The translations under genes and the position numbers were made by a program. Source: Micromonospora sp. WMMA1947 (lineage in GTDB: Bacteria; Actinomycetota; Actinomycetes; Mycobacteriales; Micromonosporaceae). From it: 64,000 nucleotides of DNA. The notes beneath the pieces were generated by a model. The model had not been told where the DNA came from, ran no database searches, and saw only the letters and a list, made by a program, of their open reading frames with translations. The stretch lies in contig NZ_CP114909.1 of NCBI RefSeq assembly GCF_027497355.1, positions 5,351,001 to 5,415,000 of the forward strand, in the 5' to 3' direction. Below, in pieces: positions 1 through 64,000 of the stretch (position 1 is the first letter of the stretch; each line of letters begins with the position of its first letter).

Positions 1-582
1 GGCACGCTCCGGGTCGCCGCCGCGCTCGGCGAACAGCTCGATCATCTGCTCGCGGGACAGGTTCGACTCGTAGCCGAACCGGGGCGCGGCGGCGATGTCG
101 AAGTAGACGTCGCCGGTGCCGTCGTCGAGGCGGTACGCCGCGCCGTCCTTCAGCAGCACCAGCACCTTCTCGGCGATGTCCGGGATCGACTCGACGGCGC
201 CGACGTAGTGCGCCGGCGGGATCATCCGCAGCGCCTCCATGTCCTCGCGGAACAGCGCGGTCTCCCGCATAGCCAGGACCTTCCAGTCCTCGCCGTCGCG
301 CTCGGCGCGCTCCAGCAGCGGGTCGTCGATGTCGGTGACGTTCTGCACGTACCGCACGTCGAGGCCGGCGTCGCGCCACATCCGCTGCACCAGGTCGAAC
401 GCGATCATGGTGGCGGCGTGCCCGAGGTGCGTCGCGTCGTACGGGGTGATGCCGCAGACGTACATCGAGGCCGCGCCCTCGGGCCGGCTGGGATGGGCGC
501 CCTGCCGTGCCGAGTCGTACAACCGCAGCGGCACGCCCTCACCCGGCAGCCGTGGCACCTCGTGTCCCGCCCAAGACTCCAT
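1..582 (-). CDS. mshC: Mycothiol ligase MshC (partial, C-terminus outside window)
   Basis: ATP-dependent ligase that joins cysteine to GlcN-Ins in mycothiol synthesis, a cytosolic step. Only the first 194 codons are present; the gene runs off the left edge. The protein has the class I cysteinyl-tRNA synthetase fold: the zinc-ligand Cys lies in [10 protein letters not shown] (residues 40-49), the HIGH-like HLGHA at 52-56, followed by [10 protein letters not shown]. The MshC-type N-terminus and the neighbours favour MshC over CysS. It is the last gene of a minus-strand set running from 2838 to 1, 67 bases after the SCO1664-family gene. Confidence 0.93.
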
Positions 583-649
583 GACCGCCAGCCTAACGAT
601 CCGTCAGGCGCTCAGGTGCCGCCCCACGGGTGATCAACGCGACAACAGC

Positions 650-1468
650 TCACATCGGTGGCCAGGGCATCGCCGGCCACTCCTGCGGCGGCAGCGGGAA
701 CCGGCCGGACTCGCGCAGCCGCCGGACCCGTTCCGCCAGCGCGGTCAGCTCCCCGATCGTCAGGTGCTCGGCCAGTTCCTCGCCCAGTGGGCCGGCCAGC
801 TGCCCGGCGAGGCCGTCGAGCATCTCCACCGCGTCCGGCGGTAGCTCGCGGCCGGCCCAGCCCCACAGCACCGTCCGCAGCTTCTCCTCGACGTGGAAGC
901 TCACGCCGTGGTCGACGCCGTAGATGCGGTCGTCCGGGCCGACGAGCACGTGCCCGCCCTTGCGGTCGGCGTTGTTGATCACCGCGTCGAGCACGACGAG
1001 CCGGGCCAGGCGGGGGTCGTCGGCGTGCGCCAGCGCGTACGCCGCCCCGTCGTCGTCACGGGCCGCGGCCACCGGGAACCAGCGCGGCGGAACCTCCCGC
1101 GCCGGCACGAACCCGACGAGCGGCTCGGCCTCGTCCGGCTCGTCGATCCAGAGCTGGCACGAGCCGGGACCGAACGGGCCGTCGCGCAGCACGGTGGGCG
1201 GCACCAAGTCCCAGCCGGTGGCCCGGGACACCAGGTACGCGGACACCTCCCGGCCGGCGAGCGTGCCGTCCGGGAAGTCCCAGAGCGGGCGCTCGCCGCG
1301 TACCGGCTTGTAGACGCAGTGCGCGGTCACGTCGCCGAGGGCGATGACACCGCGCAGCGTCGCGTTGGAGGCGTCGACGAGCCGCCCCTGGAGGGTCAGC
1401 TCACCGTCGGCGAGCAGCCGCAGCGCCTCGGCGCCGTCCTGTCGGGGCTGCAGTTCCGACGAGGTCAC
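650..1468 (-). CDS. SCO1664-family protein, PI3/4-kinase-like
   Basis: Conserved actinobacterial family (TIGR03843) of unknown function with a distant phosphatidylinositol 3/4-kinase-like fold. The visible kinase-like motifs are NADRKGGH and, about 15 residues later, YGVDHGVSFH, resembling a catalytic loop and a metal-binding loop. I chose the GTG at 1468 because it overlaps the stop of the upstream DUF3090 gene as GTGA, implying translational coupling; a longer in-frame reading to 1528 would run into that gene. Length is 272 residues. It lies between DUF3090 and mshC. The substrate is unknown; a small-molecule or protein kinase is possible. Confidence 0.85.
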   Translation of the reverse strand: MTSSELQPRQDGAEALRLLADGELTLQGRLVDASNATLRGVIALGDVTAHCVYKPVRGERPLWDFPDGTLAGREVSAYLVSRATGWDLVPPTVLRDGPFGPGSCQLWIDEPDEAEPLVGFVPAREVPPRWFPVAAARDDDGAAYALAHADDPRLARLVVLDAVINNADRKGGHVLVGPDDRIYGVDHGVSFHVEEKLRTVLWGWAGRELPPDAVEMLDGLAGQLAGPLGEELAEHLTIGELTALAERVRRLRESGRFPLPPQEWPAMPWPPM

Positions 1469-2046
1469 CGGTGATAGCCGTTGTGCCGGGGGCAGAGGTG
1501 ACCGGCCGGGTCGAGCGGCTGGCCGCACAGCGGGCAGGGAGGCCGGCCGGCGTTCACGACACGCTTGGCCCGCTCGATGAACTCGCGGGTCGCCTCCGGG
1601 GTCAGCCGGACCCGCAGGCGGTCGAGGTCGTCGTCCGGTTCGTCCGGGTCCTCGTCGGCGTCGTCGTCCGCGTCGCCCAGCTCGACCTCGACCTCCGCCT
1701 CACCGACGGCGATCGCCTCGATCACCACGGTGGCGGTGTCCACGTCGAAGGCCAGGCCCAGCGTGCCGACCCGGAACTCCTCGTCCACGGGCGTGTCGAG
1801 CGGCTCGTTGTCACCGGTCGCCGCGGCGGCCGTCTCCGGCAGCTTCACGCCGAACCGGCGCTGCGCCTCGGTGAGCAGCTCCTCGAGCTTCTCGGCGAGC
1901 AACGACACCTGGACCTTCTCCAGCGACACGCTGACCAGCCGGCCGCCGCCGCGCGCCTGGAGGAAGAACGTGCGCTCCCCCGGCGGGCCGACCGTACCGG
2001 CGACGAACCGCTCCGGCGGCTCGAAGGCGTGCACCTGGTGCGTCAT
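1465..2046 (-). CDS. DUF3090 family protein
   Basis: Conserved actinobacterial protein of unknown function (TIGR03847), 193 residues. It begins with the family signature around FEPPERFVAGTVG and FFLQARGGGR. It ends in a small Cys/His cluster, CPLCGQPLDPAGHLCPRHNGYH, that looks like a zinc-binding knuckle. The ATG at 2046 gives the usual family N-terminus; an in-frame GTG two codons upstream (2052) is possible. The middle holds an Asp/Glu-rich run (about residues 115-135). The stop overlaps the start of the SCO1664-family gene. The conserved partnership suggests a common pathway, but none has been assigned. Confidence 0.88.
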   Translation of the reverse strand: MTHQVHAFEPPERFVAGTVGPPGERTFFLQARGGGRLVSVSLEKVQVSLLAEKLEELLTEAQRRFGVKLPETAAAATGDNEPLDTPVDEEFRVGTLGLAFDVDTATVVIEAIAVGEAEVEVELGDADDDADEDPDEPDDDLDRLRVRLTPEATREFIERAKRVVNAGRPPCPLCGQPLDPAGHLCPRHNGYHR

Positions 2047-2133
2047 ACCCACGACCCTATCCGGCGTGTGGAAGCACCGCGCAGCCCACCGACGCCGAAT
2101 CCGCCCAGAGCGAACGCGCCGCGTACGCCGGGC

Positions 2134-2838
2134 TCACCCGGCCGCGCCCGCGCCCCCGCCGACCGCCGCATCGGACTCCGCCGGTCGCGCCGCGCGCCGA
2201 CGGCGCTTGCGCGGCGGCGGGACCAGCGCCGACAGGTCGCCGCCGGTGTCGTTGAGCCGGACCAGGAACGGCCGGAACGGGGTGTAGCGGATCGCCGTGA
2301 CCGACGCCGGGTCGGCCACGATCCGCTGGAAAAGATCAAGGTGTACGCCGAGCGCGTCCGCCACGATCGCCTTGATCACGTCGCCGTGGCTGCACGCCAG
2401 CCAGATCGCCTCCGGCCCGTGCTCGGCGGTGACCCGCGCGTCCCACGCCCGTACCGCGGCCACGGCGCGCGCGGACATCGCCGCCATGGACTCGCCCTGC
2501 GGGAACGCGGCGGCGCTCGGGTGCTGCTGGACCACCGGCCAGAGCGGCTCCTTCGCCAGCTTCTTCAGCGACTGCCCCTCCCAGTCGCCGTACCCGCACT
2601 CGATCAACCCGTCGTCCACCACCGGTTCCACGCCCGGCAGGGCCAGATCGAGGGTCTGCCGGCAGCGGATGAGTGGGCTGGTCACCACCGCCGCCAGCGG
2701 CAGCCCGGCGAGGCGCGCGCCGACCGCAGCCGCCTGCGCGCGGCCGGTGTCGTCGAGCTCGACCGGTTGCCGCCCGGCCAGGCCGCCGTCGGCGTTCGCG
2801 GTGGTCCGGCCGTGTCGCAGAAGTAGAAGGGTCGCCAC
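2134..2838 (-). CDS. MSMEG_4193-family histidine phosphatase/phosphomutase
   Basis: Histidine phosphatase superfamily (TIGR03848-like). The catalytic LLLLRHGRT lies near the N-terminus, and the second His in ACSHGD about 140 residues later. First gene of the four-gene set leading to mshC. The GTG at 2838 has an AGGGTGG Shine-Dalgarno five bases upstream and gives the expected short N-terminus; a GTG at 2847 is the alternative. The C-terminal ~35 residues are a basic then Ala/Gly-rich tail (RKRRRRAARP...), not part of the fold. The natural phosphoester substrate is unknown. Confidence 0.87.
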   Translation of the reverse strand: MATLLLLRHGRTTANADGGLAGRQPVELDDTGRAQAAAVGARLAGLPLAAVVTSPLIRCRQTLDLALPGVEPVVDDGLIECGYGDWEGQSLKKLAKEPLWPVVQQHPSAAAFPQGESMAAMSARAVAAVRAWDARVTAEHGPEAIWLACSHGDVIKAIVADALGVHLDLFQRIVADPASVTAIRYTPFRPFLVRLNDTGGDLSALVPPPRKRRRRAARPAESDAAVGGGAGAAG

Positions 2839-2911
2839 GCTGACCACCCTAGGCGGTACGCCCCTCGGATGATCGTCCCGCCACGACAGGCCGCGTTCCG
2901 GTGGTGTGGCC

Positions 2912-3532
2912 CTACTCCCGGTACACCCATCTGCGGAACCTGTCGGCCGCGTCCGACGCGCCGTCGGGCTCCGCCAGGGACCGCAGGGACCGCAGCGATG
3001 CCCGGTGCCGCCGGACCAGGAGCGCGACCCAGACGACCACCACCGCCCACAGCACCAGAGAGATGCTGCGGTACCGCCTGACCGCCGCGTCGGTCCGTGC
3101 CTCGGCCTCCGCCCTGACCTGGAACGCGTCGTAGATCACGGTGCCGTCGACGACGAAGGTCTCGGCTGTGACCCGGTAGGTCGCGTAGTCGTACAACCGT
3201 GCGCGCTCCAGATCCGGCCGGGGATCCCTGCTCATCTCGAATCGGACCGGCGTGCCGGGCATCAGTTCCTCGCGAGGCACCTCTCGTACGCTGAACTCGA
3301 CCCGGGGGTGCTCGCGGAGCAGCACCCGATGGACCACGACGCCGAGGTTTCTGCTTCCCCCCGTCGTCTTTTCCAAGGTCTCCCGTACCGAGTCGACTGT
3401 GCCCGTCACCACGAACATCTCCGCCGGCAGTTCCGGCTTGTCGAAAGGCTCAGCCAGGTTCCACACAAAGGCCGCCAGAATGCCGATCATCACGGGAACG
3501 CCGTACAACGGTTTGAGGCGGAAGCGCGACAT
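2912..3532 (-). CDS. Hypothetical two-pass membrane protein
   Basis: Not recognised. 206 residues with a hydrophobic segment near the N-terminus (about residues 9-27, YGVPVMIGILAAFVWNL) and another about residues 155-175 (SISLVLWAVVVVWVALLV). The ~120 residues between them are predicted extracytoplasmic, with a basic cytoplasmic tail. The ATG at 3532 places the first membrane helix at a normal distance; GTG codons just upstream are alternatives. It is a lone gene, separated from uppP by a strong hairpin. The topology resembles DUF3592-type membrane proteins, but I cannot assign it. Confidence 0.7.
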   Translation of the reverse strand: MSRFRLKPLYGVPVMIGILAAFVWNLAEPFDKPELPAEMFVVTGTVDSVRETLEKTTGGSRNLGVVVHRVLLREHPRVEFSVREVPREELMPGTPVRFEMSRDPRPDLERARLYDYATYRVTAETFVVDGTVIYDAFQVRAEAEARTDAAVRRYRSISLVLWAVVVVWVALLVRRHRASLRSLRSLAEPDGASDAADRFRRWVYRE

Positions 3533-3621
3533 GCGGGTGACAGTAACCACCCCCGGCCACCGGGCCGCGCCGTCGCACACGCCGCGCGGCCCGACGTGGC
3601 CGGGTGGGCGACGAAGCCGAA

Positions 3622-3654
3622 GGCCGGCCACCTCGGACATCGGGGTGGCCGGCC
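3622..3654 (-). terminator. Hairpin terminator after uppP
   Basis: A perfect 11-bp inverted repeat, GGCCGGCCACC (3622-3632) and its complement (3644-3654), with an 11-nt loop. It lies 16 bases past the uppP stop. No clear U-run, as is common in high-GC actinobacteria. Confidence 0.6.
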
Positions 3655-3669
3655 TCTCGCACGACGACG

Positions 3670-4506
3670 TCAGGTGGCGCTGATCGTGCCGGTCGCCAGC
3701 AGGCAGATCACCAGGCTGCCCAGCGCCACCCGGTACAGCACGAAGACGTACAGCGTGTGGTGGGCGACGTAGCGCAGCAGCCACGCGATGGCCGCGTACC
3801 CGACGGCGAACGCGATGAGCGTCGCGATCACCATCTGCGCCACGCTCGGCGCGGCGGTGCCCGGCGCGGACGGCTCGAACACGTCCGGCAGGCTGAACAA
3901 GCCGGAGATCACCACGGCCGGGATGGCCAGCAGGAACGAGTAGCGGGCCGCGGTCTCCCGGGTGAGGTTGAGCAGCAGGCCCGCGGTCAGGGTGCCGCCG
4001 GACCGGGAGACGCCGGGCACCAGCGCCGCGGCCTGGGCGAAGCCCATCACCACGCCGTCGCGCATCCGGAAGTTCTCCAGCGTACGGGTCTGCCGGCCCC
4101 AGTACTCGGCGAAGGCCAGCAGCATCGCGCCGAGAATCAGCGTGCAGGAGATCAGCCAGAGGTTGCGGCCGGCGGTGCGGATCTGGTCCTTGAAGATCAG
4201 CCCGAAGATGCCGATCGGGATGGTGCCGACGATGACGTACCAGCCCATCCGGTAGTCGAGGCTGGACCGCACCGAGCGGTCGACCAGGCCCACGAACCAG
4301 GTGCGGACGATCCGCCCGATGTCCCTGGCGAAGTAGATCAGCACGGCGGCCTCGGTGCCGAGCTGGGTCACCGCGGTGAACGACGCGCCCGCGTCCCGGT
4401 CGAAGAACAGGGCCGAGGTGATCCGCAGGTGCCCCGACGAGGACACCGGAAGGAACTCGGTCAGCCCCTGGACCAGGCCCAGGACGATGGCCTCGATCCA
4501 GGTCAC
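3670..4506 (-). CDS. uppP: Undecaprenyl-diphosphatase UppP (BacA)
   Basis: Integral membrane phosphatase that recycles undecaprenyl diphosphate to the monophosphate carrier for peptidoglycan synthesis; extra copies give bacitracin resistance. 278 residues, normal length. Family motifs are present: [20 protein letters not shown] near the N-terminus, followed by GHL, and PGVSRSGGT in the second half. Multiple membrane helices. The GTG at 4506 overlaps the stop of the upstream LLM oxidoreductase as GTGA, so translation is coupled. A hairpin follows the stop. Confidence 0.95.
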
Positions 4507-5555
4507 TCCCCGACTCCGGACAGCTCCAGGGCCTCGGCGACGGTACGCAGGGTCTGCACCCCGCTCTCCCGGTCGGCCACGAACAGCGACACCGACAGTG
4601 TGGTCACGCCCGCGGCGGCGTACTCCCGCATCCGCTCGGCGATGCGCTCCTTCGGGCCGAGCAGCGAGGTGCGGTCGATGAACTCCATCGGTACGGCGGC
4701 GGCCGCGTCGCGCTGCCGCTTGGCCAGGTAGAGGTCCTGGACCTCGCGGGCCGCGTCGCCGTAGCCCATCCGGGTGGCGAGCTGGTTGTAGAAGTTCTGC
4801 TTGCGGCTGCCCATGCCGCCCACGTACAGCGCGGCGTACCAGCGCACCAGCTCGGCGCAGGTGGCGACGTCGTCGCCGACCACGACCGGCACGGACGGCA
4901 CCACGTCGAAGCCGGCCAGCTCCTTGCCCGCCGCCGCGCGCCCGGCGCGCACCGAGGCGAGGTGCTCCTCGGCGAACTCCGGGGAGTAGAAGACGGCCAG
5001 CCAGCCGTCGGCGATCTCGCCAGCCAGTTCCAGGTTCTTCGGGCCGACGGCGGCCAGGTAGATCGGGATGTGGTCGCGCGGCGGGTGGAAGCCCAGCCGC
5101 AGCGCCTTGCCCGGGCCGTCCGGCAGCGGCAGCGTGTAGTGCTCGCCGTCGTACGCGACCTCCTTGCGGGCCACCGCCAGCTTGACGATGTCGACGTACT
5201 CCCGGGTGCGGGCCAGCGGCTTGGCGAACCGCACGCCGTGCCAGCCCTCGGAGACCTGCGGGCCGGACACGCCCAGGCCGAGCCGGAACCGGCCGCCGGA
5301 GAGCGTGTCGATGGTCGCCGCGGTCATCGCGGTCATGGCGGGCGTCCGGGCCGGGATCTGCATGACCGCCGAGCCCACGTCGATGCGCTCCGTCTGACCG
5401 GCGATCCAGGCCAGCATGCTCGGCGAGTCCGAGCCGTACGCCTCCGCGGCCCACACGACCGAGTAGCCGAGCCGGTCCGCCTCCTGGGCCAACGCCAGGT
5501 GGTCGAACGGCGTGCTCCACGCCGTCTGGTATCCGAGGTTGAGCCCGAGTCGCAC
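4503..5555 (-). CDS. LLM-class F420-dependent oxidoreductase
   Basis: Luciferase-like TIM-barrel oxidoreductase expected to use coenzyme F420; the substrate is unknown. 350 residues. Visible family features are the N-terminal [10 protein letters not shown] strand, [50 protein letters not shown] and [20 protein letters not shown], typical of the F420 subfamily. The GTG at 5555 has GGAGG at suitable spacing. It is coupled to uppP by a 4-base overlap, a recurrent actinobacterial arrangement that does not by itself show a shared pathway. Confidence 0.9.
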
Positions 5556-5719
5556 TGATCCTCCCACCGTCCGCACCACAGGTCGCATCAGGTTACGCAA
5601 TGAGCGTGGCACCCTCGACGTCCGGCTCACCCCGAACATGTCACACCGGGCGGAGGTCGCGCGGGAACTTGACTGCGGCGAGGATATCCGTGACGCCAGG
5701 TTCGAAATAAGGTTCACGC

Positions 5720-6688
5720 ATGCAACAGCGACCGCTCGGCCGAAGCGGGCTGGCGGTATCGCGGCTCGCGCTCGGCACCATGACCTGGGGACGGGACACC
5801 GACGCCGACGACGCGGCCGCCCAGCTGAAGAGTTACCTCGACGCGGGCGGCAACCTCGTCGACACCGCCGACGTGTACGCCGACGGCGACGCCGAGTCGG
5901 TGATCGGTTCGCTGCTGGGCAGCCTGGTGGACCGCGACGAGCTGCTGATCGCCACCAAGGCGGGCCTGCGGCCGGGCAGCCGCCGCCGGGACGGCTCGCG
6001 CGGGCACCTGCTGCGCACGCTCGACGCCTCGCTGCGCCGGCTCGGCACCGACCACGTCGACCTGTGGCAGGTCCACGGGTACGACCCGGACACCCCGCTG
6101 GAGGAGACGCTCTCGGCCCTGGACCACGCCGTGTCCAGCGGCAAGGCCCGCTACGTGGGTGTGTCGAACTTCTCCGGCTGGCAGACCGCCCGGGCCGCCG
6201 CCTGGCAGGCCGCCTGGCCCGGGCGCGCCCCGGTGGTCGCCGCCCAGGTGGAGTACTCGCTGCTGGAGCGCGGCGTGGAGCGGGAGGTGCTGCCCGCCTG
6301 CGCGGGGATGGGGCTGGGCGTGCTGCCCTGGTCGCCGCTGGGCCGGGGCGTGCTGACCGGCAAGTACCGCAACGGCCGCCCGGCCGACTCGCGGGCGGTG
6401 TCGCCGCACTTCGAGCGGTTCGTCGCGACGTACCTGGAGCCGCGCTGCTCCAGCATCGTGGAGGCGGTCGCCATCGCGGCCGGCGGGCTCGGCGTGTCGC
6501 CGCTGGAGGTGGCGCTGGCCTGGGTGCGGGACCGGCCGGGCGTGACCGCGCCGATCCTCGGCGCGCGCACCGTCGGGCAGCTGCTCGGCGCGTTGCAGGT
6601 GGAGCGGATGACGCTGCCGGAGGAGATCGTCACCGCGCTGGACGACGTGTCCGCGGTGCCGGTGGGCTACCCGGAGCGCGACGGCTGA
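5720..6688 (+). CDS. Aldo/keto reductase
   Basis: NADPH-dependent (beta/alpha)8 oxidoreductase of the AKR superfamily, 322 residues. The catalytic tetrad region is visible: Asp and Tyr in LVDTADVYADG (about residues 47-57), Lys in LLIATKAG, and His in LWQVHGYD. The C-terminal cofactor region (PILGARTVGQL) is intact. Monocistronic in appearance and divergent from the LLM/uppP pair. The substrate cannot be predicted. Confidence 0.92.
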   Translation: MQQRPLGRSGLAVSRLALGTMTWGRDTDADDAAAQLKSYLDAGGNLVDTADVYADGDAESVIGSLLGSLVDRDELLIATKAGLRPGSRRRDGSRGHLLRTLDASLRRLGTDHVDLWQVHGYDPDTPLEETLSALDHAVSSGKARYVGVSNFSGWQTARAAAWQAAWPGRAPVVAAQVEYSLLERGVEREVLPACAGMGLGVLPWSPLGRGVLTGKYRNGRPADSRAVSPHFERFVATYLEPRCSSIVEAVAIAAGGLGVSPLEVALAWVRDRPGVTAPILGARTVGQLLGALQVERMTLPEEIVTALDDVSAVPVGYPERDG

Positions 6689-6757
6689 GCCGCGCGGGGC
6701 GATCCGGGTCACCCGCAGGGGGTGGCGGAGGGCCCCCGACCTGGGCAGCATAGGGGC

Positions 6758-6949
6758 ATGGACTACGAATACGCGCCGCTGCGGTTGCCCTCGAACGTCG
6801 ATCGGCTGACCGCCGCGGCGCAGCTGGCGATCCAGGCCGAGTTCTCCGGCTGGGAGCTGGCCCGGGTGCGGCTCTACCGGGACGGCACGCGGCAGGTGGT
6901 GCTGCGGCGCCGCCTGGTCAACCAGTCGCAGCCGGGCCTGTCGTACTGA
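6758..6949 (+). CDS. DUF5703 family small protein
   Basis: 63-residue protein matching a small conserved actinobacterial family of unknown function. The pattern is MDYEYAPLRLP, then a helix, then GWELARVRLYRDGTRQVVLRRR. It is soluble, with no membrane segment. The ATG at 6758 is used; an upstream in-frame ATG at 6722 would add a low-complexity stretch unlike the family. A strong hairpin follows directly. Confidence 0.8.
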   Translation: MDYEYAPLRLPSNVDRLTAAAQLAIQAEFSGWELARVRLYRDGTRQVVLRRRLVNQSQPGLSY

Positions 6950-6955
6950 CGGGCC

Positions 6956-6995
6956 CGTCCCCGGGGCCGCGCGACGCGGCGCCGCCCCGGGGACG
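6956..6995. terminator. Bidirectional hairpin between convergent genes
   Basis: A 12-bp perfect inverted repeat (CGTCCCCGGGGC at 6956-6967, complement at 6984-6995), 16-nt loop, between the DUF5703 gene and the convergent acidic-protein gene. Confidence 0.65.
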
Positions 6996-7003
6996 CGCAC
7001 GGC

Positions 7004-7657
7004 CTAGTGCGCGTGGTCGTGCTCCTCGTCGAGCTCCATGAACGGGTGCTCGTCGAGCCGGCCGACCAGCCGGTCGTCGGCGGCCGGCTGGAACGGGCCG
7101 ACCGGGTCGTCGTCGTCGAACGACTCCAGGTCGACAGGGGTGCCGACCTCGCTGACCATCACCACACCGTCCAGCGGCTCCAGCTCCGGCACGTCGAGCG
7201 CGGACAGCGAACCGTCGCCGCTCTGCAGCAGCTCCAGCACCGCCTCGCCGACCCCCTCGACCGGCGCCGGCTCGTCCTCCTCCGGGGTGCCCTCCCGGCG
7301 GGCCGCCTCGGCCGCGCGCAGCAGCGCGGCGACGCTCGGCACCCGGTAGTCGCGCCGCTGCCGCACCGAGATCACCCGCGGGTGCGGGTCGGTGGGCTCG
7401 CCGCCCTCCACGGCGCCGAAGCGCTCGTCGGCCTCGTCCGGGTCGATCGACTCCACGTCCCAGGGCGTCACCTCGCCGAACGCGTCGAGCAGCTGCTCGT
7501 CGTAGGCGAACGAGGCGTTGTTCAACGCGACGTACGCCTGCCAGACGGCGTCGTCGTCGATCCGGCCCTGGGCGGCCCGGACGGCGGCCAGGTGGGCGCG
7601 GGCCGCGTCGATCACCCGCTCGAGGGCGGCGTCCAGCTCACCGTGCTGGTCGGTCAT
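7004..7657 (-). CDS. Conserved hypothetical acidic protein
   Basis: Not assigned to a function. 217 residues, strongly acidic. The N-terminal half is helical (about residues 5-70, ALERVIDAARAHLAAV...). The middle has ISVRQRRDYRVPSVAALLRAAEAARR. The C-terminal ~90 residues are rich in Asp/Glu and end in EEHDHAH, a possible metal-binding tail. The ATG at 7657 is preceded by an AAGGGA-type Shine-Dalgarno. Downstream neighbour of an M20 peptidase on the same strand, 61 bases away, so co-transcription is plausible. No signal peptide or membrane segment. Confidence 0.7.
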   Translation of the reverse strand: MTDQHGELDAALERVIDAARAHLAAVRAAQGRIDDDAVWQAYVALNNASFAYDEQLLDAFGEVTPWDVESIDPDEADERFGAVEGGEPTDPHPRVISVRQRRDYRVPSVAALLRAAEAARREGTPEEDEPAPVEGVGEAVLELLQSGDGSLSALDVPELEPLDGVVMVSEVGTPVDLESFDDDDPVGPFQPAADDRLVGRLDEHPFMELDEEHDHAH

Positions 7658-7718
7658 GTGTGGCAGTCCCTTCGCGATGGGGGGAGGTTCCGCGCCGGCG
7701 GCGCCGCGGCGGGCGCGG

Positions 7719-9047
7719 TCAGCAGGTACGGAGGAAGCGGTCCAGAACCCGCACGCCGAACTGTAGTCCGTCCAGCGGGACCCGCTCGTCGATGCCGTGG
7801 AACAGGCCGGAGAAATTGAGGTCGGCGGGCAGCCGCAGCGGCGCGAAACCGAAGCAGCGGATGCCGAGCTGGGAGAACGCCTTGGCGTCGGTGCCGCCGG
7901 AGAGCATGTACGGCACCGGATGCGCGCCCGGATCCTCGGCGCGCAGCGCCTCCGACATCCGCGCCACCAGGTCACCGTCGAACGTGGTCTCCAGGGCCGG
8001 CTGGCGCTGGACGTACTCGATGGCGATGTCCGGCCCGACCAGCTCGCGCAGCTGCCGCTCCAGTTCCTCGCTCTGCCCGGGCAGGCTGCGGCAGTCGATG
8101 GTGGCGGTGGCCCGGCCGGGGATGACGTTGTCCTTGTAGCCAGCGGCCAGCCGGGTCGGGTTGGCGGTGTTGCGGATGGTCGCGCCGATGATGTTCGCGA
8201 TCGGGCCGAGCTTGGCGATCGCGGTCTCCGGGTCGTCCGGGTCGATCTCGATGCCGAGCACGTCGGACACCTCGGCCAGGAACGCCCGCACGGTGTCGGT
8301 CATCACCACCGGGAAACGGTGCCGGCCGATCCGGGCGACCGCCTCGGCGAGCGCGGTGACCGCGTTGTCGTCGTGCACCATCGAGCCGTGGCCGGGGCGG
8401 CCCTTGGCGTGCAGGCGCAGCCAGTCGATGCCCTTCTCGGCGGTCTCGATCAGGTAGAGGCGACGCTGCTCGTCGACCGAGTAGGAGAAGCCGCCGACCT
8501 CGCCGATCGCCTCGGTGCAGCCGTCGAACAGGTCGCGGTGCTGCCGGGTGAGGAAGTGCGCGCCGTAGTCGCTGCCGGCCTCCTCGTCGGCGGTGAACGC
8601 GAGGACGACGTCGCGCCGGGGGCGGACGCCGGTGCGCTGCCAGTCGCGGACCACGGCGAGCACCATCGCGTCGAAGTCCTTCATGTCGATCGCGCCGCGG
8701 CCCCACAGGTAGCCGTCGCGGATCTCGCCGGAGAACGGGTGCACCGACCACTCGTCCGGGTCGGCGGGCACCACGTCGAGGTGGCCGTGCACGAGCAGCG
8801 CGTCGCGGCCGGGTTCGGTGCCGGGGATCCGGGCCACCAGGTTGGCCCGGCCGGGCGCGGACTCGTGGATCTCGGCGTCGACGCCGACCTCGGCGAGCTT
8901 CTCCGCGACGTACTCGGCGGCGCGCCGCTCCCCCACGCTGGTGTCGTTGTCGCCGGTGTTCGTGGTGTCGATGCGCAGCAGGTCGCGGCAGAGGTCGACG
9001 ACCTCGTCGGTGGCGTCGGATCGGGTAGGGGCGGCGTCGCTCGTCAT
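7719..9047 (-). CDS. M20/M25/M40 family metallopeptidase
   Basis: Cytosolic di-zinc amidohydrolase/peptidase of the ArgE/DapE/ACY1 class, 442 residues. The zinc-ligand motifs are intact: LLVHGHLDVVPAD, GRGAIDMKDFDAM, TADEEAGSDYGAHFL and, near the C-terminus, MLSGGTDAKAF. The dimerisation 'lid' domain lies between. The exact peptide substrate is unknown. A TATAAG lies about ten bases before the ATG, so a very short leader is possible. Confidence 0.9.
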   Translation of the reverse strand: MTSDAAPTRSDATDEVVDLCRDLLRIDTTNTGDNDTSVGERRAAEYVAEKLAEVGVDAEIHESAPGRANLVARIPGTEPGRDALLVHGHLDVVPADPDEWSVHPFSGEIRDGYLWGRGAIDMKDFDAMVLAVVRDWQRTGVRPRRDVVLAFTADEEAGSDYGAHFLTRQHRDLFDGCTEAIGEVGGFSYSVDEQRRLYLIETAEKGIDWLRLHAKGRPGHGSMVHDDNAVTALAEAVARIGRHRFPVVMTDTVRAFLAEVSDVLGIEIDPDDPETAIAKLGPIANIIGATIRNTANPTRLAAGYKDNVIPGRATATIDCRSLPGQSEELERQLRELVGPDIAIEYVQRQPALETTFDGDLVARMSEALRAEDPGAHPVPYMLSGGTDAKAFSQLGIRCFGFAPLRLPADLNFSGLFHGIDERVPLDGLQFGVRVLDRFLRTC

Positions 9048-9102
9048 CGCTTCCTTATACCAGCAGGTGAGGTGGGCGCGGGCCGCCAGTGCTCCGGCGG
9101 CG

Positions 9103-9128
9103 GTTTCGCGGATCGCCCGGCCGGGTAC
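9103..9128 (+). promoter_or_regulatory. SigB/SigF-type promoter before hemerythrin gene
   Basis: GTTT (9103-9106), 16 bases, GGGTAC (9123-9128), 48 bases before the hemerythrin-like start. Exact match to the actinobacterial SigB/SigF pattern. Confidence 0.65.
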
Positions 9129-9175
9129 CGCCGGACCGCCCGGACATCGACTCCGGCCGTCACGAGGAGGGCACC

Positions 9176-9793
9176 ATGACCGTCCCCCTGCCGCCGCTGC
9201 CGCCGGCCGCCGACGACGCCTACCGGCCGGGCGGGCGAAGCGTCGCCGACCTCGTGGACACCGAGCACCGGGCGCTGCTGGGGCTGGCCGACCGGGTCAC
9301 CGACCCGGCGCTGGATGCCGCCGCCCGGCGCGAGGTGCTCGACGTCCTGACCGCCGCGGTGTCCCGGCACCTGTCCGCCGAGGAGCAGTACCTGTTCCCG
9401 GCGGCCCGCGCCGCGATGCCGGACGCCGCCGAGCTGGTGGAGCGGGAGATCGAGGCCGACGCCGGGCTGCTGACCGCGCTCAAGGAACTGTCCGGCGCCG
9501 ACGATCCGGCGGTCGCCGACGTGGCCGAGCGGGTACGCCGGCACGTCAGCCGCGTCGCGGCGCTGGTCACGCCGCTGCGGGAGGTGGCCAGCGACGCCGA
9601 GCTGATCCGGCTGGGCAACCGGTGGGAGATCGCGGAGGAGGCGGCGCCGACCCGGCCGCACCCCGGTACGCCTGCCACCCCGCCCTGGAACAAGATCGTC
9701 GAACCGGCGGTCGGGGTGCTGGACAAGGTGCGCGACGCGGTCACCGGACGGCGTACCCGACTGAGTGACCTGGAACACCGCCGGCAGGGCTGA
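9176..9793 (+). CDS. Hemerythrin HHE domain protein
   Basis: 205-residue cytosolic protein with an N-terminal hemerythrin-like four-helix bundle (about residues 20-140), expected to bind di-iron. Candidate ligands are His/Glu in DLVDTEHRALL, VSRHLSAEEQYLFP, EIEADAGLL and RRHVSRV. Such proteins respond to oxygen, NO or peroxide. The ATG at 9176 has GAGGAGGG nearby. A SigB/SigF-type promoter lies upstream, fitting a stress role. The C-terminal ~50 residues (PTRPHPGTPATPPWNK...) are an unrelated tail. Confidence 0.85.
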   Translation: MTVPLPPLPPAADDAYRPGGRSVADLVDTEHRALLGLADRVTDPALDAAARREVLDVLTAAVSRHLSAEEQYLFPAARAAMPDAAELVEREIEADAGLLTALKELSGADDPAVADVAERVRRHVSRVAALVTPLREVASDAELIRLGNRWEIAEEAAPTRPHPGTPATPPWNKIVEPAVGVLDKVRDAVTGRRTRLSDLEHRRQG

Positions 9794-9840
9794 GCCGATC
9801 GACCCTTTCGCGTATCGATTAGTGGTCCTACCGTCACGGT

Positions 9841-10827
9841 ATGGATCTGGAGCTGCGACACCTGCGTGTGGTCTGCGCGATCGCGGAGACGGGGAGCGTC
9901 ACGAAGGCCGCCTCGGCGCTCGGCCTGGCCCAGCCGGCGTTGACAGCCCAGCTTCAGCGGATCGAACGGGCGCTGGGCGGTCCACTGTTCGAACGGGACC
10001 GCCGCGGCGCCCGTCCCACCGCGCTGGGCGAGCTGGTGCTGGACCGGGCCCGGGTCCTGCTGCCGGCGATGAAGGGCCTGCGGGACGAGGCGGCCCGGAT
10101 GGCCGGCGCGGGCGATCCGCTGCGCCGGTACCGATTCGGCGGGGTGAACAGCCCCATCCTGGGCCGGCTGGTGCACCGGCTCGCCGCCGAGCGGCCGGAC
10201 GCGCAGATCACCACGTACGGCTCCTGGTCGGTGGACGAGCTGGCGCAGATGGTCGCCGGTGGCCGCCTCGACTTCGCGCTGACCGGTGTGTGCGGCGACT
10301 CGACACCGTCGGCCGGGTTCGGGCTGAGCTGGCGGGAGGTGGCGGTCGAGCCGATCTGCGTGCTGCTGCCGCAGACCCACCCGCTCGCCGCCCAGGACGA
10401 GGTCGACCTGGTCGACCTGCGGCGCGAGCAGTGGGTGGCCGCGCCGGGCGACGGCTGCTTCGGCGACTGCTTCGCCGCCGCCTGCGCCCGCTCCGGCTTC
10501 ACCCCGAAGAAGGTGTACGAGGCGGACGTGCGGGCCGCGCTGGACCTGGTGGACGCGGGTGAGGCGGTGGCGTTGTGCCAGGCCACGTTCCGTCCGGTGG
10601 CCGGGCTGGTGACCCGCCGGCTGGCCGGTACGCCGCTGCGCTGGCGGCTGCTGCTGGGCTGGCATCCGGACGTGCCGGCCGCGGCGGTGGCCGAGCCGGT
10701 GCTGGCGGCGGCGGTCGCGGCGTACACCGACGCGCTGGCGAACCACCCCGAGTACCTGGGCTGGCTGCTGGCGCACCCGGAGTTCGGTGTGCAGCCCAGC
10801 GGCTCGGGCGGGGTGCGAATCGCCTGA
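9841..10827 (+). CDS. LysR family transcriptional regulator
   Basis: 328 residues. N-terminal winged helix-turn-helix (about residues 1-60; MDLELRHLRVVCAIAETGSV, then TKAASALGLAQPALTAQLQRIE) followed by a LysR substrate-binding domain (about 90-290). It contains several Cys residues (GDGCFGDCF, ACARSGF) which might serve redox sensing, though this is inference. No adjacent divergent target, so the effector and regulon cannot be read from context. Confidence 0.92.
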   Translation: MDLELRHLRVVCAIAETGSVTKAASALGLAQPALTAQLQRIERALGGPLFERDRRGARPTALGELVLDRARVLLPAMKGLRDEAARMAGAGDPLRRYRFGGVNSPILGRLVHRLAAERPDAQITTYGSWSVDELAQMVAGGRLDFALTGVCGDSTPSAGFGLSWREVAVEPICVLLPQTHPLAAQDEVDLVDLRREQWVAAPGDGCFGDCFAAACARSGFTPKKVYEADVRAALDLVDAGEAVALCQATFRPVAGLVTRRLAGTPLRWRLLLGWHPDVPAAAVAEPVLAAAVAAYTDALANHPEYLGWLLAHPEFGVQPSGSGGVRIA

Positions 10828-10847
10828 ACCCGGGTAACACCGGCGAC

Positions 10848-11084
10848 ATGACTGATCTGTATCCGGCCGCCGACCAGCGGGAACTGCTGCGCCAGGCGGC
10901 CACCGCGCACACCACCGCCGCGGCCGAGGTGGAGGCGTTCCTGCGCCGGTTGCCGGAGGTGCCGGGCCCGGCCGACGTGACCGAGTACGCCAACCTGCTC
11001 AGCCGCGAGGAACGCGCCCGCGCCGACCGGCAGGCCGCGGCGGACGCGGCCGGGCTGCAACTGCCCAGCCTGGAGTCGGAGTAG
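10848..11084 (+). CDS. Small hypothetical helical protein
   Basis: 78 residues, all predicted helical (QRELLRQAATAHTTAAAEVEAFL...; VTEYANLLSREERARADRQAA), acidic, with no membrane segment. Not recognised. It follows the LysR gene by 20 bases. A GGGTAA (10832-10837) sits just before the ATG, but its -35 partner (GTGC, 15 bases upstream) is poor, so read-through from lysR is as likely. A textbook hairpin terminates it. Confidence 0.6.
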   Translation: MTDLYPAADQRELLRQAATAHTTAAAEVEAFLRRLPEVPGPADVTEYANLLSREERARADRQAAADAAGLQLPSLESE

Positions 11085-11127
11085 CCGGCGGCGCCCGGGC
11101 GGGGTGATCCGCCCGGGCGCCGCCGGC
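11084..11127. terminator. Strong bidirectional hairpin terminator
   Basis: A perfect 19-bp stem (11084-11102 with 11109-11127), 6-nt loop GGTGAT, followed by TTT, between the small helical gene and the convergent DUF3140 gene. Confidence 0.8.
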
Positions 11128-11134
11128 TTTCGGC

Positions 11135-11485
11135 TCAGCGTTCGACGAGGACGTCGTGCCCGAGGTCGAGCAGGGCGTGGCGCCACTCGTCGTCGGCGTT
11201 GCCCCGGCGTGGCCGCTGCGCGGTCAGCTCCCGGATGCGGCTGATCGCCTCCCGCATCACCTCGATGTCCTCCGGCGTGAGGTCCACCTTGCGCTTGCGC
11301 AGCACGGCGAGGATCTGCCGGCCCGGCTCGGGCAGGTCGAGGTCCGGGTCCGGACCGAACGCCTCCTCCCCCGAGCCACGGGTGAGCAGCCACTGCCGCA
11401 GCGTCTCGGAGGACACGTTCACCTCGGCGTGGAAGTCGTCCCAGATCACCTCGACCTCGGGGTCGAGTCGCGCCTCGCGTACCAT
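11135..11485 (-). CDS. DUF3140 family protein
   Basis: 116-residue conserved actinobacterial protein of unknown function. Family features are VIWDDFHAEVNVSSETLRQWLLTRGSGE and a C-terminal block with EWRHALLDLGHD. The ATG at 11485 shares a base with the stop of the preceding small ORF (TGATG) and has GGAGG upstream. Third gene of the Clp ATPase transcription unit, so probably co-expressed under stress. Confidence 0.82.
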   Translation of the reverse strand: MVREARLDPEVEVIWDDFHAEVNVSSETLRQWLLTRGSGEEAFGPDPDLDLPEPGRQILAVLRKRKVDLTPEDIEVMREAISRIRELTAQRPRRGNADDEWRHALLDLGHDVLVER

Positions 11486-11655
11486 CACGCCTCCTCTCCC
11501 GGCGGCGGCCCGGATGCCGGCTCGCCCTCGTTCGGTGTGTGCTGATTCAGACCCTCCGCCGGCACCCGCACCCGGGACGGGTTCGCCGTCGGGGTCGCCT
11601 CGATCGGCTCGCCGGCAGCGATGTCGTCGTCCGGGGTCTCCTCGGGTTCGGTCAT
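11485..11655 (-). CDS. Small acidic proline-rich hypothetical protein
   Basis: 56 residues, disordered by composition (MTEPEETPDDDIAAGEPIEA...; ending EGEPASGPPPGEEA). Not recognised. The ATG at 11655 has a strong GGAGG six bases upstream. An alternative ATG at 11721 overlaps the Clp stop as ATGA and would add a basic 22-residue N-terminus. It overlaps the DUF3140 start by one base, so all three genes are coupled. Confidence 0.55.
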   Translation of the reverse strand: MTEPEETPDDDIAAGEPIEATPTANPSRVRVPAEGLNQHTPNEGEPASGPPPGEEA

Positions 11656-11717
11656 GTCCGCCCTCCGGTCCTTCGGTGGCGGCCCGTCCCGGCGCGGCCG
11701 GGACGGGCGCCGGCCGG

Positions 11718-14267
<2,550 letters not shown>

Positions 14268-14329
14268 CTCGTCCTCCGCAGTCAGTCGGCACGACCGGCA
14301 CCCGGCACGCGCGGCACGGTCGGCGGTGG

Positions 14330-14354
14330 CTACCCGGCGGTCGGCGCGACAAAC
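14330..14354 (-). promoter_or_regulatory. SigB/SigF-type promoter of the Clp ATPase unit
   Basis: On the minus strand GTTT (14354-14351), 15 bases, GGGTAG (14335-14330), about 62 bases before the Clp ATG. Confidence 0.6.
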
Positions 14355-14378
14355 GCGACCGGATGGCAGGCTGGGGGC

Positions 14379-14756
14379 ATGGAGAGCAGACCGCTACTGG
14401 TCGTCGACGGCGCGAACGTGGTGGGCTCGCGCCCGGACGGCTGGTGGCGGGACCGGGCCGGCGCGGCGGCCCGGCTGCGCGACGCGCTGGCGCCCCTCGG
14501 CGAGGCGGGCGTGCCGCCGGAGCTGCCGCCACCGGTGCAGGTGGTGCTGGTGGTGGAGGGCGCGGCCCGGCACGTGCCACCCGCACCCGGTGTGGAGGTG
14601 GTCTCCGCGCCCGGCTCCGGCGACGACACGGTGGTCGAGCTGGTCGCCGCCGCACCGGACCGGCGCCGGGTGGTGGTCACCGCCGACCGGGAGCTGCGCG
14701 AGCGGGTGACCGCGCTCGGCGCGGAGGTGCGCGGCCCGCGCTGGCTGGGCCGTTAG
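14379..14756 (+). CDS. NYN-domain (PIN-like) protein
   Basis: 125-residue protein of the NYN/YacP-like PIN fold, expected to be a metal-dependent RNase. Conserved acidic positions are visible: Asp in LLVVDGANVVGS (residues 6-17), GSGDDTVVEL, and VVTADRELRERV near the end. Divergent from the Clp ATPase gene with ~110 bases between. No partner antitoxin is adjacent, so a toxin role is not supported. Confidence 0.78.
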   Translation: MESRPLLVVDGANVVGSRPDGWWRDRAGAAARLRDALAPLGEAGVPPELPPPVQVVLVVEGAARHVPPAPGVEVVSAPGSGDDTVVELVAAAPDRRRVVVTADRELRERVTALGAEVRGPRWLGR

Positions 14757-14763
14757 CGCGGCC

Positions 14764-14781
14764 GGTCCCGCGAACGGGACC
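14764..14781 (+). terminator. Short hairpin after NYN gene
   Basis: GGTCCCG (14764-14770), loop CGAA, CGGGACC (14775-14781), eight bases past the stop. No U-run. Confidence 0.4.
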
Positions 14782-14883
14782 ACCGCGTCCGCCGGCGGGA
14801 CCACCGGGGACCGGGTACCGGGGTCTTCGCGCACGTCAGGGCCGGAACCGGACACGCGGGCGGCAACCACGCCAGGGTGGATG

Positions 14884-14912
14884 TTCGTCCACTCGTTCCG
14901 ATGGGTTGTAAT
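14884..14912 (+). promoter_or_regulatory. Possible housekeeping promoter of the FtsK cassette
   Basis: TTCGTC (14884-14889), 17 bases, TGTAAT (14907-14912). The -10 matches consensus at five of six positions; the -35 is weak. It is followed by AGGAGG (14932-14937) and the GTG at 14943. Confidence 0.4.
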
Positions 14913-14942
14913 GGAGATCTCTTTTGCCCCCAGGAGGTCCCC

Positions 14943-15203
14943 GTGGCGAGCGTCGCCGAGCTGAAGGCCGCCATCGATGTCGCTCTCCAGCAGATCGGTG
15001 ACGGCCAGACAGCGGTGCAGGCCGCCGGCGAGAAACTGGCCGAGGCGCAGCAGACACTGGCCGGCGCGCTGGAGGGCAGCGGCCACGAGACGGTCGAGGC
15101 GGCCCAGGCCTCGCTGACACAGGCGGGCCAGGAGCTGGAGGAGTGTCTGGCCGCGACACTGGTCGCGGTGGAACAGGCACAGCTCTACGTCGCGACGCTC
15201 TGA
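14943..15203 (+). CDS. Small helical WXG100-like protein (cassette gene 1)
   Basis: 86 residues, all alpha, heptad-rich (VASVAELKAAIDVALQQI, AVQAAGEKLAEAQQTLAGALEG, AAQASLTQAGQELEECL). The size and helical-hairpin look resemble WXG100/ESX substrates and actinobacterial DUF6244-type proteins, but there is no W-x-G motif. The GTG at 14943 has a perfect AGGAGG; an upstream ATG at 14877 would read through the promoter and Shine-Dalgarno. First gene of a four-gene cassette with an FtsK ATPase. A secreted or partner role is inference. Confidence 0.7.
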   Translation: MASVAELKAAIDVALQQIGDGQTAVQAAGEKLAEAQQTLAGALEGSGHETVEAAQASLTQAGQELEECLAATLVAVEQAQLYVATL

Positions 15204-15212
15204 GGCCCGGCC

Positions 15213-16091
15213 GTGTCCATCGTCGAGGACATCGGCGCGCAGGTGCGCGCCGCCGCCGAGGAACTGCCCCTCGCCCAGCTCGCCGCCGCGCTGGAGAAGC
15301 TCGGCCAGGCGCAGGAACGGCTGCGCTGGGTACGCCAGGAGTCGTCCGACCCGATGGGGGTGCCGGAGCTGTCCTCGGCCACCGAGCACGCGGAGACCGC
15401 CGGCTACGCGCTGCGCGTCGCGCAGGAGCAGCTCACCGCGTACCTGGCCGCGATCGGGCTGGCCCCCGACGGCGCGCGGCCGGCGGCACCCGGCGAGCGC
15501 CCGCCCCGGCACGACACACCCCGCGGCGAGGGCCCGCCCGCACCCGGCCCGGCCGCCGAGCCGGGCGAGCAGCCGGCGGTACGGCGCTGGTGGGCGGTGC
15601 GGGTGGCGGAGCTGACCGGCGGCCGGGAGGGCGCGCCGGACGATCCGGACGAACGCGTCGGGGACTCCCACGAGCTGCTGCGCCGGGTGGCCGCCGGGGT
15701 CCGCTCCGGCGACCGGGACCGGCTGCACCGCGAGCTGCGCCGGGCGCACGCCGACGTGGGGCTGGGGCTGGCCGCGATCACCCCGCCGCTGCTGCGCGAG
15801 CTGGCCGGTGAGCTGCTCGGCCATCCGCCCCGCGCGGACGACCTGCCCCGGCTGCGCGGCGCGCTGGACTCCCGGGTCCGTGACCTGCTGCCCGGACTGC
15901 CGCCGCCGGTGCTGGACACGCTGCTGACCCGGGTGTGCCGGATGCCCCCGCCGCGCCGCGACGACGACGCGGAGCAGCCGCACGCGGCCGACCCGGCGGT
16001 CACCGCGGGAGTGCTCACCGGCGTACTGCTCGACCGGCTCGGCCGGGACCTGCCCGAGGACACCGACGAACGGGAGCCGTCCCGTGGCTGA
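15213..16091 (+). CDS. Hypothetical protein of FtsK cassette (gene 2)
   Basis: 292 residues, not recognised. The N-terminal ~80 residues are helical and resemble gene 1 in style (AAAEELPLAQLAAALEKLGQ...). A Pro/Glu-rich linker (about 92-125) follows, then a globular helical part (about 125-290) with GDRDRLHRELRRAHADVGLG and LPGLPPPVLDTLLTRVCRMP. No membrane segment. It starts at GTG nine bases after gene 1 and overlaps the FtsK gene by eight bases, so it is a tight operon partner. Confidence 0.65.
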   Translation: MSIVEDIGAQVRAAAEELPLAQLAAALEKLGQAQERLRWVRQESSDPMGVPELSSATEHAETAGYALRVAQEQLTAYLAAIGLAPDGARPAAPGERPPRHDTPRGEGPPAPGPAAEPGEQPAVRRWWAVRVAELTGGREGAPDDPDERVGDSHELLRRVAAGVRSGDRDRLHRELRRAHADVGLGLAAITPPLLRELAGELLGHPPRADDLPRLRGALDSRVRDLLPGLPPPVLDTLLTRVCRMPPPRRDDDAEQPHAADPAVTAGVLTGVLLDRLGRDLPEDTDEREPSRG

Positions 16092-18756
16092 CGTCCGCGC
16101 ACAACTGGTGACGCGGGTCCGGGGGATGCTCTCCGAGGCCCTGGGCGCCACCCGTACCCGGCTCGCCGCCGCCGAGGCCGACCTGGTCGCGAGCCGGGAG
16201 CGGCTGGCGCGTACCCGCCGGGCCGCCGCGGCCGTGCCCGGCCGGGTGGGTGCCGCCCGCGACCGCCGCCTGGCCGAGATCGACGCCCGGCACACCGCCC
16301 GCCTCGCCGAGCTGGCCCGGCGGGCCGCCGCCGCGGCGCAGCGGGAGGCGCCCGGCGCGGCGTCCGCGCCCTGGGACCACTGGCAGGCCACGCCCGCCGG
16401 CCGGTCCGAGCCGCCGGGTGCCCTGCGGGTCGGCACGGTACGCCTCGACGGCGCCGAGCCGGTGCCGGCGCTGGTCCCGCTGCTCGACGCCGGGCACGCG
16501 CACCTGGCCGGCGGTGACCGTGCCGGGCTGGCCGCCGTGGTGCCCGCGCTGCTGCTGCGCTCGGTCGGCCGGGCCGACCCGGGCGCGGTGCGGCTGTACG
16601 GGTACGACCCGGAGCACCTGGGCGGCGGGCTGGCCGGGTTCGCGCCGCTGGGCACGGCCGGGCTGCTCACGTTCGTCGGGCCGGGCGGCCTGGGCCGGCT
16701 GCTGGACGACCTGGTGGAGCAGATCCGCCGGATCAACGCCACGGTGCTGGCCGGCGAGTACGGCTCGCTGCGCGAGCTGGCCGCCGCCACCGGACGCCGC
16801 CCCGAGCCGTGGCGGGTCGCGGTGCTGCTCGGCGGCGACGAGCTGTCCCGGCACGAACGCGGCCAGCTCGACCGGGTGGTGCGCACCGGGGCGGCCTGCG
16901 GCGTGCACCTGGTGGTCCGCGGCATCGAGCTACCAGACGACCCGACAGTCACGCGGATCACCGTGGAACCGGACGACGCCCGGGTGGCCGGGCTGCCGGT
17001 GGTGCTCGACGCGCCGCCGCCGCCCGCCCTGGTCACCGAGACCTGCCGCACCGTCGCGTCCCGGGTGGCCGCCGGCCCGCCGCCGACGCCGTTCACCGAC
17101 CTGCTCCCGCCGCCGGAGGAGTACTGGCGGGAGGACTCGGCGCACGGGCTCAGCGCGCCCGTCGGCGAGGGCCCGCACGGGCGGCAGGTGCTGCTGACGC
17201 TCGGCGACTACCCGCCGCACGCGCTGATCGGCGGCCCGTCCGGCACCGGCAAGACCAACCTGATCTTCGCCTGGATCGGTGCGCTCGCGGCCCGCTACTC
17301 CCCCGCCGAGCTGGAGTTCTATCTGCTCGACTTCAAGGAGGGCGTGTCCTTCGCCCGGTTCGCGCAGGGCCGGCGCGACCCGAGCTGGCTGCCGCACATG
17401 CGGCTGGTCGGCATCAACGTCAACACCGACCGGGAGTTCGGCCTGGGCCTGCTGCGGTTCCTCGCCGAGGAGCTGCGCCGGCGCGCCGACGCGGCGAAGA
17501 AGCACGAGGTCACCAAGCTGGCCGAGCTGCGCGCGGTGGACCCGGACGGGCACTGGCCGCGCATCGTGGCGGTGGTCGACGAGTTCCAGGCGCTGCTGGC
17601 CGGCCGGGACGTGGTCGCCCGGGAGGCCGCCGACCTGCTGGAGGACCTCGCCCGGCGCGGCCGGTCGCAGGGCATCCACCTGGTGCTCGCCTCGCAGGAC
17701 GTGCGCGGCATCGAGGCGCTGTGGGGGCGGCCCGCGCTCGTCGCCCAGTTCACGCTGCGGATCGCCCTGCCGAAGGCGCTGCGCATCCTGGCCGAGCGCA
17801 ACGACGCGGCGCAGTCGCTGCCCCGCCACCACGCGGTCATCAACGCCGAGTCGGGCCTGGCCGAGGGGAACGAGGTGGCCCGCATCCCGTCGGCCAGCGA
17901 CTGGGAGACGTGGAGCGAGCTTCAGCACCGGCTGTGGCGGATGCGCCCGCAGGACGCCGCGCCGGCCCGGCTGTTCGACGGCGACGCGATCCCGAAGCTG
18001 GCCGACGCGCCCGACTTCCGCGCGCTGACCGCACCGGAGCAGGGCGTGCCGCGCAGCCCGGTGGCGCTGCTCGGCGAGATCATCGACGTGCAGGCCCGCT
18101 CGGCGGCGCTGCGGCTGCCCCGCGCGCCGGGCCGCAACCTGGCGGTGCTGGGGACCCGGGTGGACGAGGCGTGCGCGGTGCTCGACGCCGCCGCCCGGTC
18201 ACTGGCGCGGCAGTACCGGCCCGGCACCGCCCGGTTCTCCATCGCCTGCCTGGACCCGGACGCCGACCCGGCCGCCCGCGCCCTCTACGACGACCTGGAA
18301 GGCGACGCCTCCTGGTACGACGAGGAGACGGTGCCGGAGCTGATGGCCGAGGTGGGCGACGGACTCGGCGCGCCGGGTACGCCGCGTACCCCGCACTTCC
18401 TGCTGCTGTACGCGGTGGACGCGGCGGCAGCGGCGCTCGCCGGCAAGGCCGGTACGCGCACCGGGCTGGAGCAGCTGCGCCGGATCCTGCACGACGGGCC
18501 GGAACGGCGTACGCACGTGCTGGCGTGGTGGCGTGGCGTGGCCCGGATGCGCGTGGACCTGGGCGGCGCGGGTGCCCGCACCGATCAGATCGGCGCCTGG
18601 GTGGCGCTGGACGTGCAGGGCGGTGAGCTGGGTTCCTCGCTGTATCCGGGCAGCGGCGGGCCGGACTGGTATCCCCGGCCGTGGCGCGGTCTCTACTTCG
18701 ACCGGGCGGTGCACCGCACCGGACAGGTGATCATCCCTTATGGTCCCTCCCGATGA
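16084..18756 (+). CDS. FtsK/SpoIIIE-domain ATPase (cassette gene 3)
   Basis: 890 residues, no membrane helix. The N-terminal ~100 residues form a coiled coil (ARRAAAAAQREA...). The core FtsK/SpoIIIE domain has Walker A GGPSGTGKTNLIF (about 382-394), YLLDFKEGVSFARFA, and Walker B VAVVDEFQALL (about 495). A second, degenerate ATPase-like domain follows (about 670-830) whose P-loop position reads GRNLAVLGTRVDEACAV, without the GK[ST] motif. Tandem active and degenerate domains recall EccC of type VII secretion rather than the chromosome translocase FtsK. GTG start, overlapping genes on both sides. Confidence 0.85.
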   Translation: MADVRAQLVTRVRGMLSEALGATRTRLAAAEADLVASRERLARTRRAAAAVPGRVGAARDRRLAEIDARHTARLAELARRAAAAAQREAPGAASAPWDHWQATPAGRSEPPGALRVGTVRLDGAEPVPALVPLLDAGHAHLAGGDRAGLAAVVPALLLRSVGRADPGAVRLYGYDPEHLGGGLAGFAPLGTAGLLTFVGPGGLGRLLDDLVEQIRRINATVLAGEYGSLRELAAATGRRPEPWRVAVLLGGDELSRHERGQLDRVVRTGAACGVHLVVRGIELPDDPTVTRITVEPDDARVAGLPVVLDAPPPPALVTETCRTVASRVAAGPPPTPFTDLLPPPEEYWREDSAHGLSAPVGEGPHGRQVLLTLGDYPPHALIGGPSGTGKTNLIFAWIGALAARYSPAELEFYLLDFKEGVSFARFAQGRRDPSWLPHMRLVGINVNTDREFGLGLLRFLAEELRRRADAAKKHEVTKLAELRAVDPDGHWPRIVAVVDEFQALLAGRDVVAREAADLLEDLARRGRSQGIHLVLASQDVRGIEALWGRPALVAQFTLRIALPKALRILAERNDAAQSLPRHHAVINAESGLAEGNEVARIPSASDWETWSELQHRLWRMRPQDAAPARLFDGDAIPKLADAPDFRALTAPEQGVPRSPVALLGEIIDVQARSAALRLPRAPGRNLAVLGTRVDEACAVLDAAARSLARQYRPGTARFSIACLDPDADPAARALYDDLEGDASWYDEETVPELMAEVGDGLGAPGTPRTPHFLLLYAVDAAAAALAGKAGTRTGLEQLRRILHDGPERRTHVLAWWRGVARMRVDLGGAGARTDQIGAWVALDVQGGELGSSLYPGSGGPDWYPRPWRGLYFDRAVHRTGQVIIPYGPSR

Positions 18757-19424
18757 ACGAACCGGTTGCCAGTGAGACGTACAGCGCACAGATCCGCCGG
18801 CTCGCCGAGCTGACCGCCCGGGTGTCCGCCCAGCGGGCCGAGGCGCACACCTGGTACGACCAGCAGGTGACTGCCGCCGACCGGGCGGTGGCGGAGGCGG
18901 CCGAGGCGGTGCGGCAGGCCGAGGCGGAGGTGGCCGAGGCGTCCCGGCTGGTGGAGCGCGTCGACGGCGAGGTCACTCACCTGTGGACGCAGTTGCGGGC
19001 CCGGCTCGGCGTGAGCGCCCGGCGGCTGGGCGACCCGCCCGGCCCGGTTCGCGGCGCCGCCGGTGACCCGGTGCCGCTGCTGCGGGCGGTCCGGGAGCTG
19101 CTGGAGCGGACCGGGGCGCCGGGCGAGCTGCCCGGTTCGGTGAACCCGCTGCTCGTCGCGTGCGGGATCGGCGGGGCGCTGGTGGCGTACGCGCTGGGGG
19201 TGGCGGCGCGGGCGCTGGGCGCCGGTTCCAGCGGTGATCTGGCGGTGGGCCTGCCGGTGCTGGCGCTGGTGGTGACGCTGCTCGGCCCGGTGATCGGGCT
19301 GGCGCCGGCCCGGCTGCTGGCCGACCGCCGCCACGCGGTGCTGACCCCCCGCCCGATGATCCTGGTGGCCGCTTCCGGCCTGGTCACGACGCTGCTCCTG
19401 CTGACGGTGACCTACACCCGATGA
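18753..19424 (+). CDS. Coiled-coil membrane protein (cassette gene 4)
   Basis: 223 residues. The N-terminal ~75 residues are a coiled coil (RRLAELTARVSAQRAE, AVAEAAEAVRQAEAEVAEAS). Then come three or four membrane helices (LLVACGIGGALVAYALGVAA, LAVGLPVLALVVTLLGPVIG, PMILVAASGLVTTLLLLTV). It overlaps the FtsK stop as ATGA. A plausible membrane anchor for the soluble ATPase via its coiled coil; that is inference. Confidence 0.7.
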   Translation: MNEPVASETYSAQIRRLAELTARVSAQRAEAHTWYDQQVTAADRAVAEAAEAVRQAEAEVAEASRLVERVDGEVTHLWTQLRARLGVSARRLGDPPGPVRGAAGDPVPLLRAVRELLERTGAPGELPGSVNPLLVACGIGGALVAYALGVAARALGAGSSGDLAVGLPVLALVVTLLGPVIGLAPARLLADRRHAVLTPRPMILVAASGLVTTLLLLTVTYTR

Positions 19425-19457
19425 CCGCCGCCCTCCGCCGCCGGCTCCCCAGCCCGT

Positions 19458-19514
19458 CGATCATGAGGTTGGCGGCGCGACACGCCGTCACGCCGCCGGT
19501 CAACCTCATGATCG
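19458..19514. repeat. Intergenic palindrome, CGATCATGAGGTT family, copy 1
   Basis: 57-bp inverted repeat between convergent genes. The left arm CGATCATGAGGTTGGCGGCG (19458-19477) pairs with 19491-19514, where four extra bases (GGTC) interrupt the complement. The same arm occurs at 34133. It probably acts as a terminator but is a repeated family. Confidence 0.75.
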
Positions 19515-19519
19515 TGCCG

Positions 19520-20797
19520 TCAGGCGGGGGTCAGGACGGCCTCCTTCAGCAGGCGGCGGGTCAGGGTCAGGCGGTCGGCGTCGTCGTCCAGGCCGGGCAG
19601 GTCGCCGACCCTCGTCACTTCGCCGGTGAGCAGCGCGCGCAGCGCGGCCTCGCAGGTGCCGGGCAGCGTGAGCGTCCGGTCCGGCACGCGCAGCGTGACC
19701 CGTCCGTCGGCGGCCGGGGTGAGCTGCCAGCGCAGGCCGCCGCGCACCGCGACCTCGCTGTCCGCGCTCAGCCGGGCCAGCGCCTGCGCCTGGGCCAGTG
19801 GCCGGATCGGTGCCGGGCGGGCGGCCGGCCACACCCGGGCACGCAGCCGGCCGGCCACCGCCGCCGGGTCGGCGCGCAGCAGCCAGTCGCGCAGCGCCTC
19901 GACGGTCTCGGTCAGCTCCGGTTCGATCGCGTCCGGGTCGGCCAGGTCGAGCCCGAACGGCAGGCTCGCGCGCAGCCGCGCGTCCTCGGCGGCGAGCGCG
20001 AGCAGCTCCTCGACCACGGCGTACCGGGTCAGCGCCCGGATGCCCACTGTCAGGTGCAGCGAGCTGGACTCCTGCGCCTGGGCGCTGTGCAGCCAGCCGC
20101 GCGGCAGGTAGAGCGCGTCGCCCGGTTCCAGCACCACGTCCAGTTCGGGGCGGCCCTCGGCGGTCGCGGAGACCTCGTCGGCCCGGCCGCCCCAGGGCTG
20201 GCGCTCCAGCGGGTCGGTCAGCACCGGTGGGTGGATCCGCCAGTGCTTGCGTCCGTCCACCTGGAGCACGAACACGTCGTGGGTGTCGTAGTGGGTGGCG
20301 AACCCCTGGCTGCCGGCCGGGGTCAGGTAGGCGTTCACCTGAAGCGGCTGGGCCAGCGCGGTGCCCAGGTCGCGGGCGAAGTCGACGACCGCCGGCCAGG
20401 TGCGGTGCAGACCCTGCAACACCAGCGTCGCACCGTCGGCGTAGAGCGCCAGCACCTTCTCGTCGAGAACCTGGTCGCCGATCTCGGCGCCCGCGCCACC
20501 ACCGCCGGTGTAGCGCGCCGCCGGCACCAGCTGGCCGTCCTTCGCGACCCGCAGGAACGGGGTACGCAGGCCGCGGCGGCTGAGCAGGTCGTCGGCGTCG
20601 GCCGGGCTGAGCAGGTCGGTGAAGCCGTCCGGGTTGGGTAGTTCGGCGGCGCGGGACAGCAGCGGGCTGCGCCCCCAGTGGTCGGCGGCGAACTTGGCCG
20701 GCTCCACTGCCACGCACCGGGCCAGCGCCTCGGTGGCGGAGAGCGGAACCGCCGGGCGGCCGTGGCCACCCGGCGGGTCGACGTGCGTGGTGCTCAT
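19520..20797 (-). CDS. JmjC/cupin_4 2-oxoglutarate oxygenase, putative peptide hydroxylase
   Basis: 425-residue JmjC-fold protein of the ribosomal-oxygenase type (RoxA/MINA53/NO66-like), an Fe(II)/2-oxoglutarate hydroxylase. The Fe triad is visible: HYDTHDVFVLQ supplies H-x-D and PRGWLHSAQ the distal His; KHWRIH carries the likely 2OG-binding Lys. A winged-helix C-terminal domain follows, as in the family. Its ATG lies three bases after the stop of a 100-residue repetitive peptide, so the two are coupled. Related enzymes hydroxylate His or Arg of ribosomal proteins. Here the neighbouring peptide, with one His per repeat, is the natural candidate substrate (inference). Confidence 0.85.
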   Translation of the reverse strand: MSTTHVDPPGGHGRPAVPLSATEALARCVAVEPAKFAADHWGRSPLLSRAAELPNPDGFTDLLSPADADDLLSRRGLRTPFLRVAKDGQLVPAARYTGGGGAGAEIGDQVLDEKVLALYADGATLVLQGLHRTWPAVVDFARDLGTALAQPLQVNAYLTPAGSQGFATHYDTHDVFVLQVDGRKHWRIHPPVLTDPLERQPWGGRADEVSATAEGRPELDVVLEPGDALYLPRGWLHSAQAQESSSLHLTVGIRALTRYAVVEELLALAAEDARLRASLPFGLDLADPDAIEPELTETVEALRDWLLRADPAAVAGRLRARVWPAARPAPIRPLAQAQALARLSADSEVAVRGGLRWQLTPAADGRVTLRVPDRTLTLPGTCEAALRALLTGEVTRVGDLPGLDDDADRLTLTRRLLKEAVLTPA

Positions 20798-20800
20798 GTG

Positions 20801-21103
20801 TCAGGCGCTGCCGTCGGCGCCGCCGTCGTGCTGGCCGGGGGTCGCGCCACCGTCGGCCGGACCCTCGGCGCTGCCGTCCGCGCCACCGTCGTGCTGACCC
20901 GGGGTCGCACCGCCGTCGGCGGGACCCTCGGCGCCGCCGTCCGCGCCACCGTCGTGCTGACCCGGGGTCGCACCGCCGTCGGCGGGACCCTCGGCGCCGC
21001 CGTCCGCGCCACCGTCGTGCTGACCCGGGGTCGCACCGCCGTCGGCCGGGCCCTCGAGGCCGCTGCCGCCGCTGCTCTGGATGTCGTCGTCGTTCAATGC
21101 CAT
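20801..21103 (-). CDS. Repetitive 100-residue peptide, putative JmjC substrate
   Basis: Starts MALNDDDIQSSGGSGL (16 residues, leader-like), then four tandem 21-residue units with core GGATPGQHDGGADG. Units 1-2 end ...DGGA and units 3-4 ...DGSA. Each unit has one His and three Asp; no Cys, Lys, Arg or aromatic residue occurs anywhere in the protein. GGGAG precedes the ATG at 21103. It lies three bases ahead of the JmjC oxygenase, under a SigB/SigF-type promoter. The layout (leader, repeated core, adjacent modifying enzyme) is that of a multi-core ribosomally made modified peptide. A non-secreted intrinsically disordered protein is the alternative. Confidence 0.75.
   Translation of the reverse strand: MALNDDDIQSSGGSGLEGPADGGATPGQHDGGADGGAEGPADGGATPGQHDGGADGGAEGPADGGATPGQHDGGADGSAEGPADGGATPGQHDGGADGSA
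20804..21055 (-). repeat. Four 63-bp tandem repeats inside the peptide gene
   Basis: Units at 20993-21055, 20930-20992, 20867-20929 and 20804-20866 (minus order). The DNA is nearly identical between units, so recent expansion or gene conversion is likely. In-frame, each encodes 21 residues. Confidence 0.9.
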
Positions 21104-21159
21104 GGGTGCTCCCTCGGTGTGCCGCCCCGCGTGGTGCCGGGGTCCGTGTGCAGCGGGTG

Positions 21160-21185
21160 GTACCCCACGCCTGATCTTCTCTAAC
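21160..21185 (-). promoter_or_regulatory. SigB/SigF-type promoter of the repeat-peptide/JmjC operon
   Basis: On the minus strand GTTA (21185-21182), 16 bases, GGGTAC (21165-21160), about 57 bases before the peptide ATG. One mismatch in the -35. Confidence 0.5.
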
Positions 21186-21288
21186 CACACCGTAGACGCC
21201 CGGACGCCGTCGTACGGACGGTTCGCCGGGCAAGCGGCCGGACCGGGCGGATGCCAGGATGGCGGGAGGACGACGCGAGGAGACGCAC

Positions 21289-22032
21289 GTGACGCAGCCG
21301 GAGCCGCTCACCCCGCTGACCGAGGACTGGCAGCGGACGCTCGCCGTGGTGGCCCACCCCGACGACCTGGAGTTCGGCGCCGCCGCCGCGGTGGCCCGGT
21401 GGACCGGGCAGGGCAAGGAGGTCGTGTACTGCCTGCTCACCAGCGGCGAGGCGGGCATCGACGGGATGACGCCGGAGCGCGCCCGCGTGGTGCGCGAAGA
21501 GGAGCAACGCGCCTCCGCCGCCGTGGTCGGGGTGTCGCGGGTCGAGTTCCTCGGCCTGCCCGACGGGCTGCTGGAGTACGGCGTGCCGCTGCGCCGCGCG
21601 ATCGCCGCTGTGGTGCGCCGGCACCGGCCGGACGTGGTGCTGACGAACAACTTCCGGGAGACCTGGGACGGGGCGTACGCGCTGAACCAGGCCGACCACA
21701 TCGCCTGCGGCCGGGCCACGCTGGACGCGGTCCGCGACGCCGGCAACCGGTGGATCTTCCCGGAGCAGCTCACCGACGGCACGCAGCCGTGGTCGCGGGT
21801 CCGCGAGGTGTGGGCGGCCGGGTCGCCGGTGGCCCGGCACGGGGTGGACGTGACGGACACGTTCGACAGGGGCGTCGCGTCGCTGCGGGCGCACGGGGCG
21901 TACCTGAGCGGCCTGGGCGACGGCAGCTTCGACGCCGAGGAGTTCCTGGAGGGCATGGCCCGGCCGGCGGGCAGCCGGCTCGGCGCGCGGTTCGGCGCCA
22001 CGTTCGAGGTCTTCCCGATCAACCTTCAGTAG
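21289..22032 (+). CDS. PIG-L (LmbE-like) deacetylase family protein
   Basis: 247-residue zinc-dependent N-acetylglucosaminyl deacetylase-like protein. The AHPDDLEFG motif (about residues 21-29) gives the zinc-binding His, Asp and catalytic Asp; a later His in NQADHIACG completes the site. The family includes MshB and Mca, but the sequence does not identify which substrate. GTG at 21289 with GAGGAG upstream. It is followed after nine bases by a DUF72 gene. Confidence 0.88.
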   Translation: MTQPEPLTPLTEDWQRTLAVVAHPDDLEFGAAAAVARWTGQGKEVVYCLLTSGEAGIDGMTPERARVVREEEQRASAAVVGVSRVEFLGLPDGLLEYGVPLRRAIAAVVRRHRPDVVLTNNFRETWDGAYALNQADHIACGRATLDAVRDAGNRWIFPEQLTDGTQPWSRVREVWAAGSPVARHGVDVTDTFDRGVASLRAHGAYLSGLGDGSFDAEEFLEGMARPAGSRLGARFGATFEVFPINLQ

Positions 22033-22041
22033 GGCACGGCG

Positions 22042-22851
22042 ATGTTCCTGGTCGGCACGTCGGGCTGGCAGTACCGGGACTGGCGGGAACGGTTCTACCC
22101 GGCCGGGCTGCCGCAGCGGCGCTGGCTGGAGCACTTCGCCGCGCGGTTCGCCACGGTCGAGGTGAACAACGCGTTCTACCGGCTGCCGGAGCGGGACACG
22201 TTCGTCGCGTGGCGGGAGCGTACGCCCGGCGACTTCTGCGTGGCGGTGAAGATGAGCCGCTACCTGACGCACATCAAGCGGCTGCGCGACCCGGCCGAGC
22301 CGGTGGCTCGGTTCCTGGACCGCGCGTCCGGGCTCGGCGACCGGCTCGGGCCGGTACTGGTGCAGCTCCCGCCGACGCTGCGGGCCGACCCGGACGCGCT
22401 GGCCGGCGTGCTGCGCCGGTTCCCCGCCGACGTGCGGGTGGCCGTCGAGCCGCGACATCAGTCGTGGTGGACCGACGACACGAGGCGGGTGCTGGAGCGG
22501 CACCGGGCGGCGCTGGTCTGGGCGGACCGCCTCAGCCGGCCGATCACCCCGCTGTGGCGCACCACCGACTTCGGGTACCTGCGGCTGCACGAGGGGCGGG
22601 CCCGGCCGTGGCCGCGCTACGGGCGGGCCGCGCTGGCCGGCTGGGTGCGCCGGCTGGCCGGGGAGTTCGGTGACGGCGACCCGGCGTACGTCTACTTCAA
22701 CAACGACCCGGGCGGCGCGGCGATCGTCGACGCGGTCGCGTTCGCCGGGCTGGCCCGGCGGGCCGGGCTGCCGGTGTCCCGGACGCCGGCGGCCCGCCCC
22801 GCCGAGGGGGCGGGACGGGCCGGTCCGGTGCCGGATCAGGGAATCATCTGA
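22042..22851 (+). CDS. DUF72 (YecE-like) protein
   Basis: 269-residue TIM-barrel protein of unknown function. Family signatures are FLVGTSGWQYRDWRERFYP at the start, FCVAVKMSRYLTHIKRL, VAVEPRHQSWW and AYVYFNNDPGGAA near the end. In operon with the PIG-L gene. Its last 16 bases overlap the convergent DUF2267 gene. A second, more distant DUF72 copy lies at 23548-24417. Confidence 0.88.
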   Translation: MFLVGTSGWQYRDWRERFYPAGLPQRRWLEHFAARFATVEVNNAFYRLPERDTFVAWRERTPGDFCVAVKMSRYLTHIKRLRDPAEPVARFLDRASGLGDRLGPVLVQLPPTLRADPDALAGVLRRFPADVRVAVEPRHQSWWTDDTRRVLERHRAALVWADRLSRPITPLWRTTDFGYLRLHEGRARPWPRYGRAALAGWVRRLAGEFGDGDPAYVYFNNDPGGAAIVDAVAFAGLARRAGLPVSRTPAARPAEGAGRAGPVPDQGII

Positions 22852-23264
22852 CGCAGGTCACCCGGCATGGTGGCCTTCACGTCCTCCCACTCGCCCTGGG
22901 TGACGTGCCGGCGCAGCGTGTCCAGCACGACCTGCACCACCCGCTGCGCGCCTCCCTCCACGTCGTACGGGAAGCCCTGGCGCACCTCGTACAGGAAGTC
23001 GTCGCGGTTGAGCTTGATCGGCACGTTCTCCGGCTGCCAGCCGTCGAAGTAGATCCCGCGCACCAGCACCGGCAACTGCTGGGCGAACTCGGCGCTCTCC
23101 TGCACCGGCAGCCGGTCCCGCAGCAGGTGCAGGACGGTACGCAACGCGGCGTAGGACTGGTTGCGCCGTTCCTTCGGCCAGCCGTACGCGGACTCGATCT
23201 CCTTCAGGATCACGTTCGTCTTGTCCAGCGAGGACTCGAACGCGGACAACAGCTGTTCGGCCAT
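22836..23264 (-). CDS. DUF2267 family protein
   Basis: 142-residue helical protein of unknown function, found in many bacteria and often stress-linked. The pattern NQSYAALRTVLHLLRDRLPVQE, FAQQLPVLVRGIYFDGWQP and FLYEVRQGFP is typical. The ATG at 23264 follows the stop of a 60-residue ORF by five bases. Its end overlaps the convergent DUF72 gene, an unusually tight 3' arrangement. Confidence 0.85.
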   Translation of the reverse strand: MAEQLLSAFESSLDKTNVILKEIESAYGWPKERRNQSYAALRTVLHLLRDRLPVQESAEFAQQLPVLVRGIYFDGWQPENVPIKLNRDDFLYEVRQGFPYDVEGGAQRVVQVVLDTLRRHVTQGEWEDVKATMPGDLRQMIP

Positions 23265-23269
23265 CGGGC

Positions 23270-23452
23270 TCACCCCCGTGCTTCGGTCTCCCAGCGTCGG
23301 TCGTCGGCGCGGCGCGGCGGACCGCTGGGGCCCCGCCACAACCGGGTCGGGCTGAACCGGCCGGGCCGTTCACCCCGCCGTGCCGCCTCGGAGCTGCCGA
23401 CCACGTGCAGTACGCCCCCGCGGCGTCGGTCCGCCACCACCCGTACCGTCAT
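23270..23452 (-). CDS. Small basic hypothetical protein
   Basis: 60 residues, Arg-rich (MTVRVVADRRRGGVLHVVGSSEAARRGERPGRF...). It has a strong GGAGG six bases before the ATG at 23452 and sits five bases ahead of DUF2267, which supports its reality. Not recognised. Confidence 0.5.
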   Translation of the reverse strand: MTVRVVADRRRGGVLHVVGSSEAARRGERPGRFSPTRLWRGPSGPPRRADDRRWETEARG

Positions 23453-23547
23453 GACCCACCTCCTCGTCGCGGCGCCCGAGCCGGCGCCCACTGTCCATGC
23501 TGCGGCCCGGGCGGGTGAGCGGGCCTCACCCGGAGCGGGTGAGACGC

Positions 23548-24417
23548 TCAGGCGTCCAGCAGGCCGGCGAGTGTGGTGGCGTTGCGCTGCGCGTAGTCCT
23601 GGTAGCAGTTGTTCATCAGCACGTGTGTCTGCCCGGCCTCGCCGGCCAGCTCGCGCAGCTTCGGCGCCCAGTCGCGCAGCTCCCGCTCGGAGTAGTCGTA
23701 GCCGAACTTCTCGTGGATGTCCTTGCTGGTCCACTTGTCGCTGTGGCCGTGGAACCGGACCACCGCGAGGTCCGCGGTGGCGGCCAGCACCGGCGGTACG
23801 GACGACTTGTGTCCCTGCGGCATGTCCACGCAGACGAACGGCAGGTCGTGTTCGCGCAGGAAGCCCAGCGTCTCGTCGGCGTTGTCGCCGTCGAACCAGG
23901 AGGTGTGCCGGAACTCGAAGGCCGGGCGCAGCGGCGCGCACCGCCGCGCCACCTCCAGCAGGTACTGCTTGTTCGCGCGCTTGATGGTGAACCAGGGCGG
24001 GAACTGGAACAGCAGCGCGCCCAGCTTGCCGGCCTCGACGAGCGGGTCGAGGGCGGACAGGAACCGCGTCCAGACCTCCTCGTACGCCTGCGCGGGCAGG
24101 TCGTCGGGGTAGACGTTGCGCTTGTCCGTGTCCGGGCGCAGGTCCTTGTAGAGCGCGGAGACGCGGGTGGGGTGGCCGGTCAGCAGGCTGAACGCCTTGA
24201 CGTTGAAGGTGAACCCGGCCGGCGTGCGTTCGGCCCACAGCCGGGCGGTCCGCTCGGCCGGCGGCGAGTAGTAGGTGGCGTCCACCTCGACCAGCGGGAA
24301 CTGCCGGGCGTAGTAGGACAGCCGCTTCTCCGGCGTGTCGGCGCTCGCCGGGTACCAGCCGGAGTCGAGCAGGGTCCGGTCGGTCCACGAGGCGGTGCCC
24401 ACCTTGATCTCACCCAT
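23548..24417 (-). CDS. DUF72 (YecE-like) protein, second copy
   Basis: 289 residues, TIM-barrel of unknown function. It starts GEIKVGTASWTDRTLL and contains PAGFTFNVKAFSLLTGHPT, AFEFRHTSWF and VLMNNCYQDYAQRNA, the usual DUF72 blocks with the C-terminal asparagine-rich segment. Distinct subfamily from the copy at 22042, so not a recent duplication. Confidence 0.88.
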   Translation of the reverse strand: MGEIKVGTASWTDRTLLDSGWYPASADTPEKRLSYYARQFPLVEVDATYYSPPAERTARLWAERTPAGFTFNVKAFSLLTGHPTRVSALYKDLRPDTDKRNVYPDDLPAQAYEEVWTRFLSALDPLVEAGKLGALLFQFPPWFTIKRANKQYLLEVARRCAPLRPAFEFRHTSWFDGDNADETLGFLREHDLPFVCVDMPQGHKSSVPPVLAATADLAVVRFHGHSDKWTSKDIHEKFGYDYSERELRDWAPKLRELAGEAGQTHVLMNNCYQDYAQRNATTLAGLLDA

Positions 24418-24464
24418 GGTGGGAGTTCACCGCGTCGGGAACCGACCGGCAACCCGGACGGCGT

Positions 24465-24863
24465 TCAGGCCGCCCGCCGCTCCCGGGTCTGCTTGCAGGC
24501 CACACAGGAGGTCGCGGACGGGAAGATCTCCAGCCGCTCCACCGGGATGGGCGCCGTGCAGCCCTCGCAGAACCCGTAGGTGCCCTCGTCCAGGCGGGTC
24601 AGCGCGTGCTCGAACTGCGCCCGCCGGTCCAGGATGGTGCGCAGCAGCGACTGCGCGGTGTCGCGCTCGGCGGTCTTCGTGCCGCTGTCGGCCTGGTCGT
24701 CGCCGGCGGTGTCGCCGACCTCCACCAGCCGCAGCACCTGGCTCTGCGCCATGGTGTGCTCGTACTCGGCGGTCAGCTCGTCGTACCGCGACCGCAGGGA
24801 CTGCCGGATCTGGTCGACCTCCGCCTGGGAGCGGCCGGTGGCTGTCGTGTCGTGGACGAGCAT
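24465..24863 (-). CDS. DksA/TraR-type zinc finger protein
   Basis: 132 residues: an N-terminal coiled coil (about 10-90) and a C-terminal four-Cys zinc finger, CEGC ... CVAC (about residues 98-122). Proteins of this family bind the secondary channel of RNA polymerase or, in actinobacteria, may be general stress proteins. A perfect SigB/SigF-type promoter lies ~115 bases upstream. Confidence 0.87.
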   Translation of the reverse strand: MLVHDTTATGRSQAEVDQIRQSLRSRYDELTAEYEHTMAQSQVLRLVEVGDTAGDDQADSGTKTAERDTAQSLLRTILDRRAQFEHALTRLDEGTYGFCEGCTAPIPVERLEIFPSATSCVACKQTRERRAA

Positions 24864-24977
24864 CGCTGCCTGCCTTTCCTACGTCCTCATACCGGTCCGG
24901 GGCGGCCAGCGCCCCGGACCTGGTCCGACTGTGAAAGCGCGGGCGACGAGATCACCCGTGCTCTGTGAGCCGGGCGA

Positions 24978-25003
24978 TTACCCCCGGCTCCGGCGGGGCA
25001 AAC
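24978..25003 (-). promoter_or_regulatory. SigB/SigF-type promoter of the DksA-like gene
   Basis: On the minus strand GTTT (25003-25000), 16 bases, GGGTAA (24983-24978). Exact consensus match; leader of about 110 bases. Confidence 0.7.
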
Positions 25004-25045
25004 CGCCTTTTTCCTGAGTGTTTCCGGTGAGTCCGCAGCCGCTGG

Positions 25046-25675
25046 TCAGGCGGCCTCGACGAGCGCCGGGTGGCGCGGGTCGTCGGCACGGACCACCACG
25101 TCGGCGAAGGACGCGGGGACGACCTCGTCGGCGTAGCGGGCGAAGGCGGGCAGCGTCCAGCGCAGCGCCGGGTCGGTGCGCCGGTGCAGCGCCGCCGGGG
25201 AGAGCACGAGATGGACCGTGACGTCGAACGGCAGCGCGCCGCCGAGCAGCAGCGCGCCGCTGACCAGGACCACGCCGCCGGGCGGCAGATCCACGTACGC
25301 GGCCCGGCTGGCCCGGTCGGCGGCGGCGTCCCACAGCGACGGCAGCAGCCGGCCCGAGCCGTCCGGACCGGCCGGGTCGAGCACCTCGCGGCGCAGCCCC
25401 GGTTCGTCGAGCCAGCCCTCGTAGTAGGCGTCCGGGTTGGTGCGGCCGTGCTCCAGGCGCACCGAGGCGGGGCGGAGGAAGTCGTCGGCGCGCACGTGCA
25501 GCACCGGCCGGCCGGCGGCGCGCAGCGGGTCGACGAGCGCGTCGGCGAGCGCGGCCGGACCGGCGGCGGGCGGGCCGTCCACGGCGACCCGCAGCCGGCC
25601 GGGCGTCCCGGTGCGGGCGAGACGCTCGGCCAGCTCGGTGACGAGCAGGTCGGGGCTGATCGGGCGCACGCGCAT
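25046..25675 (-). CDS. Uridine-kinase-like protein lacking the P-loop lysine
   Basis: 209 residues with the overall layout of actinobacterial uridine kinase-like proteins: VAVDGPPAAGPAALADAL at the P-loop, VLHVRADDFLRPASVRLEHG, YYEGWLDEPGLRREVL and a Walker-B-like VVLVSGALLLG. The P-loop reads G-P-P-A-A-G-P-A-A, so the essential GK[ST] is GPA. It is therefore unlikely to be an active kinase. Start ATG at 25675. Pseudo-enzyme or redirected activity is open; the frame is intact, so it is not a pseudogene. Confidence 0.72.
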   Translation of the reverse strand: MRVRPISPDLLVTELAERLARTGTPGRLRVAVDGPPAAGPAALADALVDPLRAAGRPVLHVRADDFLRPASVRLEHGRTNPDAYYEGWLDEPGLRREVLDPAGPDGSGRLLPSLWDAAADRASRAAYVDLPPGGVVLVSGALLLGGALPFDVTVHLVLSPAALHRRTDPALRWTLPAFARYADEVVPASFADVVVRADDPRHPALVEAA

Positions 25676-25773
25676 CGGACCATCCTGCCGCGCGGACGGG
25701 CGGGTCACCACATGATCGCTCCGGGCGGTCGGGGCTCCGTCCGGCGGCGGTCGTCGGGTGGTGGTCCCGGTGG

Positions 25774-26382
25774 TCAGCCGGTGCGGTCGATGGTGACCCG
25801 GGCGTCGTCGGCGAGCCGGTAACCGACGCCGTAGACGGTGGTGACGAGCGGGACGTCCACGCCGACCTTGCCGCGCAGGCGGCGTACGTGCACGTCGACG
25901 GTGCGGACGCCGGCGTGCTCGTACCCCCAGACGGCGTTGAGCAGTTGCAGGCGGGTGAACACCCGGCGGGGGTGGGCGACCAGGTGCAGCAGCAGGTCGA
26001 ACTCCAGGCGGGTCAGCGGCAGCGGCTCGCCGTCGCGCAGCACCGACCGGGACGACGCGAGGATGTGCAGCGTGGGGATGGTCGGGGCGAGCGGGCGCGC
26101 CGGAGCGCGGCCGGCCGGGACGTCGGGCCGGCGCTCGGCCGGGACCGTGCCCGCGCTGACCACCGCGTCGCCGCGTTCGAGCATCTCGCGGGCGGCGTCG
26201 AGCAGCCGGCGGGCGGCCGGGGTGAGCGACTCCTCGCAGGCCAGCGGAATGGTGAGGGTGACGGTGAGCATGGGCCCGGCGGCGGTGTTGGCGGGGCGAC
26301 GCTGGCCGCCGGGAGGTCGACCGGGGACCGCGGGTTGGGACGTATGCCATCCGGCGCGCGACGAGGCGGGGCTGACCGACAT
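25774..26382 (-). CDS. OmpR-type winged-helix regulator without receiver (A)
   Basis: 202 residues. The C-terminal ~95 are a trans_reg_C winged helix (LTRLEFDLLLHLVAHPRRVF, QLLNAVWGYEHAGVRTVDVHVRRLRGK, TVYGVGYRL). In place of a phospho-receiver there is a ~60-residue helical segment (LTVTLTIPLACEESLTPAARRLLDAA...) shared with the neighbouring paralogue. The ATG at 26382 has AGGAGG at good spacing; an ATG at 26436 is less likely. Located beside rhodanese and cysteine dioxygenase genes, it may control sulfur metabolism (inference). Confidence 0.82.
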   Translation of the reverse strand: MSVSPASSRAGWHTSQPAVPGRPPGGQRRPANTAAGPMLTVTLTIPLACEESLTPAARRLLDAAREMLERGDAVVSAGTVPAERRPDVPAGRAPARPLAPTIPTLHILASSRSVLRDGEPLPLTRLEFDLLLHLVAHPRRVFTRLQLLNAVWGYEHAGVRTVDVHVRRLRGKVGVDVPLVTTVYGVGYRLADDARVTIDRTG

Positions 26383-26625
26383 GGTCCTCCTTGGGCTGGT
26401 CCGGGTATCTCCCCACGGCCCGGGACGCCGCTTCATCGATGCTTCCCGGCGGCTCTGCGAGGGTCAAGGGGCGGCCGCGTTGCATGAATGTGACATTTGA
26501 CGAACACATCGCAGCCGTGCGCTCGCTCTGCGTGCGAGGCCCGTTGATTACAGCAGAGCACCGATTCGGGACGGTACGGGGGGTCTCCCCGGGGGTTCAC
26601 AGTGGCGGCTCAGCGACGAACGTGA

Positions 26626-26658
26626 ACGCGGCGCACCCCGGGCCGGGGTGCGCCGCGT
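26626..26658 (-). terminator. Hairpin terminator after regulator B
   Basis: A 14-bp stem, 26626-26639 with 26645-26658, and a 5-nt loop, 15 bases beyond the stop. The remaining 26383-26625 is leader DNA of regulator A; I see no gene in it. Confidence 0.65.
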
Positions 26659-26672
26659 GCCGTTCGGCCGGG

Positions 26673-27257
26673 TCAGGCGTCGCGGTCCACGACGATCGCG
26701 GCGTCGTCGGCGAGGCGGTAGCCCACGCCGTACACGGTGGTCACCAGCGGTGTGTCCGGCCCGAACTTGGCCCGCAGCCGGCGGACGTGCACGTCGACGG
26801 TGCGCGCCACCGCGTGCTCGTAGCCCCAGACGTTCGCGAGAAGTTGCAGGCGGGTGAACACGCGGCGGGGATGTTCGGCGAGGAACAGCAGCAGCTCGTA
26901 CTCGATGCGGGTGAGCGGGACCTCGGCGCCGCCGTGGCGGACCCGCCGGGTGCCGGTGAGGATGCGCACCCCGCCGGGGGCGGGCGCCGCCGGGGCGGGG
27001 GCCTCGCCGCGGCGCAGGTCGAGCACGGTACGGGCGGCCGGGCGGTCGTCCGGTCCCTCGCCGAGGGCGGCACGCCCTTCCCCGGAGGCGGCGAGTTCGT
27101 CGAGCAGGGCGACGAGGCGCGCGAGGCCCGGCGTCAGCGGCCCGGCGCCAAGGTCGATCGTGACGGTGAGGGTCGGTGCGGTACGCGGCCGGGGCGGCCC
27201 GGCCCGGTCGGGACGGCCCGGCCGGGCCGGACGGGTGGGGAGGGCGACGACGGACAT
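26673..27257 (-). CDS. OmpR-type winged-helix regulator without receiver (B)
   Basis: 194 residues, paralogue of regulator A. The winged helix is nearly superposable (LTRIEYELLLFLAEHPRRVF, LLANVWGYEHAVARTVDVHV, TTVYGVGYRLADDA). It has the same style of N-terminal segment (LTVTIDLGAGPLTPGLARLVALLDEL) and no receiver. AGGAGG precedes the ATG. Fifty-two bases upstream is the end of the rhodanese gene on the same strand, so co-transcription from the cysteine dioxygenase promoter is possible. Confidence 0.82.
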   Translation of the reverse strand: MSVVALPTRPARPGRPDRAGPPRPRTAPTLTVTIDLGAGPLTPGLARLVALLDELAASGEGRAALGEGPDDRPAARTVLDLRRGEAPAPAAPAPGGVRILTGTRRVRHGGAEVPLTRIEYELLLFLAEHPRRVFTRLQLLANVWGYEHAVARTVDVHVRRLRAKFGPDTPLVTTVYGVGYRLADDAAIVVDRDA

Positions 27258-27309
27258 GGGAGCCTCCTGTGCGGGCGGTCGCCCCGCCCCGCCGGATGCG
27301 GCGGGACGG

Positions 27310-27804
27310 TCAGCGGAGCGCCCCTCCGGCGGTGACCGGGGGCGCGGCGGACGAGGGTCGGGTCGGCGGGGTGGGACCGAGGGTGGGCAGGCCGGCGATC
27401 TGCCAGGCGGCGAAGCCGCCGACGACGTCGGTGGCCCGGTGCAGGCCGATGTCCTGGAGCGCGGCGGCGGCCAGCGACGAGGTGTAGCCCTCCTGGCAGA
27501 GCACGATCACCGGTACGTCGTAACCGGTCGCCTGCGGCAGCCGTGCCGCGCAGCGCGGGTCGAAGCGCCACTCCAGGACGTTGCGCTCGACGACGAGCGC
27601 GCCCGGCACGGTGCCCTGCGCGGCGCGCTGGGCGGCCGGGCGGATGTCCACCAGCAGCGCGCCGCCCCGGCACGCCAGGTGGGCCTGCTCCGGGTCGAGG
27701 CGGCGCAGGCGGGCCCGGGCGGCGGCGAGGATCTCGTCGATGCCCCGCGAGCCGGGCGGCGGGACCGGACAGCACTGTGTTCCGGTGGTGGAGGTCTGCG
27801 CCAT
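27310..27804 (-). CDS. Rhodanese-domain protein
   Basis: 164 residues, a single rhodanese domain with active-site Cys in VIVLCQEGYTSSLAA (about residue 108) and LLVDIRPAAQRAAQG. It probably transfers sulfane sulfur. An N-terminal CC pair (TGTQCCPVPPP) is a possible metal or sulfur site. It lies 38 bases after cysteine dioxygenase: together they would process cysteine sulfur. Confidence 0.88.
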   Translation of the reverse strand: MAQTSTTGTQCCPVPPPGSRGIDEILAAARARLRRLDPEQAHLACRGGALLVDIRPAAQRAAQGTVPGALVVERNVLEWRFDPRCAARLPQATGYDVPVIVLCQEGYTSSLAAAALQDIGLHRATDVVGGFAAWQIAGLPTLGPTPPTRPSSAAPPVTAGGALR

Positions 27805-27842
27805 CGCGGCGTCCTTCCGGTCGTCGGGGTTGCGGGGGCGGC

Positions 27843-28295
27843 TCACCAGGCCACACCGGCTCGGGCCACCTCGGCGACCCGGAGCCGGCCGGCGACGAGG
27901 TGGTAGCGGGTCATCCGGGTCAGCGCCGGCCGGTACACGTGCACGCTGACGGCGGGCACGTCGCCGCGGTTGGCGACCCGGTGCACGTGCCGTGCGCCGA
28001 AGCGCCGGCCGGCTCCGGCGGCGAGCCGGTGCGGGCGCAGCCGCCCGCCGCCGACCGTCTCCTCGGTGAGCACGCCGGCCACGACCAGGAAGGCACCGGC
28101 GGAGCCGCCGTGGTCGTGCAGGTCGGTGCCCTGTCCGGGCAGCCAGCTCAGCGCCCACACCTCGTGCTCGTCGCCGGCGTCCAGCCGGGCGTACCAGCGG
28201 TCGGGCGCCTCGAACCGCAGCGGCACCGGCCAGGCGTCCGGGTCGGCCCAGCGGGCGGCGACGGCGAGCAGGTCGGCGGGAACGGTGCTGGTCAT
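27843..28295 (-). CDS. Cysteine dioxygenase family protein
   Basis: 150-residue cupin of the CDO type, oxidising cysteine to cysteine sulfinate with non-haem iron. The ligands are visible: HDHGGSAGAFLVVAG gives two His, and ARHVHRVANRG the third. The ATG at 28295 heads an apparent CDO-rhodanese unit; the two winged-helix genes follow on the same strand. An AT-rich element lies 50-85 bases upstream. Confidence 0.9.
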   Translation of the reverse strand: MTSTVPADLLAVAARWADPDAWPVPLRFEAPDRWYARLDAGDEHEVWALSWLPGQGTDLHDHGGSAGAFLVVAGVLTEETVGGGRLRPHRLAAGAGRRFGARHVHRVANRGDVPAVSVHVYRPALTRMTRYHLVAGRLRVAEVARAGVAW

Positions 28296-28347
28296 CGGCG
28301 GTGCGTCCTCACGGTGCGGAGCGGATGTACCCCCACAGCTTAGACGG

Positions 28348-28364
28348 TAAAGCCTATCGGTTTA
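28348..28364 (-). promoter_or_regulatory. AT-rich imperfect palindrome before cysteine dioxygenase
   Basis: TAAAGCCTATCGGTTTA, flanked by AGTAGGTAATACC, in otherwise GC-rich DNA 53 bases before the CDO ATG. The TAAA...TTTA ends and local AT content suggest an operator/promoter for a sulfur-responsive regulator. Confidence 0.45.
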
Positions 28365-28392
28365 GTAGGTAATACCAGATGCTGGGACGCCC

Positions 28393-28770
28393 TCAGCGGA
28401 GGACCGGCGGATCCACCCGGTACCCCGGCACCGAGGGCCAGCGGACGGTGAGCACCGTGGACTCCCGCTCGGCGTACCAGGAGTGGTCCACGCCCCGGCC
28501 CCACACCACGTAGTCACCGGGCGCGCGCAGCACCACCGTCCGATCCGGCAGCTCGATCCGGAACGCGCCGCTGATCAGCACCAGCAGGGCGGTACGCCGC
28601 TCGCCGGTGGCCCACCGGGAGCGCGTCTCCCCCGCCGGGTGCACACCCCACTTCACCTCCACGTCGGTGCTGTGCCGCACGTCCCCGGCCGGTTTGAAGT
28701 GGCCCAGCAGCCAGCCCGCGTCGGTCGCGCCGTCCACCGCCGCGTTGCCCACGTACACCCGATCGTCCAT
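28393..28770 (-). CDS. Cupin-fold protein
   Basis: 125 residues, a single small cupin barrel (VEVKWGVHPAGETRSRW; LLVLISGAFRIELPD; LRAPGDYVVWGRGVDHSWYAE). The metal-binding His set is incomplete: one His in each motif. Function unknown. It faces the ankyrin gene divergently with 70 bases between. Confidence 0.72.
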   Translation of the reverse strand: MDDRVYVGNAAVDGATDAGWLLGHFKPAGDVRHSTDVEVKWGVHPAGETRSRWATGERRTALLVLISGAFRIELPDRTVVLRAPGDYVVWGRGVDHSWYAERESTVLTVRWPSVPGYRVDPPVLR

Positions 28771-28840
28771 GCCCGCGCCTCCCGTGCCCGGCTGCGCAAG
28801 CTACCAGGCGCGTCCGGCCGCGACGCCATAGCCTGGGCGG

Positions 28841-29233
28841 ATGCCCGACGAACTCGACGACGAGACCATCGCCTTCGCCCACCGGATGTTCGACCTGGCG
28901 CGGGCCGGCGCCACCGAGGAACTGGCGGCCAACGTGGACGCCGGGCTGCCGGTCAACCTCACCAACGCCAAGGGCGACACGCTGCTGATCCTCGCCGCGT
29001 ACCACGCCCACCCGGACACGGTGGCCGCGCTGCTGGCCCGCGGCGCCGACCCGGCGCGGGTGAACGACAGGGGGCAGACCGCGCTCGCCGCGGCGGTGTT
29101 CCGGCGCCAGGAGGCAGCGGTCCGCGCCCTGCTCGACGCCGGCGCCGACCCGGACCACGGCGGCCCGTCCGCGGTCGAGACCGCCCGGTTCTTCGAGCTG
29201 CCGGACATGCTGGCGCTGCTCGGCCGCGAGTGA
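28841..29233 (+). CDS. Ankyrin-repeat protein
   Basis: 130 residues, about three ankyrin repeats (AGLPVNLTNAKGDTLLILAAYHAH; GADPARVNDRGQTALAAAVFRRQ; AGADPDHGGPSAVETARFF). Cytosolic protein-binding scaffold; the partner is unknown. Followed 23 bases later by the DUF3500 gene. Confidence 0.88.
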   Translation: MPDELDDETIAFAHRMFDLARAGATEELAANVDAGLPVNLTNAKGDTLLILAAYHAHPDTVAALLARGADPARVNDRGQTALAAAVFRRQEAAVRALLDAGADPDHGGPSAVETARFFELPDMLALLGRE

Positions 29234-29256
29234 GCCCCAGGCGGTATACAGAGACG

Positions 29257-30237
29257 GTGGAGGATCCCGTACCCGAGCAGATGCGCGCGGCCGCGGCGGC
29301 GTTCCTGGCCGCGCTGGACGAGCCGGCCCGCGACGCCGCCCGGCACGCCTTCGACGACGAGCCGGCCCGGCGGTGGCTGGAGTACCGGCCGCGACCGCGG
29401 CCCGGCGTCGCGCTCGCCGGCCTGGACGTCGACGCCCGCAAGGCCGCCCACCGGCTGCTCGCCACCGCGCTCAGCCCGGCGGCGTACGCGCAGGCAATGA
29501 CCGTGATGGCCCTGGAGGAGGTGCTGGACCGGGCCGAGGACTGGCGGCGCGGCCGGCACAGCGGCGACTACTGGGTGGCCGTCTTCGGCGACCCGGCCCG
29601 GGACGACACCTGGGCCTGGCGGTTCGAGGGGCACCACCTGTCGGTGAGCATGACCGTCGCCGACGACCGGGTCTCCCCCGCGCCGGTCTTCCTCGGCGCC
29701 AACCCGGCCACCGTGCGGCACGCCGGGCGCCCGGTGACCCGGCCGCTCGGCCCGGAGGAGGATCTGGCCCGGGAACTGCTCGACGCGCTCGGCCCGGACG
29801 GCCGGTCCGCCGCGATCATCGCCGAGGAGGCGCCCGCCGACATCATCAGCGCCACCCGGGCCACCGCCCCCGGCCGCCTCGACCCGCCCGGCGTACCCCG
29901 GGGGCGGCTGCGGCCGACCGGCCGGGCCCTGCTCGACCGGCTCGTCGCGCTCTACCTGGACCGGCTGCCGCCGGAGCTGGCGGCCCGCGAGGCCGCCCGC
30001 CTCGACGGCGGCGAACTGCACTTCGCCTGGGCCGGCCCGGTCGAGCCGGGCCGGCGGCACTACTACCGGGTGCAGGGCGAGGACCTGCTGATCGAGTACG
30101 ACAACACCACCGACGACGGCAACCACGCGCACACCGTGCTGCGCCGCCCCGCCGGTGACTTCGGCGCCGACGTGCTGGCCGCCCACCACGCCACCGCGCA
30201 CCGTCCCGCGCCGGCCACCGACGACGTGCCTCGGTAG
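29257..30237 (+). CDS. DUF3500 domain protein
   Basis: 326 residues, resembling the DUF3500 family of unknown function. Family blocks are GDYWVAVFGDPARDD, WAWRFEGHHLSVSMTV, PVFLGANPATV and HYYRVQGEDLLIEYDNT near the C-terminus. The GTG at 29257 is chosen, but no good Shine-Dalgarno distinguishes it from an ATG at 29281. No signal peptide, unlike many family members. Confidence 0.8.
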   Translation: MEDPVPEQMRAAAAAFLAALDEPARDAARHAFDDEPARRWLEYRPRPRPGVALAGLDVDARKAAHRLLATALSPAAYAQAMTVMALEEVLDRAEDWRRGRHSGDYWVAVFGDPARDDTWAWRFEGHHLSVSMTVADDRVSPAPVFLGANPATVRHAGRPVTRPLGPEEDLARELLDALGPDGRSAAIIAEEAPADIISATRATAPGRLDPPGVPRGRLRPTGRALLDRLVALYLDRLPPELAAREAARLDGGELHFAWAGPVEPGRRHYYRVQGEDLLIEYDNTTDDGNHAHTVLRRPAGDFGADVLAAHHATAHRPAPATDDVPR

Positions 30238-30267
30238 AAGCAGCGGCTTCCGGCCGGCGGCGCCCGG

Positions 30268-30771
30268 TCAGAACGGGCGCGGGCGGGGGATCTCCACCGT
30301 GGCGCCCGGGGGCACGTCGGCGAACCTCTCGACGCCGGTCGGCTCGCCGGCCCGGTCGAACTGCTGCATCAGCCGCGCGCCCAGCGCCACCCCGACCGCG
30401 CCGACGGCGAGCCCGACCAGCTCGGCCGCGAGCAGGGCACCGTTCGCGCCCCGCTGCGGCGCGCTCGCCCGGATCAGGCAGGACAGCAGGAACAGGCCCG
30501 CCATGACGGCGTTGACGAGGTTGAACGTCAGCACGGTCCGGCTGGTCCGCCCGGCGCGGACGTCCCACAGGTCGACCAGCCCGGCGACGGTGGCGAGCCC
30601 GGCGGCGACGAGCGCGGCCACGGCGGTCCAGTAGCCCACCTCACCGAGGAACGCCGGGCCGCCCGCCACGTCGGCCAGGTCGAAGACCGCCGCGCAGACG
30701 AACAGGCCGAACGGGAACGTGACAAGCATCGGTTGGATGGGGTGCCCCTGCACCCGCAGCCGGCTCTGCAT
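30268..30771 (-). CDS. DUF2231 membrane protein
   Basis: 167 residues, four membrane helices, with the family N-terminus GHPIQPMLVTFPFGLFVCAAVFDL and a conserved GLVDLWDVRAG loop. Often near stress or haem-related genes. A SigB/SigF-type promoter lies about 50 bases upstream. The C-terminus ends in a Pro/Arg tail. Confidence 0.87.
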   Translation of the reverse strand: MQSRLRVQGHPIQPMLVTFPFGLFVCAAVFDLADVAGGPAFLGEVGYWTAVAALVAAGLATVAGLVDLWDVRAGRTSRTVLTFNLVNAVMAGLFLLSCLIRASAPQRGANGALLAAELVGLAVGAVGVALGARLMQQFDRAGEPTGVERFADVPPGATVEIPRPRPF

Positions 30772-30812
30772 CGCTTCCTCCCCAGGTCCGCGCAGCTCAC
30801 CAGTCCAGAGTG

Positions 30813-30838
30813 CTACCCGGGGCGCCGCGAGGCGAAAC
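30813..30838 (-). promoter_or_regulatory. SigB/SigF-type promoter of DUF2231 gene
   Basis: On the minus strand GTTT (30838-30835), 16 bases, GGGTAG (30818-30813). It lies just past the stop of the ANTAR gene. Confidence 0.65.
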
Positions 30839-30847
30839 GACTGTCGC

Positions 30848-31588
30848 TCAGTTGTCCCTGGGCCGGGAGACGGTCAGCACGAGCCGCTCGGCCACCTCGC
30901 GCAGCGGGATGTCCAACGAGGAGGCGGCGCTGCGCAGCACCCGCAGGGCCTCCGGGGCGGGACAGCCGCGCTGCGTCATGATCACGCCGACGGCCTGCCC
31001 GACCACGCCCTCGGCCAGCAGCGAGTCGTCGATCTCACCGGCCCGGGAGGCGGCCCGCTCGCGGTCGCGGACGGCAGCCAGCAGCAACCCGGCGTGCTCG
31101 GCGAGCAGCATCGCGGTGAGCTGGTGCCGGGGCGTGAGCGCCTCCGGCGACTCGGCGTACAGGTTGATCGCGCCGATGACCTGCTCGTCCACGTCGACCG
31201 GGGCGGAGATCACCCCGTGCACGCCCAGCGCGCGGGCCCGCTCGCTCCAGGCCGGCCAGCGCGTCTCGCCGGGCAGCCCGCCCGCGATGACCATCTCCCG
31301 GCGGCGGATCGCCGTCAGCGCCGGCGTGTCCGGGCCGTGCCGCAGGTCGTCCAGCTCGGCCCGGCCCGGGTCGGAGGCGGCCACCCCGGCGGGCTCACCG
31401 GCGCGCAACGCGGTGAAGCCGCAGCAGTCCACGCCCGGCACGGCGTCGCGGGCGATGCGGACCAGGCGGCCCAGCGCCTCGTCGAACCCGGCCGCGCCGA
31501 TCAGTCCGGCGGTCAGCTCACGCAGCAGCGCGGCGGTCTCCAGCACACCAAGGTTGTCGATCATGGGTTGGCGCGTGTCGAGGTTCAC
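30848..31588 (-). CDS. GAF-ANTAR RNA-binding regulator
   Basis: 246 residues. The N-terminal GAF domain (about 20-165) senses an unknown ligand; the C-terminal ANTAR domain (about 180-235, AEGVVGQAVGVIMTQRGCPAPEAL...) binds paired hairpins in target RNAs to prevent termination. The GTG at 31588 overlaps the stop of a 20-codon upstream ORF as GTGA. A GTG at 31612 and an ATG at 31564 are alternatives. It is transcribed from a SigB/SigF-type promoter. Confidence 0.85.
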   Translation of the reverse strand: MNLDTRQPMIDNLGVLETAALLRELTAGLIGAAGFDEALGRLVRIARDAVPGVDCCGFTALRAGEPAGVAASDPGRAELDDLRHGPDTPALTAIRRREMVIAGGLPGETRWPAWSERARALGVHGVISAPVDVDEQVIGAINLYAESPEALTPRHQLTAMLLAEHAGLLLAAVRDRERAASRAGEIDDSLLAEGVVGQAVGVIMTQRGCPAPEALRVLRSAASSLDIPLREVAERLVLTVSRPRDN

Positions 31589-31647
31589 CGGGCCGTGGCC
31601 TCCACCGTCCACCCGACGTACCCGCTCGGCGCCGTTGCCTGTCCCAT
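31585..31647 (-). CDS. Probable 20-residue leader ORF coupled to ANTAR gene
   Basis: The ATG at 31647 is preceded by AGGAGG seven bases upstream and encodes MGQATAPSGYVGWTVEATAR. Its TGA overlaps the GTG of the GAF-ANTAR gene (GTGA). The ANTAR start itself has only a distant Shine-Dalgarno, so reinitiation may drive its translation. Confidence 0.5.
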   Translation of the reverse strand: MGQATAPSGYVGWTVEATAR

Positions 31648-31679
31648 GTCCGTCCCTCCTGTGGCCGGGCCTCGGCCTA

Positions 31680-31705
31680 CTACCCTCCCAGACCGCGGGC
31701 GAAAC
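31680..31705 (-). promoter_or_regulatory. SigB/SigF-type promoter of leader/ANTAR genes
   Basis: On the minus strand GTTT (31705-31702), 16 bases, GGGTAG (31685-31680), 33 bases before the leader ATG. Confidence 0.65.
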
Positions 31706-31712
31706 CGCGCAA

Positions 31713-31747
31713 AAAGGCCCCTCCCGGTGCGACCGGTAGGGGCCTTT
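31713..31747 (-). terminator. Intrinsic terminator of secA2
   Basis: A 16-bp stem with one mismatch (31713-31728 with 31732-31747), 3-nt loop, ending in TTTTT on the minus strand. It lies 10 bases past the secA2 stop. Confidence 0.85.
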
Positions 31748-31756
31748 CCGCCTGGA

Positions 31757-34051
31757 TCAGCGCGACCCGGAGATGAGCCGCCGCCCCACCGAGGCGATCA
31801 GCCGGTCCAGCTCCGAGCCGAACGGGTTGTCGTGCACCAGGTACGTCCAGGTGGCGCTCGGCCGCACCAGCTTCGACGAGTCCGGCTCCCAGCCCTCGTC
31901 GAACTCGGTCTCCTCGAACGTGGCCACGGTACGCGTCTCGATCTCGGGGACGAGCGCGTTGAACGCCGGCACCGCGCTGCGGTGGAACTCGTCAAGCGGG
32001 TCGAGCCGGCCCAGCGCCCGCAGGTGCACGCCCTCGCGGACCTCGGACAGCTCGGCCAGGTGGTCGGCCCAGAGCCGGTCCAGGTGGTAGAGGGCGATCT
32101 TGCGGGCCACGTCGGCCAGCAGGTCCTCGTCCATCTCGCCGGCCTTCTCCGGCACCCGCTCCAGCAGCATCAGCGCCGCGATGTCGCTGGTCAGCAGCCG
32201 CTCCCGGCGCTCGGCGAGCGCCTTGCGCTGCTGCTCGATCACCTGGCTGTAGCGCCACGTGTTGCGGTGGATCTCGTGGTTGACGCCCTCGGCGACGCGC
32301 TGGGCGTGCTCCACGGCGTAGTCGACCTGCGGGTCGGTGACCAGGCCGTCGGCGTTCATCCGGGGCGAGGCCGGCACGGTGTCGCCGGCGTGCCGGACCA
32401 CCAGGTCGTCCTCCAGGCTGACGAAGAACACCGACCCGCCCGGGTCGCCCTGCCGGCCGGCCCGGCCGCGGAGCTGGTCGTCGACCCGGCGGCTGTCGTG
32501 CCGGCCGCTGCCGATCACGTACAGGCCGCCCAGCTCGGCCACCCGGTCCCGGTCGGCCTGGTCGCTGCCGCCCAGCCGGATGTCCACGCCCCGGCCGGCC
32601 ATCTGGGTCGAGACCGTCACCGCGCCGTACGCGCCGGCCTCGGCGATGATCCCGGCCTCCTCGTCGTCGTTCTTGGCGTTCAGCACCACGCACGACACGC
32701 CCGCGGCGTTGAGCGCGGCGGCCAGCCCCTCGGACTCCTTGACGTCGAGCGTGCCGACCAGCACCGGCCGCCCCGCCTGGTGGCAGCGCGTGATCTCGTC
32801 GACCAGCGCCTCCTCCTTCTCGGCGCGGGTGGCGTAGATGCGGTCCGGCTCGTCCTCGCGGACGCAGGGGGTGTTCGGCGGGATCACCGCGACCTCGAGG
32901 CCGAAGAACTCACGGAGCTGGTCGCCGACGAGCACCGCGGTCGCGGTCATGCCGCAGACCGTCGGGTAGAGCGCGATGTACGCCTGCACGGTGACGGTGC
33001 CCAGCACCTCGCCCTCGGCGGTGGCGTCCAGGCCCTCCTTCGCCTCGACCGCGGCCTGGAGCCCGTCCGGCCAGCGGCGGCGCTGCGCGACCCGGCCGCG
33101 CATCTCGTCGATCAGCTCGACCGAGTCGTCCCGGACGATGTAGTCCACGTCCCGGTGCAGCAGGGCGTGCGCGTGCAGCGCCACGTTCACCGCGGAGAGC
33201 TGCCCGACGTGCTCCTCGTCGTACAGGTCGATGCCGCCGAGCTTGGCCTCGACGGTGGCCAGGCCGACCGAGGTGAAGGCGACGCTGCGGCCGTCCTCGG
33301 CGACCGTGTAGTGCTTGCCCTTGCGCAGCCCGCGCACGAGCGCGGCGGCCGCGTGCACCGGGTCCTGCTCGCCGCCGACCGCGCCGGCCAGCACCATCGG
33401 CACCCGGGCCTCGTCGATCAGGATCGAGTCGGCCTCGTCCACGATCGCGGTCTTCAGCGGCGGCTGCACCCGGTCGGCCAGGTCGGTGACGAGCTGGTCG
33501 CGCAGGAAGTCGAAACCGGCCTCGCTGACCGACACGTAGGTGACGTCGCAGGCGTACGCGGCGCGCCGCTCGTCGGGCGTGGACGCCTCGTTGACCCAGC
33601 CGACGGTCAGTCCGAGCAGGTCGTAGACCGGGGTCATCCACTCGGCGTCGCGGCGGGCCAGGTAGTCGTTGACGGTGAGCACGTGCACCGGCCCGTTGCC
33701 CAGCCGCACGTGCCCGTACGCGGCGACGGTCGCGGTGAGCGTCTTGCCCTCACCGGTGGCCATCTCCGCGACCTTGCCGGACAGCAGCGCCATCGCGCCG
33801 AGCAGCTGCACGCCGTAGGGGCGCTGGTCGAGCCCGCGCCGGGCCGCCTCGCGGCCGATCGCGCAGATCTCCTCGTATCCCGACGCCTGACCGGCGGCCT
33901 CGGTCAGCTCGGCGTCGGAGAGCTGCTCCAGGTCCGCCTCGCGCGCCTCGATCGCCGGCAGCAGCTTCTCCAGCGGCGCCAGGTCGACTGTCGTCCCCGG
34001 GCGCTGGAGGAACCGGCGGAACCTGGTCTTCAACCGTTGCGACACACCCAT
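31757..34051 (-). CDS. secA2: Accessory Sec translocase ATPase SecA2
   Basis: 764 residues, shorter than housekeeping SecA (~900) and lacking the C-terminal zinc-binding tail. Motifs are intact: MATGEGKTLTATV (Walker A), VDEADSILIDEARVP (DEAD box), TVSTQMAGRGVDIRLGG and GRAGRQGDPG. In actinobacteria SecA2 exports a subset of proteins through SecYEG. The ATG at 34051 gives the normal N-terminus (MGVSQRLKTRFRRFLQRPGT). Monocistronic, with an intrinsic terminator. Confidence 0.88.
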   Translation of the reverse strand: MGVSQRLKTRFRRFLQRPGTTVDLAPLEKLLPAIEAREADLEQLSDAELTEAAGQASGYEEICAIGREAARRGLDQRPYGVQLLGAMALLSGKVAEMATGEGKTLTATVAAYGHVRLGNGPVHVLTVNDYLARRDAEWMTPVYDLLGLTVGWVNEASTPDERRAAYACDVTYVSVSEAGFDFLRDQLVTDLADRVQPPLKTAIVDEADSILIDEARVPMVLAGAVGGEQDPVHAAAALVRGLRKGKHYTVAEDGRSVAFTSVGLATVEAKLGGIDLYDEEHVGQLSAVNVALHAHALLHRDVDYIVRDDSVELIDEMRGRVAQRRRWPDGLQAAVEAKEGLDATAEGEVLGTVTVQAYIALYPTVCGMTATAVLVGDQLREFFGLEVAVIPPNTPCVREDEPDRIYATRAEKEEALVDEITRCHQAGRPVLVGTLDVKESEGLAAALNAAGVSCVVLNAKNDDEEAGIIAEAGAYGAVTVSTQMAGRGVDIRLGGSDQADRDRVAELGGLYVIGSGRHDSRRVDDQLRGRAGRQGDPGGSVFFVSLEDDLVVRHAGDTVPASPRMNADGLVTDPQVDYAVEHAQRVAEGVNHEIHRNTWRYSQVIEQQRKALAERRERLLTSDIAALMLLERVPEKAGEMDEDLLADVARKIALYHLDRLWADHLAELSEVREGVHLRALGRLDPLDEFHRSAVPAFNALVPEIETRTVATFEETEFDEGWEPDSSKLVRPSATWTYLVHDNPFGSELDRLIASVGRRLISGSR

Positions 34052-34132
34052 GAGCGGCAACGGTACGCGAACCGGAGCCGATTGTGACCCCCGCCCGCCG
34101 CGCGCCGGGTTCCGCCCTTCCCGTCCGCTTCC

Positions 34133-34193
34133 GTCGATCATGAGGTTGGCGGCGTTCGGCGTCCGTTTTGTCGCCGCCAACCTCATGATCGAC
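34133..34193. repeat. Intergenic palindrome, CGATCATGAGGTT family, copy 2
   Basis: A perfect 22-bp inverted repeat (34133-34154 with 34172-34193), 17-nt loop. The arm core is identical to the copy at 19458. It lies 17 bases past the stop of the dehydrogenase gene at 34211. Confidence 0.8.
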
Positions 34194-34210
34194 GCCTGAG
34201 AAAAGGGGGC

Positions 34211-35299
34211 TCAGGGGGTCAGGACCACCTGGAGTTCTGTGCGGCGGCGTTCGGCCAGGTCGGTCAGCAGGGTGGGAGCCTCGTCCAGGGGGACTACGGC
34301 CGAGATCAGGTGCTTGCGGATCACGTCGCCGTACTGGCGCAGCAGCTCCACCGTCTCCGCGGACAGCCGCTCCCGGTCCCAGGTGGGGGCCAGCCCGCGC
34401 GGCACCCGGCCGATCTGCGCGCAGCGCAGCGACAGCCCGTTGTGGTGGAACTCCTCGCCGAGCCGCACCGCGTCCGCGCCCGCCTGGTAGAACGCCAGGT
34501 CGATCACCGTGCCCTGCGGGCGCAGCAGGCGCAGCGCGAGCTGCAACGCCCAGTCCTGGCCGCGGCACTGGAAGACCACGTCGGCGCCCCGGTCCCCGGC
34601 CGCGTGGTTCCACCGCGTCTTGAGCACCGCGGCCGGGTCGTCCGCGTCCGGGTCGAGCGTGTCCAGGCCGAGCGCCTCGGCCACCTGCCGCCGGGCCGGC
34701 GTCGGGTCGACCACGACGACCGAGGCGGCGCCGTGGCGGCGGGCGAACAGCGCGGTGAGCAGCGCGACCACGCCGCCGCCGACGACCGCCACGCGCCGGC
34801 CGCGTACGCCGTCGCCGAGCGTGCGCACGTCGGCGCCGCACAGGTCGGCGGCGGCGTGCAGCAGCCCGTTGGCGCAGATCGGGCCCATGTGCGCGACGTA
34901 GACGCCGAGCATCGGGTCCAGGTCGTCGGGCAGCGGCACGAACCGTTCGGTGAGCGGGTCGGCCACCCAGCCGCTGCGGTGCCCGTACGTCATGGCGCCC
35001 ACCTCGCCCACCGCGACGGCCGGGGTGCGGCTCTCCACCACCCGCCCGACCTGCATGTAGCCGAGCCGGGTCACCGGGTACGGCGTGCTCGCCTCCCCCG
35101 GCCGGAACAGCCCCAGCCCGGCGTCCCAGGTGACGTGCAGATAGGGGTTGGTGCCCTTGACGAAGCTCAGTTCGGTGCCGGCCGAGACGCCGCTGTAGAG
35201 CGTCTCCACCCGGAACGTGCCCTCGCGCAGCTCCGGCGCGTCCAGTTCGGCCAGCTCGACCCGGCCGGGGCCGCCGACCACCACCACCCGGTCACGCAT
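34211..35299 (-). CDS. Zinc-type alcohol dehydrogenase-like (MDR) oxidoreductase
   Basis: 362 residues, medium-chain dehydrogenase/reductase. It has a GroES-like N-terminus (SGVSAGTELSFVKGTNP, the sugar-dehydrogenase-like subgroup) and a Rossmann domain with VAVVGGGVVALLTALFARRHG. The usual structural-zinc Cys cluster is absent. It overlaps the Gfo/Idh/MocA gene by eight bases. Such pairs typically act on sugars or sugar-nucleotide intermediates. Confidence 0.85.
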   Translation of the reverse strand: MRDRVVVVGGPGRVELAELDAPELREGTFRVETLYSGVSAGTELSFVKGTNPYLHVTWDAGLGLFRPGEASTPYPVTRLGYMQVGRVVESRTPAVAVGEVGAMTYGHRSGWVADPLTERFVPLPDDLDPMLGVYVAHMGPICANGLLHAAADLCGADVRTLGDGVRGRRVAVVGGGVVALLTALFARRHGAASVVVVDPTPARRQVAEALGLDTLDPDADDPAAVLKTRWNHAAGDRGADVVFQCRGQDWALQLALRLLRPQGTVIDLAFYQAGADAVRLGEEFHHNGLSLRCAQIGRVPRGLAPTWDRERLSAETVELLRQYGDVIRKHLISAVVPLDEAPTLLTDLAERRRTELQVVLTP

Positions 35300-36314
35300 C
35301 GACGCTCACCCCCGCGTCCGCGACCGCCGCGGTGAGCCGGGCCGCCGGGCCGGTCGGCAGCGCCACCGGCCGTCCGGTACGCGCCGACTCGGCCACCGCG
35401 AGCGCGAGCCGGTGGGTGCGCAGCGCCTCGGCGTACGGCACCCGGACGTCGTCGCCGAGGCCGCACACGGCGTCGACGAACGCCCTGTCGACGGCGACCC
35501 GCGCGCCGTCCGGGTCGGCGGGCAGGTGCCGCTCGCCGTCGGCGTCGCGGACGGTCAGGCCGTCCTCGGCCAGCCACAGCGCCAGCCCGTCGGCGAGGAT
35601 CTCCACGCCGGCCCGGTGCTTCCAGCCCAGCACGCAGGACGCGGCGAGCGTGCCGACCGCGCCGGAGCCGAAGCGCAGCGTGGCGGCGGTCACCGAGTCG
35701 ATGTCGGCGCTGTCGACCGGCGGCGGGGTGCCGTCGCCGTACGCGGTCACCTCGACCGCCTCACCGGCCAGCAGCCGGACCAGGTCCAGCACGTGCGCGG
35801 CCTGCTCGACCACCGGGCCGCCGGAGCGGTCCCGCCGCGCCCACCACGCCACCGGCGGCACCTTGTCCAGCCAGGCGCCGTTGACCATCCGCACCGGACG
35901 GCCGGCGAGCAGCCGCCGGGCCTCCTCCACCACGTGCAGGTAGCGCCAGTGGTGGCCGACGCCGGTGAGCAGCCCGCGCTGCTGGACGAGCGCCGCGACC
36001 CGCTCGGCGGTCTCCAGGTCGATCGCCACCGGCTTCTCCACGAACATGGGCACGCCGGCGGCGACCACCGCCTCCTCGACCGGGCCGTGCGCGAACGGCG
36101 GCACGCACACGTACACCGCGTCCGGGCCGGCGGCGAGCAGCTCGTCCACGTCGCGGAACACCCGGCCGCCGTACGTGCCGGCGAGCGCCCGCGCCGCGTC
36201 CGGCGCCACGTCGGTCACGCCGAGCAGCTCCACGTCCTCGAAGCCGGTGAGCACCCGGGCGTGGCGCTGCGCCACCCCGCCGGCTCCGACAAGTCCCACC
36301 CGGCAGGCACGCAT
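35292..36314 (-). CDS. Gfo/Idh/MocA family oxidoreductase
   Basis: 340 residues, NAD(P)-dependent sugar-type dehydrogenase. The N-terminal Rossmann motif is VGLVGAGGVAQRH, with the conserved EKPVAIDLETAERV and GVGHHWRYLHVV. The ATG at 36314 has GGAGAGG upstream. Co-transcribed with the MDR dehydrogenase and divergent from gpgS/glycosyltransferase, so a role in a glycoside pathway is suggested but unproven. Confidence 0.9.
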   Translation of the reverse strand: MRACRVGLVGAGGVAQRHARVLTGFEDVELLGVTDVAPDAARALAGTYGGRVFRDVDELLAAGPDAVYVCVPPFAHGPVEEAVVAAGVPMFVEKPVAIDLETAERVAALVQQRGLLTGVGHHWRYLHVVEEARRLLAGRPVRMVNGAWLDKVPPVAWWARRDRSGGPVVEQAAHVLDLVRLLAGEAVEVTAYGDGTPPPVDSADIDSVTAATLRFGSGAVGTLAASCVLGWKHRAGVEILADGLALWLAEDGLTVRDADGERHLPADPDGARVAVDRAFVDAVCGLGDDVRVPYAEALRTHRLALAVAESARTGRPVALPTGPAARLTAAVADAGVSVDA

Positions 36315-36464
36315 CGGCCACAACCTCTCCACGACGGCAAAGACTGCGAACACCACTCCCCCCGCCGGCGTCGCGCCAAACGCCGCCGGGTGCGCAACGT
36401 AACGTTCATCCGCCCGGAACCTCCCGGTACGCGCCAGGTGATCAGGATGTTGGGCAAGATCCGG

Positions 36465-36489
36465 TTAGCGCGGATGCGGGATTGGGAAA
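36465..36489 (+). promoter_or_regulatory. SigB/SigF-type promoter of gpgS
   Basis: GTTA (36465-36468), 15 bases, GGGAAA (36484-36489), 24 bases before the ATG. One -35 mismatch. Confidence 0.5.
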
Positions 36490-36513
36490 ACCAGATCCGC
36501 GATTCCACCATCG

Positions 36514-37539
36514 ATGGGGGTGCCCGTGCGGGAAACAGATTCGACCGTCTCACCAGTGGTGGAGGCGTGGGCCACGTACCGCACCAGCACCGCCGACGAC
36601 TGGCCGGCGCGACGACTGGTCCGGGCGAAGGGCGCGAGCCGGGTCAGCGTGGTGCTGCCGGCCCGCAACGAGGAGGCGACAGTCGGCGCGATCGTGTCGA
36701 CCGTCCGCGAGCACCTGATGGACCGCGTACCGCTCGTCGACGAGCTGATCGTGGTCGACTCGCGGTCCACCGACCGGACCGCCCAGGTGGCGCGCGCGGC
36801 CGGCGCCGAGGTGGTCGGCCAGGACGCGATGACCCGCGGGCTGCCCCGGCTGACCGGCAAGGGCGACGCGCTCTGGGCCGGGCTGGCCGCGGCCGAGGGG
36901 GACGTGGTCGCGTTCATCGACGCCGACCTGCGCGAGTTCCGGCCGCACTTCGTGACCGGGCTGCTCGGACCGCTGCTCACCGATCCGAGCGTGGACTTCG
37001 TGAAGGGGTTCTACCACCGGCCGCTGGTCGGTGCGACGAGCGTGGAGCCCGACGGCGGCGGGCGGGTGACGGAGCTGATGGCCCGGCCGCTGCTCAACCT
37101 GTTCTGGCCGGAGCTGGCCGGTTTCGTGCAGCCGCTCGCGGGCGAGTACGCCGGCCGCCGTGAGGTGCTGGAGCGGGTGCCGTTCGTCACCGGGTACGGC
37201 GTCGAGACGGCCATGCTGATCGACCTGCTGGACCTGGTCGGGCTGGACGCGCTCGCCCAGGTCGACCTGGGCGAGCGCAAGCACCGGCACCAGGACACCG
37301 CCGCGCTGGGCCGGATGTCCGCGCAGATCATGCTGACCGCCTGGTCGCGGCTGCAACGGCGCGGCTGGGCGGCGCCCGGGACGGCGCCGACCGCGCTGCT
37401 GACCCAGTTCCGCCGGGGCGGCTCGGAGACGCTGCCCAATCTGGACCGCGAGATCGTGGTCAACGACGTGTCGGTGCAGGAACGCCCGCCGCTGGCGCAG
37501 TTGCGGCACCGCCTCCCCCGCCGCCGGGTCGCCGCGTGA
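36514..37539 (+). CDS. gpgS: Glucosyl-3-phosphoglycerate synthase
   Basis: 341 residues, GT81 family, transferring glucose from a nucleotide donor to 3-phosphoglycerate, the first step towards glucosylglycerate and, in mycobacteria, methylglucose lipopolysaccharides. Visible: VSVVLPARNEEATVGAIV, a metal-binding D-x-D in VAFIDADLREF, FVKGFYHRPL, and YAGRREVLERVPFVTGYGVE. The ATG at 36514 is chosen; GTG codons a few residues downstream are possible. A SigB/SigF-type promoter agrees with an osmotic role. No gpgP phosphatase is adjacent. Confidence 0.9.
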   Translation: MGVPVRETDSTVSPVVEAWATYRTSTADDWPARRLVRAKGASRVSVVLPARNEEATVGAIVSTVREHLMDRVPLVDELIVVDSRSTDRTAQVARAAGAEVVGQDAMTRGLPRLTGKGDALWAGLAAAEGDVVAFIDADLREFRPHFVTGLLGPLLTDPSVDFVKGFYHRPLVGATSVEPDGGGRVTELMARPLLNLFWPELAGFVQPLAGEYAGRREVLERVPFVTGYGVETAMLIDLLDLVGLDALAQVDLGERKHRHQDTAALGRMSAQIMLTAWSRLQRRGWAAPGTAPTALLTQFRRGGSETLPNLDREIVVNDVSVQERPPLAQLRHRLPRRRVAA

Positions 37540-37567
37540 GCGGGGCAACCCGGAGAGAGGACAGCGC

Positions 37568-38722
37568 ATGACGCTCACCGTGCTGATGAACGCCGGGCCG
37601 TGGCTGTCCGTGCCGCCGCCCGGGTACGGCGGCATCGAGAACGTGATCGCCACGCTGGTGCCGGAGCTGCGCCGCCTGGGCGTGCGGGTGGTGCTCGCCT
37701 CGGTGGAGAGCAGCACGCTGCCTGTCGACGAGCGGATCGCGGTCTTCCCGGACGGCCAGTTCCACGCGTTGCAGCGGCCGTACAACCAGGTCTGCGGCGT
37801 CTCCCAGGCGCACCTGTCCGGGGTGGTGCGGGCGCTGCACGCCCGCGACGACATCGACCTGGTGCACGACCACGTGGAGGCGGTCGGGCTGGCCACGCTC
37901 GCCGCGATGGGCCCGGACGCCCCGCCGGTGCTGCACACGCTGCACTGGGACCTCGCCAAGCACCCGGAGCTGTACGGCAACCTCGACGGCGGCGACCGGG
38001 TACGGGTCAACGGCGTGTCCGCCTCGCAGCTGGCGCGCGCGCCGGAGGCACTGCGGGCGCACTCGGTGGGACACGTGCACCTGTCCACCCCGCTCGCCGT
38101 GGACGCGGACCGGCACGCGCCGGTGGCGAAGGGCGACCATGTGGTGATCCTCGGCCGGATCAACCCGGGCAAGGGGCAGGACCTGGGCGCCCGGCTGGCG
38201 CAGGAAACCGGCTTCCGGCTGGTGCTGGCCGGGCCGGTCGGCCCGTACCACCGGCCGGAGGATCTGGCCGCGGCCGGCGACGAGGCCCGGCAGAACCCGG
38301 ACGTGCGTTTCTTCTACGACCACGTCGCGCCGCACGTGGACGGCGACCGGGTGCGCTGGGTCGGCACGGTGGCCGGCCGGGAGCGCGACGACCTGGTCGC
38401 CTCGGCGCGGGCGTCGCTGTTCCCGCTGCGCTGGGAGGAGCCGGGCGGCACGGCGGTGGTCGAGTCGCTGTCACTCGGTACGCCGGTGGTGGCCACCGCC
38501 CGGGGCTGCCTGCCGGAGCTGATCGAGCACGGCCGCACCGGCCTGCTCACCGGCGACGAGCAGGAACTGGGTGACCTGGTGCTCGCCGCCGACGGGCTGG
38601 AACCGGCCGAGTGCCGGCGCGTCGCGGCCGCGCGGTTCACCCCGGCCCGGATGGCGCAGCGGTACGTGGAACTGTACGACCGGGTCCGGGCGGGCGCGGC
38701 GAAGCCGTTGCAGCCCGCCTGA
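37568..38722 (+). CDS. GT4-family glycosyltransferase
   Basis: 384 residues, GT-B fold. N-terminus PWLSVPPPGYGGIENVIATL is typical of a GT4 subgroup; the C-terminal donor-site EX7E motif occurs as EEPGGTAVVESLSLGTPVVA. Good Shine-Dalgarno before the ATG at 37568, 28 bases after gpgS, so they share a transcript. Acceptor unknown; possibly glycosyl extension in the same pathway. Confidence 0.87.
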   Translation: MTLTVLMNAGPWLSVPPPGYGGIENVIATLVPELRRLGVRVVLASVESSTLPVDERIAVFPDGQFHALQRPYNQVCGVSQAHLSGVVRALHARDDIDLVHDHVEAVGLATLAAMGPDAPPVLHTLHWDLAKHPELYGNLDGGDRVRVNGVSASQLARAPEALRAHSVGHVHLSTPLAVDADRHAPVAKGDHVVILGRINPGKGQDLGARLAQETGFRLVLAGPVGPYHRPEDLAAAGDEARQNPDVRFFYDHVAPHVDGDRVRWVGTVAGRERDDLVASARASLFPLRWEEPGGTAVVESLSLGTPVVATARGCLPELIEHGRTGLLTGDEQELGDLVLAADGLEPAECRRVAAARFTPARMAQRYVELYDRVRAGAAKPLQPA

Positions 38723-38740
38723 TCCCCCACGAGCACGCCT

Positions 38741-38771
38741 GCCGGCCCGGCCGCCCCACGGCCGGGCCGGC
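38741..38771 (+). terminator. Hairpin terminator after glycosyltransferase gene
   Basis: A perfect 12-bp stem, GCCGGCCCGGCC (38741-38752) with 38760-38771, 7-nt loop, followed by GTTTG. The GTTT is also the -35 of the next promoter. Confidence 0.65.
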
Positions 38772-38796
38772 GTTTGCCCCCGCCGGCCGCGGGAAA
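38772..38796 (+). promoter_or_regulatory. SigB/SigF-type promoter of DUF4383 gene
   Basis: GTTT (38772-38775), 15 bases, GGGAAA (38791-38796), 32 bases before the GTG. It abuts a terminator stem, so the GTTT could instead be the U-tract. Confidence 0.5.
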
Positions 38797-38828
38797 CCGG
38801 CGCTTCCCGCGGTGGCGAGGAGGCCGGC

Positions 38829-39293
38829 GTGACGAACTCGATGGCGCACTCCCGGGCGCGGCGCAACCCGGCCGACGGGCGGGCGCCGGTACGCCGGATC
38901 GCCTCGGGGTTCGCCGTGCTCCTGCTGCTGCTCGGCGCGCTGGGGTTCGTGCCGGGCATCACCAGCGACTACGCGGATCTGCGCCTCGCCGGGCCGGGCT
39001 CCGGCGCCCGGCTGTTCGGGGTGTTCCAGGTCTCGGTGGTGCACAACCTGGTGCACCTGGTGCTGGGGCTGGCCGGGCTGCTGCTGGCCCGTACCGTCGC
39101 CGGCGCCCGCGCGTTCCTGGTCGGCGCCGGGGCGGTCTATCTGGTGCTCTGGCTCGCCGGCCTGGCGATCGACGGACGCGATGCGGCCAACGTGCTGGCG
39201 GTCAACCGCGCCGACTCGTGGCTGCATCTGCTGCTGGGCGCCGCCATGCTGGCGTCGGGGCTGGTCGCGGCGCGGCGCGGCGACCGCCGCTGA
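38829..39293 (+). CDS. DUF4383 membrane protein
   Basis: 154 residues with four membrane helices and the family pattern FQVSVVHNLVHLVLGLAGLLLAR, VYLVLWLAG, and NRADSWLHLLLGAAML. Function unknown; often stress-induced. The GTG at 38829 has GAGGAGG upstream. Confidence 0.87.
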   Translation: MTNSMAHSRARRNPADGRAPVRRIASGFAVLLLLLGALGFVPGITSDYADLRLAGPGSGARLFGVFQVSVVHNLVHLVLGLAGLLLARTVAGARAFLVGAGAVYLVLWLAGLAIDGRDAANVLAVNRADSWLHLLLGAAMLASGLVAARRGDRR

Positions 39294-39320
39294 CCTGCGC
39301 CCCGGCGGCCCGGATGCCCG

Positions 39321-39346
39321 GTTTCACCGGTCCGGGGCCCGGGTAC
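39321..39346 (+). promoter_or_regulatory. SigB/SigF-type promoter of STAS-HATPase gene
   Basis: GTTT (39321-39324), 16 bases, GGGTAC (39341-39346), 41 bases before the ATG. Exact match. Confidence 0.68.
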
Positions 39347-39386
39347 GTCCGTAGTCCTCCCCGACGAGAAGGAAACGAGGACGGCG

Positions 39387-40118
39387 ATGGTGACCCGGAT
39401 CAGGTGCGAGGTCCGTGACGAGTCGCCGGTCACTGTCGTACGGCTGGCCGGAGCGCTCGACCTGGGCACGATGCGCGCGGTGCACGAGGTGCTCGACAGC
39501 TGCCTCGCCGCGCAGCCGGACGCGCTGGTGGTCGACCTGGAGGAGATCGAGGTCGGCGAGCCGCTGGCGCTGTCCGTCTTCGCCGCCGCCGCGCGGCGCG
39601 CCGCCGACTGGCCGGCGGTGCCGATGGTGCTCGCCGCTCCCTGCGCCGACACGGCAGCCTGGCTCAACGAGACCACCGCCTGCCGGGTGGTGCCGGTCCG
39701 CCGGGACTGCGCCGAGGCCACGGCGCTGGCCGGCGCGGACGCGGCACCCCGGCTGCGGGCCCGGCTGGAGCCGGTCGCCGGCGCCTGCCGGCGGGCCCGG
39801 GAGCTGGTCACCGAGGCGTGCGGCAGGTGGAACGTGCCGGAGCTGGCCGGGCCGGCGTCGCTGGTGCTCACCGAGCTGGTCGGCAACGTGGTGCGGCACG
39901 CCGGCACCCCGATGCAGGTGACGTTGACGCTGCGCCGGCCGTACCTGCGGGTGGCGGTGATGGACGGCAGCCCGGCCGACGCGCGCGCCGCGAGCAGCCG
40001 CGACCCGCGTGCCGAGGGCGGCCGGGGGCTGATGCTGGTGCGCGAGCTGACCCAGCGCTGGGGCAGCACTCCGGTCGGCGCCGGCAAGGTCGTCTGGGCC
40101 ATGCTCCCGGCGAACTGA
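39387..40118 (+). CDS. STAS + HATPase (RsbW-like) fusion protein
   Basis: 243 residues. The N-terminal ~95 residues are a STAS domain (VTVVRLAGALDLGTMRAVHEVL; ALVVDLEEIEVGEPLALSVFA). The remainder is a GHKL ATPase of the anti-sigma kinase type with N-box LVLTELVGNVVRHAG, G1 VAVMDGSPAD and G2 GGRGLMLVRELT. In the partner-switch, STAS antagonists and HATPase kinases are normally separate proteins. The phospho-Ser site of the STAS domain (usually DSSG) reads VGEPLA here. Under a SigB/SigF-type promoter, 3.3 kb from a sigma-STAS fusion. Likely an anti-sigma factor/regulator. Confidence 0.85.
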   Translation: MVTRIRCEVRDESPVTVVRLAGALDLGTMRAVHEVLDSCLAAQPDALVVDLEEIEVGEPLALSVFAAAARRAADWPAVPMVLAAPCADTAAWLNETTACRVVPVRRDCAEATALAGADAAPRLRARLEPVAGACRRARELVTEACGRWNVPELAGPASLVLTELVGNVVRHAGTPMQVTLTLRRPYLRVAVMDGSPADARAASSRDPRAEGGRGLMLVRELTQRWGSTPVGAGKVVWAMLPAN

Positions 40119-40140
40119 CCGAATTCTCCGCTCTCGCCTG

Positions 40141-40165
40141 GTTACATGGGCAGAGGGCCGGGTAC
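40141..40165 (+). promoter_or_regulatory. Possible SigB/SigF-type promoter of ctaD
   Basis: GTTA (40141-40144), 15 bases, GGGTAC (40160-40165), 40 bases before the ATG. Confidence 0.4.
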
Positions 40166-40205
40166 GCCCGCCCGTCCTGTCTGTCGTCACACGGGGTGAG
40201 AAGCC

Positions 40206-42209
40206 ATGCCCAAGCGGGTAGTCACGGAACCGGCACGAGACCGGGGGCCCGCGATCCTCGCGCCGGCCCGGTTCGGGGGCTACCCCGGGCCCGTACGGGA
40301 AGCGGTGAAGGGCAACGCGCTGTGGCGGTTGCTGCGGACCACCGACGCCAAGCAGATCGGCCTGCTCTACCTGATCACGTCGTTCGGGTACTTCGTCGTC
40401 GGCGGGATCCTGGCGTTGATCATCCGGGCGGAGCTGGCCCGGCCCGGGATGCAGATCGTCTCCCCCGAGCAGTACAACCAGATGTTCACCATGCACGGCA
40501 CGGTGATGCTGCTGCTGTTCGCCACCCCGCTGTTCTTCGGGTTCGCCAACTACCTGGTGCCGCTGCAGATCGGCGCCGCTGACGTGGCGTTCCCCCGGCT
40601 GAACGCGTTCGCGTACTGGCTCTACTTCCTGGGCGCGCTGATGGTCGTCGGCGGGTTCGCCACCCCGGCCGGCGCGGCGGACTTCGGCTGGACCGCGTAC
40701 ACGCCGCTGAGCACCGCGCAGCACTCCCCCGGCGTCGGCGGGAACCTGTGGGTGGTCGGCCTGGCCGTGTCCGGCCTGGGCACGATCCTCGGCGCGGTCA
40801 ACCTGATCACCACGATCGTGACGCTGCGCGCACCGGGCATGACCATGTTCCGGATGCCGATCTTCACCTGGAACGCGCTGCTCACCAGCGTGCTGGTGAT
40901 CTTCGTGTTCCCGCTGCTGGCCGCCGCGCTGATGGCGCTGGCCTCGGACCGGCTCCTGCACTCGCACGTGTACGACCCGACGACCGGCGGGCCGATGCTC
41001 TGGCAGCACCTGTTCTGGTTCTTCGGCCATCCCGAGGTCTACATCATCGCGCTGCCGTTCTTCGGCATCATCACCGAGATCATCCCGGTGTTCTCCCGCA
41101 AGCCGATCTTCGGCTACACCGGCCTGGTGCTGGCCACCGTCGCCATCACGGTGCTGTCGATGACGGTCTGGGCGCACCACATGTTCGCCACCGGCCAGGT
41201 GCTGCTGCCGTTCTTCAGCATCCTGAGCTTCCTGATCGCGGTCCCGACCGGCGTGAAGTTCTTCAACTGGATCGGCACCATGTGGAAGGGCCAGATCACG
41301 TTCGAGACGCCGATGCTGTTCGCCATCGGCTTCCTGGTGACATTCCTGCTCGGCGGCCTGACCGGGGTGCTGCTGGCCAGCCCGCCGGTGGACTTCCACG
41401 TGCACGACACGTACTTCGTGGTGGCGCACTTCCACTACGTGATGTTCGGGACCATCGTGTTCGCCGCGTTCGGCGGCCTCTACTTCTGGTTCCCGAAGAT
41501 GACCGGGCGGATGCTCGACGAGCGGCTCGGCAAGATGCACTTCTGGACCATGTTCATCGGCTTCCACGCCACGTTCCTGGTGCAGCACTGGCTGGGCAAC
41601 GAGGGCATGCCGCGCCGCTACGCCGACTACCTGCCCGGCGACGGCTTCACCACGCTGAACACGATCTCCAGCATCGGCTCGTTCGTCCTCGGCGCGTCCA
41701 CCCTGTTCGTGATCTGGAACATCTGGAAGTCGTGGCGGTACGGCGCGATGGTCACCGTGGACGATCCCTGGGGCTTCGGCAACTCGCTGGAGTGGGCCAC
41801 CACCTGCCCGCCGCCGCTGCGCAACTTCGACCGGATGCCGCGGATCCGCTCCGAGCGGCCGGCGTTCGACGCCAAGTACGGCCCGCTCGTCGCCGACCTG
41901 GGCCGGGACCTGCCGCAGCGCACCACCAAGCCGCCGCAGAGCTTCAGCGAGGAGTTGCACCACGAACGGCACGTGCCGGAGTCGCCGTCGGCCGGCGGCG
42001 CGTACGGCGCGCCCGAGGCGGTGGACTACCAGCCGGCGCCGCAGTCCGGCGCCCGCCCGGTGGAGGTGCCGGTGCCGGAGGAGGTGCGCCGGCCCAGCTT
42101 CGAGGAGACCGACGAGCCCGAGGGCAGCGTGCTCAACGCCGAGCGCGACGAGCAGCCGAACGACAGGTGGCGGCACCCGCGCGGGCACGGGGACACCCCG
42201 GAGAACTGA
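40206..42209 (+). CDS. ctaD: Cytochrome c oxidase subunit I (orphan CtaD)
   Basis: 667 residues; haem-copper oxidase subunit I with 12 or more membrane helices. Haem and copper ligands are intact: [38 protein letters not shown] and [14 protein letters not shown]. The usual length is ~550-580; the last ~95 residues form a hydrophilic Pro/Glu tail ([17 protein letters not shown]...) absent from most homologues. No other oxidase subunit is nearby, so this is an orphan, possibly stress-specific, copy relative to a main operon elsewhere (inferred). Confidence 0.92.
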
Positions 42210-42216
42210 GACATCG

Positions 42217-42252
42217 CAGGAGGGCCGGCGCCGTCGGGCGCCGGCCCTCCTG
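42217..42252 (+). terminator. Strong hairpin terminator after ctaD
   Basis: A perfect 16-bp stem (42217-42232 with 42237-42252) and a 4-nt loop GTCG, 7 bases past the stop. Confidence 0.8.
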
Positions 42253-42308
42253 TCGTACGCCGCGCGCCGGCTCCCCGTGGTGGGAGCCGGCGCGGTACGT
42301 GCGGTGGG

Positions 42309-43442
42309 TCAGTCGGCGGCCGGCAGTCCGGCCGCGGCCAGCGAGCGGCGCACCGCCGGCTGCACCCGGGTCAGCCGCAGCGGCACCCCGGTCCGCGCGG
42401 CGGCCTCCCGGCCGGCCATCAGCGCGGCGATCCCGCCGGCGTCGAAGCCACCGGCACCCACCAGGTCGACCACCACCTCGCGGGGCTGCCCGGTGACCGC
42501 CTGGAGCACGGCCCGGCGCAACTGGTCCGCGCCGGCCCGGTCCACCTCGCCGCCGACCTCGACGACCACCCGGTCGCCGTTCTGCTTCACCGAGATCCGC
42601 GCCTTGCCCGGTTCGGCCTCGGCCGCGCCGTTCTGCCAGGGCGGCGGCGCCTCGGCCAGCATCGCCTGACGCAGCCAGGTCAGCGCCCGCGACAACAGCC
42701 GGGACACGTGCATCTGCGAGATGCCGAACCGGGCGGCGATCTCCGCCTGGGTCTGGTTGCCGTAGAAGCGCATCGCCAGGATGCGGCGCTCCCGCCAGGG
42801 CAGCCGGTGCAGCAGGCCGCTCACAGTGACCCGGTCGTCCACCGACTCCAGCGCGTGGTCGGACTCGCCGACCAGGTCGCCGAACTCGGCCGAGCTCTCC
42901 CCGCCCACCGGCGCGTTCAGCGACGCCGGGCTGTAGCCGGCGGCCGACTCCAGCGCGGCCAGGATCTCCTCCTCCGGCGTCTCCAGCCGGGCGGACAGCT
43001 CCGCCACCGTCGGAGCGCGGGACAGCTCGCTGGTCAGCGTCGCCGTGGCCTGTCCCACCTCGAGGATCAGGTCCCGCAGCCGGCGCGGCACGTGCACGCC
43101 CCAGGTGCGGTCGCGGAAGTGCCGTTTGATCTCACCGACGATGGTGATGGCCGCGTACGCGGTGAACGAACCGCGTTCCGGGTCGTACCTGTCGACGGCG
43201 TTGACCAGGCCGAGGCGGGCCACCTGTTCCAGGTCCTCCAGCGGCTCACCGCGCCCGCGGTAGCGGCGGGCGAGCCGGCCGGCGAACGGTAACGCGAACC
43301 GGACCAGGTCGTCCCGCGCCTCCTGCCGCCGCTCCGGTGGCAGGCCCTCGATCCGGGCCGCGTACGCGAGCGCCGCCGCGTCCAGGTCCTCCAGACCCCG
43401 GTCGGTGGTCGGTGGTGTGGGTGTGGTGGTCTGTCCGAACAT
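42309..43442 (-). CDS. SigB/SigF-type sigma factor fused to a STAS domain
   Basis: 377 residues. Sigma region 2 (about 45-120: LVRFALPFAGRLARRYRGRGE, LEDLEQVARLGLVNAVDRYD, FTAYAAITIVGEIKRHFRDR), region 3, region 4 with helix-turn-helix QTQAEIAARFGISQMHVSRLLSRAL (about 225-250), then a C-terminal STAS domain (about 280-377). SigB/SigF proteins normally end after region 4. In the STAS the phospho-site block reads GGFDAGGIAALM, with no Ser/Thr. The ATG at 43442 has a GAGGGGG Shine-Dalgarno. It could recognise the GTTT-N-GGGTA promoters of this window. No autoregulatory copy of that motif precedes it. Confidence 0.88.
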   Translation of the reverse strand: MFGQTTTPTPPTTDRGLEDLDAAALAYAARIEGLPPERRQEARDDLVRFALPFAGRLARRYRGRGEPLEDLEQVARLGLVNAVDRYDPERGSFTAYAAITIVGEIKRHFRDRTWGVHVPRRLRDLILEVGQATATLTSELSRAPTVAELSARLETPEEEILAALESAAGYSPASLNAPVGGESSAEFGDLVGESDHALESVDDRVTVSGLLHRLPWRERRILAMRFYGNQTQAEIAARFGISQMHVSRLLSRALTWLRQAMLAEAPPPWQNGAAEAEPGKARISVKQNGDRVVVEVGGEVDRAGADQLRRAVLQAVTGQPREVVVDLVGAGGFDAGGIAALMAGREAAARTGVPLRLTRVQPAVRRSLAAAGLPAAD

Positions 43443-43685
43443 CCGCGCCCCCTCGCCGAAGAGCCCCCGCCCGGTCGGAACCGGTCGTGCGCGTGGTCGG
43501 ACCACGCACCGGGTGAGGAAGTTGGGTTACGTGACGGATACGTCGAAAGCGGTGGCTGCCCGCCGCACGGCGTCGTGGGCCGTTTCGCGGCGAGCGGTCT
43601 TCCCGCTCCGTAGGTACTCAATCACGGACCGCAGGATCGCGAGGAAGTTTCGCCAGGTTGGCCGGCAGCCGGTCCCGGCGGCGGG

Positions 43686-45098
43686 TCAGGAGACCAGCAG
43701 GCCCTGGTGCGCGCCCGCGTCCCGCAGCGCGGAGAGGGCCTCGGCCATCCGCAGCGGCGGCGGCGCGGGCAGGTCGCAGGGCTGGTTGCGCAACACCTCC
43801 GTGGCACGTCGGGTGGGTACCGAGGCGACCGGGTAACCGCGCGCGGCGCCCCGGTCCAGGGCCCGCCGGCGGCGTCCGAAGCCGGCCACGGCCAGCCACT
43901 GCGGCAGCCCCGCGTACGCGGGCGAGCGCAGACCCGGCGGCTCCGGCAGCACGTCCACCGAACTGAACGGCTCGCTGCCGGCCAGCCACCACTCGACGCC
44001 GGCGACCCGGCGCGCGGTGGCGTTCTCGCACCAGTAGGGCACCAGGCCGGCCCGCAGCACCTGCGCCGGGTCCAGCAGCCGGCCGCACTCCACCACCAGC
44101 CGGTTCCCGGTCTTGCCGGCCCGCCGCAGCCAGCGCCGGTACAGGTCGGCGGTCACCGCGCTCAGCGCGTCCGGCTGCGGCACGACCACCCGGTGCAGCG
44201 GATGCCCGTGCCGGTCGCCCCAGGAGCGGGCGTCGTGTTCGAAACCGGACTCCACGCCGTGCTCGGCGAAGGCGCCCGCCACCGTGACCTCCGGCGCCGT
44301 CCAGCGCGTCTCGTCCCCACCGGACGCGCGGAGCACCTGGCCCAGCGCGCGGGCGTCCGGGTGGAAGTCGACCGGGTCCAGGCCACCGGCCGGGCAGCCG
44401 GCCTGGAAGCTGTGCCCGTCGCCGCAGTCGCGTACCGGCCAGGTCCGGGCGTCGTGCAGCAGCAGCACCGGCGCGGCCGGTTCCAGCCGCTCGGCCAGGA
44501 AGCCCGCGTACGCCCGGGGCAGCGTGCGCCAGCGCACCGCGAACGTCACCGCCGCGCCTGCCGCCGCACCCCGGCTCGCCGGGCAGTGCACCTGACGGAC
44601 GTGCACACGCGGGTTGCCGGCGAGCAGCCGGGCGGCCAGCGTCGCCCCGTGCGCGTACGCGTCGTCGGGGCGGTCCACCGCGCCCCGGGCCCACTGCCCG
44701 GCCAGTTCGAACCCGGCCGGGAGCCAGGGCACGCCGAGCGCCGTCGCGAGGTGGGCGGCGGCGCCGTGCGGTGAGCCGAGCACCACGCCGGGCCAGCGCC
44801 GCTGCGGGTACTGTCCGGCGAACCACCCGGCGACCCGCTCGGCGTCCACGGCGGCGATCTGGTCGGCGGTGAGCGCCGCCCGCGCGGCGGCCCGGACGGC
44901 GGCGGCGCGGCGCACCGGCTCGGGCGCGCCGGTGAGGCGGGACAGCGCGCCCGGGTGACCGAGGTCGCCGCAGTCGTCGCCGCGCAGCGCCCGGGCGGTC
45001 GCGGCGACCAGGATCCGGGCGGCGCTGCTCGGCGCCACCACCCGCTCCACGGGCAGCCCCGCGCCGCTGACCGGCGTCCGTTCGACTCGTTCGCTCAC
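43686..45098 (-). CDS. Hypothetical protein, 470 residues, unknown
   Basis: Not recognised. Soluble, no signal peptide or membrane helix. Features: a helical N-terminus (AARILVAATARALRGDDCGDLGHP), an alpha/beta region with GVVLGSPHGAAAHLATALGVPWLP, HDARTWPVRDCGDGHSFQAGCPAGG (three Cys/His residues) and FEHDARSWGDRHGHPLHRVVV. The SPHG...HDARTWP pattern hints at a hydrolase or transferase, but I cannot name a family. GTG at 45098; a SigB/SigF-like -35/-10 lies just upstream. Downstream (43443-43685, 243 bases) I see no gene. Confidence 0.65.
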   Translation of the reverse strand: MSERVERTPVSGAGLPVERVVAPSSAARILVAATARALRGDDCGDLGHPGALSRLTGAPEPVRRAAAVRAAARAALTADQIAAVDAERVAGWFAGQYPQRRWPGVVLGSPHGAAAHLATALGVPWLPAGFELAGQWARGAVDRPDDAYAHGATLAARLLAGNPRVHVRQVHCPASRGAAAGAAVTFAVRWRTLPRAYAGFLAERLEPAAPVLLLHDARTWPVRDCGDGHSFQAGCPAGGLDPVDFHPDARALGQVLRASGGDETRWTAPEVTVAGAFAEHGVESGFEHDARSWGDRHGHPLHRVVVPQPDALSAVTADLYRRWLRRAGKTGNRLVVECGRLLDPAQVLRAGLVPYWCENATARRVAGVEWWLAGSEPFSSVDVLPEPPGLRSPAYAGLPQWLAVAGFGRRRRALDRGAARGYPVASVPTRRATEVLRNQPCDLPAPPPLRMAEALSALRDAGAHQGLLVS

Positions 45099-45110
45099 CA
45101 CGCGGCCCGG

Positions 45111-45135
45111 CTTCCCGTCCCTCTGGGGTCTAAAC
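45111..45135 (-). promoter_or_regulatory. Weak SigB/SigF-like promoter of unknown gene
   Basis: On the minus strand GTTT (45135-45132), 15 bases, GGGAAG (45116-45111), only 12 bases before the GTG, so the transcript would be nearly leaderless. Confidence 0.35.
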
Positions 45136-45289
45136 GGGGCATCTCCCCACGGGCCAGGACCAAGGCCCGCCCGGTAACGGCACCGCCCGCGACACCCAGG
45201 TACGTCGTCGCGCCGCGTGCCCGCCGTCGCGGGCGCAACGGCGCTCGGGTGCGGGTTTGGGCCGGACCGGGACGGGCACTGCACCGCGC

Positions 45290-45514
45290 ATGCCCGACGA
45301 CGAGAGCACCCCGGCGGCGATCATCACCCCGTACCGGGACGGACCACTGCTGGTACGCGGCGACTTCGCGCTTGTCACACCCGAGGGGACGCCGATCGAG
45401 ACGCGCCGGGGCACGGTGGCGCTGTGCCGGTGCGGCAAGAGCGCGATCAAGCCGTTCTGCGACGGCACGCACAAGGTGGCGGGTTTCCAGGCCCCCAGCA
45501 ACCGCGAGAGCTGA
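45290..45514 (+). CDS. CDGSH iron-sulfur domain protein
   Basis: 74 residues with the complete CDGSH [2Fe-2S] motif CRCGKSAIKPFCDGTH (about residues 46-61), ligands three Cys and one His. Small redox or iron-sulfur protein in the cytosol. Convergent with a haem-oxygenase-like iron enzyme gene, a recurring actinobacterial pairing. The ATG at 45290 has no clear Shine-Dalgarno. Confidence 0.9.
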   Translation: MPDDESTPAAIITPYRDGPLLVRGDFALVTPEGTPIETRRGTVALCRCGKSAIKPFCDGTHKVAGFQAPSNRES

Positions 45515-45533
45515 CCCCCCACCCCCCTCCGCC

Positions 45534-45606
45534 CGCGATCTTGCACTTTGGTGCCCGGCAAACCGCCCGAACCGGGCACTCGGAGGGCCCCATCTGCAAG
45601 ATCGCG
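45534..45606. repeat. Nested intergenic palindrome, CGATCTTG family, copy 1
   Basis: Outer arms CGCGATCTTGCA (45534-45545) and complement (45595-45606) enclose a second stem GTGCCCGG/CCGGGCAC (45551-45558 with 45572-45579). Between convergent gene ends. Confidence 0.75.
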
Positions 45607-45621
45607 AGGGATGGGGTGGGG

Positions 45622-46668
45622 TCAGGCGGCGGCCAGGGCCTGGTGGGGTGGGCGCAACGAGGACTGGCCGGCCTGCCAGGCCTCCAGCAGGTGCGCGGCG
45701 AACAGGGCGTCCAGCGCCAGCGCGGCGGCGGCCCCGAACAGGACGTCGGACGCGAGCGCCGGTTCGGCCCGCACCAGCCCGCCGCACATGTCGTACGCGG
45801 CGATCTGCTCGTGCACAGCGTCGGCCTCGACGTGCTCGTCGTAGAAGCGCGTGGCCACCGCGTCGAAGCCGAGCCGGCGCAGGCCGTTGCCGTAGCGGCG
45901 GTTCGGCAGCGACGAGGTCATCTCGTACGCGGCCAGGTGCCCCAGCAGCGCGCCGCGCAGCCGCCGGTGCAGACCGAACAGCGACATCAGGTTGTTCGTC
46001 GCCAGCGTCACCGCCGGTACCCGGTCCAGGTGGGCGGCGTAGCCGGTGTCCAGACCGAGCCGGTCCATCGTGGTGCGGAACAGCTCGGCGTGCATCCGGT
46101 CCAGCCGGCCGTTGCCGTACTCGTCGGTCTGGATCTCCACGAGCGCCGCCTTCGCCGGGCCGCCGAGCCGGGGCAGCGCCCAGCTGTGCGGGTCGGCCTC
46201 GCGCAGGTGGTAGATCGAGCGGTGGGTGACGAACTCGCGGAACCGGTCGAGGTCGGCGCGGCGTTGCAGGGTGGCGGCCAGCGGCGGGCCGTCGTCGGCG
46301 GCCACCAGGTCGGCCAGCGCGCCGGGCACGGCGCCCGGCAGCACCGCGGGCGGCGGGCCGGCCAGCTCGCGCAGTGCCGCCTCGAACGGCCGCTCGGCAC
46401 GGGCGCGCAGCGCCAGCAGGGACGGCTCCCACTCCCACGCCTCGTCGACACCGGACCAGCCCCGGTAGTGCAGCTCGTAGCAGAGGAACAGGGTGAGCTG
46501 GAGGTCCTCGTCGGTCAGCGGCGCGGCCACCGCGTTCAGGTGCTCGCCCAGCCCGGCCGGCAGCGCGTGTGGCGCCTCGCGCAGCGCGGCCAGCAACGCG
46601 GCGGAGACCGGCCCGCGCGCCGCGGGCAGCGGGGCGGGGCCGTAACGACTGTCGGCGGTGACGGACAT
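45622..46668 (-). CDS. Haem-oxygenase-like iron-containing redox enzyme
   Basis: 348 residues, helical haem-oxygenase-like (HDO-type, TenA-related) fold, annotated generically as iron-containing redox enzymes. Candidate di-iron ligands are visible: LHYRGWSGVDEAWEWEP, LVEIQTDEYGNGR with HAELF, and FYDEHVEADAVHEQIAAYD. Next to the CDGSH gene, which may supply electrons (inference). Substrate unknown. Confidence 0.83.
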   Translation of the reverse strand: MSVTADSRYGPAPLPAARGPVSAALLAALREAPHALPAGLGEHLNAVAAPLTDEDLQLTLFLCYELHYRGWSGVDEAWEWEPSLLALRARAERPFEAALRELAGPPPAVLPGAVPGALADLVAADDGPPLAATLQRRADLDRFREFVTHRSIYHLREADPHSWALPRLGGPAKAALVEIQTDEYGNGRLDRMHAELFRTTMDRLGLDTGYAAHLDRVPAVTLATNNLMSLFGLHRRLRGALLGHLAAYEMTSSLPNRRYGNGLRRLGFDAVATRFYDEHVEADAVHEQIAAYDMCGGLVRAEPALASDVLFGAAAALALDALFAAHLLEAWQAGQSSLRPPHQALAAA

Positions 46669-46719
46669 GGGACCTCCCGGGACGGTTGCGCCCGGTCGCA
46701 GTGCCCCGCCCGGATGCCG

Positions 46720-48468
46720 CTAAACGATTTCGTCCGCCGCGATGGCCTCGGTCTGGATCACCCGTTCCCGCACCCGGCGGGCGGCGTCCCCGTCGGCCAC
46801 CAGGCCGCGCAGGTCGGCCAGCGCCGGTTCGGGCGCGTCCAGCGGCACGGCCGGGTCCACCACCGCCTCCAGGACGGCGGGCCGGTCGGCCGCGAGCACC
46901 TCGTCCCAGGCGGGTCCGACCAGGTCCGGCCGGTCCACCCGTACGCCGTGCAGCCCGAGCAGGCGGGCCCACCCGGCGTACGGCACCTCGGGCCGCCGCT
47001 GAGCGGGTGACCGGCCCCCGCCGACGCCGGACTGGTCCCTGTTGTTCAGCACCAGCACGACCAGCCGCGGATCGCGCCACTGCGTCCAGTGGTGCGCCAC
47101 CGTGATCAGCTCGGCCAGGCCGTTGAGCTGCATCGCGCCGTCGCCGAGCAGCGCGAGCACCGGCTCGTCCGGGCGGGCCAGCTTGGCCGCGACCGCGTAC
47201 GGCAGGGCGCAGCCCATCGACCCGAGCGTGCCGCAGATCTGGGCCCGCACCCCCGGCGGCAGCTCCAGGTGCCGGGCGTACCAGTACATCACCGACCCGA
47301 CGTCCACGGCGACGGCGGCGTGCCGGGGCAGCCGGGCGGACAGCTCGCGGAGCACCAGCCGCGGGTCGACCGGTTCGGCGGGCGTGGCGGCGCGCTCGGC
47401 GGCGGTGCCGCGCCACCGCTGCACCATCTTCTCCACCATGCCGCGCCACTCCCGGCCGGGGTGCTCCGGCACCCGGGTCAGCAGCGCCCGCAGCGTCTCG
47501 GCGGCGTCGCCGACCAGCGGCACGTCCACCGGGTATCGGGTGCCGATGCGGCGGCCGTCGATGTCGATCTGGATGGTACGTACCTGGCCGGGCAGCGGGA
47601 ACCAGTCGGTCCACGGATCGTTCGTGCCGATCATCAGCAGCGTGTCGCAGGAGCCCATGAGCTGCGCGGCGGCGGTGGTGCCCACCTCGCCGAGCACACC
47701 GGTGTGGAACGGCAGCCGCTCGTCGAGGACCGGCTTGCCCAGCAGCGACGTGGCGAGGCCCGCCCCGAGCCGGTCGGCGAGCGCGACGATCTCGTCGGCC
47801 GCGCCGTGCGCGCCCTGGCCGACCAGCATCGCCACCCGCCGCCCGTTGCCGAGCAGCGAGGCGGCGGCGTCCAGGTCGGCGTCGTGCGGCAGCACCCGGG
47901 CCAGCGGTTCGCCGGGCGTCGCGGTGACCACCCCGGCGGTCTGCGGCAGCAGGTCCGGTACGGCGGTGACCTGCAACGCGCGCGGCAGCACCACGCAGGT
48001 CGGGCTGCGGGTCGCCGCGGCGGTACGGAACGCCTGGTCCAGCAGCGCCGGCACCTGCTCGGGCCGGCGGCCGTAGCGGACGAACTGGTTGCACACGTCG
48101 CCGAACAGCCGGCTCAACCCGATCTCCTCGTGCGCGCCGCCGAGCGGGCCGGTGACGTCCTCGCCGACGATCGCGACCACCGGCTTGCTGTCGAGCTTGG
48201 CGTCGTAGAGCCCGTTGAGCAGGTGCACCGCGCTCGGCCCCTGGGTGGCCAGGCACACCCCGACGCCGCCGGTGAACTTCGCGTGCCCGGTGGCCATGTA
48301 CGAGGCGGTCTCCTCGTGCCGGGCGGGGACGAACGCCGGGTCCCCGCCCGCGTCGTCGAGCGCGCCCACCAGCGGGGCGATCGCCGCGCCGGGGCAGCCG
48401 AAGACCCGCGGCACCCGCCAGGCCCGCAGGCGTTCGACCACCACGTCGGCGACGATCCGCTCAGCCAT
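46720..48468 (-). CDS. Thiamine-diphosphate-dependent enzyme (acetolactate synthase/pyruvate oxidase-like)
   Basis: 582 residues, three-domain ThDP fold. The N-terminal domain has the catalytic Glu region (PARHEETASYMATGHAK); the C-terminal cofactor motif is GDGAMQLNGLAELITVA...LNN. It most resembles the pyruvate oxidase/'thiamine pyrophosphate-requiring' group rather than biosynthetic IlvB; no small subunit is present. It overlaps the upstream baeRF-type gene by eight bases. Product unknown. Confidence 0.87.
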   Translation of the reverse strand: MAERIVADVVVERLRAWRVPRVFGCPGAAIAPLVGALDDAGGDPAFVPARHEETASYMATGHAKFTGGVGVCLATQGPSAVHLLNGLYDAKLDSKPVVAIVGEDVTGPLGGAHEEIGLSRLFGDVCNQFVRYGRRPEQVPALLDQAFRTAAATRSPTCVVLPRALQVTAVPDLLPQTAGVVTATPGEPLARVLPHDADLDAAASLLGNGRRVAMLVGQGAHGAADEIVALADRLGAGLATSLLGKPVLDERLPFHTGVLGEVGTTAAAQLMGSCDTLLMIGTNDPWTDWFPLPGQVRTIQIDIDGRRIGTRYPVDVPLVGDAAETLRALLTRVPEHPGREWRGMVEKMVQRWRGTAAERAATPAEPVDPRLVLRELSARLPRHAAVAVDVGSVMYWYARHLELPPGVRAQICGTLGSMGCALPYAVAAKLARPDEPVLALLGDGAMQLNGLAELITVAHHWTQWRDPRLVVLVLNNRDQSGVGGGRSPAQRRPEVPYAGWARLLGLHGVRVDRPDLVGPAWDEVLAADRPAVLEAVVDPAVPLDAPEPALADLRGLVADGDAARRVRERVIQTEAIAADEIV

Positions 48469-49585
48469 TACCCCGCCCCGGCGTGCTCGCGTCGACGTAG
48501 CGCAGCACCGCACCGACCCCGTCGGTCAGTTCCGGCGCCTCCTCGGGCGCGAGCACCGTGAGGTCCGCGTCGGTGCCGATCAGCGCGCGCAGCAGCGCCG
48601 CGTCGGCGCGTACCCGCTGGGGGTCGGCCACCGACATGCCGCTCAGCTGCGCCGGGTCGGTGGCGATCTCGGTCGGCTCGGGGCCCACCCACAGCTCGCC
48701 GTCGGCCGACGGATCGTCCACGATGAGCATGGTGTCGACCTGATTGCGTTGCAGCGCGGAGACCACGGCGTCGAGTCCGGCGCCGACGTCCTCCTGGACG
48801 CCGAAGCGGTCCAGCGCGGCGGCGATCCGCCGGTCGGCGACCTCGGCGACGGTCTGCACCGTGATGTCGTCCATCAGCGTGTCGTCGGCGCCCACGTCCC
48901 GGGCACCCGCGTCGGTACGGACCAACACGTCCTGCCAGCGCGCGGGCAGCTGGGCGGCGATCATGCCGGTGGCCCGCACGTCCCCGGCCACCACGACGAC
49001 GTCCGCGCCGACCCGCTCGGCCAGGTCGGCCGTGGCCGCCGCGGCGTCACCGGCGTTCTGGTGCCACGCCTCCATGGCGGCGCGCTGGTAGCGGGACTGC
49101 GACCAGCCGCCCGGCTGCACCCGACGCAGCTGGCGGCTCTGCCCGCCCTGCACCTGGGCCCGCCGGGGCACCCCGCCGGCGCTGACCGCCATCGCGTCCG
49201 CGCCGGTACGGTCGGCCAGCACCCGCACCCAGGCCACCTGCTCGCCGCGCTGGGCCACGAGCGGCATGGTGTGCGGCAGCGCCGACCAGCTCGCCAGGTC
49301 GCGCAGCGGCGGCGCGGACAGGTACTCGGTGAGCACCACGCGGCCCCGGCTGGCGAACACGGCGATGCCGTAGTCACCGGGCATCGGCTGGTGCCGGCGG
49401 ACGACCTCCTCCACCGCCTCGACGGTGACCGGGTCGGCGCCCTGCCCCAGCAGGTCGCCCTTGAGGGCCCGCCAGCGCAGGTCGACCTGCGCTCGCGCGT
49501 CCTGGGTGTCGCGGGAGGCGTCCATGTACACCGAGCACCACGGCCCGGGACGGTCGTAGAGCGGGCGCAGGAAGGACAGCTGCAT
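48461..49585 (-). CDS. Rv2629-like / bacterial eRF1-like (baeRF, Vms1-type) protein
   Basis: 374 residues. A bacterial relative of archaeal/eukaryotic release factor eRF1 (baeRF family; Vms1-like). It contains RVQPGGWSQSRYQRAAMEAWHQNA, the glutamine-containing loop expected to act on peptidyl-tRNA, and an Rv2629-like N-terminus (LSFLRPLYDRPGPWCSVYMD). Hypoxia/stress-linked in mycobacteria. Coupled to the TPP enzyme gene. Confidence 0.82.
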   Translation of the reverse strand: MQLSFLRPLYDRPGPWCSVYMDASRDTQDARAQVDLRWRALKGDLLGQGADPVTVEAVEEVVRRHQPMPGDYGIAVFASRGRVVLTEYLSAPPLRDLASWSALPHTMPLVAQRGEQVAWVRVLADRTGADAMAVSAGGVPRRAQVQGGQSRQLRRVQPGGWSQSRYQRAAMEAWHQNAGDAAAATADLAERVGADVVVVAGDVRATGMIAAQLPARWQDVLVRTDAGARDVGADDTLMDDITVQTVAEVADRRIAAALDRFGVQEDVGAGLDAVVSALQRNQVDTMLIVDDPSADGELWVGPEPTEIATDPAQLSGMSVADPQRVRADAALLRALIGTDADLTVLAPEEAPELTDGVGAVLRYVDASTPGRGNG

Positions 49586-49615
49586 GCTCGACCCCTTTCC
49601 GGCTCGGCCGCACGC

Positions 49616-49640
49616 ATACCCGCGCCCCGGCGGAGTTCAC
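49616..49640 (-). promoter_or_regulatory. Possible SigB/SigF-type promoter of baeRF gene
   Basis: On the minus strand GTGA (49640-49637), 15 bases, GGGTAT (49621-49616). Perfect -10 but poor -35; 31 bases before the ATG. Confidence 0.35.
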
Positions 49641-49737
49641 CTGCCGGCTCCCCTGGGCGTGACCACCGTTCATTCACGTCGTTCAACCCGAAGGGCCGAT
49701 ACCATCTGTGCACGGAACGGGACTCTCGGTGGTGAAC

Positions 49738-50277
49738 ATGGACACGGAGCTGTACAGCCGACGCGTCGTCCACCCGACGGAACGCGTCGTCACCGGGCGT
49801 CTGGCCCGGTTGATGGAGGGCTACGCCCGGGAGGTCCGGGTCGGGCAGCCGGCGCTGGTCGCGGTGCTGACCGCCGCCGGGGTGGTGGGGCTGCTGCTGA
49901 AGGTGGTGCGCGCGTTGCTCAGCAGTGGCGGCGGCGGGGCCCGGCGCAGCTTCAAGGAGCTGAAGAAGGGGCCGGAGTTCCTGGTCACCCCGGTCCGGGT
50001 GCGGGACGCCACCGGCCGGCTGGTCGAGGTCGAGCTGCACGGCCACCTGCCGCAGAGCGCGCTGCACCCCGGCGACCACGTCCAGCTCACGTTGCGGCCG
50101 CAGCGCGACGAGGACCTGCCACCGCGCATCGAGCGGATCGTCAACCTGACCACCGGGCAGCTGCTGACCCCGCGTACCGCCACCCTCTGGTCGCACCTGG
50201 GGCCGGCGCTGCTGCTGCAGGCGATGCTCGGCGCCGTGCTGCTGTTCGGCGTGGCCGCCTGCTCGGCGCTCACCTAG
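49738..50277 (+). CDS. Hypothetical membrane protein
   Basis: 179 residues, not recognised. Membrane helices at about 38-60 (LVAVLTAAGVVGLLLKVVRALL) and near the C-terminus (ALLLQAMLGAVLLFGVAACS). The loop between carries a beta-rich OB/SH3-like stretch (VTPVRVRDATGRLVEVELHG). The ATG at 49738 is preferred; GTG codons lie just upstream (49708, 49729). Confidence 0.65.
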   Translation: MDTELYSRRVVHPTERVVTGRLARLMEGYAREVRVGQPALVAVLTAAGVVGLLLKVVRALLSSGGGGARRSFKELKKGPEFLVTPVRVRDATGRLVEVELHGHLPQSALHPGDHVQLTLRPQRDEDLPPRIERIVNLTTGQLLTPRTATLWSHLGPALLLQAMLGAVLLFGVAACSALT

Positions 50278-50313
50278 GTTTCCCGGCCGCCGGTGGCGGG
50301 CACCGCTGCGGCC

Positions 50314-51204
50314 ATGTTCCCCGGCTTCACGCTCACCGAGATCGACGTCGGCGCGGTGCGCCTGCGCGTACGCCACGGCGGCTCCGGGCCACCGGTGGTG
50401 CTGTTGCACGGGCACCCCCGTACCCATGCGACCTGGCACCGGGTGGCGCCCCGGCTGGCCGCGCGGCACACGGTGATCTGCCCGGACCTGCGCGGCTACG
50501 GCGGCTCGTCGAAGCCCCCGAGCGACCCGGAACACACCGTCTACTCCAAGCGGGCGATGGCCGCCGACGTGGTCGGGCTGCTCGACGCGCTCGGCCACCG
50601 CCGGGCCGCGGTGATCGGGCACGACCGCGGGGCGTACGTGGCCATGCGCACCGCCCTGGACCACCCGGACCGGGTGAGCCGCCTCGGCGTGCTGGACGGG
50701 GTGCCGATCGGTGAGGCGCTGGCCCGCTGCGACGCCCGGTTCGCCGCCCGCTGGTGGCACTGGTTCTTCCTCGGCCAGCTCGCCAAGCCGGCCGAGCGGG
50801 TCATAAACGCCGATCCGGACGCCTGGTACGGCGGATCACCGGAGGAGATGGGCGAGCAGGCGTACGCCGACTACCGGCGCGCCATCCACGATCCGGCCAC
50901 CGTGCACGCCATGTGCGAGGACTACCGGGCCGGACTCGGCCCGGACCGGGCGGCGGACGACGCGGACCGGGCCGCCGGCCGCCGGATCGGCTGCCCGGTG
51001 CTGTTCGCCTGGTCCGAGCGCGACGACATGGTCGACCTGTACGGCGACCCGGCCGCGATCTGGCGGGACTGGGCCGACGACGTACGGACGGCCTCGATTC
51101 CGTCCGGGCACCACATGGCCGAGGAGGCGCCGCGGGAGCTGACCGACGTGCTGGCCGGCTTCCTCGCCGACGAACTCGCCGGGGTCAGCGACCGGCGGGG
51201 GTGA
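50314..51204 (+). CDS. Alpha/beta hydrolase, haloacetate dehalogenase-like
   Basis: 296 residues. The nucleophile elbow GHDRGAYVAMR has Asp instead of Ser, the signature of dehalogenases and epoxide hydrolases. HGHPRTHATWHRVAPRL and DLRGYGGSSKP match fluoroacetate-dehalogenase-like enzymes. The catalytic His is in SGHHMAEEAP. Its end overlaps the convergent DUF3817 gene by 20 bases. Confidence 0.85.
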   Translation: MFPGFTLTEIDVGAVRLRVRHGGSGPPVVLLHGHPRTHATWHRVAPRLAARHTVICPDLRGYGGSSKPPSDPEHTVYSKRAMAADVVGLLDALGHRRAAVIGHDRGAYVAMRTALDHPDRVSRLGVLDGVPIGEALARCDARFAARWWHWFFLGQLAKPAERVINADPDAWYGGSPEEMGEQAYADYRRAIHDPATVHAMCEDYRAGLGPDRAADDADRAAGRRIGCPVLFAWSERDDMVDLYGDPAAIWRDWADDVRTASIPSGHHMAEEAPRELTDVLAGFLADELAGVSDRRG

Positions 51205-51529
51205 GCGGCTGCCGCTGGACCGGGGCCGGCGCGTCGAGCAGGCCCCGGCGGCGCGCCCAGCGCTCGAACAGCACAGTGGCGAACGGAGGCACCGCGCTGG
51301 CCAGGGCCAGGCCGGTCTGCATCAGCGTCCAGCGACGCCGCAGGGCGACGACGAGCGTCAACAGGCCGTAGACCACGAACAGCGCGCCGTGGATCGGGCC
51401 GAAGATCTTCACGCCGATCTCGTTGCCGGGTGGGCCGTACTTGACCGCCATGCCGGCCAGCAGCGCCGCCCACGAGCATCCCTCGGCGAACGCCGCCACC
51501 ACGAACGCCCGGATCCACCCGTCGCGCAT
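51185..51529 (-). CDS. DUF3817 membrane protein
   Basis: 114 residues with three membrane helices and the family pattern AFVVAAFAEGCSWAALLAGM, KIFGPIHGALFVVYGLL. Function unknown. The ATG at 51529 has GGGGAG upstream. Confidence 0.85.
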   Translation of the reverse strand: MRDGWIRAFVVAAFAEGCSWAALLAGMAVKYGPPGNEIGVKIFGPIHGALFVVYGLLTLVVALRRRWTLMQTGLALASAVPPFATVLFERWARRRGLLDAPAPVQRQPLTPAGR

Positions 51530-51714
51530 CAGCCACTCCCCTTCGCCGTCGGCGGCCATGCTAGCCGCCCGCGCCGGGCGCCCCGGACGGAACCCGCCGG
51601 CCCGCGACGGGGATCACCGGGGCCGCCACGGGGTACAGAAAAGGCCTCCGGGCCTTTCCTGACCCGCCACTCCGTGCGAGGTTGGGGAGAACCAACGGTG
51701 ACAGGGTGGTGACC

Positions 51715-53193
51715 ATGGGCGAGGACGTCGGCGTGCGTACCTTCAGCCGGGAGGACCGGGCCCGCTATCGCGAGAAGGTCCGGCGATGCCTGGACGTGTT
51801 CGCCGAGATGCTGCGCGAGTCCCGCTTCGACGTGGAGCGGCCGATGACCGGCCTGGAGATCGAGCTGAACCTGGTCGACGACGCCTTCGACCCGGCCATG
51901 CGCAACGCCGACGTGCTGGAGGCGATCGCCGACCCGGCGTTCCAGACCGAGCTGGGCCAGTTCAACGTGGAGATCAACGTCGAGCCGCGGCGGCTCGCCG
52001 GCACCGGCACCGCCGCGTTCGAGGAACACGTGCGGGCCAGCCTGAACGCCGCCGAGGAAAAGGCCCGCACGGTGGGCGCGCACATGGTGATGGTCGGGAT
52101 CCTGCCGACGCTGCGCCCGGAGCACCTGACCGCAGAGACGCTGTCGGCCAACCCCCGGTACGCGCTGCTCAACGAGCAGATCTTCGCCGCCCGCGGCGAG
52201 GACCTGCCGATCGCGATCAGCGGGGTGGAGCGGCTGGCCACCACCGCCGACACGATCACGCCGGAGGCGGCGTGCACCAGCACCCAGTTCCACCTCCAGG
52301 TCAGCCCCGCCCAGTTCGCCGACTACTGGAACGCCGCGCAGGCGATCGCCGGCATCCAGGTGGCGCTCGGCGCGAACTCCCCGCTGTTCTTCGGCCGGGA
52401 GTTGTGGCGCGAGACCCGGGTGCCACTGTTCCAGCAGGCCACCGACACCCGGGCGGAGGAGATCAAGGCCCAGGGCGTACGCCCGCGGGTGTGGTTCGGC
52501 GAACGCTGGATCACCTCGGTGTTCGACCTGTTCGAGGAGAACGTGCGGTACTTCCCGGCGCTGCTGCCGGTCTGCGACGCGGAGGACCCGGCGACCACGC
52601 TGCACAGCGGCGGGGTGCCGAAGCTGGCCGAGCTGCGGCTGCACAACGGCACCATCTACCGGTGGAACCGGCCGGTCTACGACGTGCTCAAGGGCCGGCC
52701 GCACCTGCGGGTGGAGAACCGGGTGCTGCCGGCCGGGCCGACGGTGCTGGACACGGTCGCCAACGGCGCGTTCTACTTCGGCCTGGTGCGGGCGCTCGCC
52801 GAGTCCGACCGCCCGCTGTGGTCGCAGATGTCGTTCAGCGCGGCCGAGGAGAACTTCAACGCCTGCGCCCGGCACGGCATCGACGCCCAGGTGTACTGGC
52901 CCGGGCTGGGCTATCTGCCGGTGACCGAGCTGGTGCTGCGCCGGCTGCTGCCGATGGCCCACCACGGGCTGGACCGGTGGGGCGTGGACCCGGCGGAACG
53001 GGACCGGCTGCTCGGCATCGCCGAGCAGCGCTGCCTGACCAGCCGCAACGGCGCGACGTGGCAGGTGGAGACGCTGCACCGGCTGGAGTCGGCCGACCAC
53101 CTGGACCGGCCGGCCGCGCTGCGCGAGGTGGTCCGCCACTACGTCGACTTGATGCACAGCAACCGGCCCGTGCACGAGTGGCCCATCCCCTGA
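51715..53193 (+). CDS. Glutamate-cysteine ligase-like protein
   Basis: 492 residues, of the GCS2-related carboxylate-amine ligase fold. Typical elements are MTGLEIELNLVD, FNVEINVEPRRL, CTSTQFHLQVSP, LGANSPLFFGRELW and VENRVLPAGPTVLDTVAN. It joins Glu to an amine; cysteine is assumed by family. The organism makes mycothiol, so a glutathione role is doubtful; ergothioneine (EgtA) or another gamma-glutamyl product is possible, though no egt genes adjoin. Good start at 51715 with GGTGGTG. Confidence 0.82.
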   Translation: MGEDVGVRTFSREDRARYREKVRRCLDVFAEMLRESRFDVERPMTGLEIELNLVDDAFDPAMRNADVLEAIADPAFQTELGQFNVEINVEPRRLAGTGTAAFEEHVRASLNAAEEKARTVGAHMVMVGILPTLRPEHLTAETLSANPRYALLNEQIFAARGEDLPIAISGVERLATTADTITPEAACTSTQFHLQVSPAQFADYWNAAQAIAGIQVALGANSPLFFGRELWRETRVPLFQQATDTRAEEIKAQGVRPRVWFGERWITSVFDLFEENVRYFPALLPVCDAEDPATTLHSGGVPKLAELRLHNGTIYRWNRPVYDVLKGRPHLRVENRVLPAGPTVLDTVANGAFYFGLVRALAESDRPLWSQMSFSAAEENFNACARHGIDAQVYWPGLGYLPVTELVLRRLLPMAHHGLDRWGVDPAERDRLLGIAEQRCLTSRNGATWQVETLHRLESADHLDRPAALREVVRHYVDLMHSNRPVHEWPIP

Positions 53194-53206
53194 CCCGGGC
53201 CTCCGG

Positions 53207-54133
53207 TCAGCGCAACGCGGTCACCGCCGCCCGCGCGGCCTGGGCGACCAGCGCGTCGTCGGGCTCCGCGTCGCGGCTGTCGCGGCTGGTCATGACCGCC
53301 AGCACGATCGGCGCCCCGTCGGGCGGCCACACCACGGCGATGTCGTTGCGGGTGCCGTACCCGCCGGTGCCGGACTTGTCCGCCACCTGCCAGCCGGCCG
53401 GCACGCCGGCCCGGACCAGCCCGCTGCCGGTGGTGCTGGCCCGCATCCAGCCCAGCAGCAGGTCGCGGTCCGCGGGCGGCAGGGTCTCCCCCAGCGTGTA
53501 CGCCCGCAGCGAGCCGGCCAGCGCCCGGGGCGTGCTGGTGTCGCGCTCGTCGCCGGGCGTGGCCGCGTTGAGTTCCGGCTCGGTGCGGGCGGGCCGGGTG
53601 ACGCGGTCGCCCACGTCCCGGAGTGCCCGCGCGAAGCCGGCCGGGCCGCCGAGCGCGTCGAACAGCAGGTTGCCGGCGGTGTTGTCGCTGTACCGCACCG
53701 CTGCCTCGGCGGCGTCCCGCAGTGTCATGCCGGTCTCCACGTGCCGTTCGGTCACCGGGGAGTGCGCTACCAGGTCGGCGCGCCGGTAGCGGACCACCCG
53801 GTCCCGGTCGGCGTCGGACGTGGCGGCCAGCATCGCGCCGGCCGCGAGGGCCTTGCACGTCGAGGCGTACGCGAACCGCTCGTCGGCCCGGTGCGCGAGG
53901 GTGCGGCCGGTGCCGGTGTCGACGGCGTAGACGCCGATCCGGGCACCCGAGCGCCGCTCCAGCGCCGCCAGCTCGGCCGGTGCGGGCACCGGCTCGGCGC
54001 TCGGTGTGGCGCTCGGCGTGGATGTGGCCGGGGCGCTGGTGGGCGGCGCGGCTGCGGGCCGGTCCTTCGTGCAGCCGGCCACCAGAACCGTTGCCGTGAG
54101 CATCGCCGCCGCGAGCACCTGCCGTCGGATCAC
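53207..54133 (-). CDS. Class A beta-lactamase, lipoprotein-type
   Basis: 308 residues. The GTG at 54133 has GGGGGAGG upstream and begins a lipoprotein signal ([21 protein letters not shown]; Cys about 22). A Pro/Ala/Ser linker follows. All class A motifs are intact: S-x-x-K in [13 protein letters not shown] in [11 protein letters not shown]-x-x-L-N in [14 protein letters not shown], and KSGTGGYG. Active beta-lactamase anchored outside the membrane. No divergent regulator is adjacent. Confidence 0.93.
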
Positions 54134-54316
54134 CCGTTTCCTCCCCCGTCGTCCGGACCACGCCGTTCTCGGATCATTGTCGCTGATCCCGGTCGGGCCG
54201 GTGCTCGCCGCCTGGGCCGGCCCTGTGGCTCGCGCCTCGGCCGGCACCGTGGCTCGCCGCCTCGGCGGGCCCTGTGGCTCGCCGCCTCGGCCGGCAGGGC
54301 GGTCCGACGGGGCAGG

Positions 54317-54925
54317 TCAGCCCGCGATGACGGTGAACGTGACCGCGCCCGCCGCGGCCAGCGGCAGCGCCACCGCAGCGGCGAGCAGCCGCACCCGGGC
54401 GGACCGGCCGATCAGCACCACCAGCAGCGCGGCGAGCCCGAGGTCGATGGCGACGTTCCACCACGCTCCGGGATAACCGGAACGCGACTTCAGCGCGAAC
54501 CGCAGCGCCTCCTCGACGAACACGGCCACCGGCAGCGCGACCCCGACGACGCGCCGCCATCCCTGCGTCCGCGCCCAGATTCCGGCGACGCCGAACACCA
54601 CGCCCGCCACCACGCCGAACGCCATCCAGACGAACGAGGTGAGCGCCCAGATCACGGCGATGTCGTCGCCCTGGAGCAGCGTCGCCGCCAGGTAGTAGCT
54701 GGGCACCGCGACGATCAGCAGGACGGTGGCGGCCACCGCGGCGCGCACCGCGCCCGAGCGGATCCACCAGCCCAGCGCGAACGCGGCCACCGCCCAGGTG
54801 GCGGTGGAGTTGCCGAGTTCGGCGAAGGGGAACGGCACCCACTTGATCCAGACGAAGTCCAGGAAACCGAGCAGGAAACCGGCGACGGGTACGACAAGCG
54901 CGACGGCGCGACGCGAGGGTGACAT
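54317..54925 (-). CDS. Six-helix membrane protein
   Basis: 202 residues, about six membrane helices (VVPVAGFLLGFLDFVWIKW, AVAAFALGWWIRSG, FGVVAGVVFGVAGIWA, AALLVVLIGRSA). It resembles the DUF6518 group of actinobacterial membrane proteins, hedged. An inverted repeat CATAC-TCG-GTATG lies 14 bases upstream. Together with the neighbouring XRE gene it may be regulated. Confidence 0.68.
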   Translation of the reverse strand: MSPSRRAVALVVPVAGFLLGFLDFVWIKWVPFPFAELGNSTATWAVAAFALGWWIRSGAVRAAVAATVLLIVAVPSYYLAATLLQGDDIAVIWALTSFVWMAFGVVAGVVFGVAGIWARTQGWRRVVGVALPVAVFVEEALRFALKSRSGYPGAWWNVAIDLGLAALLVVLIGRSARVRLLAAAVALPLAAAGAVTFTVIAG

Positions 54926-54938
54926 GCGCCGGAGCTTA

Positions 54939-54951
54939 CATACTCGGTATG
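54939..54951. promoter_or_regulatory. Operator-like palindrome CATACTCGGTATG
   Basis: Perfect 5-bp arms CATAC/GTATG with a 3-base centre, between the XRE gene end and the membrane-protein start. Confidence 0.4.
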
Positions 54952-54973
54952 CTCCCTTCGCCGACAGGGCGAC

Positions 54974-55264
54974 CTACGAGGCCAGACGCCGCTCCGACGG
55001 TGCGAGACGGACCGCGGTGTCGGACCGGTTGATCTCGGACCACACCTCGTCGAGGGAGAGGCCGAGGACGTCGGCGATGGCGGCGATGGTGGGGAACGCC
55101 GGCGTGGCGACACGGCCGGACTCGATCTTCCGGAGGGTCTCCGGGGAGACTCCGGCGTCGAGCGCGGTGAGCAGCATCGAACGCTCACCCCGGGCGCGGC
55201 GCAGGAGCGCGCCGAGGCGCTGCCCGCGCTCGACCTCGGCAGGAGTGAGGGGCAACCGGACCAT
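54974..55264 (-). CDS. XRE-family helix-turn-helix regulator
   Basis: 96 residues, a single HTH_3 domain (about 15-75: LGALLRRARGERSMLLTALDAGVSPETLRKIESG...). Divergent from a type I methionine aminopeptidase, a pairing seen widely in actinobacteria. Probably represses one or both from the direct repeats in between. Confidence 0.88.
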   Translation of the reverse strand: MVRLPLTPAEVERGQRLGALLRRARGERSMLLTALDAGVSPETLRKIESGRVATPAFPTIAAIADVLGLSLDEVWSEINRSDTAVRLAPSERRLAS

Positions 55265-55279
55265 GCCAGGATTCTAATA

Positions 55280-55301
55280 CCGGGATAACATGGCCGGGAT
55301 A
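55280..55301. promoter_or_regulatory. Direct repeat CCGGGATA between XRE and map
   Basis: CCGGGATA at 55280-55287 and 55294-55301, 14-base period, in the 69-bp divergent region. Candidate XRE operator. Confidence 0.5.
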
Positions 55302-55333
55302 CTTATTGGTCGCGCGAGTGGAAGGCGCCCTGC

Positions 55334-56107
55334 ATGATCGAGATCCTGAGCCCCACCGACGTACGGCGGGCGCGGGACACCGGCGCCCTGGTCGCCCACA
55401 TCCTGCGGACGCTTCGGAGCAGCACCACCGTCGGCACGAACCTGCTCGACATCGACAGGCAGGCGCAACGCATGATCGTCGAGGCCGGGGCGCAGTCCTG
55501 CTACGTCGACTACGAGCCGTCGTTCGGGCGCGGGCCGTTCGGCCACTACATCTGCACCTCGGTCAACGACGCGGTCCTGCACGGGCTGCCGCACGACTAC
55601 GCGCTCGCCGACGGCGACCTGCTCAGCCTCGACCTGGCCGTCTCGCTGGGCGGGGTGGTGGCCGACTCCGCGATCAGCTTCATCGTCGGGGACGCCCGGC
55701 CCGCGGAGAGCGTCGCGCTCATCGACGCGACCGAGCGGGCGTTGCGCGCCGGGATCGCCGCGGCCCGTCCCGGCGCCCGCGTCGGCGACCTGTCGTACGC
55801 CATCGGCTCGGTCCTCACCGAAGCCGGATACTCGGTGAACACCGAGTTCGGCGGCCACGGCGTCGGGTCGACGATGCACCAGGACCCGCACGTGTCGAAC
55901 ACCGGGCGACCCGGGCGCGGCTACACGCTGCGTCCCGGGCTGCTCCTGGCGCTGGAGCCGTGGGTGATGGCGGACACCGCCACGCTCGTCACCGACGCCG
56001 ACGGGTGGACGCTGCGCAGCGCGACCGGCTGCCGCACCGCGCACAGCGAGCACACCATCGCCATCACCGACGACGGCGCGGAGATCCTGACGCTGCCGAG
56101 GTCCTGA
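55334..56107 (+). CDS. map: Type I methionine aminopeptidase
   Basis: 257 residues, pita-bread fold, removes N-terminal Met. Metal ligands visible: LLSLDLAVSLGGVVADSA, GHGVGSTMHQDP, LALEPWV and SEHTIAI. It is probably an additional copy, not housekeeping, given its dedicated XRE regulator and distance from ribosomal genes. Confidence 0.92.
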   Translation: MIEILSPTDVRRARDTGALVAHILRTLRSSTTVGTNLLDIDRQAQRMIVEAGAQSCYVDYEPSFGRGPFGHYICTSVNDAVLHGLPHDYALADGDLLSLDLAVSLGGVVADSAISFIVGDARPAESVALIDATERALRAGIAAARPGARVGDLSYAIGSVLTEAGYSVNTEFGGHGVGSTMHQDPHVSNTGRPGRGYTLRPGLLLALEPWVMADTATLVTDADGWTLRSATGCRTAHSEHTIAITDDGAEILTLPRS

Positions 56108-56128
56108 CCCGGGCCCGACCCCGGGTCA
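56105..56128. terminator. Hairpin at the end of map
   Basis: TGACCCGGG (56105-56113) and complement (56120-56128), 6-nt loop, overlapping the map stop and facing the convergent gene. Confidence 0.5.
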
Positions 56129-56138
56129 GCGGCCTCGG

Positions 56139-56786
56139 TCACGCGGGCGCGCACCGCTCCCGCAGGGTCGGGACTCCGGGCCCGGTGAGGTCGTCGCAGT
56201 ACGCGGCCCGCCCGGCCATCGCCATCATCAGCGCGACAGTGGTGCCGCTGACCAGCGGGCCGGCGCCGGCGGTGAACGGCCCGTCGGTCGCCTCCACCCG
56301 CAGGCCCTCGATCGCGCTGCGCCCGGCCACCGTGAAGTCCCGCCCGGCGTAGAACCGGGCAACGGGCGTGACGGCCTCGACCGAGGGCGTCCGGGTCAGG
56401 CCGAGCGGCCGCCGGATGTCCTGGGCGTGCACGACCACCTCACCGAGCCACGCCTCGGTCGGCCCGAACGTGGACGTGGTGCTGCCGATGATCCGGCGGA
56501 ACCGGTCGAGCGTCTCCCCCGGGTCGGCGCCCCGGCGCTCGGCCAGCCGGCGGTCGTTGTGCAGGTCGAAGTCGAACCGGGCGCCGAGCACACTGGCGAC
56601 CCAGCGGGCCCGGCCGACGCTCGCCGCCGCCGTCAGGTGCGCGAGCGTCTCCTCCACCGTCCACCTGCCGCACAGCGAGGGCCGGGCCCACCGCGCCGGG
56701 TCGAGATCGGCGAGGTCGTCGGCCAGGGCGGCGCGCTCGGCGTGCGCGAGCGCCCACAGCTCACGGCGGGTCAGCGTGTCGGACAT
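56139..56786 (-). CDS. Maleylpyruvate isomerase-family mycothiol-dependent enzyme
   Basis: 215 residues, DinB-like four-helix metal-binding fold. N-terminal LCGRWTVEETLAHLTAA and VVVHAQDIRRPLG supply typical His ligands. The family uses mycothiol as a thiol cofactor, consistent with mshC here. Substrate unknown. Confidence 0.87.
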   Translation of the reverse strand: MSDTLTRRELWALAHAERAALADDLADLDPARWARPSLCGRWTVEETLAHLTAAASVGRARWVASVLGARFDFDLHNDRRLAERRGADPGETLDRFRRIIGSTTSTFGPTEAWLGEVVVHAQDIRRPLGLTRTPSVEAVTPVARFYAGRDFTVAGRSAIEGLRVEATDGPFTAGAGPLVSGTTVALMMAMAGRAAYCDDLTGPGVPTLRERCAPA

Positions 56787-56857
56787 GAAACCTCCAGGGT
56801 CGGGCCGTCGGAGGTAGGACCGCGCTGCCTGGACGAACTCACCGCTCCCCGCTCCGC

Positions 56858-56927
56858 CGATCTTGGAGTTGTGGTGGTTCGCGAACCGGACATGTGCGAC
56901 CTTCGAGGCGCCACAAGTCCAAGATCG
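56858..56927. repeat. Nested intergenic palindrome, CGATCTTG family, copy 2
   Basis: Outer arms 56858-56874 and 56911-56927 (CGATCTTGGAGTTGTGG with one mismatch) enclose a perfect 12-bp palindrome GGTTCGCGAACC (56876-56887). It lies upstream of both neighbours, so termination is less obvious. Confidence 0.7.
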
Positions 56928-56982
56928 ACGCCGACGCCGCCGGGCTGCACGTTTGCTGCACGTCCGCTGAACGCTCGCCGGT

Positions 56983-57021
56983 GACGCTTCTCGTACACAT
57001 CAACCGCAAGGGAGAAGCGTC
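56983..57021 (+). promoter_or_regulatory. 5' UTR hairpin covering the RTX Shine-Dalgarno
   Basis: GACGCTTCTC (56983-56992) pairs perfectly with GAGAAGCGTC (57012-57021), 19-nt loop, ending at the base before the ATG. The pairing buries the GGGAGAAG Shine-Dalgarno. Confidence 0.6.
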
Positions 57022-57642
57022 ATGTCACACCGGTACCTCTCCACCGCCCGTACCGCCGCCTCGGTGATCGGGGCGCTCGTCCTGGCCGCCGCGGGCCTGG
57101 CCGGCGGCACCACCCCGGCGTCGGCGGCCTACATCGTCCCCCCCGACTGCGGCCCCTACTCCGGGGCACCGGTGCCGTTCGGATACGACCCGCAGTACGT
57201 GCCCGTCGGCGGGCTCTACACCAGCACCAACAGCAACGGCCCGGAGTTCATCATCGGCACAACCGGTTCCGACGTCATCGTCGGAAGCGTCTACGACGAC
57301 GTCATCTGCGGGCTCGCCGGCAGCGACAGCATCCAGGCCAACAGCGGCGACGACATCGTCTACGGCGGCTTTCACGGCGACGACATCTGGGGCGACCTGG
57401 GCAACGACAACCTCCACGGCGACGGTGGCGTCGACACCATCCACGGCGACCGCTTCATCGGGCCCAGCGCCCTGGACGGCGACGACCGCGTGGACGGCGG
57501 CAGCAACGACGACCACCTCTTCGGCGACCAGGGCGTGGACACCCTGGTCGGCGGCCCCGGCTGGGACGACGGCAACTGCGGCCCGGACGCGGTGATCGAC
57601 GATTTCCGGCCCACGCTGGATCTCCCGATCAACTGCCCGTGA
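57022..57642 (+). CDS. Secreted RTX-type calcium-binding protein
   Basis: 206 residues. A Sec signal peptide with a hydrophobic core and ASA cleavage site (about residue 36), then glycine-aspartate nonapeptide-like repeats (GTTGSDVIVG; NSGDDIVYGG; GNDNLHGDGG; GVDTLVGGPG). Small calcium-binding extracellular protein; no enzymatic domain. The N-terminal Cys pair may be a disulfide. Translation may be controlled by the SD-blocking hairpin. Confidence 0.9.
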   Translation: MSHRYLSTARTAASVIGALVLAAAGLAGGTTPASAAYIVPPDCGPYSGAPVPFGYDPQYVPVGGLYTSTNSNGPEFIIGTTGSDVIVGSVYDDVICGLAGSDSIQANSGDDIVYGGFHGDDIWGDLGNDNLHGDGGVDTIHGDRFIGPSALDGDDRVDGGSNDDHLFGDQGVDTLVGGPGWDDGNCGPDAVIDDFRPTLDLPINCP

Positions 57643-57656
57643 TCCCGCCGGCACGG

Positions 57657-57691
57657 CGGTCCGCGCACCGGGAGACCGGGAACGCGGACCG
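57657..57691 (+). terminator. Hairpin after the RTX gene
   Basis: CGGTCCGCG (57657-57665) and its complement (57683-57691), 17-nt loop, 15 bases past the stop. Confidence 0.45.
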
Positions 57692-57763
57692 TCGCGCTGC
57701 CGCCTGTCGGATCGTCGTCACGCCCGGTCCGACCACCACCGTCCGCGGCTACCGTGACAGTCC

Positions 57764-60592
57764 GTGGCGGTGGAGTTCCGGGTGCTCGGCGACCTGGACG
57801 TCCGGGTCGACGGCCGGGCGGTCCGGATCGGTCACGCCCGTCAACAGTGTGTCCTCGCCGCTCTGCTGGTCGAGCCCAACCGGGTCGTCGCGACCGGGCA
57901 GCTGATCAGCCGGGTCTGGGGCGACGAGGTGCCGGACGGGGCCGCCGCCACGCTGCGTGGCTACCTGTCGCGGCTGCGGCACGCGCTGGCCGGCACGGAC
58001 GACGTCCGCATCGTCCGGCGTCATCCCGGCTACCTGCTCGCCGTCGACCCGGACCGCGTCGACCTGCACCGCTTCCGCTCGCTGACCGAGCAGGCCCGGC
58101 GCGCCGAGGACGACGCGACAGCGATCAGCGCTCTGGAGCGGGCGCTCGGACTCTGGCGCGGCGAGGCGTTCGACGGGCTGACCACGCCGTGGCTGGCGGC
58201 CTACCGGCAGACCCTCGACCGGCAGCGACTCGCGGCCGCACTGGACCGCAACGACATCGCGCTGCGCCGGGGCACGCACGCCCGTCTCCTCCCCGACGTC
58301 CTGGATCTGAGCGGCCGGTACCCGTGGGACGAGCGCCTGGCGGCGCAGGCGATGCTCGCGTTGTACCGGTGCGGGCGGCAGGCCGACGCGTTGGAGCACT
58401 TCCACCGGCTGCGCCGGAGGCTGGCCGCCGAGATCGGCGCCGACCCCAGCCCGCCGCTGGCACAGCTCTACCAGCAGATCCTCACCGCCGACGCGGCGAT
58501 CGCGCCGCCGGACCTCCCGGCAGACGGGGAACCGGGCACGCCGGCCACCGACCGGTCGCCCGGCGCGGCCCGGGATGCGAGTACCGTGCCCCGGCAGTTA
58601 CCCGCGTCACCAGGGGTCTTCGCCGGCCGTACCGCCCAGCTCGCGCGCCTCGACGAGCAACTCGCCGACGCGGGCCACCCGGACGGCGCCGGGTCACCGG
58701 TGGTGATCTCGTCCATCGGCGGCGGCGGTGGCGTCGGCAAGACCTGGCTGGCGCTGCGCTGGGCGCACGCCAACGCCGGCCGCTTCCCCGACGGGCAGCT
58801 CTACGTCAACCTGCGCGGCTTCGACCCGACCGGGGACCCGGTCGGTTGGCCGGTGGCCGTGCGCGGCTTCCTCGAGGCGCTCGGCGTCGAACCGGCACGC
58901 GTCCCGGCCGATCCGGAGGTCCAGGCGTCGCTGTACCGCACGCTCGTCGCCGGCCGGCGGATGCTGATCGTCCTCGACGACGCCCGCGACGCCGCCACGG
59001 TGGTCCCGCTGCTGCCCGGCACCCCCACGAGCGCGGTCCTGGTGACCAGCCGACGGCAACTGGCCGGCCTCGTCACCACCCACGGCGCGCGGCCGCTGCC
59101 GCTGGACGTGCTGCCCGACGACGAGGCCCGCGAGCTGATCGTCCGGCAGGTGGGCGCCGCGCGGGTGAGCGGGCAGCCGGACGCGGTCGCGGACATCCTG
59201 CGGTTCTGCGGGGGTCTGCCGCTGGCTCTCGGGATCGTGGCGGCCCGTGCCGCGCTCAACCCGGAACTCGCCCTGTCGTCCGTCGCGGCCGAGCTGACCA
59301 CCGCGGTCAGCCCGCTGGACGCGCTGACCGGCGACGAGGTGACGACGAACCTGCGGGTGGTGCTGTCCCGCTCGCTGGCGGCGCTCACGCCGGAGGCCGC
59401 GGAGGTGTTCACGCTGCTCGGCCTCGCCCCGGGCCCGGACATCGGCCGGGCCGCGGCGGCCGGCCTGACCGCCCGTACGCCGGACGGGTTGCGCCCGCTG
59501 CTACGCGAGCTCGTCGACGCGCACCTCGTGCAGGAGCACGTCGCGGGCCGGTACCGCATGCACGACCTGGTCCGGACGTACGCGGTCGAGCGGGCGGGCG
59601 GGGACGAGGCCGGTTCCCGGTCCGCGCTGTGCCGGCTGGTCGACCACCATCTGCACACTGCGCACGCGGCCGCGCTCCTGCTGTCACCGCAGCGCGACCC
59701 GCTGACCCTCACCCCCGCCGCGCCGGGGGTGACCGTCGAACGGCTCGACGACCTGGCGGCGGCGCTGGCCTGGTTCACCCGCGAGCACCAGGTGCTCCTC
59801 GCGACCATCGAGTACGCCGCCGGCAACGGCCTCGACGCCGCGGCCGGGCAGCTCTCGTGGACCCTGGCCACGTACTTCGACAGGCAGGGCCACTGGCACG
59901 ACTGGGCCGCGGTGGCCCGCCGGGCGGTCGAGGCGACCGGGCGCTCGGGTGACCGCCCGGCGCAGGCGCAGGCGCACCGGCTCCTGGCCGGGGCCTGCTC
60001 CAACCTCGGCCGGTACGCCGAGGCGCAGCGCAACCTGCTCGCGGCGCTGGACCTGTTCGCCGCCCTGGGCGACGACGAGGGACGGGCGCACACCCACTTC
60101 GACCTCAGCATGCTCCACGACCGGCAGCGGCAGCCCCGCGAGGCCCTGCCGCACGCCCGGCGGAGCCTCGCCCTCTACGAACGGGTCGGGAGCCCGCTCA
60201 AGCAGGCGGTCGCGCTCAACGCGATCGGCTGGTACCACTCGCAGCTCGGCGAGCACCACGACGCGATCACGTTCTGCCGCCGCGCACTCGCACTGTCCGA
60301 GCAGGCCGGGAGCGCGTACGGGCAGGCGAACACGTGGGACAGCATCGGCTTCGCCCACCACCACCTCGGCGAGTACGACCAGGCGGTCGACTGTTTCCAC
60401 CAGGCCCTCGCCCTGTTCGCCGAGATCGGCGACCGGCATGCCGAGGGCATCGTGCTGGACCACCTCGGCGACACGTGGGCCGCGGCCGGGCGGCGGGACG
60501 CGGCCCGGGACGCCTGGCTGCGGTCACTCGCGTTGTACGAGGAACTCGGTCACGCCGCCGCCGAGGCGGTACGGCGCAAACTTCACCCGTGA
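57764..60592 (+). CDS. AfsR/SARP-family transcriptional regulator (BTAD, NB-ARC, TPR)
   Basis: 942 residues. An OmpR-type winged helix (about 1-95), BTAD domain (about 100-245), a Pro-rich linker, an NB-ARC (STAND) ATPase with Walker A GGGGGVGKTWLAL (about 318-330) and Walker B MLIVLDDARDAA, then a winged-helix and C-terminal TPRs (repeated ALYERVGSPLKQAVALN...). Regulates antibiotic or morphological pathways in actinobacteria. The GTG at 57764 is the start; no natural-product cluster is visible in the window, so the targets lie elsewhere. Confidence 0.9.
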   Translation: MAVEFRVLGDLDVRVDGRAVRIGHARQQCVLAALLVEPNRVVATGQLISRVWGDEVPDGAAATLRGYLSRLRHALAGTDDVRIVRRHPGYLLAVDPDRVDLHRFRSLTEQARRAEDDATAISALERALGLWRGEAFDGLTTPWLAAYRQTLDRQRLAAALDRNDIALRRGTHARLLPDVLDLSGRYPWDERLAAQAMLALYRCGRQADALEHFHRLRRRLAAEIGADPSPPLAQLYQQILTADAAIAPPDLPADGEPGTPATDRSPGAARDASTVPRQLPASPGVFAGRTAQLARLDEQLADAGHPDGAGSPVVISSIGGGGGVGKTWLALRWAHANAGRFPDGQLYVNLRGFDPTGDPVGWPVAVRGFLEALGVEPARVPADPEVQASLYRTLVAGRRMLIVLDDARDAATVVPLLPGTPTSAVLVTSRRQLAGLVTTHGARPLPLDVLPDDEARELIVRQVGAARVSGQPDAVADILRFCGGLPLALGIVAARAALNPELALSSVAAELTTAVSPLDALTGDEVTTNLRVVLSRSLAALTPEAAEVFTLLGLAPGPDIGRAAAAGLTARTPDGLRPLLRELVDAHLVQEHVAGRYRMHDLVRTYAVERAGGDEAGSRSALCRLVDHHLHTAHAAALLLSPQRDPLTLTPAAPGVTVERLDDLAAALAWFTREHQVLLATIEYAAGNGLDAAAGQLSWTLATYFDRQGHWHDWAAVARRAVEATGRSGDRPAQAQAHRLLAGACSNLGRYAEAQRNLLAALDLFAALGDDEGRAHTHFDLSMLHDRQRQPREALPHARRSLALYERVGSPLKQAVALNAIGWYHSQLGEHHDAITFCRRALALSEQAGSAYGQANTWDSIGFAHHHLGEYDQAVDCFHQALALFAEIGDRHAEGIVLDHLGDTWAAAGRRDAARDAWLRSLALYEELGHAAAEAVRRKLHP

Positions 60593-60596
60593 GCGG

Positions 60597-62330
60597 TCAG
60601 AGCGCCACGATCGCCGCGCTCTCCGGCGGCAGCTCGATGCCGTCACGCATCACGGTGACGCCCTCGGAGGTGGCGAGCAGCACGCGGCGTACCACGCCGG
60701 GCAGGTTGATCCGCTGCGCCCGGCCGGCCAGGTTCGCCACCACGAGCGTCTCGCCGCGCCGCATCACCAGGAACCGGTCGCCGTGGCGGACGTCGACCCG
60801 GTCCAGCCGTGGGTCGGACAGGTCGGCCCGGGAACGGCGCAGCGCGATCAGCCGCCGGTAGAGGTCGTACGTCTCGCGGTGTTCCGGCTTGTCCAACTCG
60901 GCCCAGTCCAGCCGGGACCGCAGGAACGTCTGCGGGTCCTGCGGGTCCGGCACGTCCTCGGTGGCCCAGCCGTGGTCGGCGAACTCGCGTCTGCGGCCGG
61001 TGGCGACCGCCACGGCGAGTTCCGGCTCGGGGTGGCTGGTGAAGAACTGCCACGGCGTGGAGGCCGCCCACTCCTCCCCCATGAACAGCATCGGCGTGAA
61101 CGGCGCGGTCATCAGCAGCGTCGCGCCGACGCGCAGCAGCCCGGGCGACAGGGTGGCGGAGATCCGGTCGCCGGTGGCCCGGTTGCCGATCTGGTCGTGG
61201 TTCTGCAGGTACGCCACGAAGCGGTGGCCGGGGGTGCGCTGCCTGTCGACCGGGCGGCCGTGGCTGCGGCCCCGGAAGCTGGACCAGGTGCCGGCGTGGA
61301 AGAACCCGCCGGTCAGCACGTCGGTGAGGCATTCGAGGGAGCCGAAGTCGCCGTAGTAGCCCTGCCGTTCGCCGGTGAGCAGCGTGTGCAGCGCGTGGTG
61401 GGCGTCGTCGTTCCACTGTGCGTGCAGGCCGTAGCCGCCCGCCTCGCGGGGCGTGATCAGGCGCGGGTCGTTGAGGTCGCTCTCGGCGATCAGCGACAGC
61501 GGCCGGCCGAGGTGCGTGGACAGCGCCTCCACCTCCGCGGCGACCTCCTCCAGCCAGTGCACGGCCCGGCCGTCCGGCATGGCGTGCACGGCGTCCAGCC
61601 GCAGCCCGTCGACGTGGTAGTCACGCAGCCAGCCCAGCACGCTGTCGGCGATGTAGCGGCGTACCCCGTCGGAGTGCGGGCCGTCCAGGTTGACGGTGCG
61701 GCCCCACGTGTTGCTCTGCTCGGTGAGGTACGGCGCGAACCGCGGCGCGTAGGCCCCGGAGGGCCCGAAATGGTTGTAGACGACGTCGAGGATCACCCCC
61801 AGGCCCTTGGCGTGGGCGGCGTCGACGAACCGTTTCAGGCCGTCCGGGCCGCCGTACGGCTCGTGCGGGGCGTACCAGCAGACACCGTCGTAGCCCCAGT
61901 TGTACTCGCCGTTGAACGCGTTGACGGGCAGCAGCTCGACCATGTCCACGCCGAGGTCGACGAGGTGGTCGAGCCTGGCGATCGCACCGTCGAACGTGCC
62001 CTCCGGTGTGAACGTGCCGATGTGCAGCTCGTACAGCACGCTGCCGGGCAGCTGCCGGCCGGTCCAGGCGGCGTCGGTCCAGCCGAACGCGGCGTGGTCG
62101 TAGAGCCGACTGGGCCCGTGCACCCCCGCCGGCTGCCAGGCCGAGCGGGGGTCGGGCAGGGCCTGCTCGTCGTCGTCGAGCAGGAACGCGTAGTCGGTGC
62201 CGGGCCCGGCGTCGGGCACCTCGACCCGCCACCAGCCGTCCGGCCCCTGACGCATCGCGTGGTCGGCGGCACCGGAAAGGCGCAGCCGCACCCGGGCGGC
62301 CTCGGGCGCCCACACCGTGAACTCGGTCAT
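60597..62330 (-). CDS. treZ: Malto-oligosyltrehalose trehalohydrolase
   Basis: 577 residues, GH13. Releases trehalose from maltooligosyl trehalose made by TreY. Domain order: N-terminal carbohydrate-binding domain (FTVWAPEAARVRLRL), TIM barrel with GLRLDAVHAM (nucleophile Asp), and PLSLIAESDLND (acid Glu), LQNHDQIGNRATG. Its start overlaps the treY stop as ATGA, so the genes are coupled. Confidence 0.95.
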   Translation of the reverse strand: MTEFTVWAPEAARVRLRLSGAADHAMRQGPDGWWRVEVPDAGPGTDYAFLLDDDEQALPDPRSAWQPAGVHGPSRLYDHAAFGWTDAAWTGRQLPGSVLYELHIGTFTPEGTFDGAIARLDHLVDLGVDMVELLPVNAFNGEYNWGYDGVCWYAPHEPYGGPDGLKRFVDAAHAKGLGVILDVVYNHFGPSGAYAPRFAPYLTEQSNTWGRTVNLDGPHSDGVRRYIADSVLGWLRDYHVDGLRLDAVHAMPDGRAVHWLEEVAAEVEALSTHLGRPLSLIAESDLNDPRLITPREAGGYGLHAQWNDDAHHALHTLLTGERQGYYGDFGSLECLTDVLTGGFFHAGTWSSFRGRSHGRPVDRQRTPGHRFVAYLQNHDQIGNRATGDRISATLSPGLLRVGATLLMTAPFTPMLFMGEEWAASTPWQFFTSHPEPELAVAVATGRRREFADHGWATEDVPDPQDPQTFLRSRLDWAELDKPEHRETYDLYRRLIALRRSRADLSDPRLDRVDVRHGDRFLVMRRGETLVVANLAGRAQRINLPGVVRRVLLATSEGVTVMRDGIELPPESAAIVAL

Positions 62331-64000
62331 GCGGCGGCCTCCACTGAGTCGGTGGGTGCGAGGAGGGCGACGGGGTAGGTGCTCAGCAGATCATGAAGGA
62401 GCAGCTCAGAACCACTGTAGACCCGCCCGGTGAACAAGTCGGTGCACTCGTGAACGGGAAGTGACAGCGCCGTGTCCCGCCAGCCGCCGGAACGGGCCAG
62501 CCGCAACGGCAGCCGAGTCGCCACCGCGAAGGCGCCACCACGGTCGAAGGCCACCGCGTGCGCGGCGGCCGGGCCGCGCGCCGGCACCGGCCGGTAGCCG
62601 CCGAACAGGTCCGGGCGGTCGCGACGCAGCCGCAGCGTCCGGGACACCACGAGCAGCTTGGCCGCGCCGTCGCCGGCCACCGCGGGCCGCCAGCCGGCGT
62701 CGAGCCGGGCCAGCAGGTCCCGGCGTACGGCGAAGTCGACGGGCCGCCTGTTGTCCGGGTCGACGAGCGAGTTCTCCCACAGCTCGGTGCCCTGGTAGAC
62801 GTCGGGCACGCCGGGCATGGCGAGCTGCACCAGCTTCTGCCCGAGCGCGTTCGACCAGCCGGGCGGGGTGATCTCGGCGGCGAACGCGGTGATCTGGGCG
62901 TGCAGTTCCGGGTCGTCGTACATCCGGTCGACCAGGGCGTGCATCTCGTGCTCGAAGGCCGGGTCCGGGTCGGCCCAGCTGGTGGTGACCGACGCCTCCC
63001 GGGCGGCCTTCTCGGCGTACCCGTGCAGTCTCTCCCGTTCGATCGGCCACGCCCCGACGGCGGTCTGCCAGAGCAGGTGGGCCAGCGCCGGGTCGGCCAG
63101 GGGCGCGCGCGACATCCAGTCGGCGACCCGCTCGGCCCAGCGGCCGGGCAGCTCGGACAGCACCGCGAGGCGGGCGCGGACGTCCTCGCCGCGCTTGGTG
63201 TCGTGGGTGGACAGCGCGGTCATGCTCGCCGGCCAGCGCACGTGCCGGCTGGCGGCGAACCGGTGCAGCTCGGCCGGGGGCACCCCGAAGTGGGCCGGGC
63301 TGCCGCCGACCTCGTTGAGGGCGACGAACCGGCTCCACCGGTAGTACGCGGTGTCCTCCACGCCCTTGGCCATCACCGCGCCGGTCAGCTGCGGGAACCG
63401 GGCGGCCAGCTCGTGGCCGGGGTCGCGCAGCCGGGCGGTGACCTGGTCGAGCACGCCGGTCAGGTCGGGGCGGCGGCGGCCCGCCTCGCTGCGGGCGGCG
63501 GCCAGGTGCCGGGCACCTTCGGGCGGGTATCCGCGGTAGACCGGGAAGCACGCGGCCAGCTCGGCCAGGGCGGCGCGGACCTGCTCGCCCGGCAGCTCCG
63601 GCACGAGCGCGGCCAGGCGGGTCAGCTCGGCGGCGAGCAGCCGGGTGGCGGCCTCCAGCTTGGTGGCGTGCGTCAGGTCCTCCCAGGACGTGTGCCGCCC
63701 GGTGAGCCGGCCGTCGAGCGTGGTGAACTCCGGTTCGGCGTCCGGGTCGACGAACAACCCGGACACGGCGGCCAGCGCGTCGTAGCCGGTGGTGCCGTCG
63801 ACCGGCCAGTCCGGCAGGTCCTCGCCGTACTCCAGGATCTTCTCCACCACCAGCCAGCGTTCCGGCGCGGCGGCGCGCAACCGGGCCAGGTAGCCGGCCG
63901 GGTCGCGCAGCCCGTCCGGATGGTCGACGCGGATGCCGTCGACCTCCCCGGCGTCGACCCAGCGCAGGATCTCCGCGTGGGTGGCGTCGAACACCTCCGG
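62327..64000 (-). CDS. treY: Malto-oligosyltrehalose synthase (partial, N-terminus outside window)
   Basis: GH13 enzyme that isomerises the reducing end of glycogen-derived maltooligosaccharides to trehalose linkage. The window holds 557 C-terminal codons: DGIRVDHPDGLRDPAGYLARL, VVEKILEYGEDLP, GTTGYDALAAV and MTALSTHDTKRGEDVRARLA. The frame is open to the right edge. treX is probably farther upstream. Coupled to treZ. Confidence 0.94.
   Translation of the reverse strand, partial: PEVFDATHAEILRWVDAGEVDGIRVDHPDGLRDPAGYLARLRAAAPERWLVVEKILEYGEDLPDWPVDGTTGYDALAAVSGLFVDPDAEPEFTTLDGRLTGRHTSWEDLTHATKLEAATRLLAAELTRLAALVPELPGEQVRAALAELAACFPVYRGYPPEGARHLAAARSEAGRRRPDLTGVLDQVTARLRDPGHELAARFPQLTGAVMAKGVEDTAYYRWSRFVALNEVGGSPAHFGVPPAELHRFAASRHVRWPASMTALSTHDTKRGEDVRARLAVLSELPGRWAERVADWMSRAPLADPALAHLLWQTAVGAWPIERERLHGYAEKAAREASVTTSWADPDPAFEHEMHALVDRMYDDPELHAQITAFAAEITPPGWSNALGQKLVQLAMPGVPDVYQGTELWENSLVDPDNRRPVDFAVRRDLLARLDAGWRPAVAGDGAAKLLVVSRTLRLRRDRPDLFGGYRPVPARGPAAAHAVAFDRGGAFAVATRLPLRLARSGGWRDTALSLPVHECTDLFTGRVYSGSELLLHDLLSTYPVALLAPTDSVEAAA

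Follow-up and report, generated by a model that had tools for sequence, protein, structure and literature searches.

The window, a stretch of 64,000 nucleotides of Micromonospora sp. WMMA1947 DNA, contains a gene for an acidic Asp-Gly repeat peptide directly followed by a gene for a JmjC/cupin_4 oxygenase. Sequence comparisons firmly establish that this peptide-JmjC pairing is real and widespread in actinobacteria. The window locus would represent an old operon in the form that it takes in Micromonosporaceae; the operon occurs in many actinobacterial genera and is undescribed in the open-access papers searched. The operon is proposed to encode a disordered, very acidic Asp-Gly(-Gly-Ala) repeat peptide and a dedicated NO66-fold JmjC oxygenase, usually joined, outside Micromonosporaceae, by a Suc_Fer-like protein as third member. 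The reading that we favor, for which the chances seem to us about even, is that the dedicated oxygenase hydroxylates Asp residues of the disordered peptide and that the product is metal-binding or stress-protective. The features of the locus are as follows.

20801..21103, minus strand: Asp-Gly repeat peptide gene, 100 amino acids plus stop (ATG at 21103, TGA at 20803-20801)
21056..21103, minus strand: leader-like acidic start MALNDDDIQSSGGSGL, residues 1-16
20993..21055, minus strand: repeat unit 1 (EGPADGGATPGQHDGGADGGA), from TRF and unit comparison
20930..20992, minus strand: repeat unit 2, from TRF and unit comparison
20867..20929, minus strand: repeat unit 3, from TRF and unit comparison
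20804..20866, minus strand: repeat unit 4, from TRF and unit comparison
19520..20797, minus strand: JmjC/cupin_4 oxygenase gene, 425 amino acids, NO66 fold, PF08007 (JmjC_2)
21161..21186, minus strand: promoter-like element GGTT-N17-GGGTA, 83 bases before the ATG
19458..19514, no strand assigned: long near-perfect hairpin between the JmjC gene and a convergent gene
21259-22032: PIG-L deacetylase gene, divergent
22042-22851: DUF72 gene

As the preliminary description had proposed, the peptide gene encodes a 16-residue start followed by four 21-residue units, which occupy residues 17-100. The TRF array extends from 20804 to 21063, with a 63-bp period, 4.1 copies and 93% matches. The 63-bp units had been called near identical; this holds for units 1-3, which are 95-98% identical to each other, but not for unit 4, which is 87-89% identical to the others. 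The ongoing expansion that had been suggested is moderately supported: similarity is 92% among units of one genome and 88% between units of equal rank in different genomes, and 1-4 units per locus are counted by the pattern, some loci being cut by contig ends. Each unit of the window peptide has one His and the whole has no Arg or Lys, again as described. The peptide is 33% Gly, has a charge of -19 and is predicted to be disordered. The peptide gene is under purifying selection, its pN/pS being 0.10 (uncorrected; 72 pairs among 18 equal-length genes in two length classes, all from close relatives in Micromonospora and near genera). It follows that the peptide is a real protein and not a chance ORF.

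A protein search with the window peptide gave at least 275 relatives at E up to 10. Among the 120 relatives listed, a simple pattern finds two units in 86, the length is 55-75 residues in 73, and every one that carries an organism name is from actinobacteria. The window peptide matches no NCBIfam or Pfam family at E up to 1. Some relatives are labeled "BatC protein", a name for which a literature search gave nothing useful. A defence-system reading was rejected, as neither the peptide nor the JmjC protein has a PADLOC match. Starts like that of the window peptide are found in many relatives: the acidic NDDDI/DDDM start recurs, but it is missing in several branches (MSEQNLEGPADGG...). Thus the start, leader-like as it had been called, is common but not universal, and not a strict leader.

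The JmjC protein matches PF08007 with E 1.3e-30 (106 bits versus a cut-off of 22) and shows the NO66/MINA53 fold, including its C-terminal part. The HxD...H iron ligands H169, D171 and H237, and the 2OG-binding residue K184, are invariant in 38 relatives and align with those of NO66; the same relatives also hold invariant Arg residues. Three bases separate the peptide stop from the JmjC ATG at 20797, the spacing given in the preliminary description, and the two frames are in phase. The spacing varies in other genomes: of 55 named loci measured with script-picked starts, 15 have a 1- or 4-base overlap of stop and start, among them loci of Subtercola, Curtobacterium, Cellulomonas, some Actinoplanes and others, which suggests that the two genes are translationally coupled. 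In an AlphaFold2 model of a read-through peptide-JmjC fusion, no repeat enters the active site and the peptide is disordered, with pLDDT near 33. In Mycolicibacterium litorale F4 (L148, frame 5641-7455), peptide and JmjC lie within one open frame, and in P0097 a one-unit peptide at the start runs into a JmjC N-terminus.

The linkage of the two genes is general. A JmjC match at E 0.001 is present in 58 of 61 Micromonospora genomes, counting one genome with only a distant paralogue (G023) and one with only a fragment (G040); both of these hold the peptide. All 30 Micromonospora loci fetched, the window's included, have the peptide just upstream of JmjC, two of them being cut by a contig end. Of the three genomes that have no JmjC match, two have the peptide near a contig start and one has neither gene. 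The peptide sits at the contig start in the draft assemblies G010:C692, G040:C130 and G052:C83; breaks in these assemblies thus seem to fall in or next to the 63-bp repeats, and the peptide-only contigs are probably assembly effects. Of 81 Micromonosporaceae genomes, 40 have both peptide and JmjC and the others have neither (Fisher p 5e-24, a value not to be taken literally, as the genomes are related). In the class sample, an HMM search at E 1e-8 or better finds the peptide in 39 of 394 genomes, and in each of these JmjC lies within 299 bp; in the phylum sample, 9 of 296 genomes match, all of them from the same class, Actinomycetes. In the best 80 of 217 confirmed named loci, JmjC is directly downstream in 78, with its gene mostly masked in one (L095) and in broken frames in another (L078), and the other two loci stop at a contig end. 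Genera with the operon include Micromonospora, Salinispora, Rhodococcus, Gordonia and Mycobacterium. The genomic association with JmjC genes elsewhere, on which the preliminary description had staked its proposal, is found across Actinomycetes (39/39 in the class, 40/40 in the family).

In the reverse direction, 69 class genomes carry JmjC at E 1e-40 or better, and 30 of these have no peptide by HMM. Among the 29 of these loci that were read (the 30th, G434, starts at a contig edge), 25 have an Asp-rich peptide just upstream, weak or cut in L187 and L188. An Asp-repeat peptide is thus absent at 4 of the 68 JmjC loci accounted for. Two of the four, L183 and L185, come from two genomes of one genus and encode an acidic peptide that lacks repeats and ends in DDPEL(A/S)GADL..EDQ..GRGPT(I/V)EPGA, with no Suc_Fer gene within the stretch read. 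L189 (G682) has a Cys-containing RiPP-like precursor, MAETKTLKMDEIQVETAPAADPQFLICDPDPSDDCWIVCNPNYCY (ORF 1964-2362), then a more distant JmjC (2347-3729) and an ORF downstream that by eye resembles an ABC transporter ATPase; it is possibly another JmjC-tailored RiPP cluster. The fourth, L190, has no peptide upstream of JmjC. As a control, 15 Micromonospora regions at distant JmjC-like matches (14 confirmed at E 1e-3) were passed through an Asp-Gly motif filter. No repeat peptide was found upstream; the filter fired only on long ordinary ORFs, and three of the regions were read fully.

Which residue of the repeat might be modified is suggested by the pattern of conservation. The unit pattern itself fixes several Asp and Gly positions, and constancy was instead judged from an alignment of 41 two-unit peptides, hand-picked from the listed matches, and from xGGAD counts. 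In the alignment, the Asp, Gly and Ala of EGxAD and DGGAD are invariant and the His is not. Counts were made on 153 distinct peptides, the starts of which are rough, many being picked too late (e.g., at the second Met of MALNDDDMQTT), and which include two junk rows (L185 and L190). The residue before DGGADG (494 sites) is H in 296, Q in 88, A in 65, R in 16, S in 11, G in 10 and others in 8, and Gly comes next after 1466 of 1710 Asp. Once the two junk rows are removed, 151 distinct peptides remain, of which 23 lack His in the part read. In contrast, the x of xGGAD is Asp at 611 of 615 sites. Thus His, the target first favored in the preliminary description, was rejected as a universal target, whereas the neighboring Asp, its second choice, fits.

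In Nocardiaceae and Mycobacteriaceae, the 21-residue unit is the same as in the others, with GGS replacing GGA. In L156, L159, L164 and L178, (DGGA)n has almost wholly replaced the 21-residue unit, some being almost pure (Asp-Gly-Gly-Ala)n. Distant repeat types are DADTTDGGD (L182), GDADQGDSDSTQ (L184) and DADSTD (L192). Asp is the residue retained in every repeat type; in most peptide versions Gly and Ala match it in constancy.

We propose that the Fe(II)/2OG oxygenase would bind the repeats and hydroxylate the β carbon of Asp in DGG motifs, many per chain. The product would be a hydroxy-Asp-rich disordered protein, metal-binding or stress-protective and probably intracellular. The peptide is the likely substrate because it varies freely save for one motif while being strictly tied to the enzyme, and Asp is the likely target because it is the sole residue kept in all repeat types. 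Hydroxylation is expected at the β carbon because the JmjC hydroxylases of the NO66-like branch act on side-chain β carbons. Against the Asp reading, the closest enzymes of known activity modify His or Arg, not Asp, Asp-repeat peptides are missing from the four loci described above, and Gly and Ala are equally constant in most versions.

Other accounts of the pair have to be weighed against this one. The peptide could be an unmodified, stress-induced protein like the hydrophilins, merely co-regulated with an oxygenase that acts on some other substrate, e.g., a ribosomal protein. The SigB/F-type element upstream, the Gly content, charge and predicted disorder of the peptide, and a JmjC fold that is the fold of ribosomal oxygenases are all in keeping with this. 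We nevertheless consider it unlikely, since co-regulation alone would hardly produce such strict linkage and co-occurrence. Moreover, hydrophilins have more than 6% Gly and a hydrophilicity index above 1; the index exceeds 1 in only 39 of 149 peptides and is 0.89 in the window peptide. GsiB of Bacillus, which is SigB-dependent and has 20-residue repeats, and the hydrophilins resemble the window peptide in the SigB-type promoter, Gly-rich repeats of 20-21 residues and disorder, but they are not known to have an oxygenase partner. It is quite unlikely, in our view, that another repeat residue is oxidised, for example at the α carbon of Gly or Ala, with backbone cleavage or a crosslink as the outcome instead of hydroxy-Asp. 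The constancy of Gly and Ala, equal to that of Asp in most repeats, invites the idea; the distant L192 repeats, with Gly at just 2%, keep Asp and not Gly, and the β-carbon chemistry of this enzyme branch also speaks against it.

That a NO66-type enzyme modifies the His of GQHDGG in a RiPP-like system has in its favor that the nearest relatives of solved structure, NO66 and MINA53, hydroxylate His, and that His is the commonest residue before DGGADG. The replacements at that site and the His-free peptides make it very unlikely, as does Gly252, invariant in the H-L-T-x-G stretch of the window JmjC and its relatives where NO66 has Ser. Most improbable to us is that the peptide serves to regulate, inhibit or scaffold the oxygenase, i.e., as a decoy for an acidic substrate. 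Such a role would suit a small acidic protein whose gene immediately precedes that of an enzyme with invariant Arg, but a repeat of variable number and type around a constant motif fits a multi-site substrate better than a binding surface.

Hydroxylation of Asp in the repeats, the reading that we favor, differs from the systems known to us. NO66 and MINA53 share the fold of the window JmjC, but the latter has the Asp-repeat peptide gene alongside, and its relatives conserve RGLRTPFxR and GAExxDQ, which are absent from NO66 in the alignment. YcfD/RoxA, the L16 arginine hydroxylase, is 18% identical to the window JmjC and targets an Arg of ribosomal L16; we know of no Asp-repeat partner for it. 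It is already known that a JmjC oxygenase can act on a ribosomal peptide and that Asp β-hydroxylation occurs in RiPPs. BipG of biphenomycin biosynthesis is reported to be a JmjC oxygenase that γ-hydroxylates Orn of a ribosomal precursor peptide, within a multi-enzyme cluster with protease and transporter (PMC12707348); the window has one oxygenase and a repeat peptide, and is likened to BipG by description only. SmaO/SmaX are reported to carry out Asp β-hydroxylation in a ribosomal peptide of a graspetide cluster and to proceed to aminomalonate (PMC13097080); they are likened to the window JmjC by reaction, not by enzyme family. No description of a JmjC enzyme as sole modifier of an Asp-Gly repeat protein was found in the open-access papers searched, where the DGGADG string occurs in one unrelated paper. 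This agrees with the earlier remark that the pair was not recognised as a described RiPP class. The pair does have the RiPP arrangement of a precursor gene beside a gene for a modifying enzyme, the role of the enzyme being predicted. No shared protease or transporter gene was seen among the neighbors viewed (clustering of neighbors at 80 loci, mostly shadow ORFs, and 14 loci read downstream), and "RiPP" may therefore be the wrong word.

Reading those 14 loci downstream brought to light a third gene, which was then counted. A Suc_Fer-like gene follows JmjC in 32 of the best 80 of 217 named loci: 0 of 42 in Micromonosporaceae and 32 of 38 in other families. It is also present in 21 of 27 class loci (L150-L176), in all 8 further loci fetched, and in 12 of the 16 loci L177-L192, these 12 being exactly those with an Asp-rich peptide. 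Three such proteins were scanned, and all three match PF06999 above the cut-off, with E about 1e-17. The window's own genome has no PF06999 match. The simplest reading is that the gene was lost in Micromonosporaceae. We take the Suc_Fer-like proteins to be thioredoxin-like [2Fe-2S] ferredoxins.

A bolder form of the proposal, which we regard as doubtful, is that JmjC turns most Asp of the DGGA repeat into β-hydroxy-Asp. The result would be an intracellular multivalent chelator or reservoir for iron or another hard metal, made in an O2-, 2OG- and Fe(II)-dependent manner, with Suc_Fer giving redox or iron supply. β-Hydroxy-Asp is a known Fe(III) ligand, and metal binding by a poly-hydroxy-Asp protein would be chemically natural. 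The best IdeR-type iron box in 141 upstream regions, judged against the usual consensus, has 8 mismatches of 19. An iron-regulated operon was rejected on this ground, and the metal idea is without regulatory support. A poly-(β-hydroxyaspartate) protein of this kind would found a new class of modified peptides and would be a metal-binding polymer encoded by a gene. The operon itself supplies a probable dedicated substrate for a large bacterial branch of the NO66-like oxygenases and, if the favored reading is true, a many-site peptide modification made by JmjC alone, with a product that may bind metals.

The promoter-like element of the window matches what we take to be the SigB/F-type consensus, GGTT-N17-GGGTA. 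The wider pattern GGTT/GTTT-N14-18-GGGTA is found in 64 of 141 distinct upstream regions versus 0.14% of shuffled ones. It is present in 26 of 28 genus loci, all 23 named Micromonospora loci, the single Verrucosispora locus, 4 of 6 Actinoplanes, 2 of 2 Asanoa, 3 of 3 Williamsia and 5 other class loci, and absent from Salinispora (0/4), Rhodococcus (0/10), Gordonia (0/3), Cellulomonas (0/4) and Subtercola (0/6). The SigB/SigF-type promoter of the preliminary description is thus well conserved in Micromonospora but patchy elsewhere. From its sequence, a SigB/F-type stress promoter at the window locus is plausible, and a stress-protein role would perhaps fit it.

A link of the pair to the PIG-L gene was rejected: within 6 kb of the pair in the best 80 of 217 named loci, PIG-L is found in 13 of 27 Micromonospora, 2 of 2 Verrucosispora and 0 of 51 other loci. 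Beyond the other end of the pair, the hairpin at 19458..19514 has a folding energy of -44 kcal/mol (z -6.7) and no T run, and is a possible two-way terminator.
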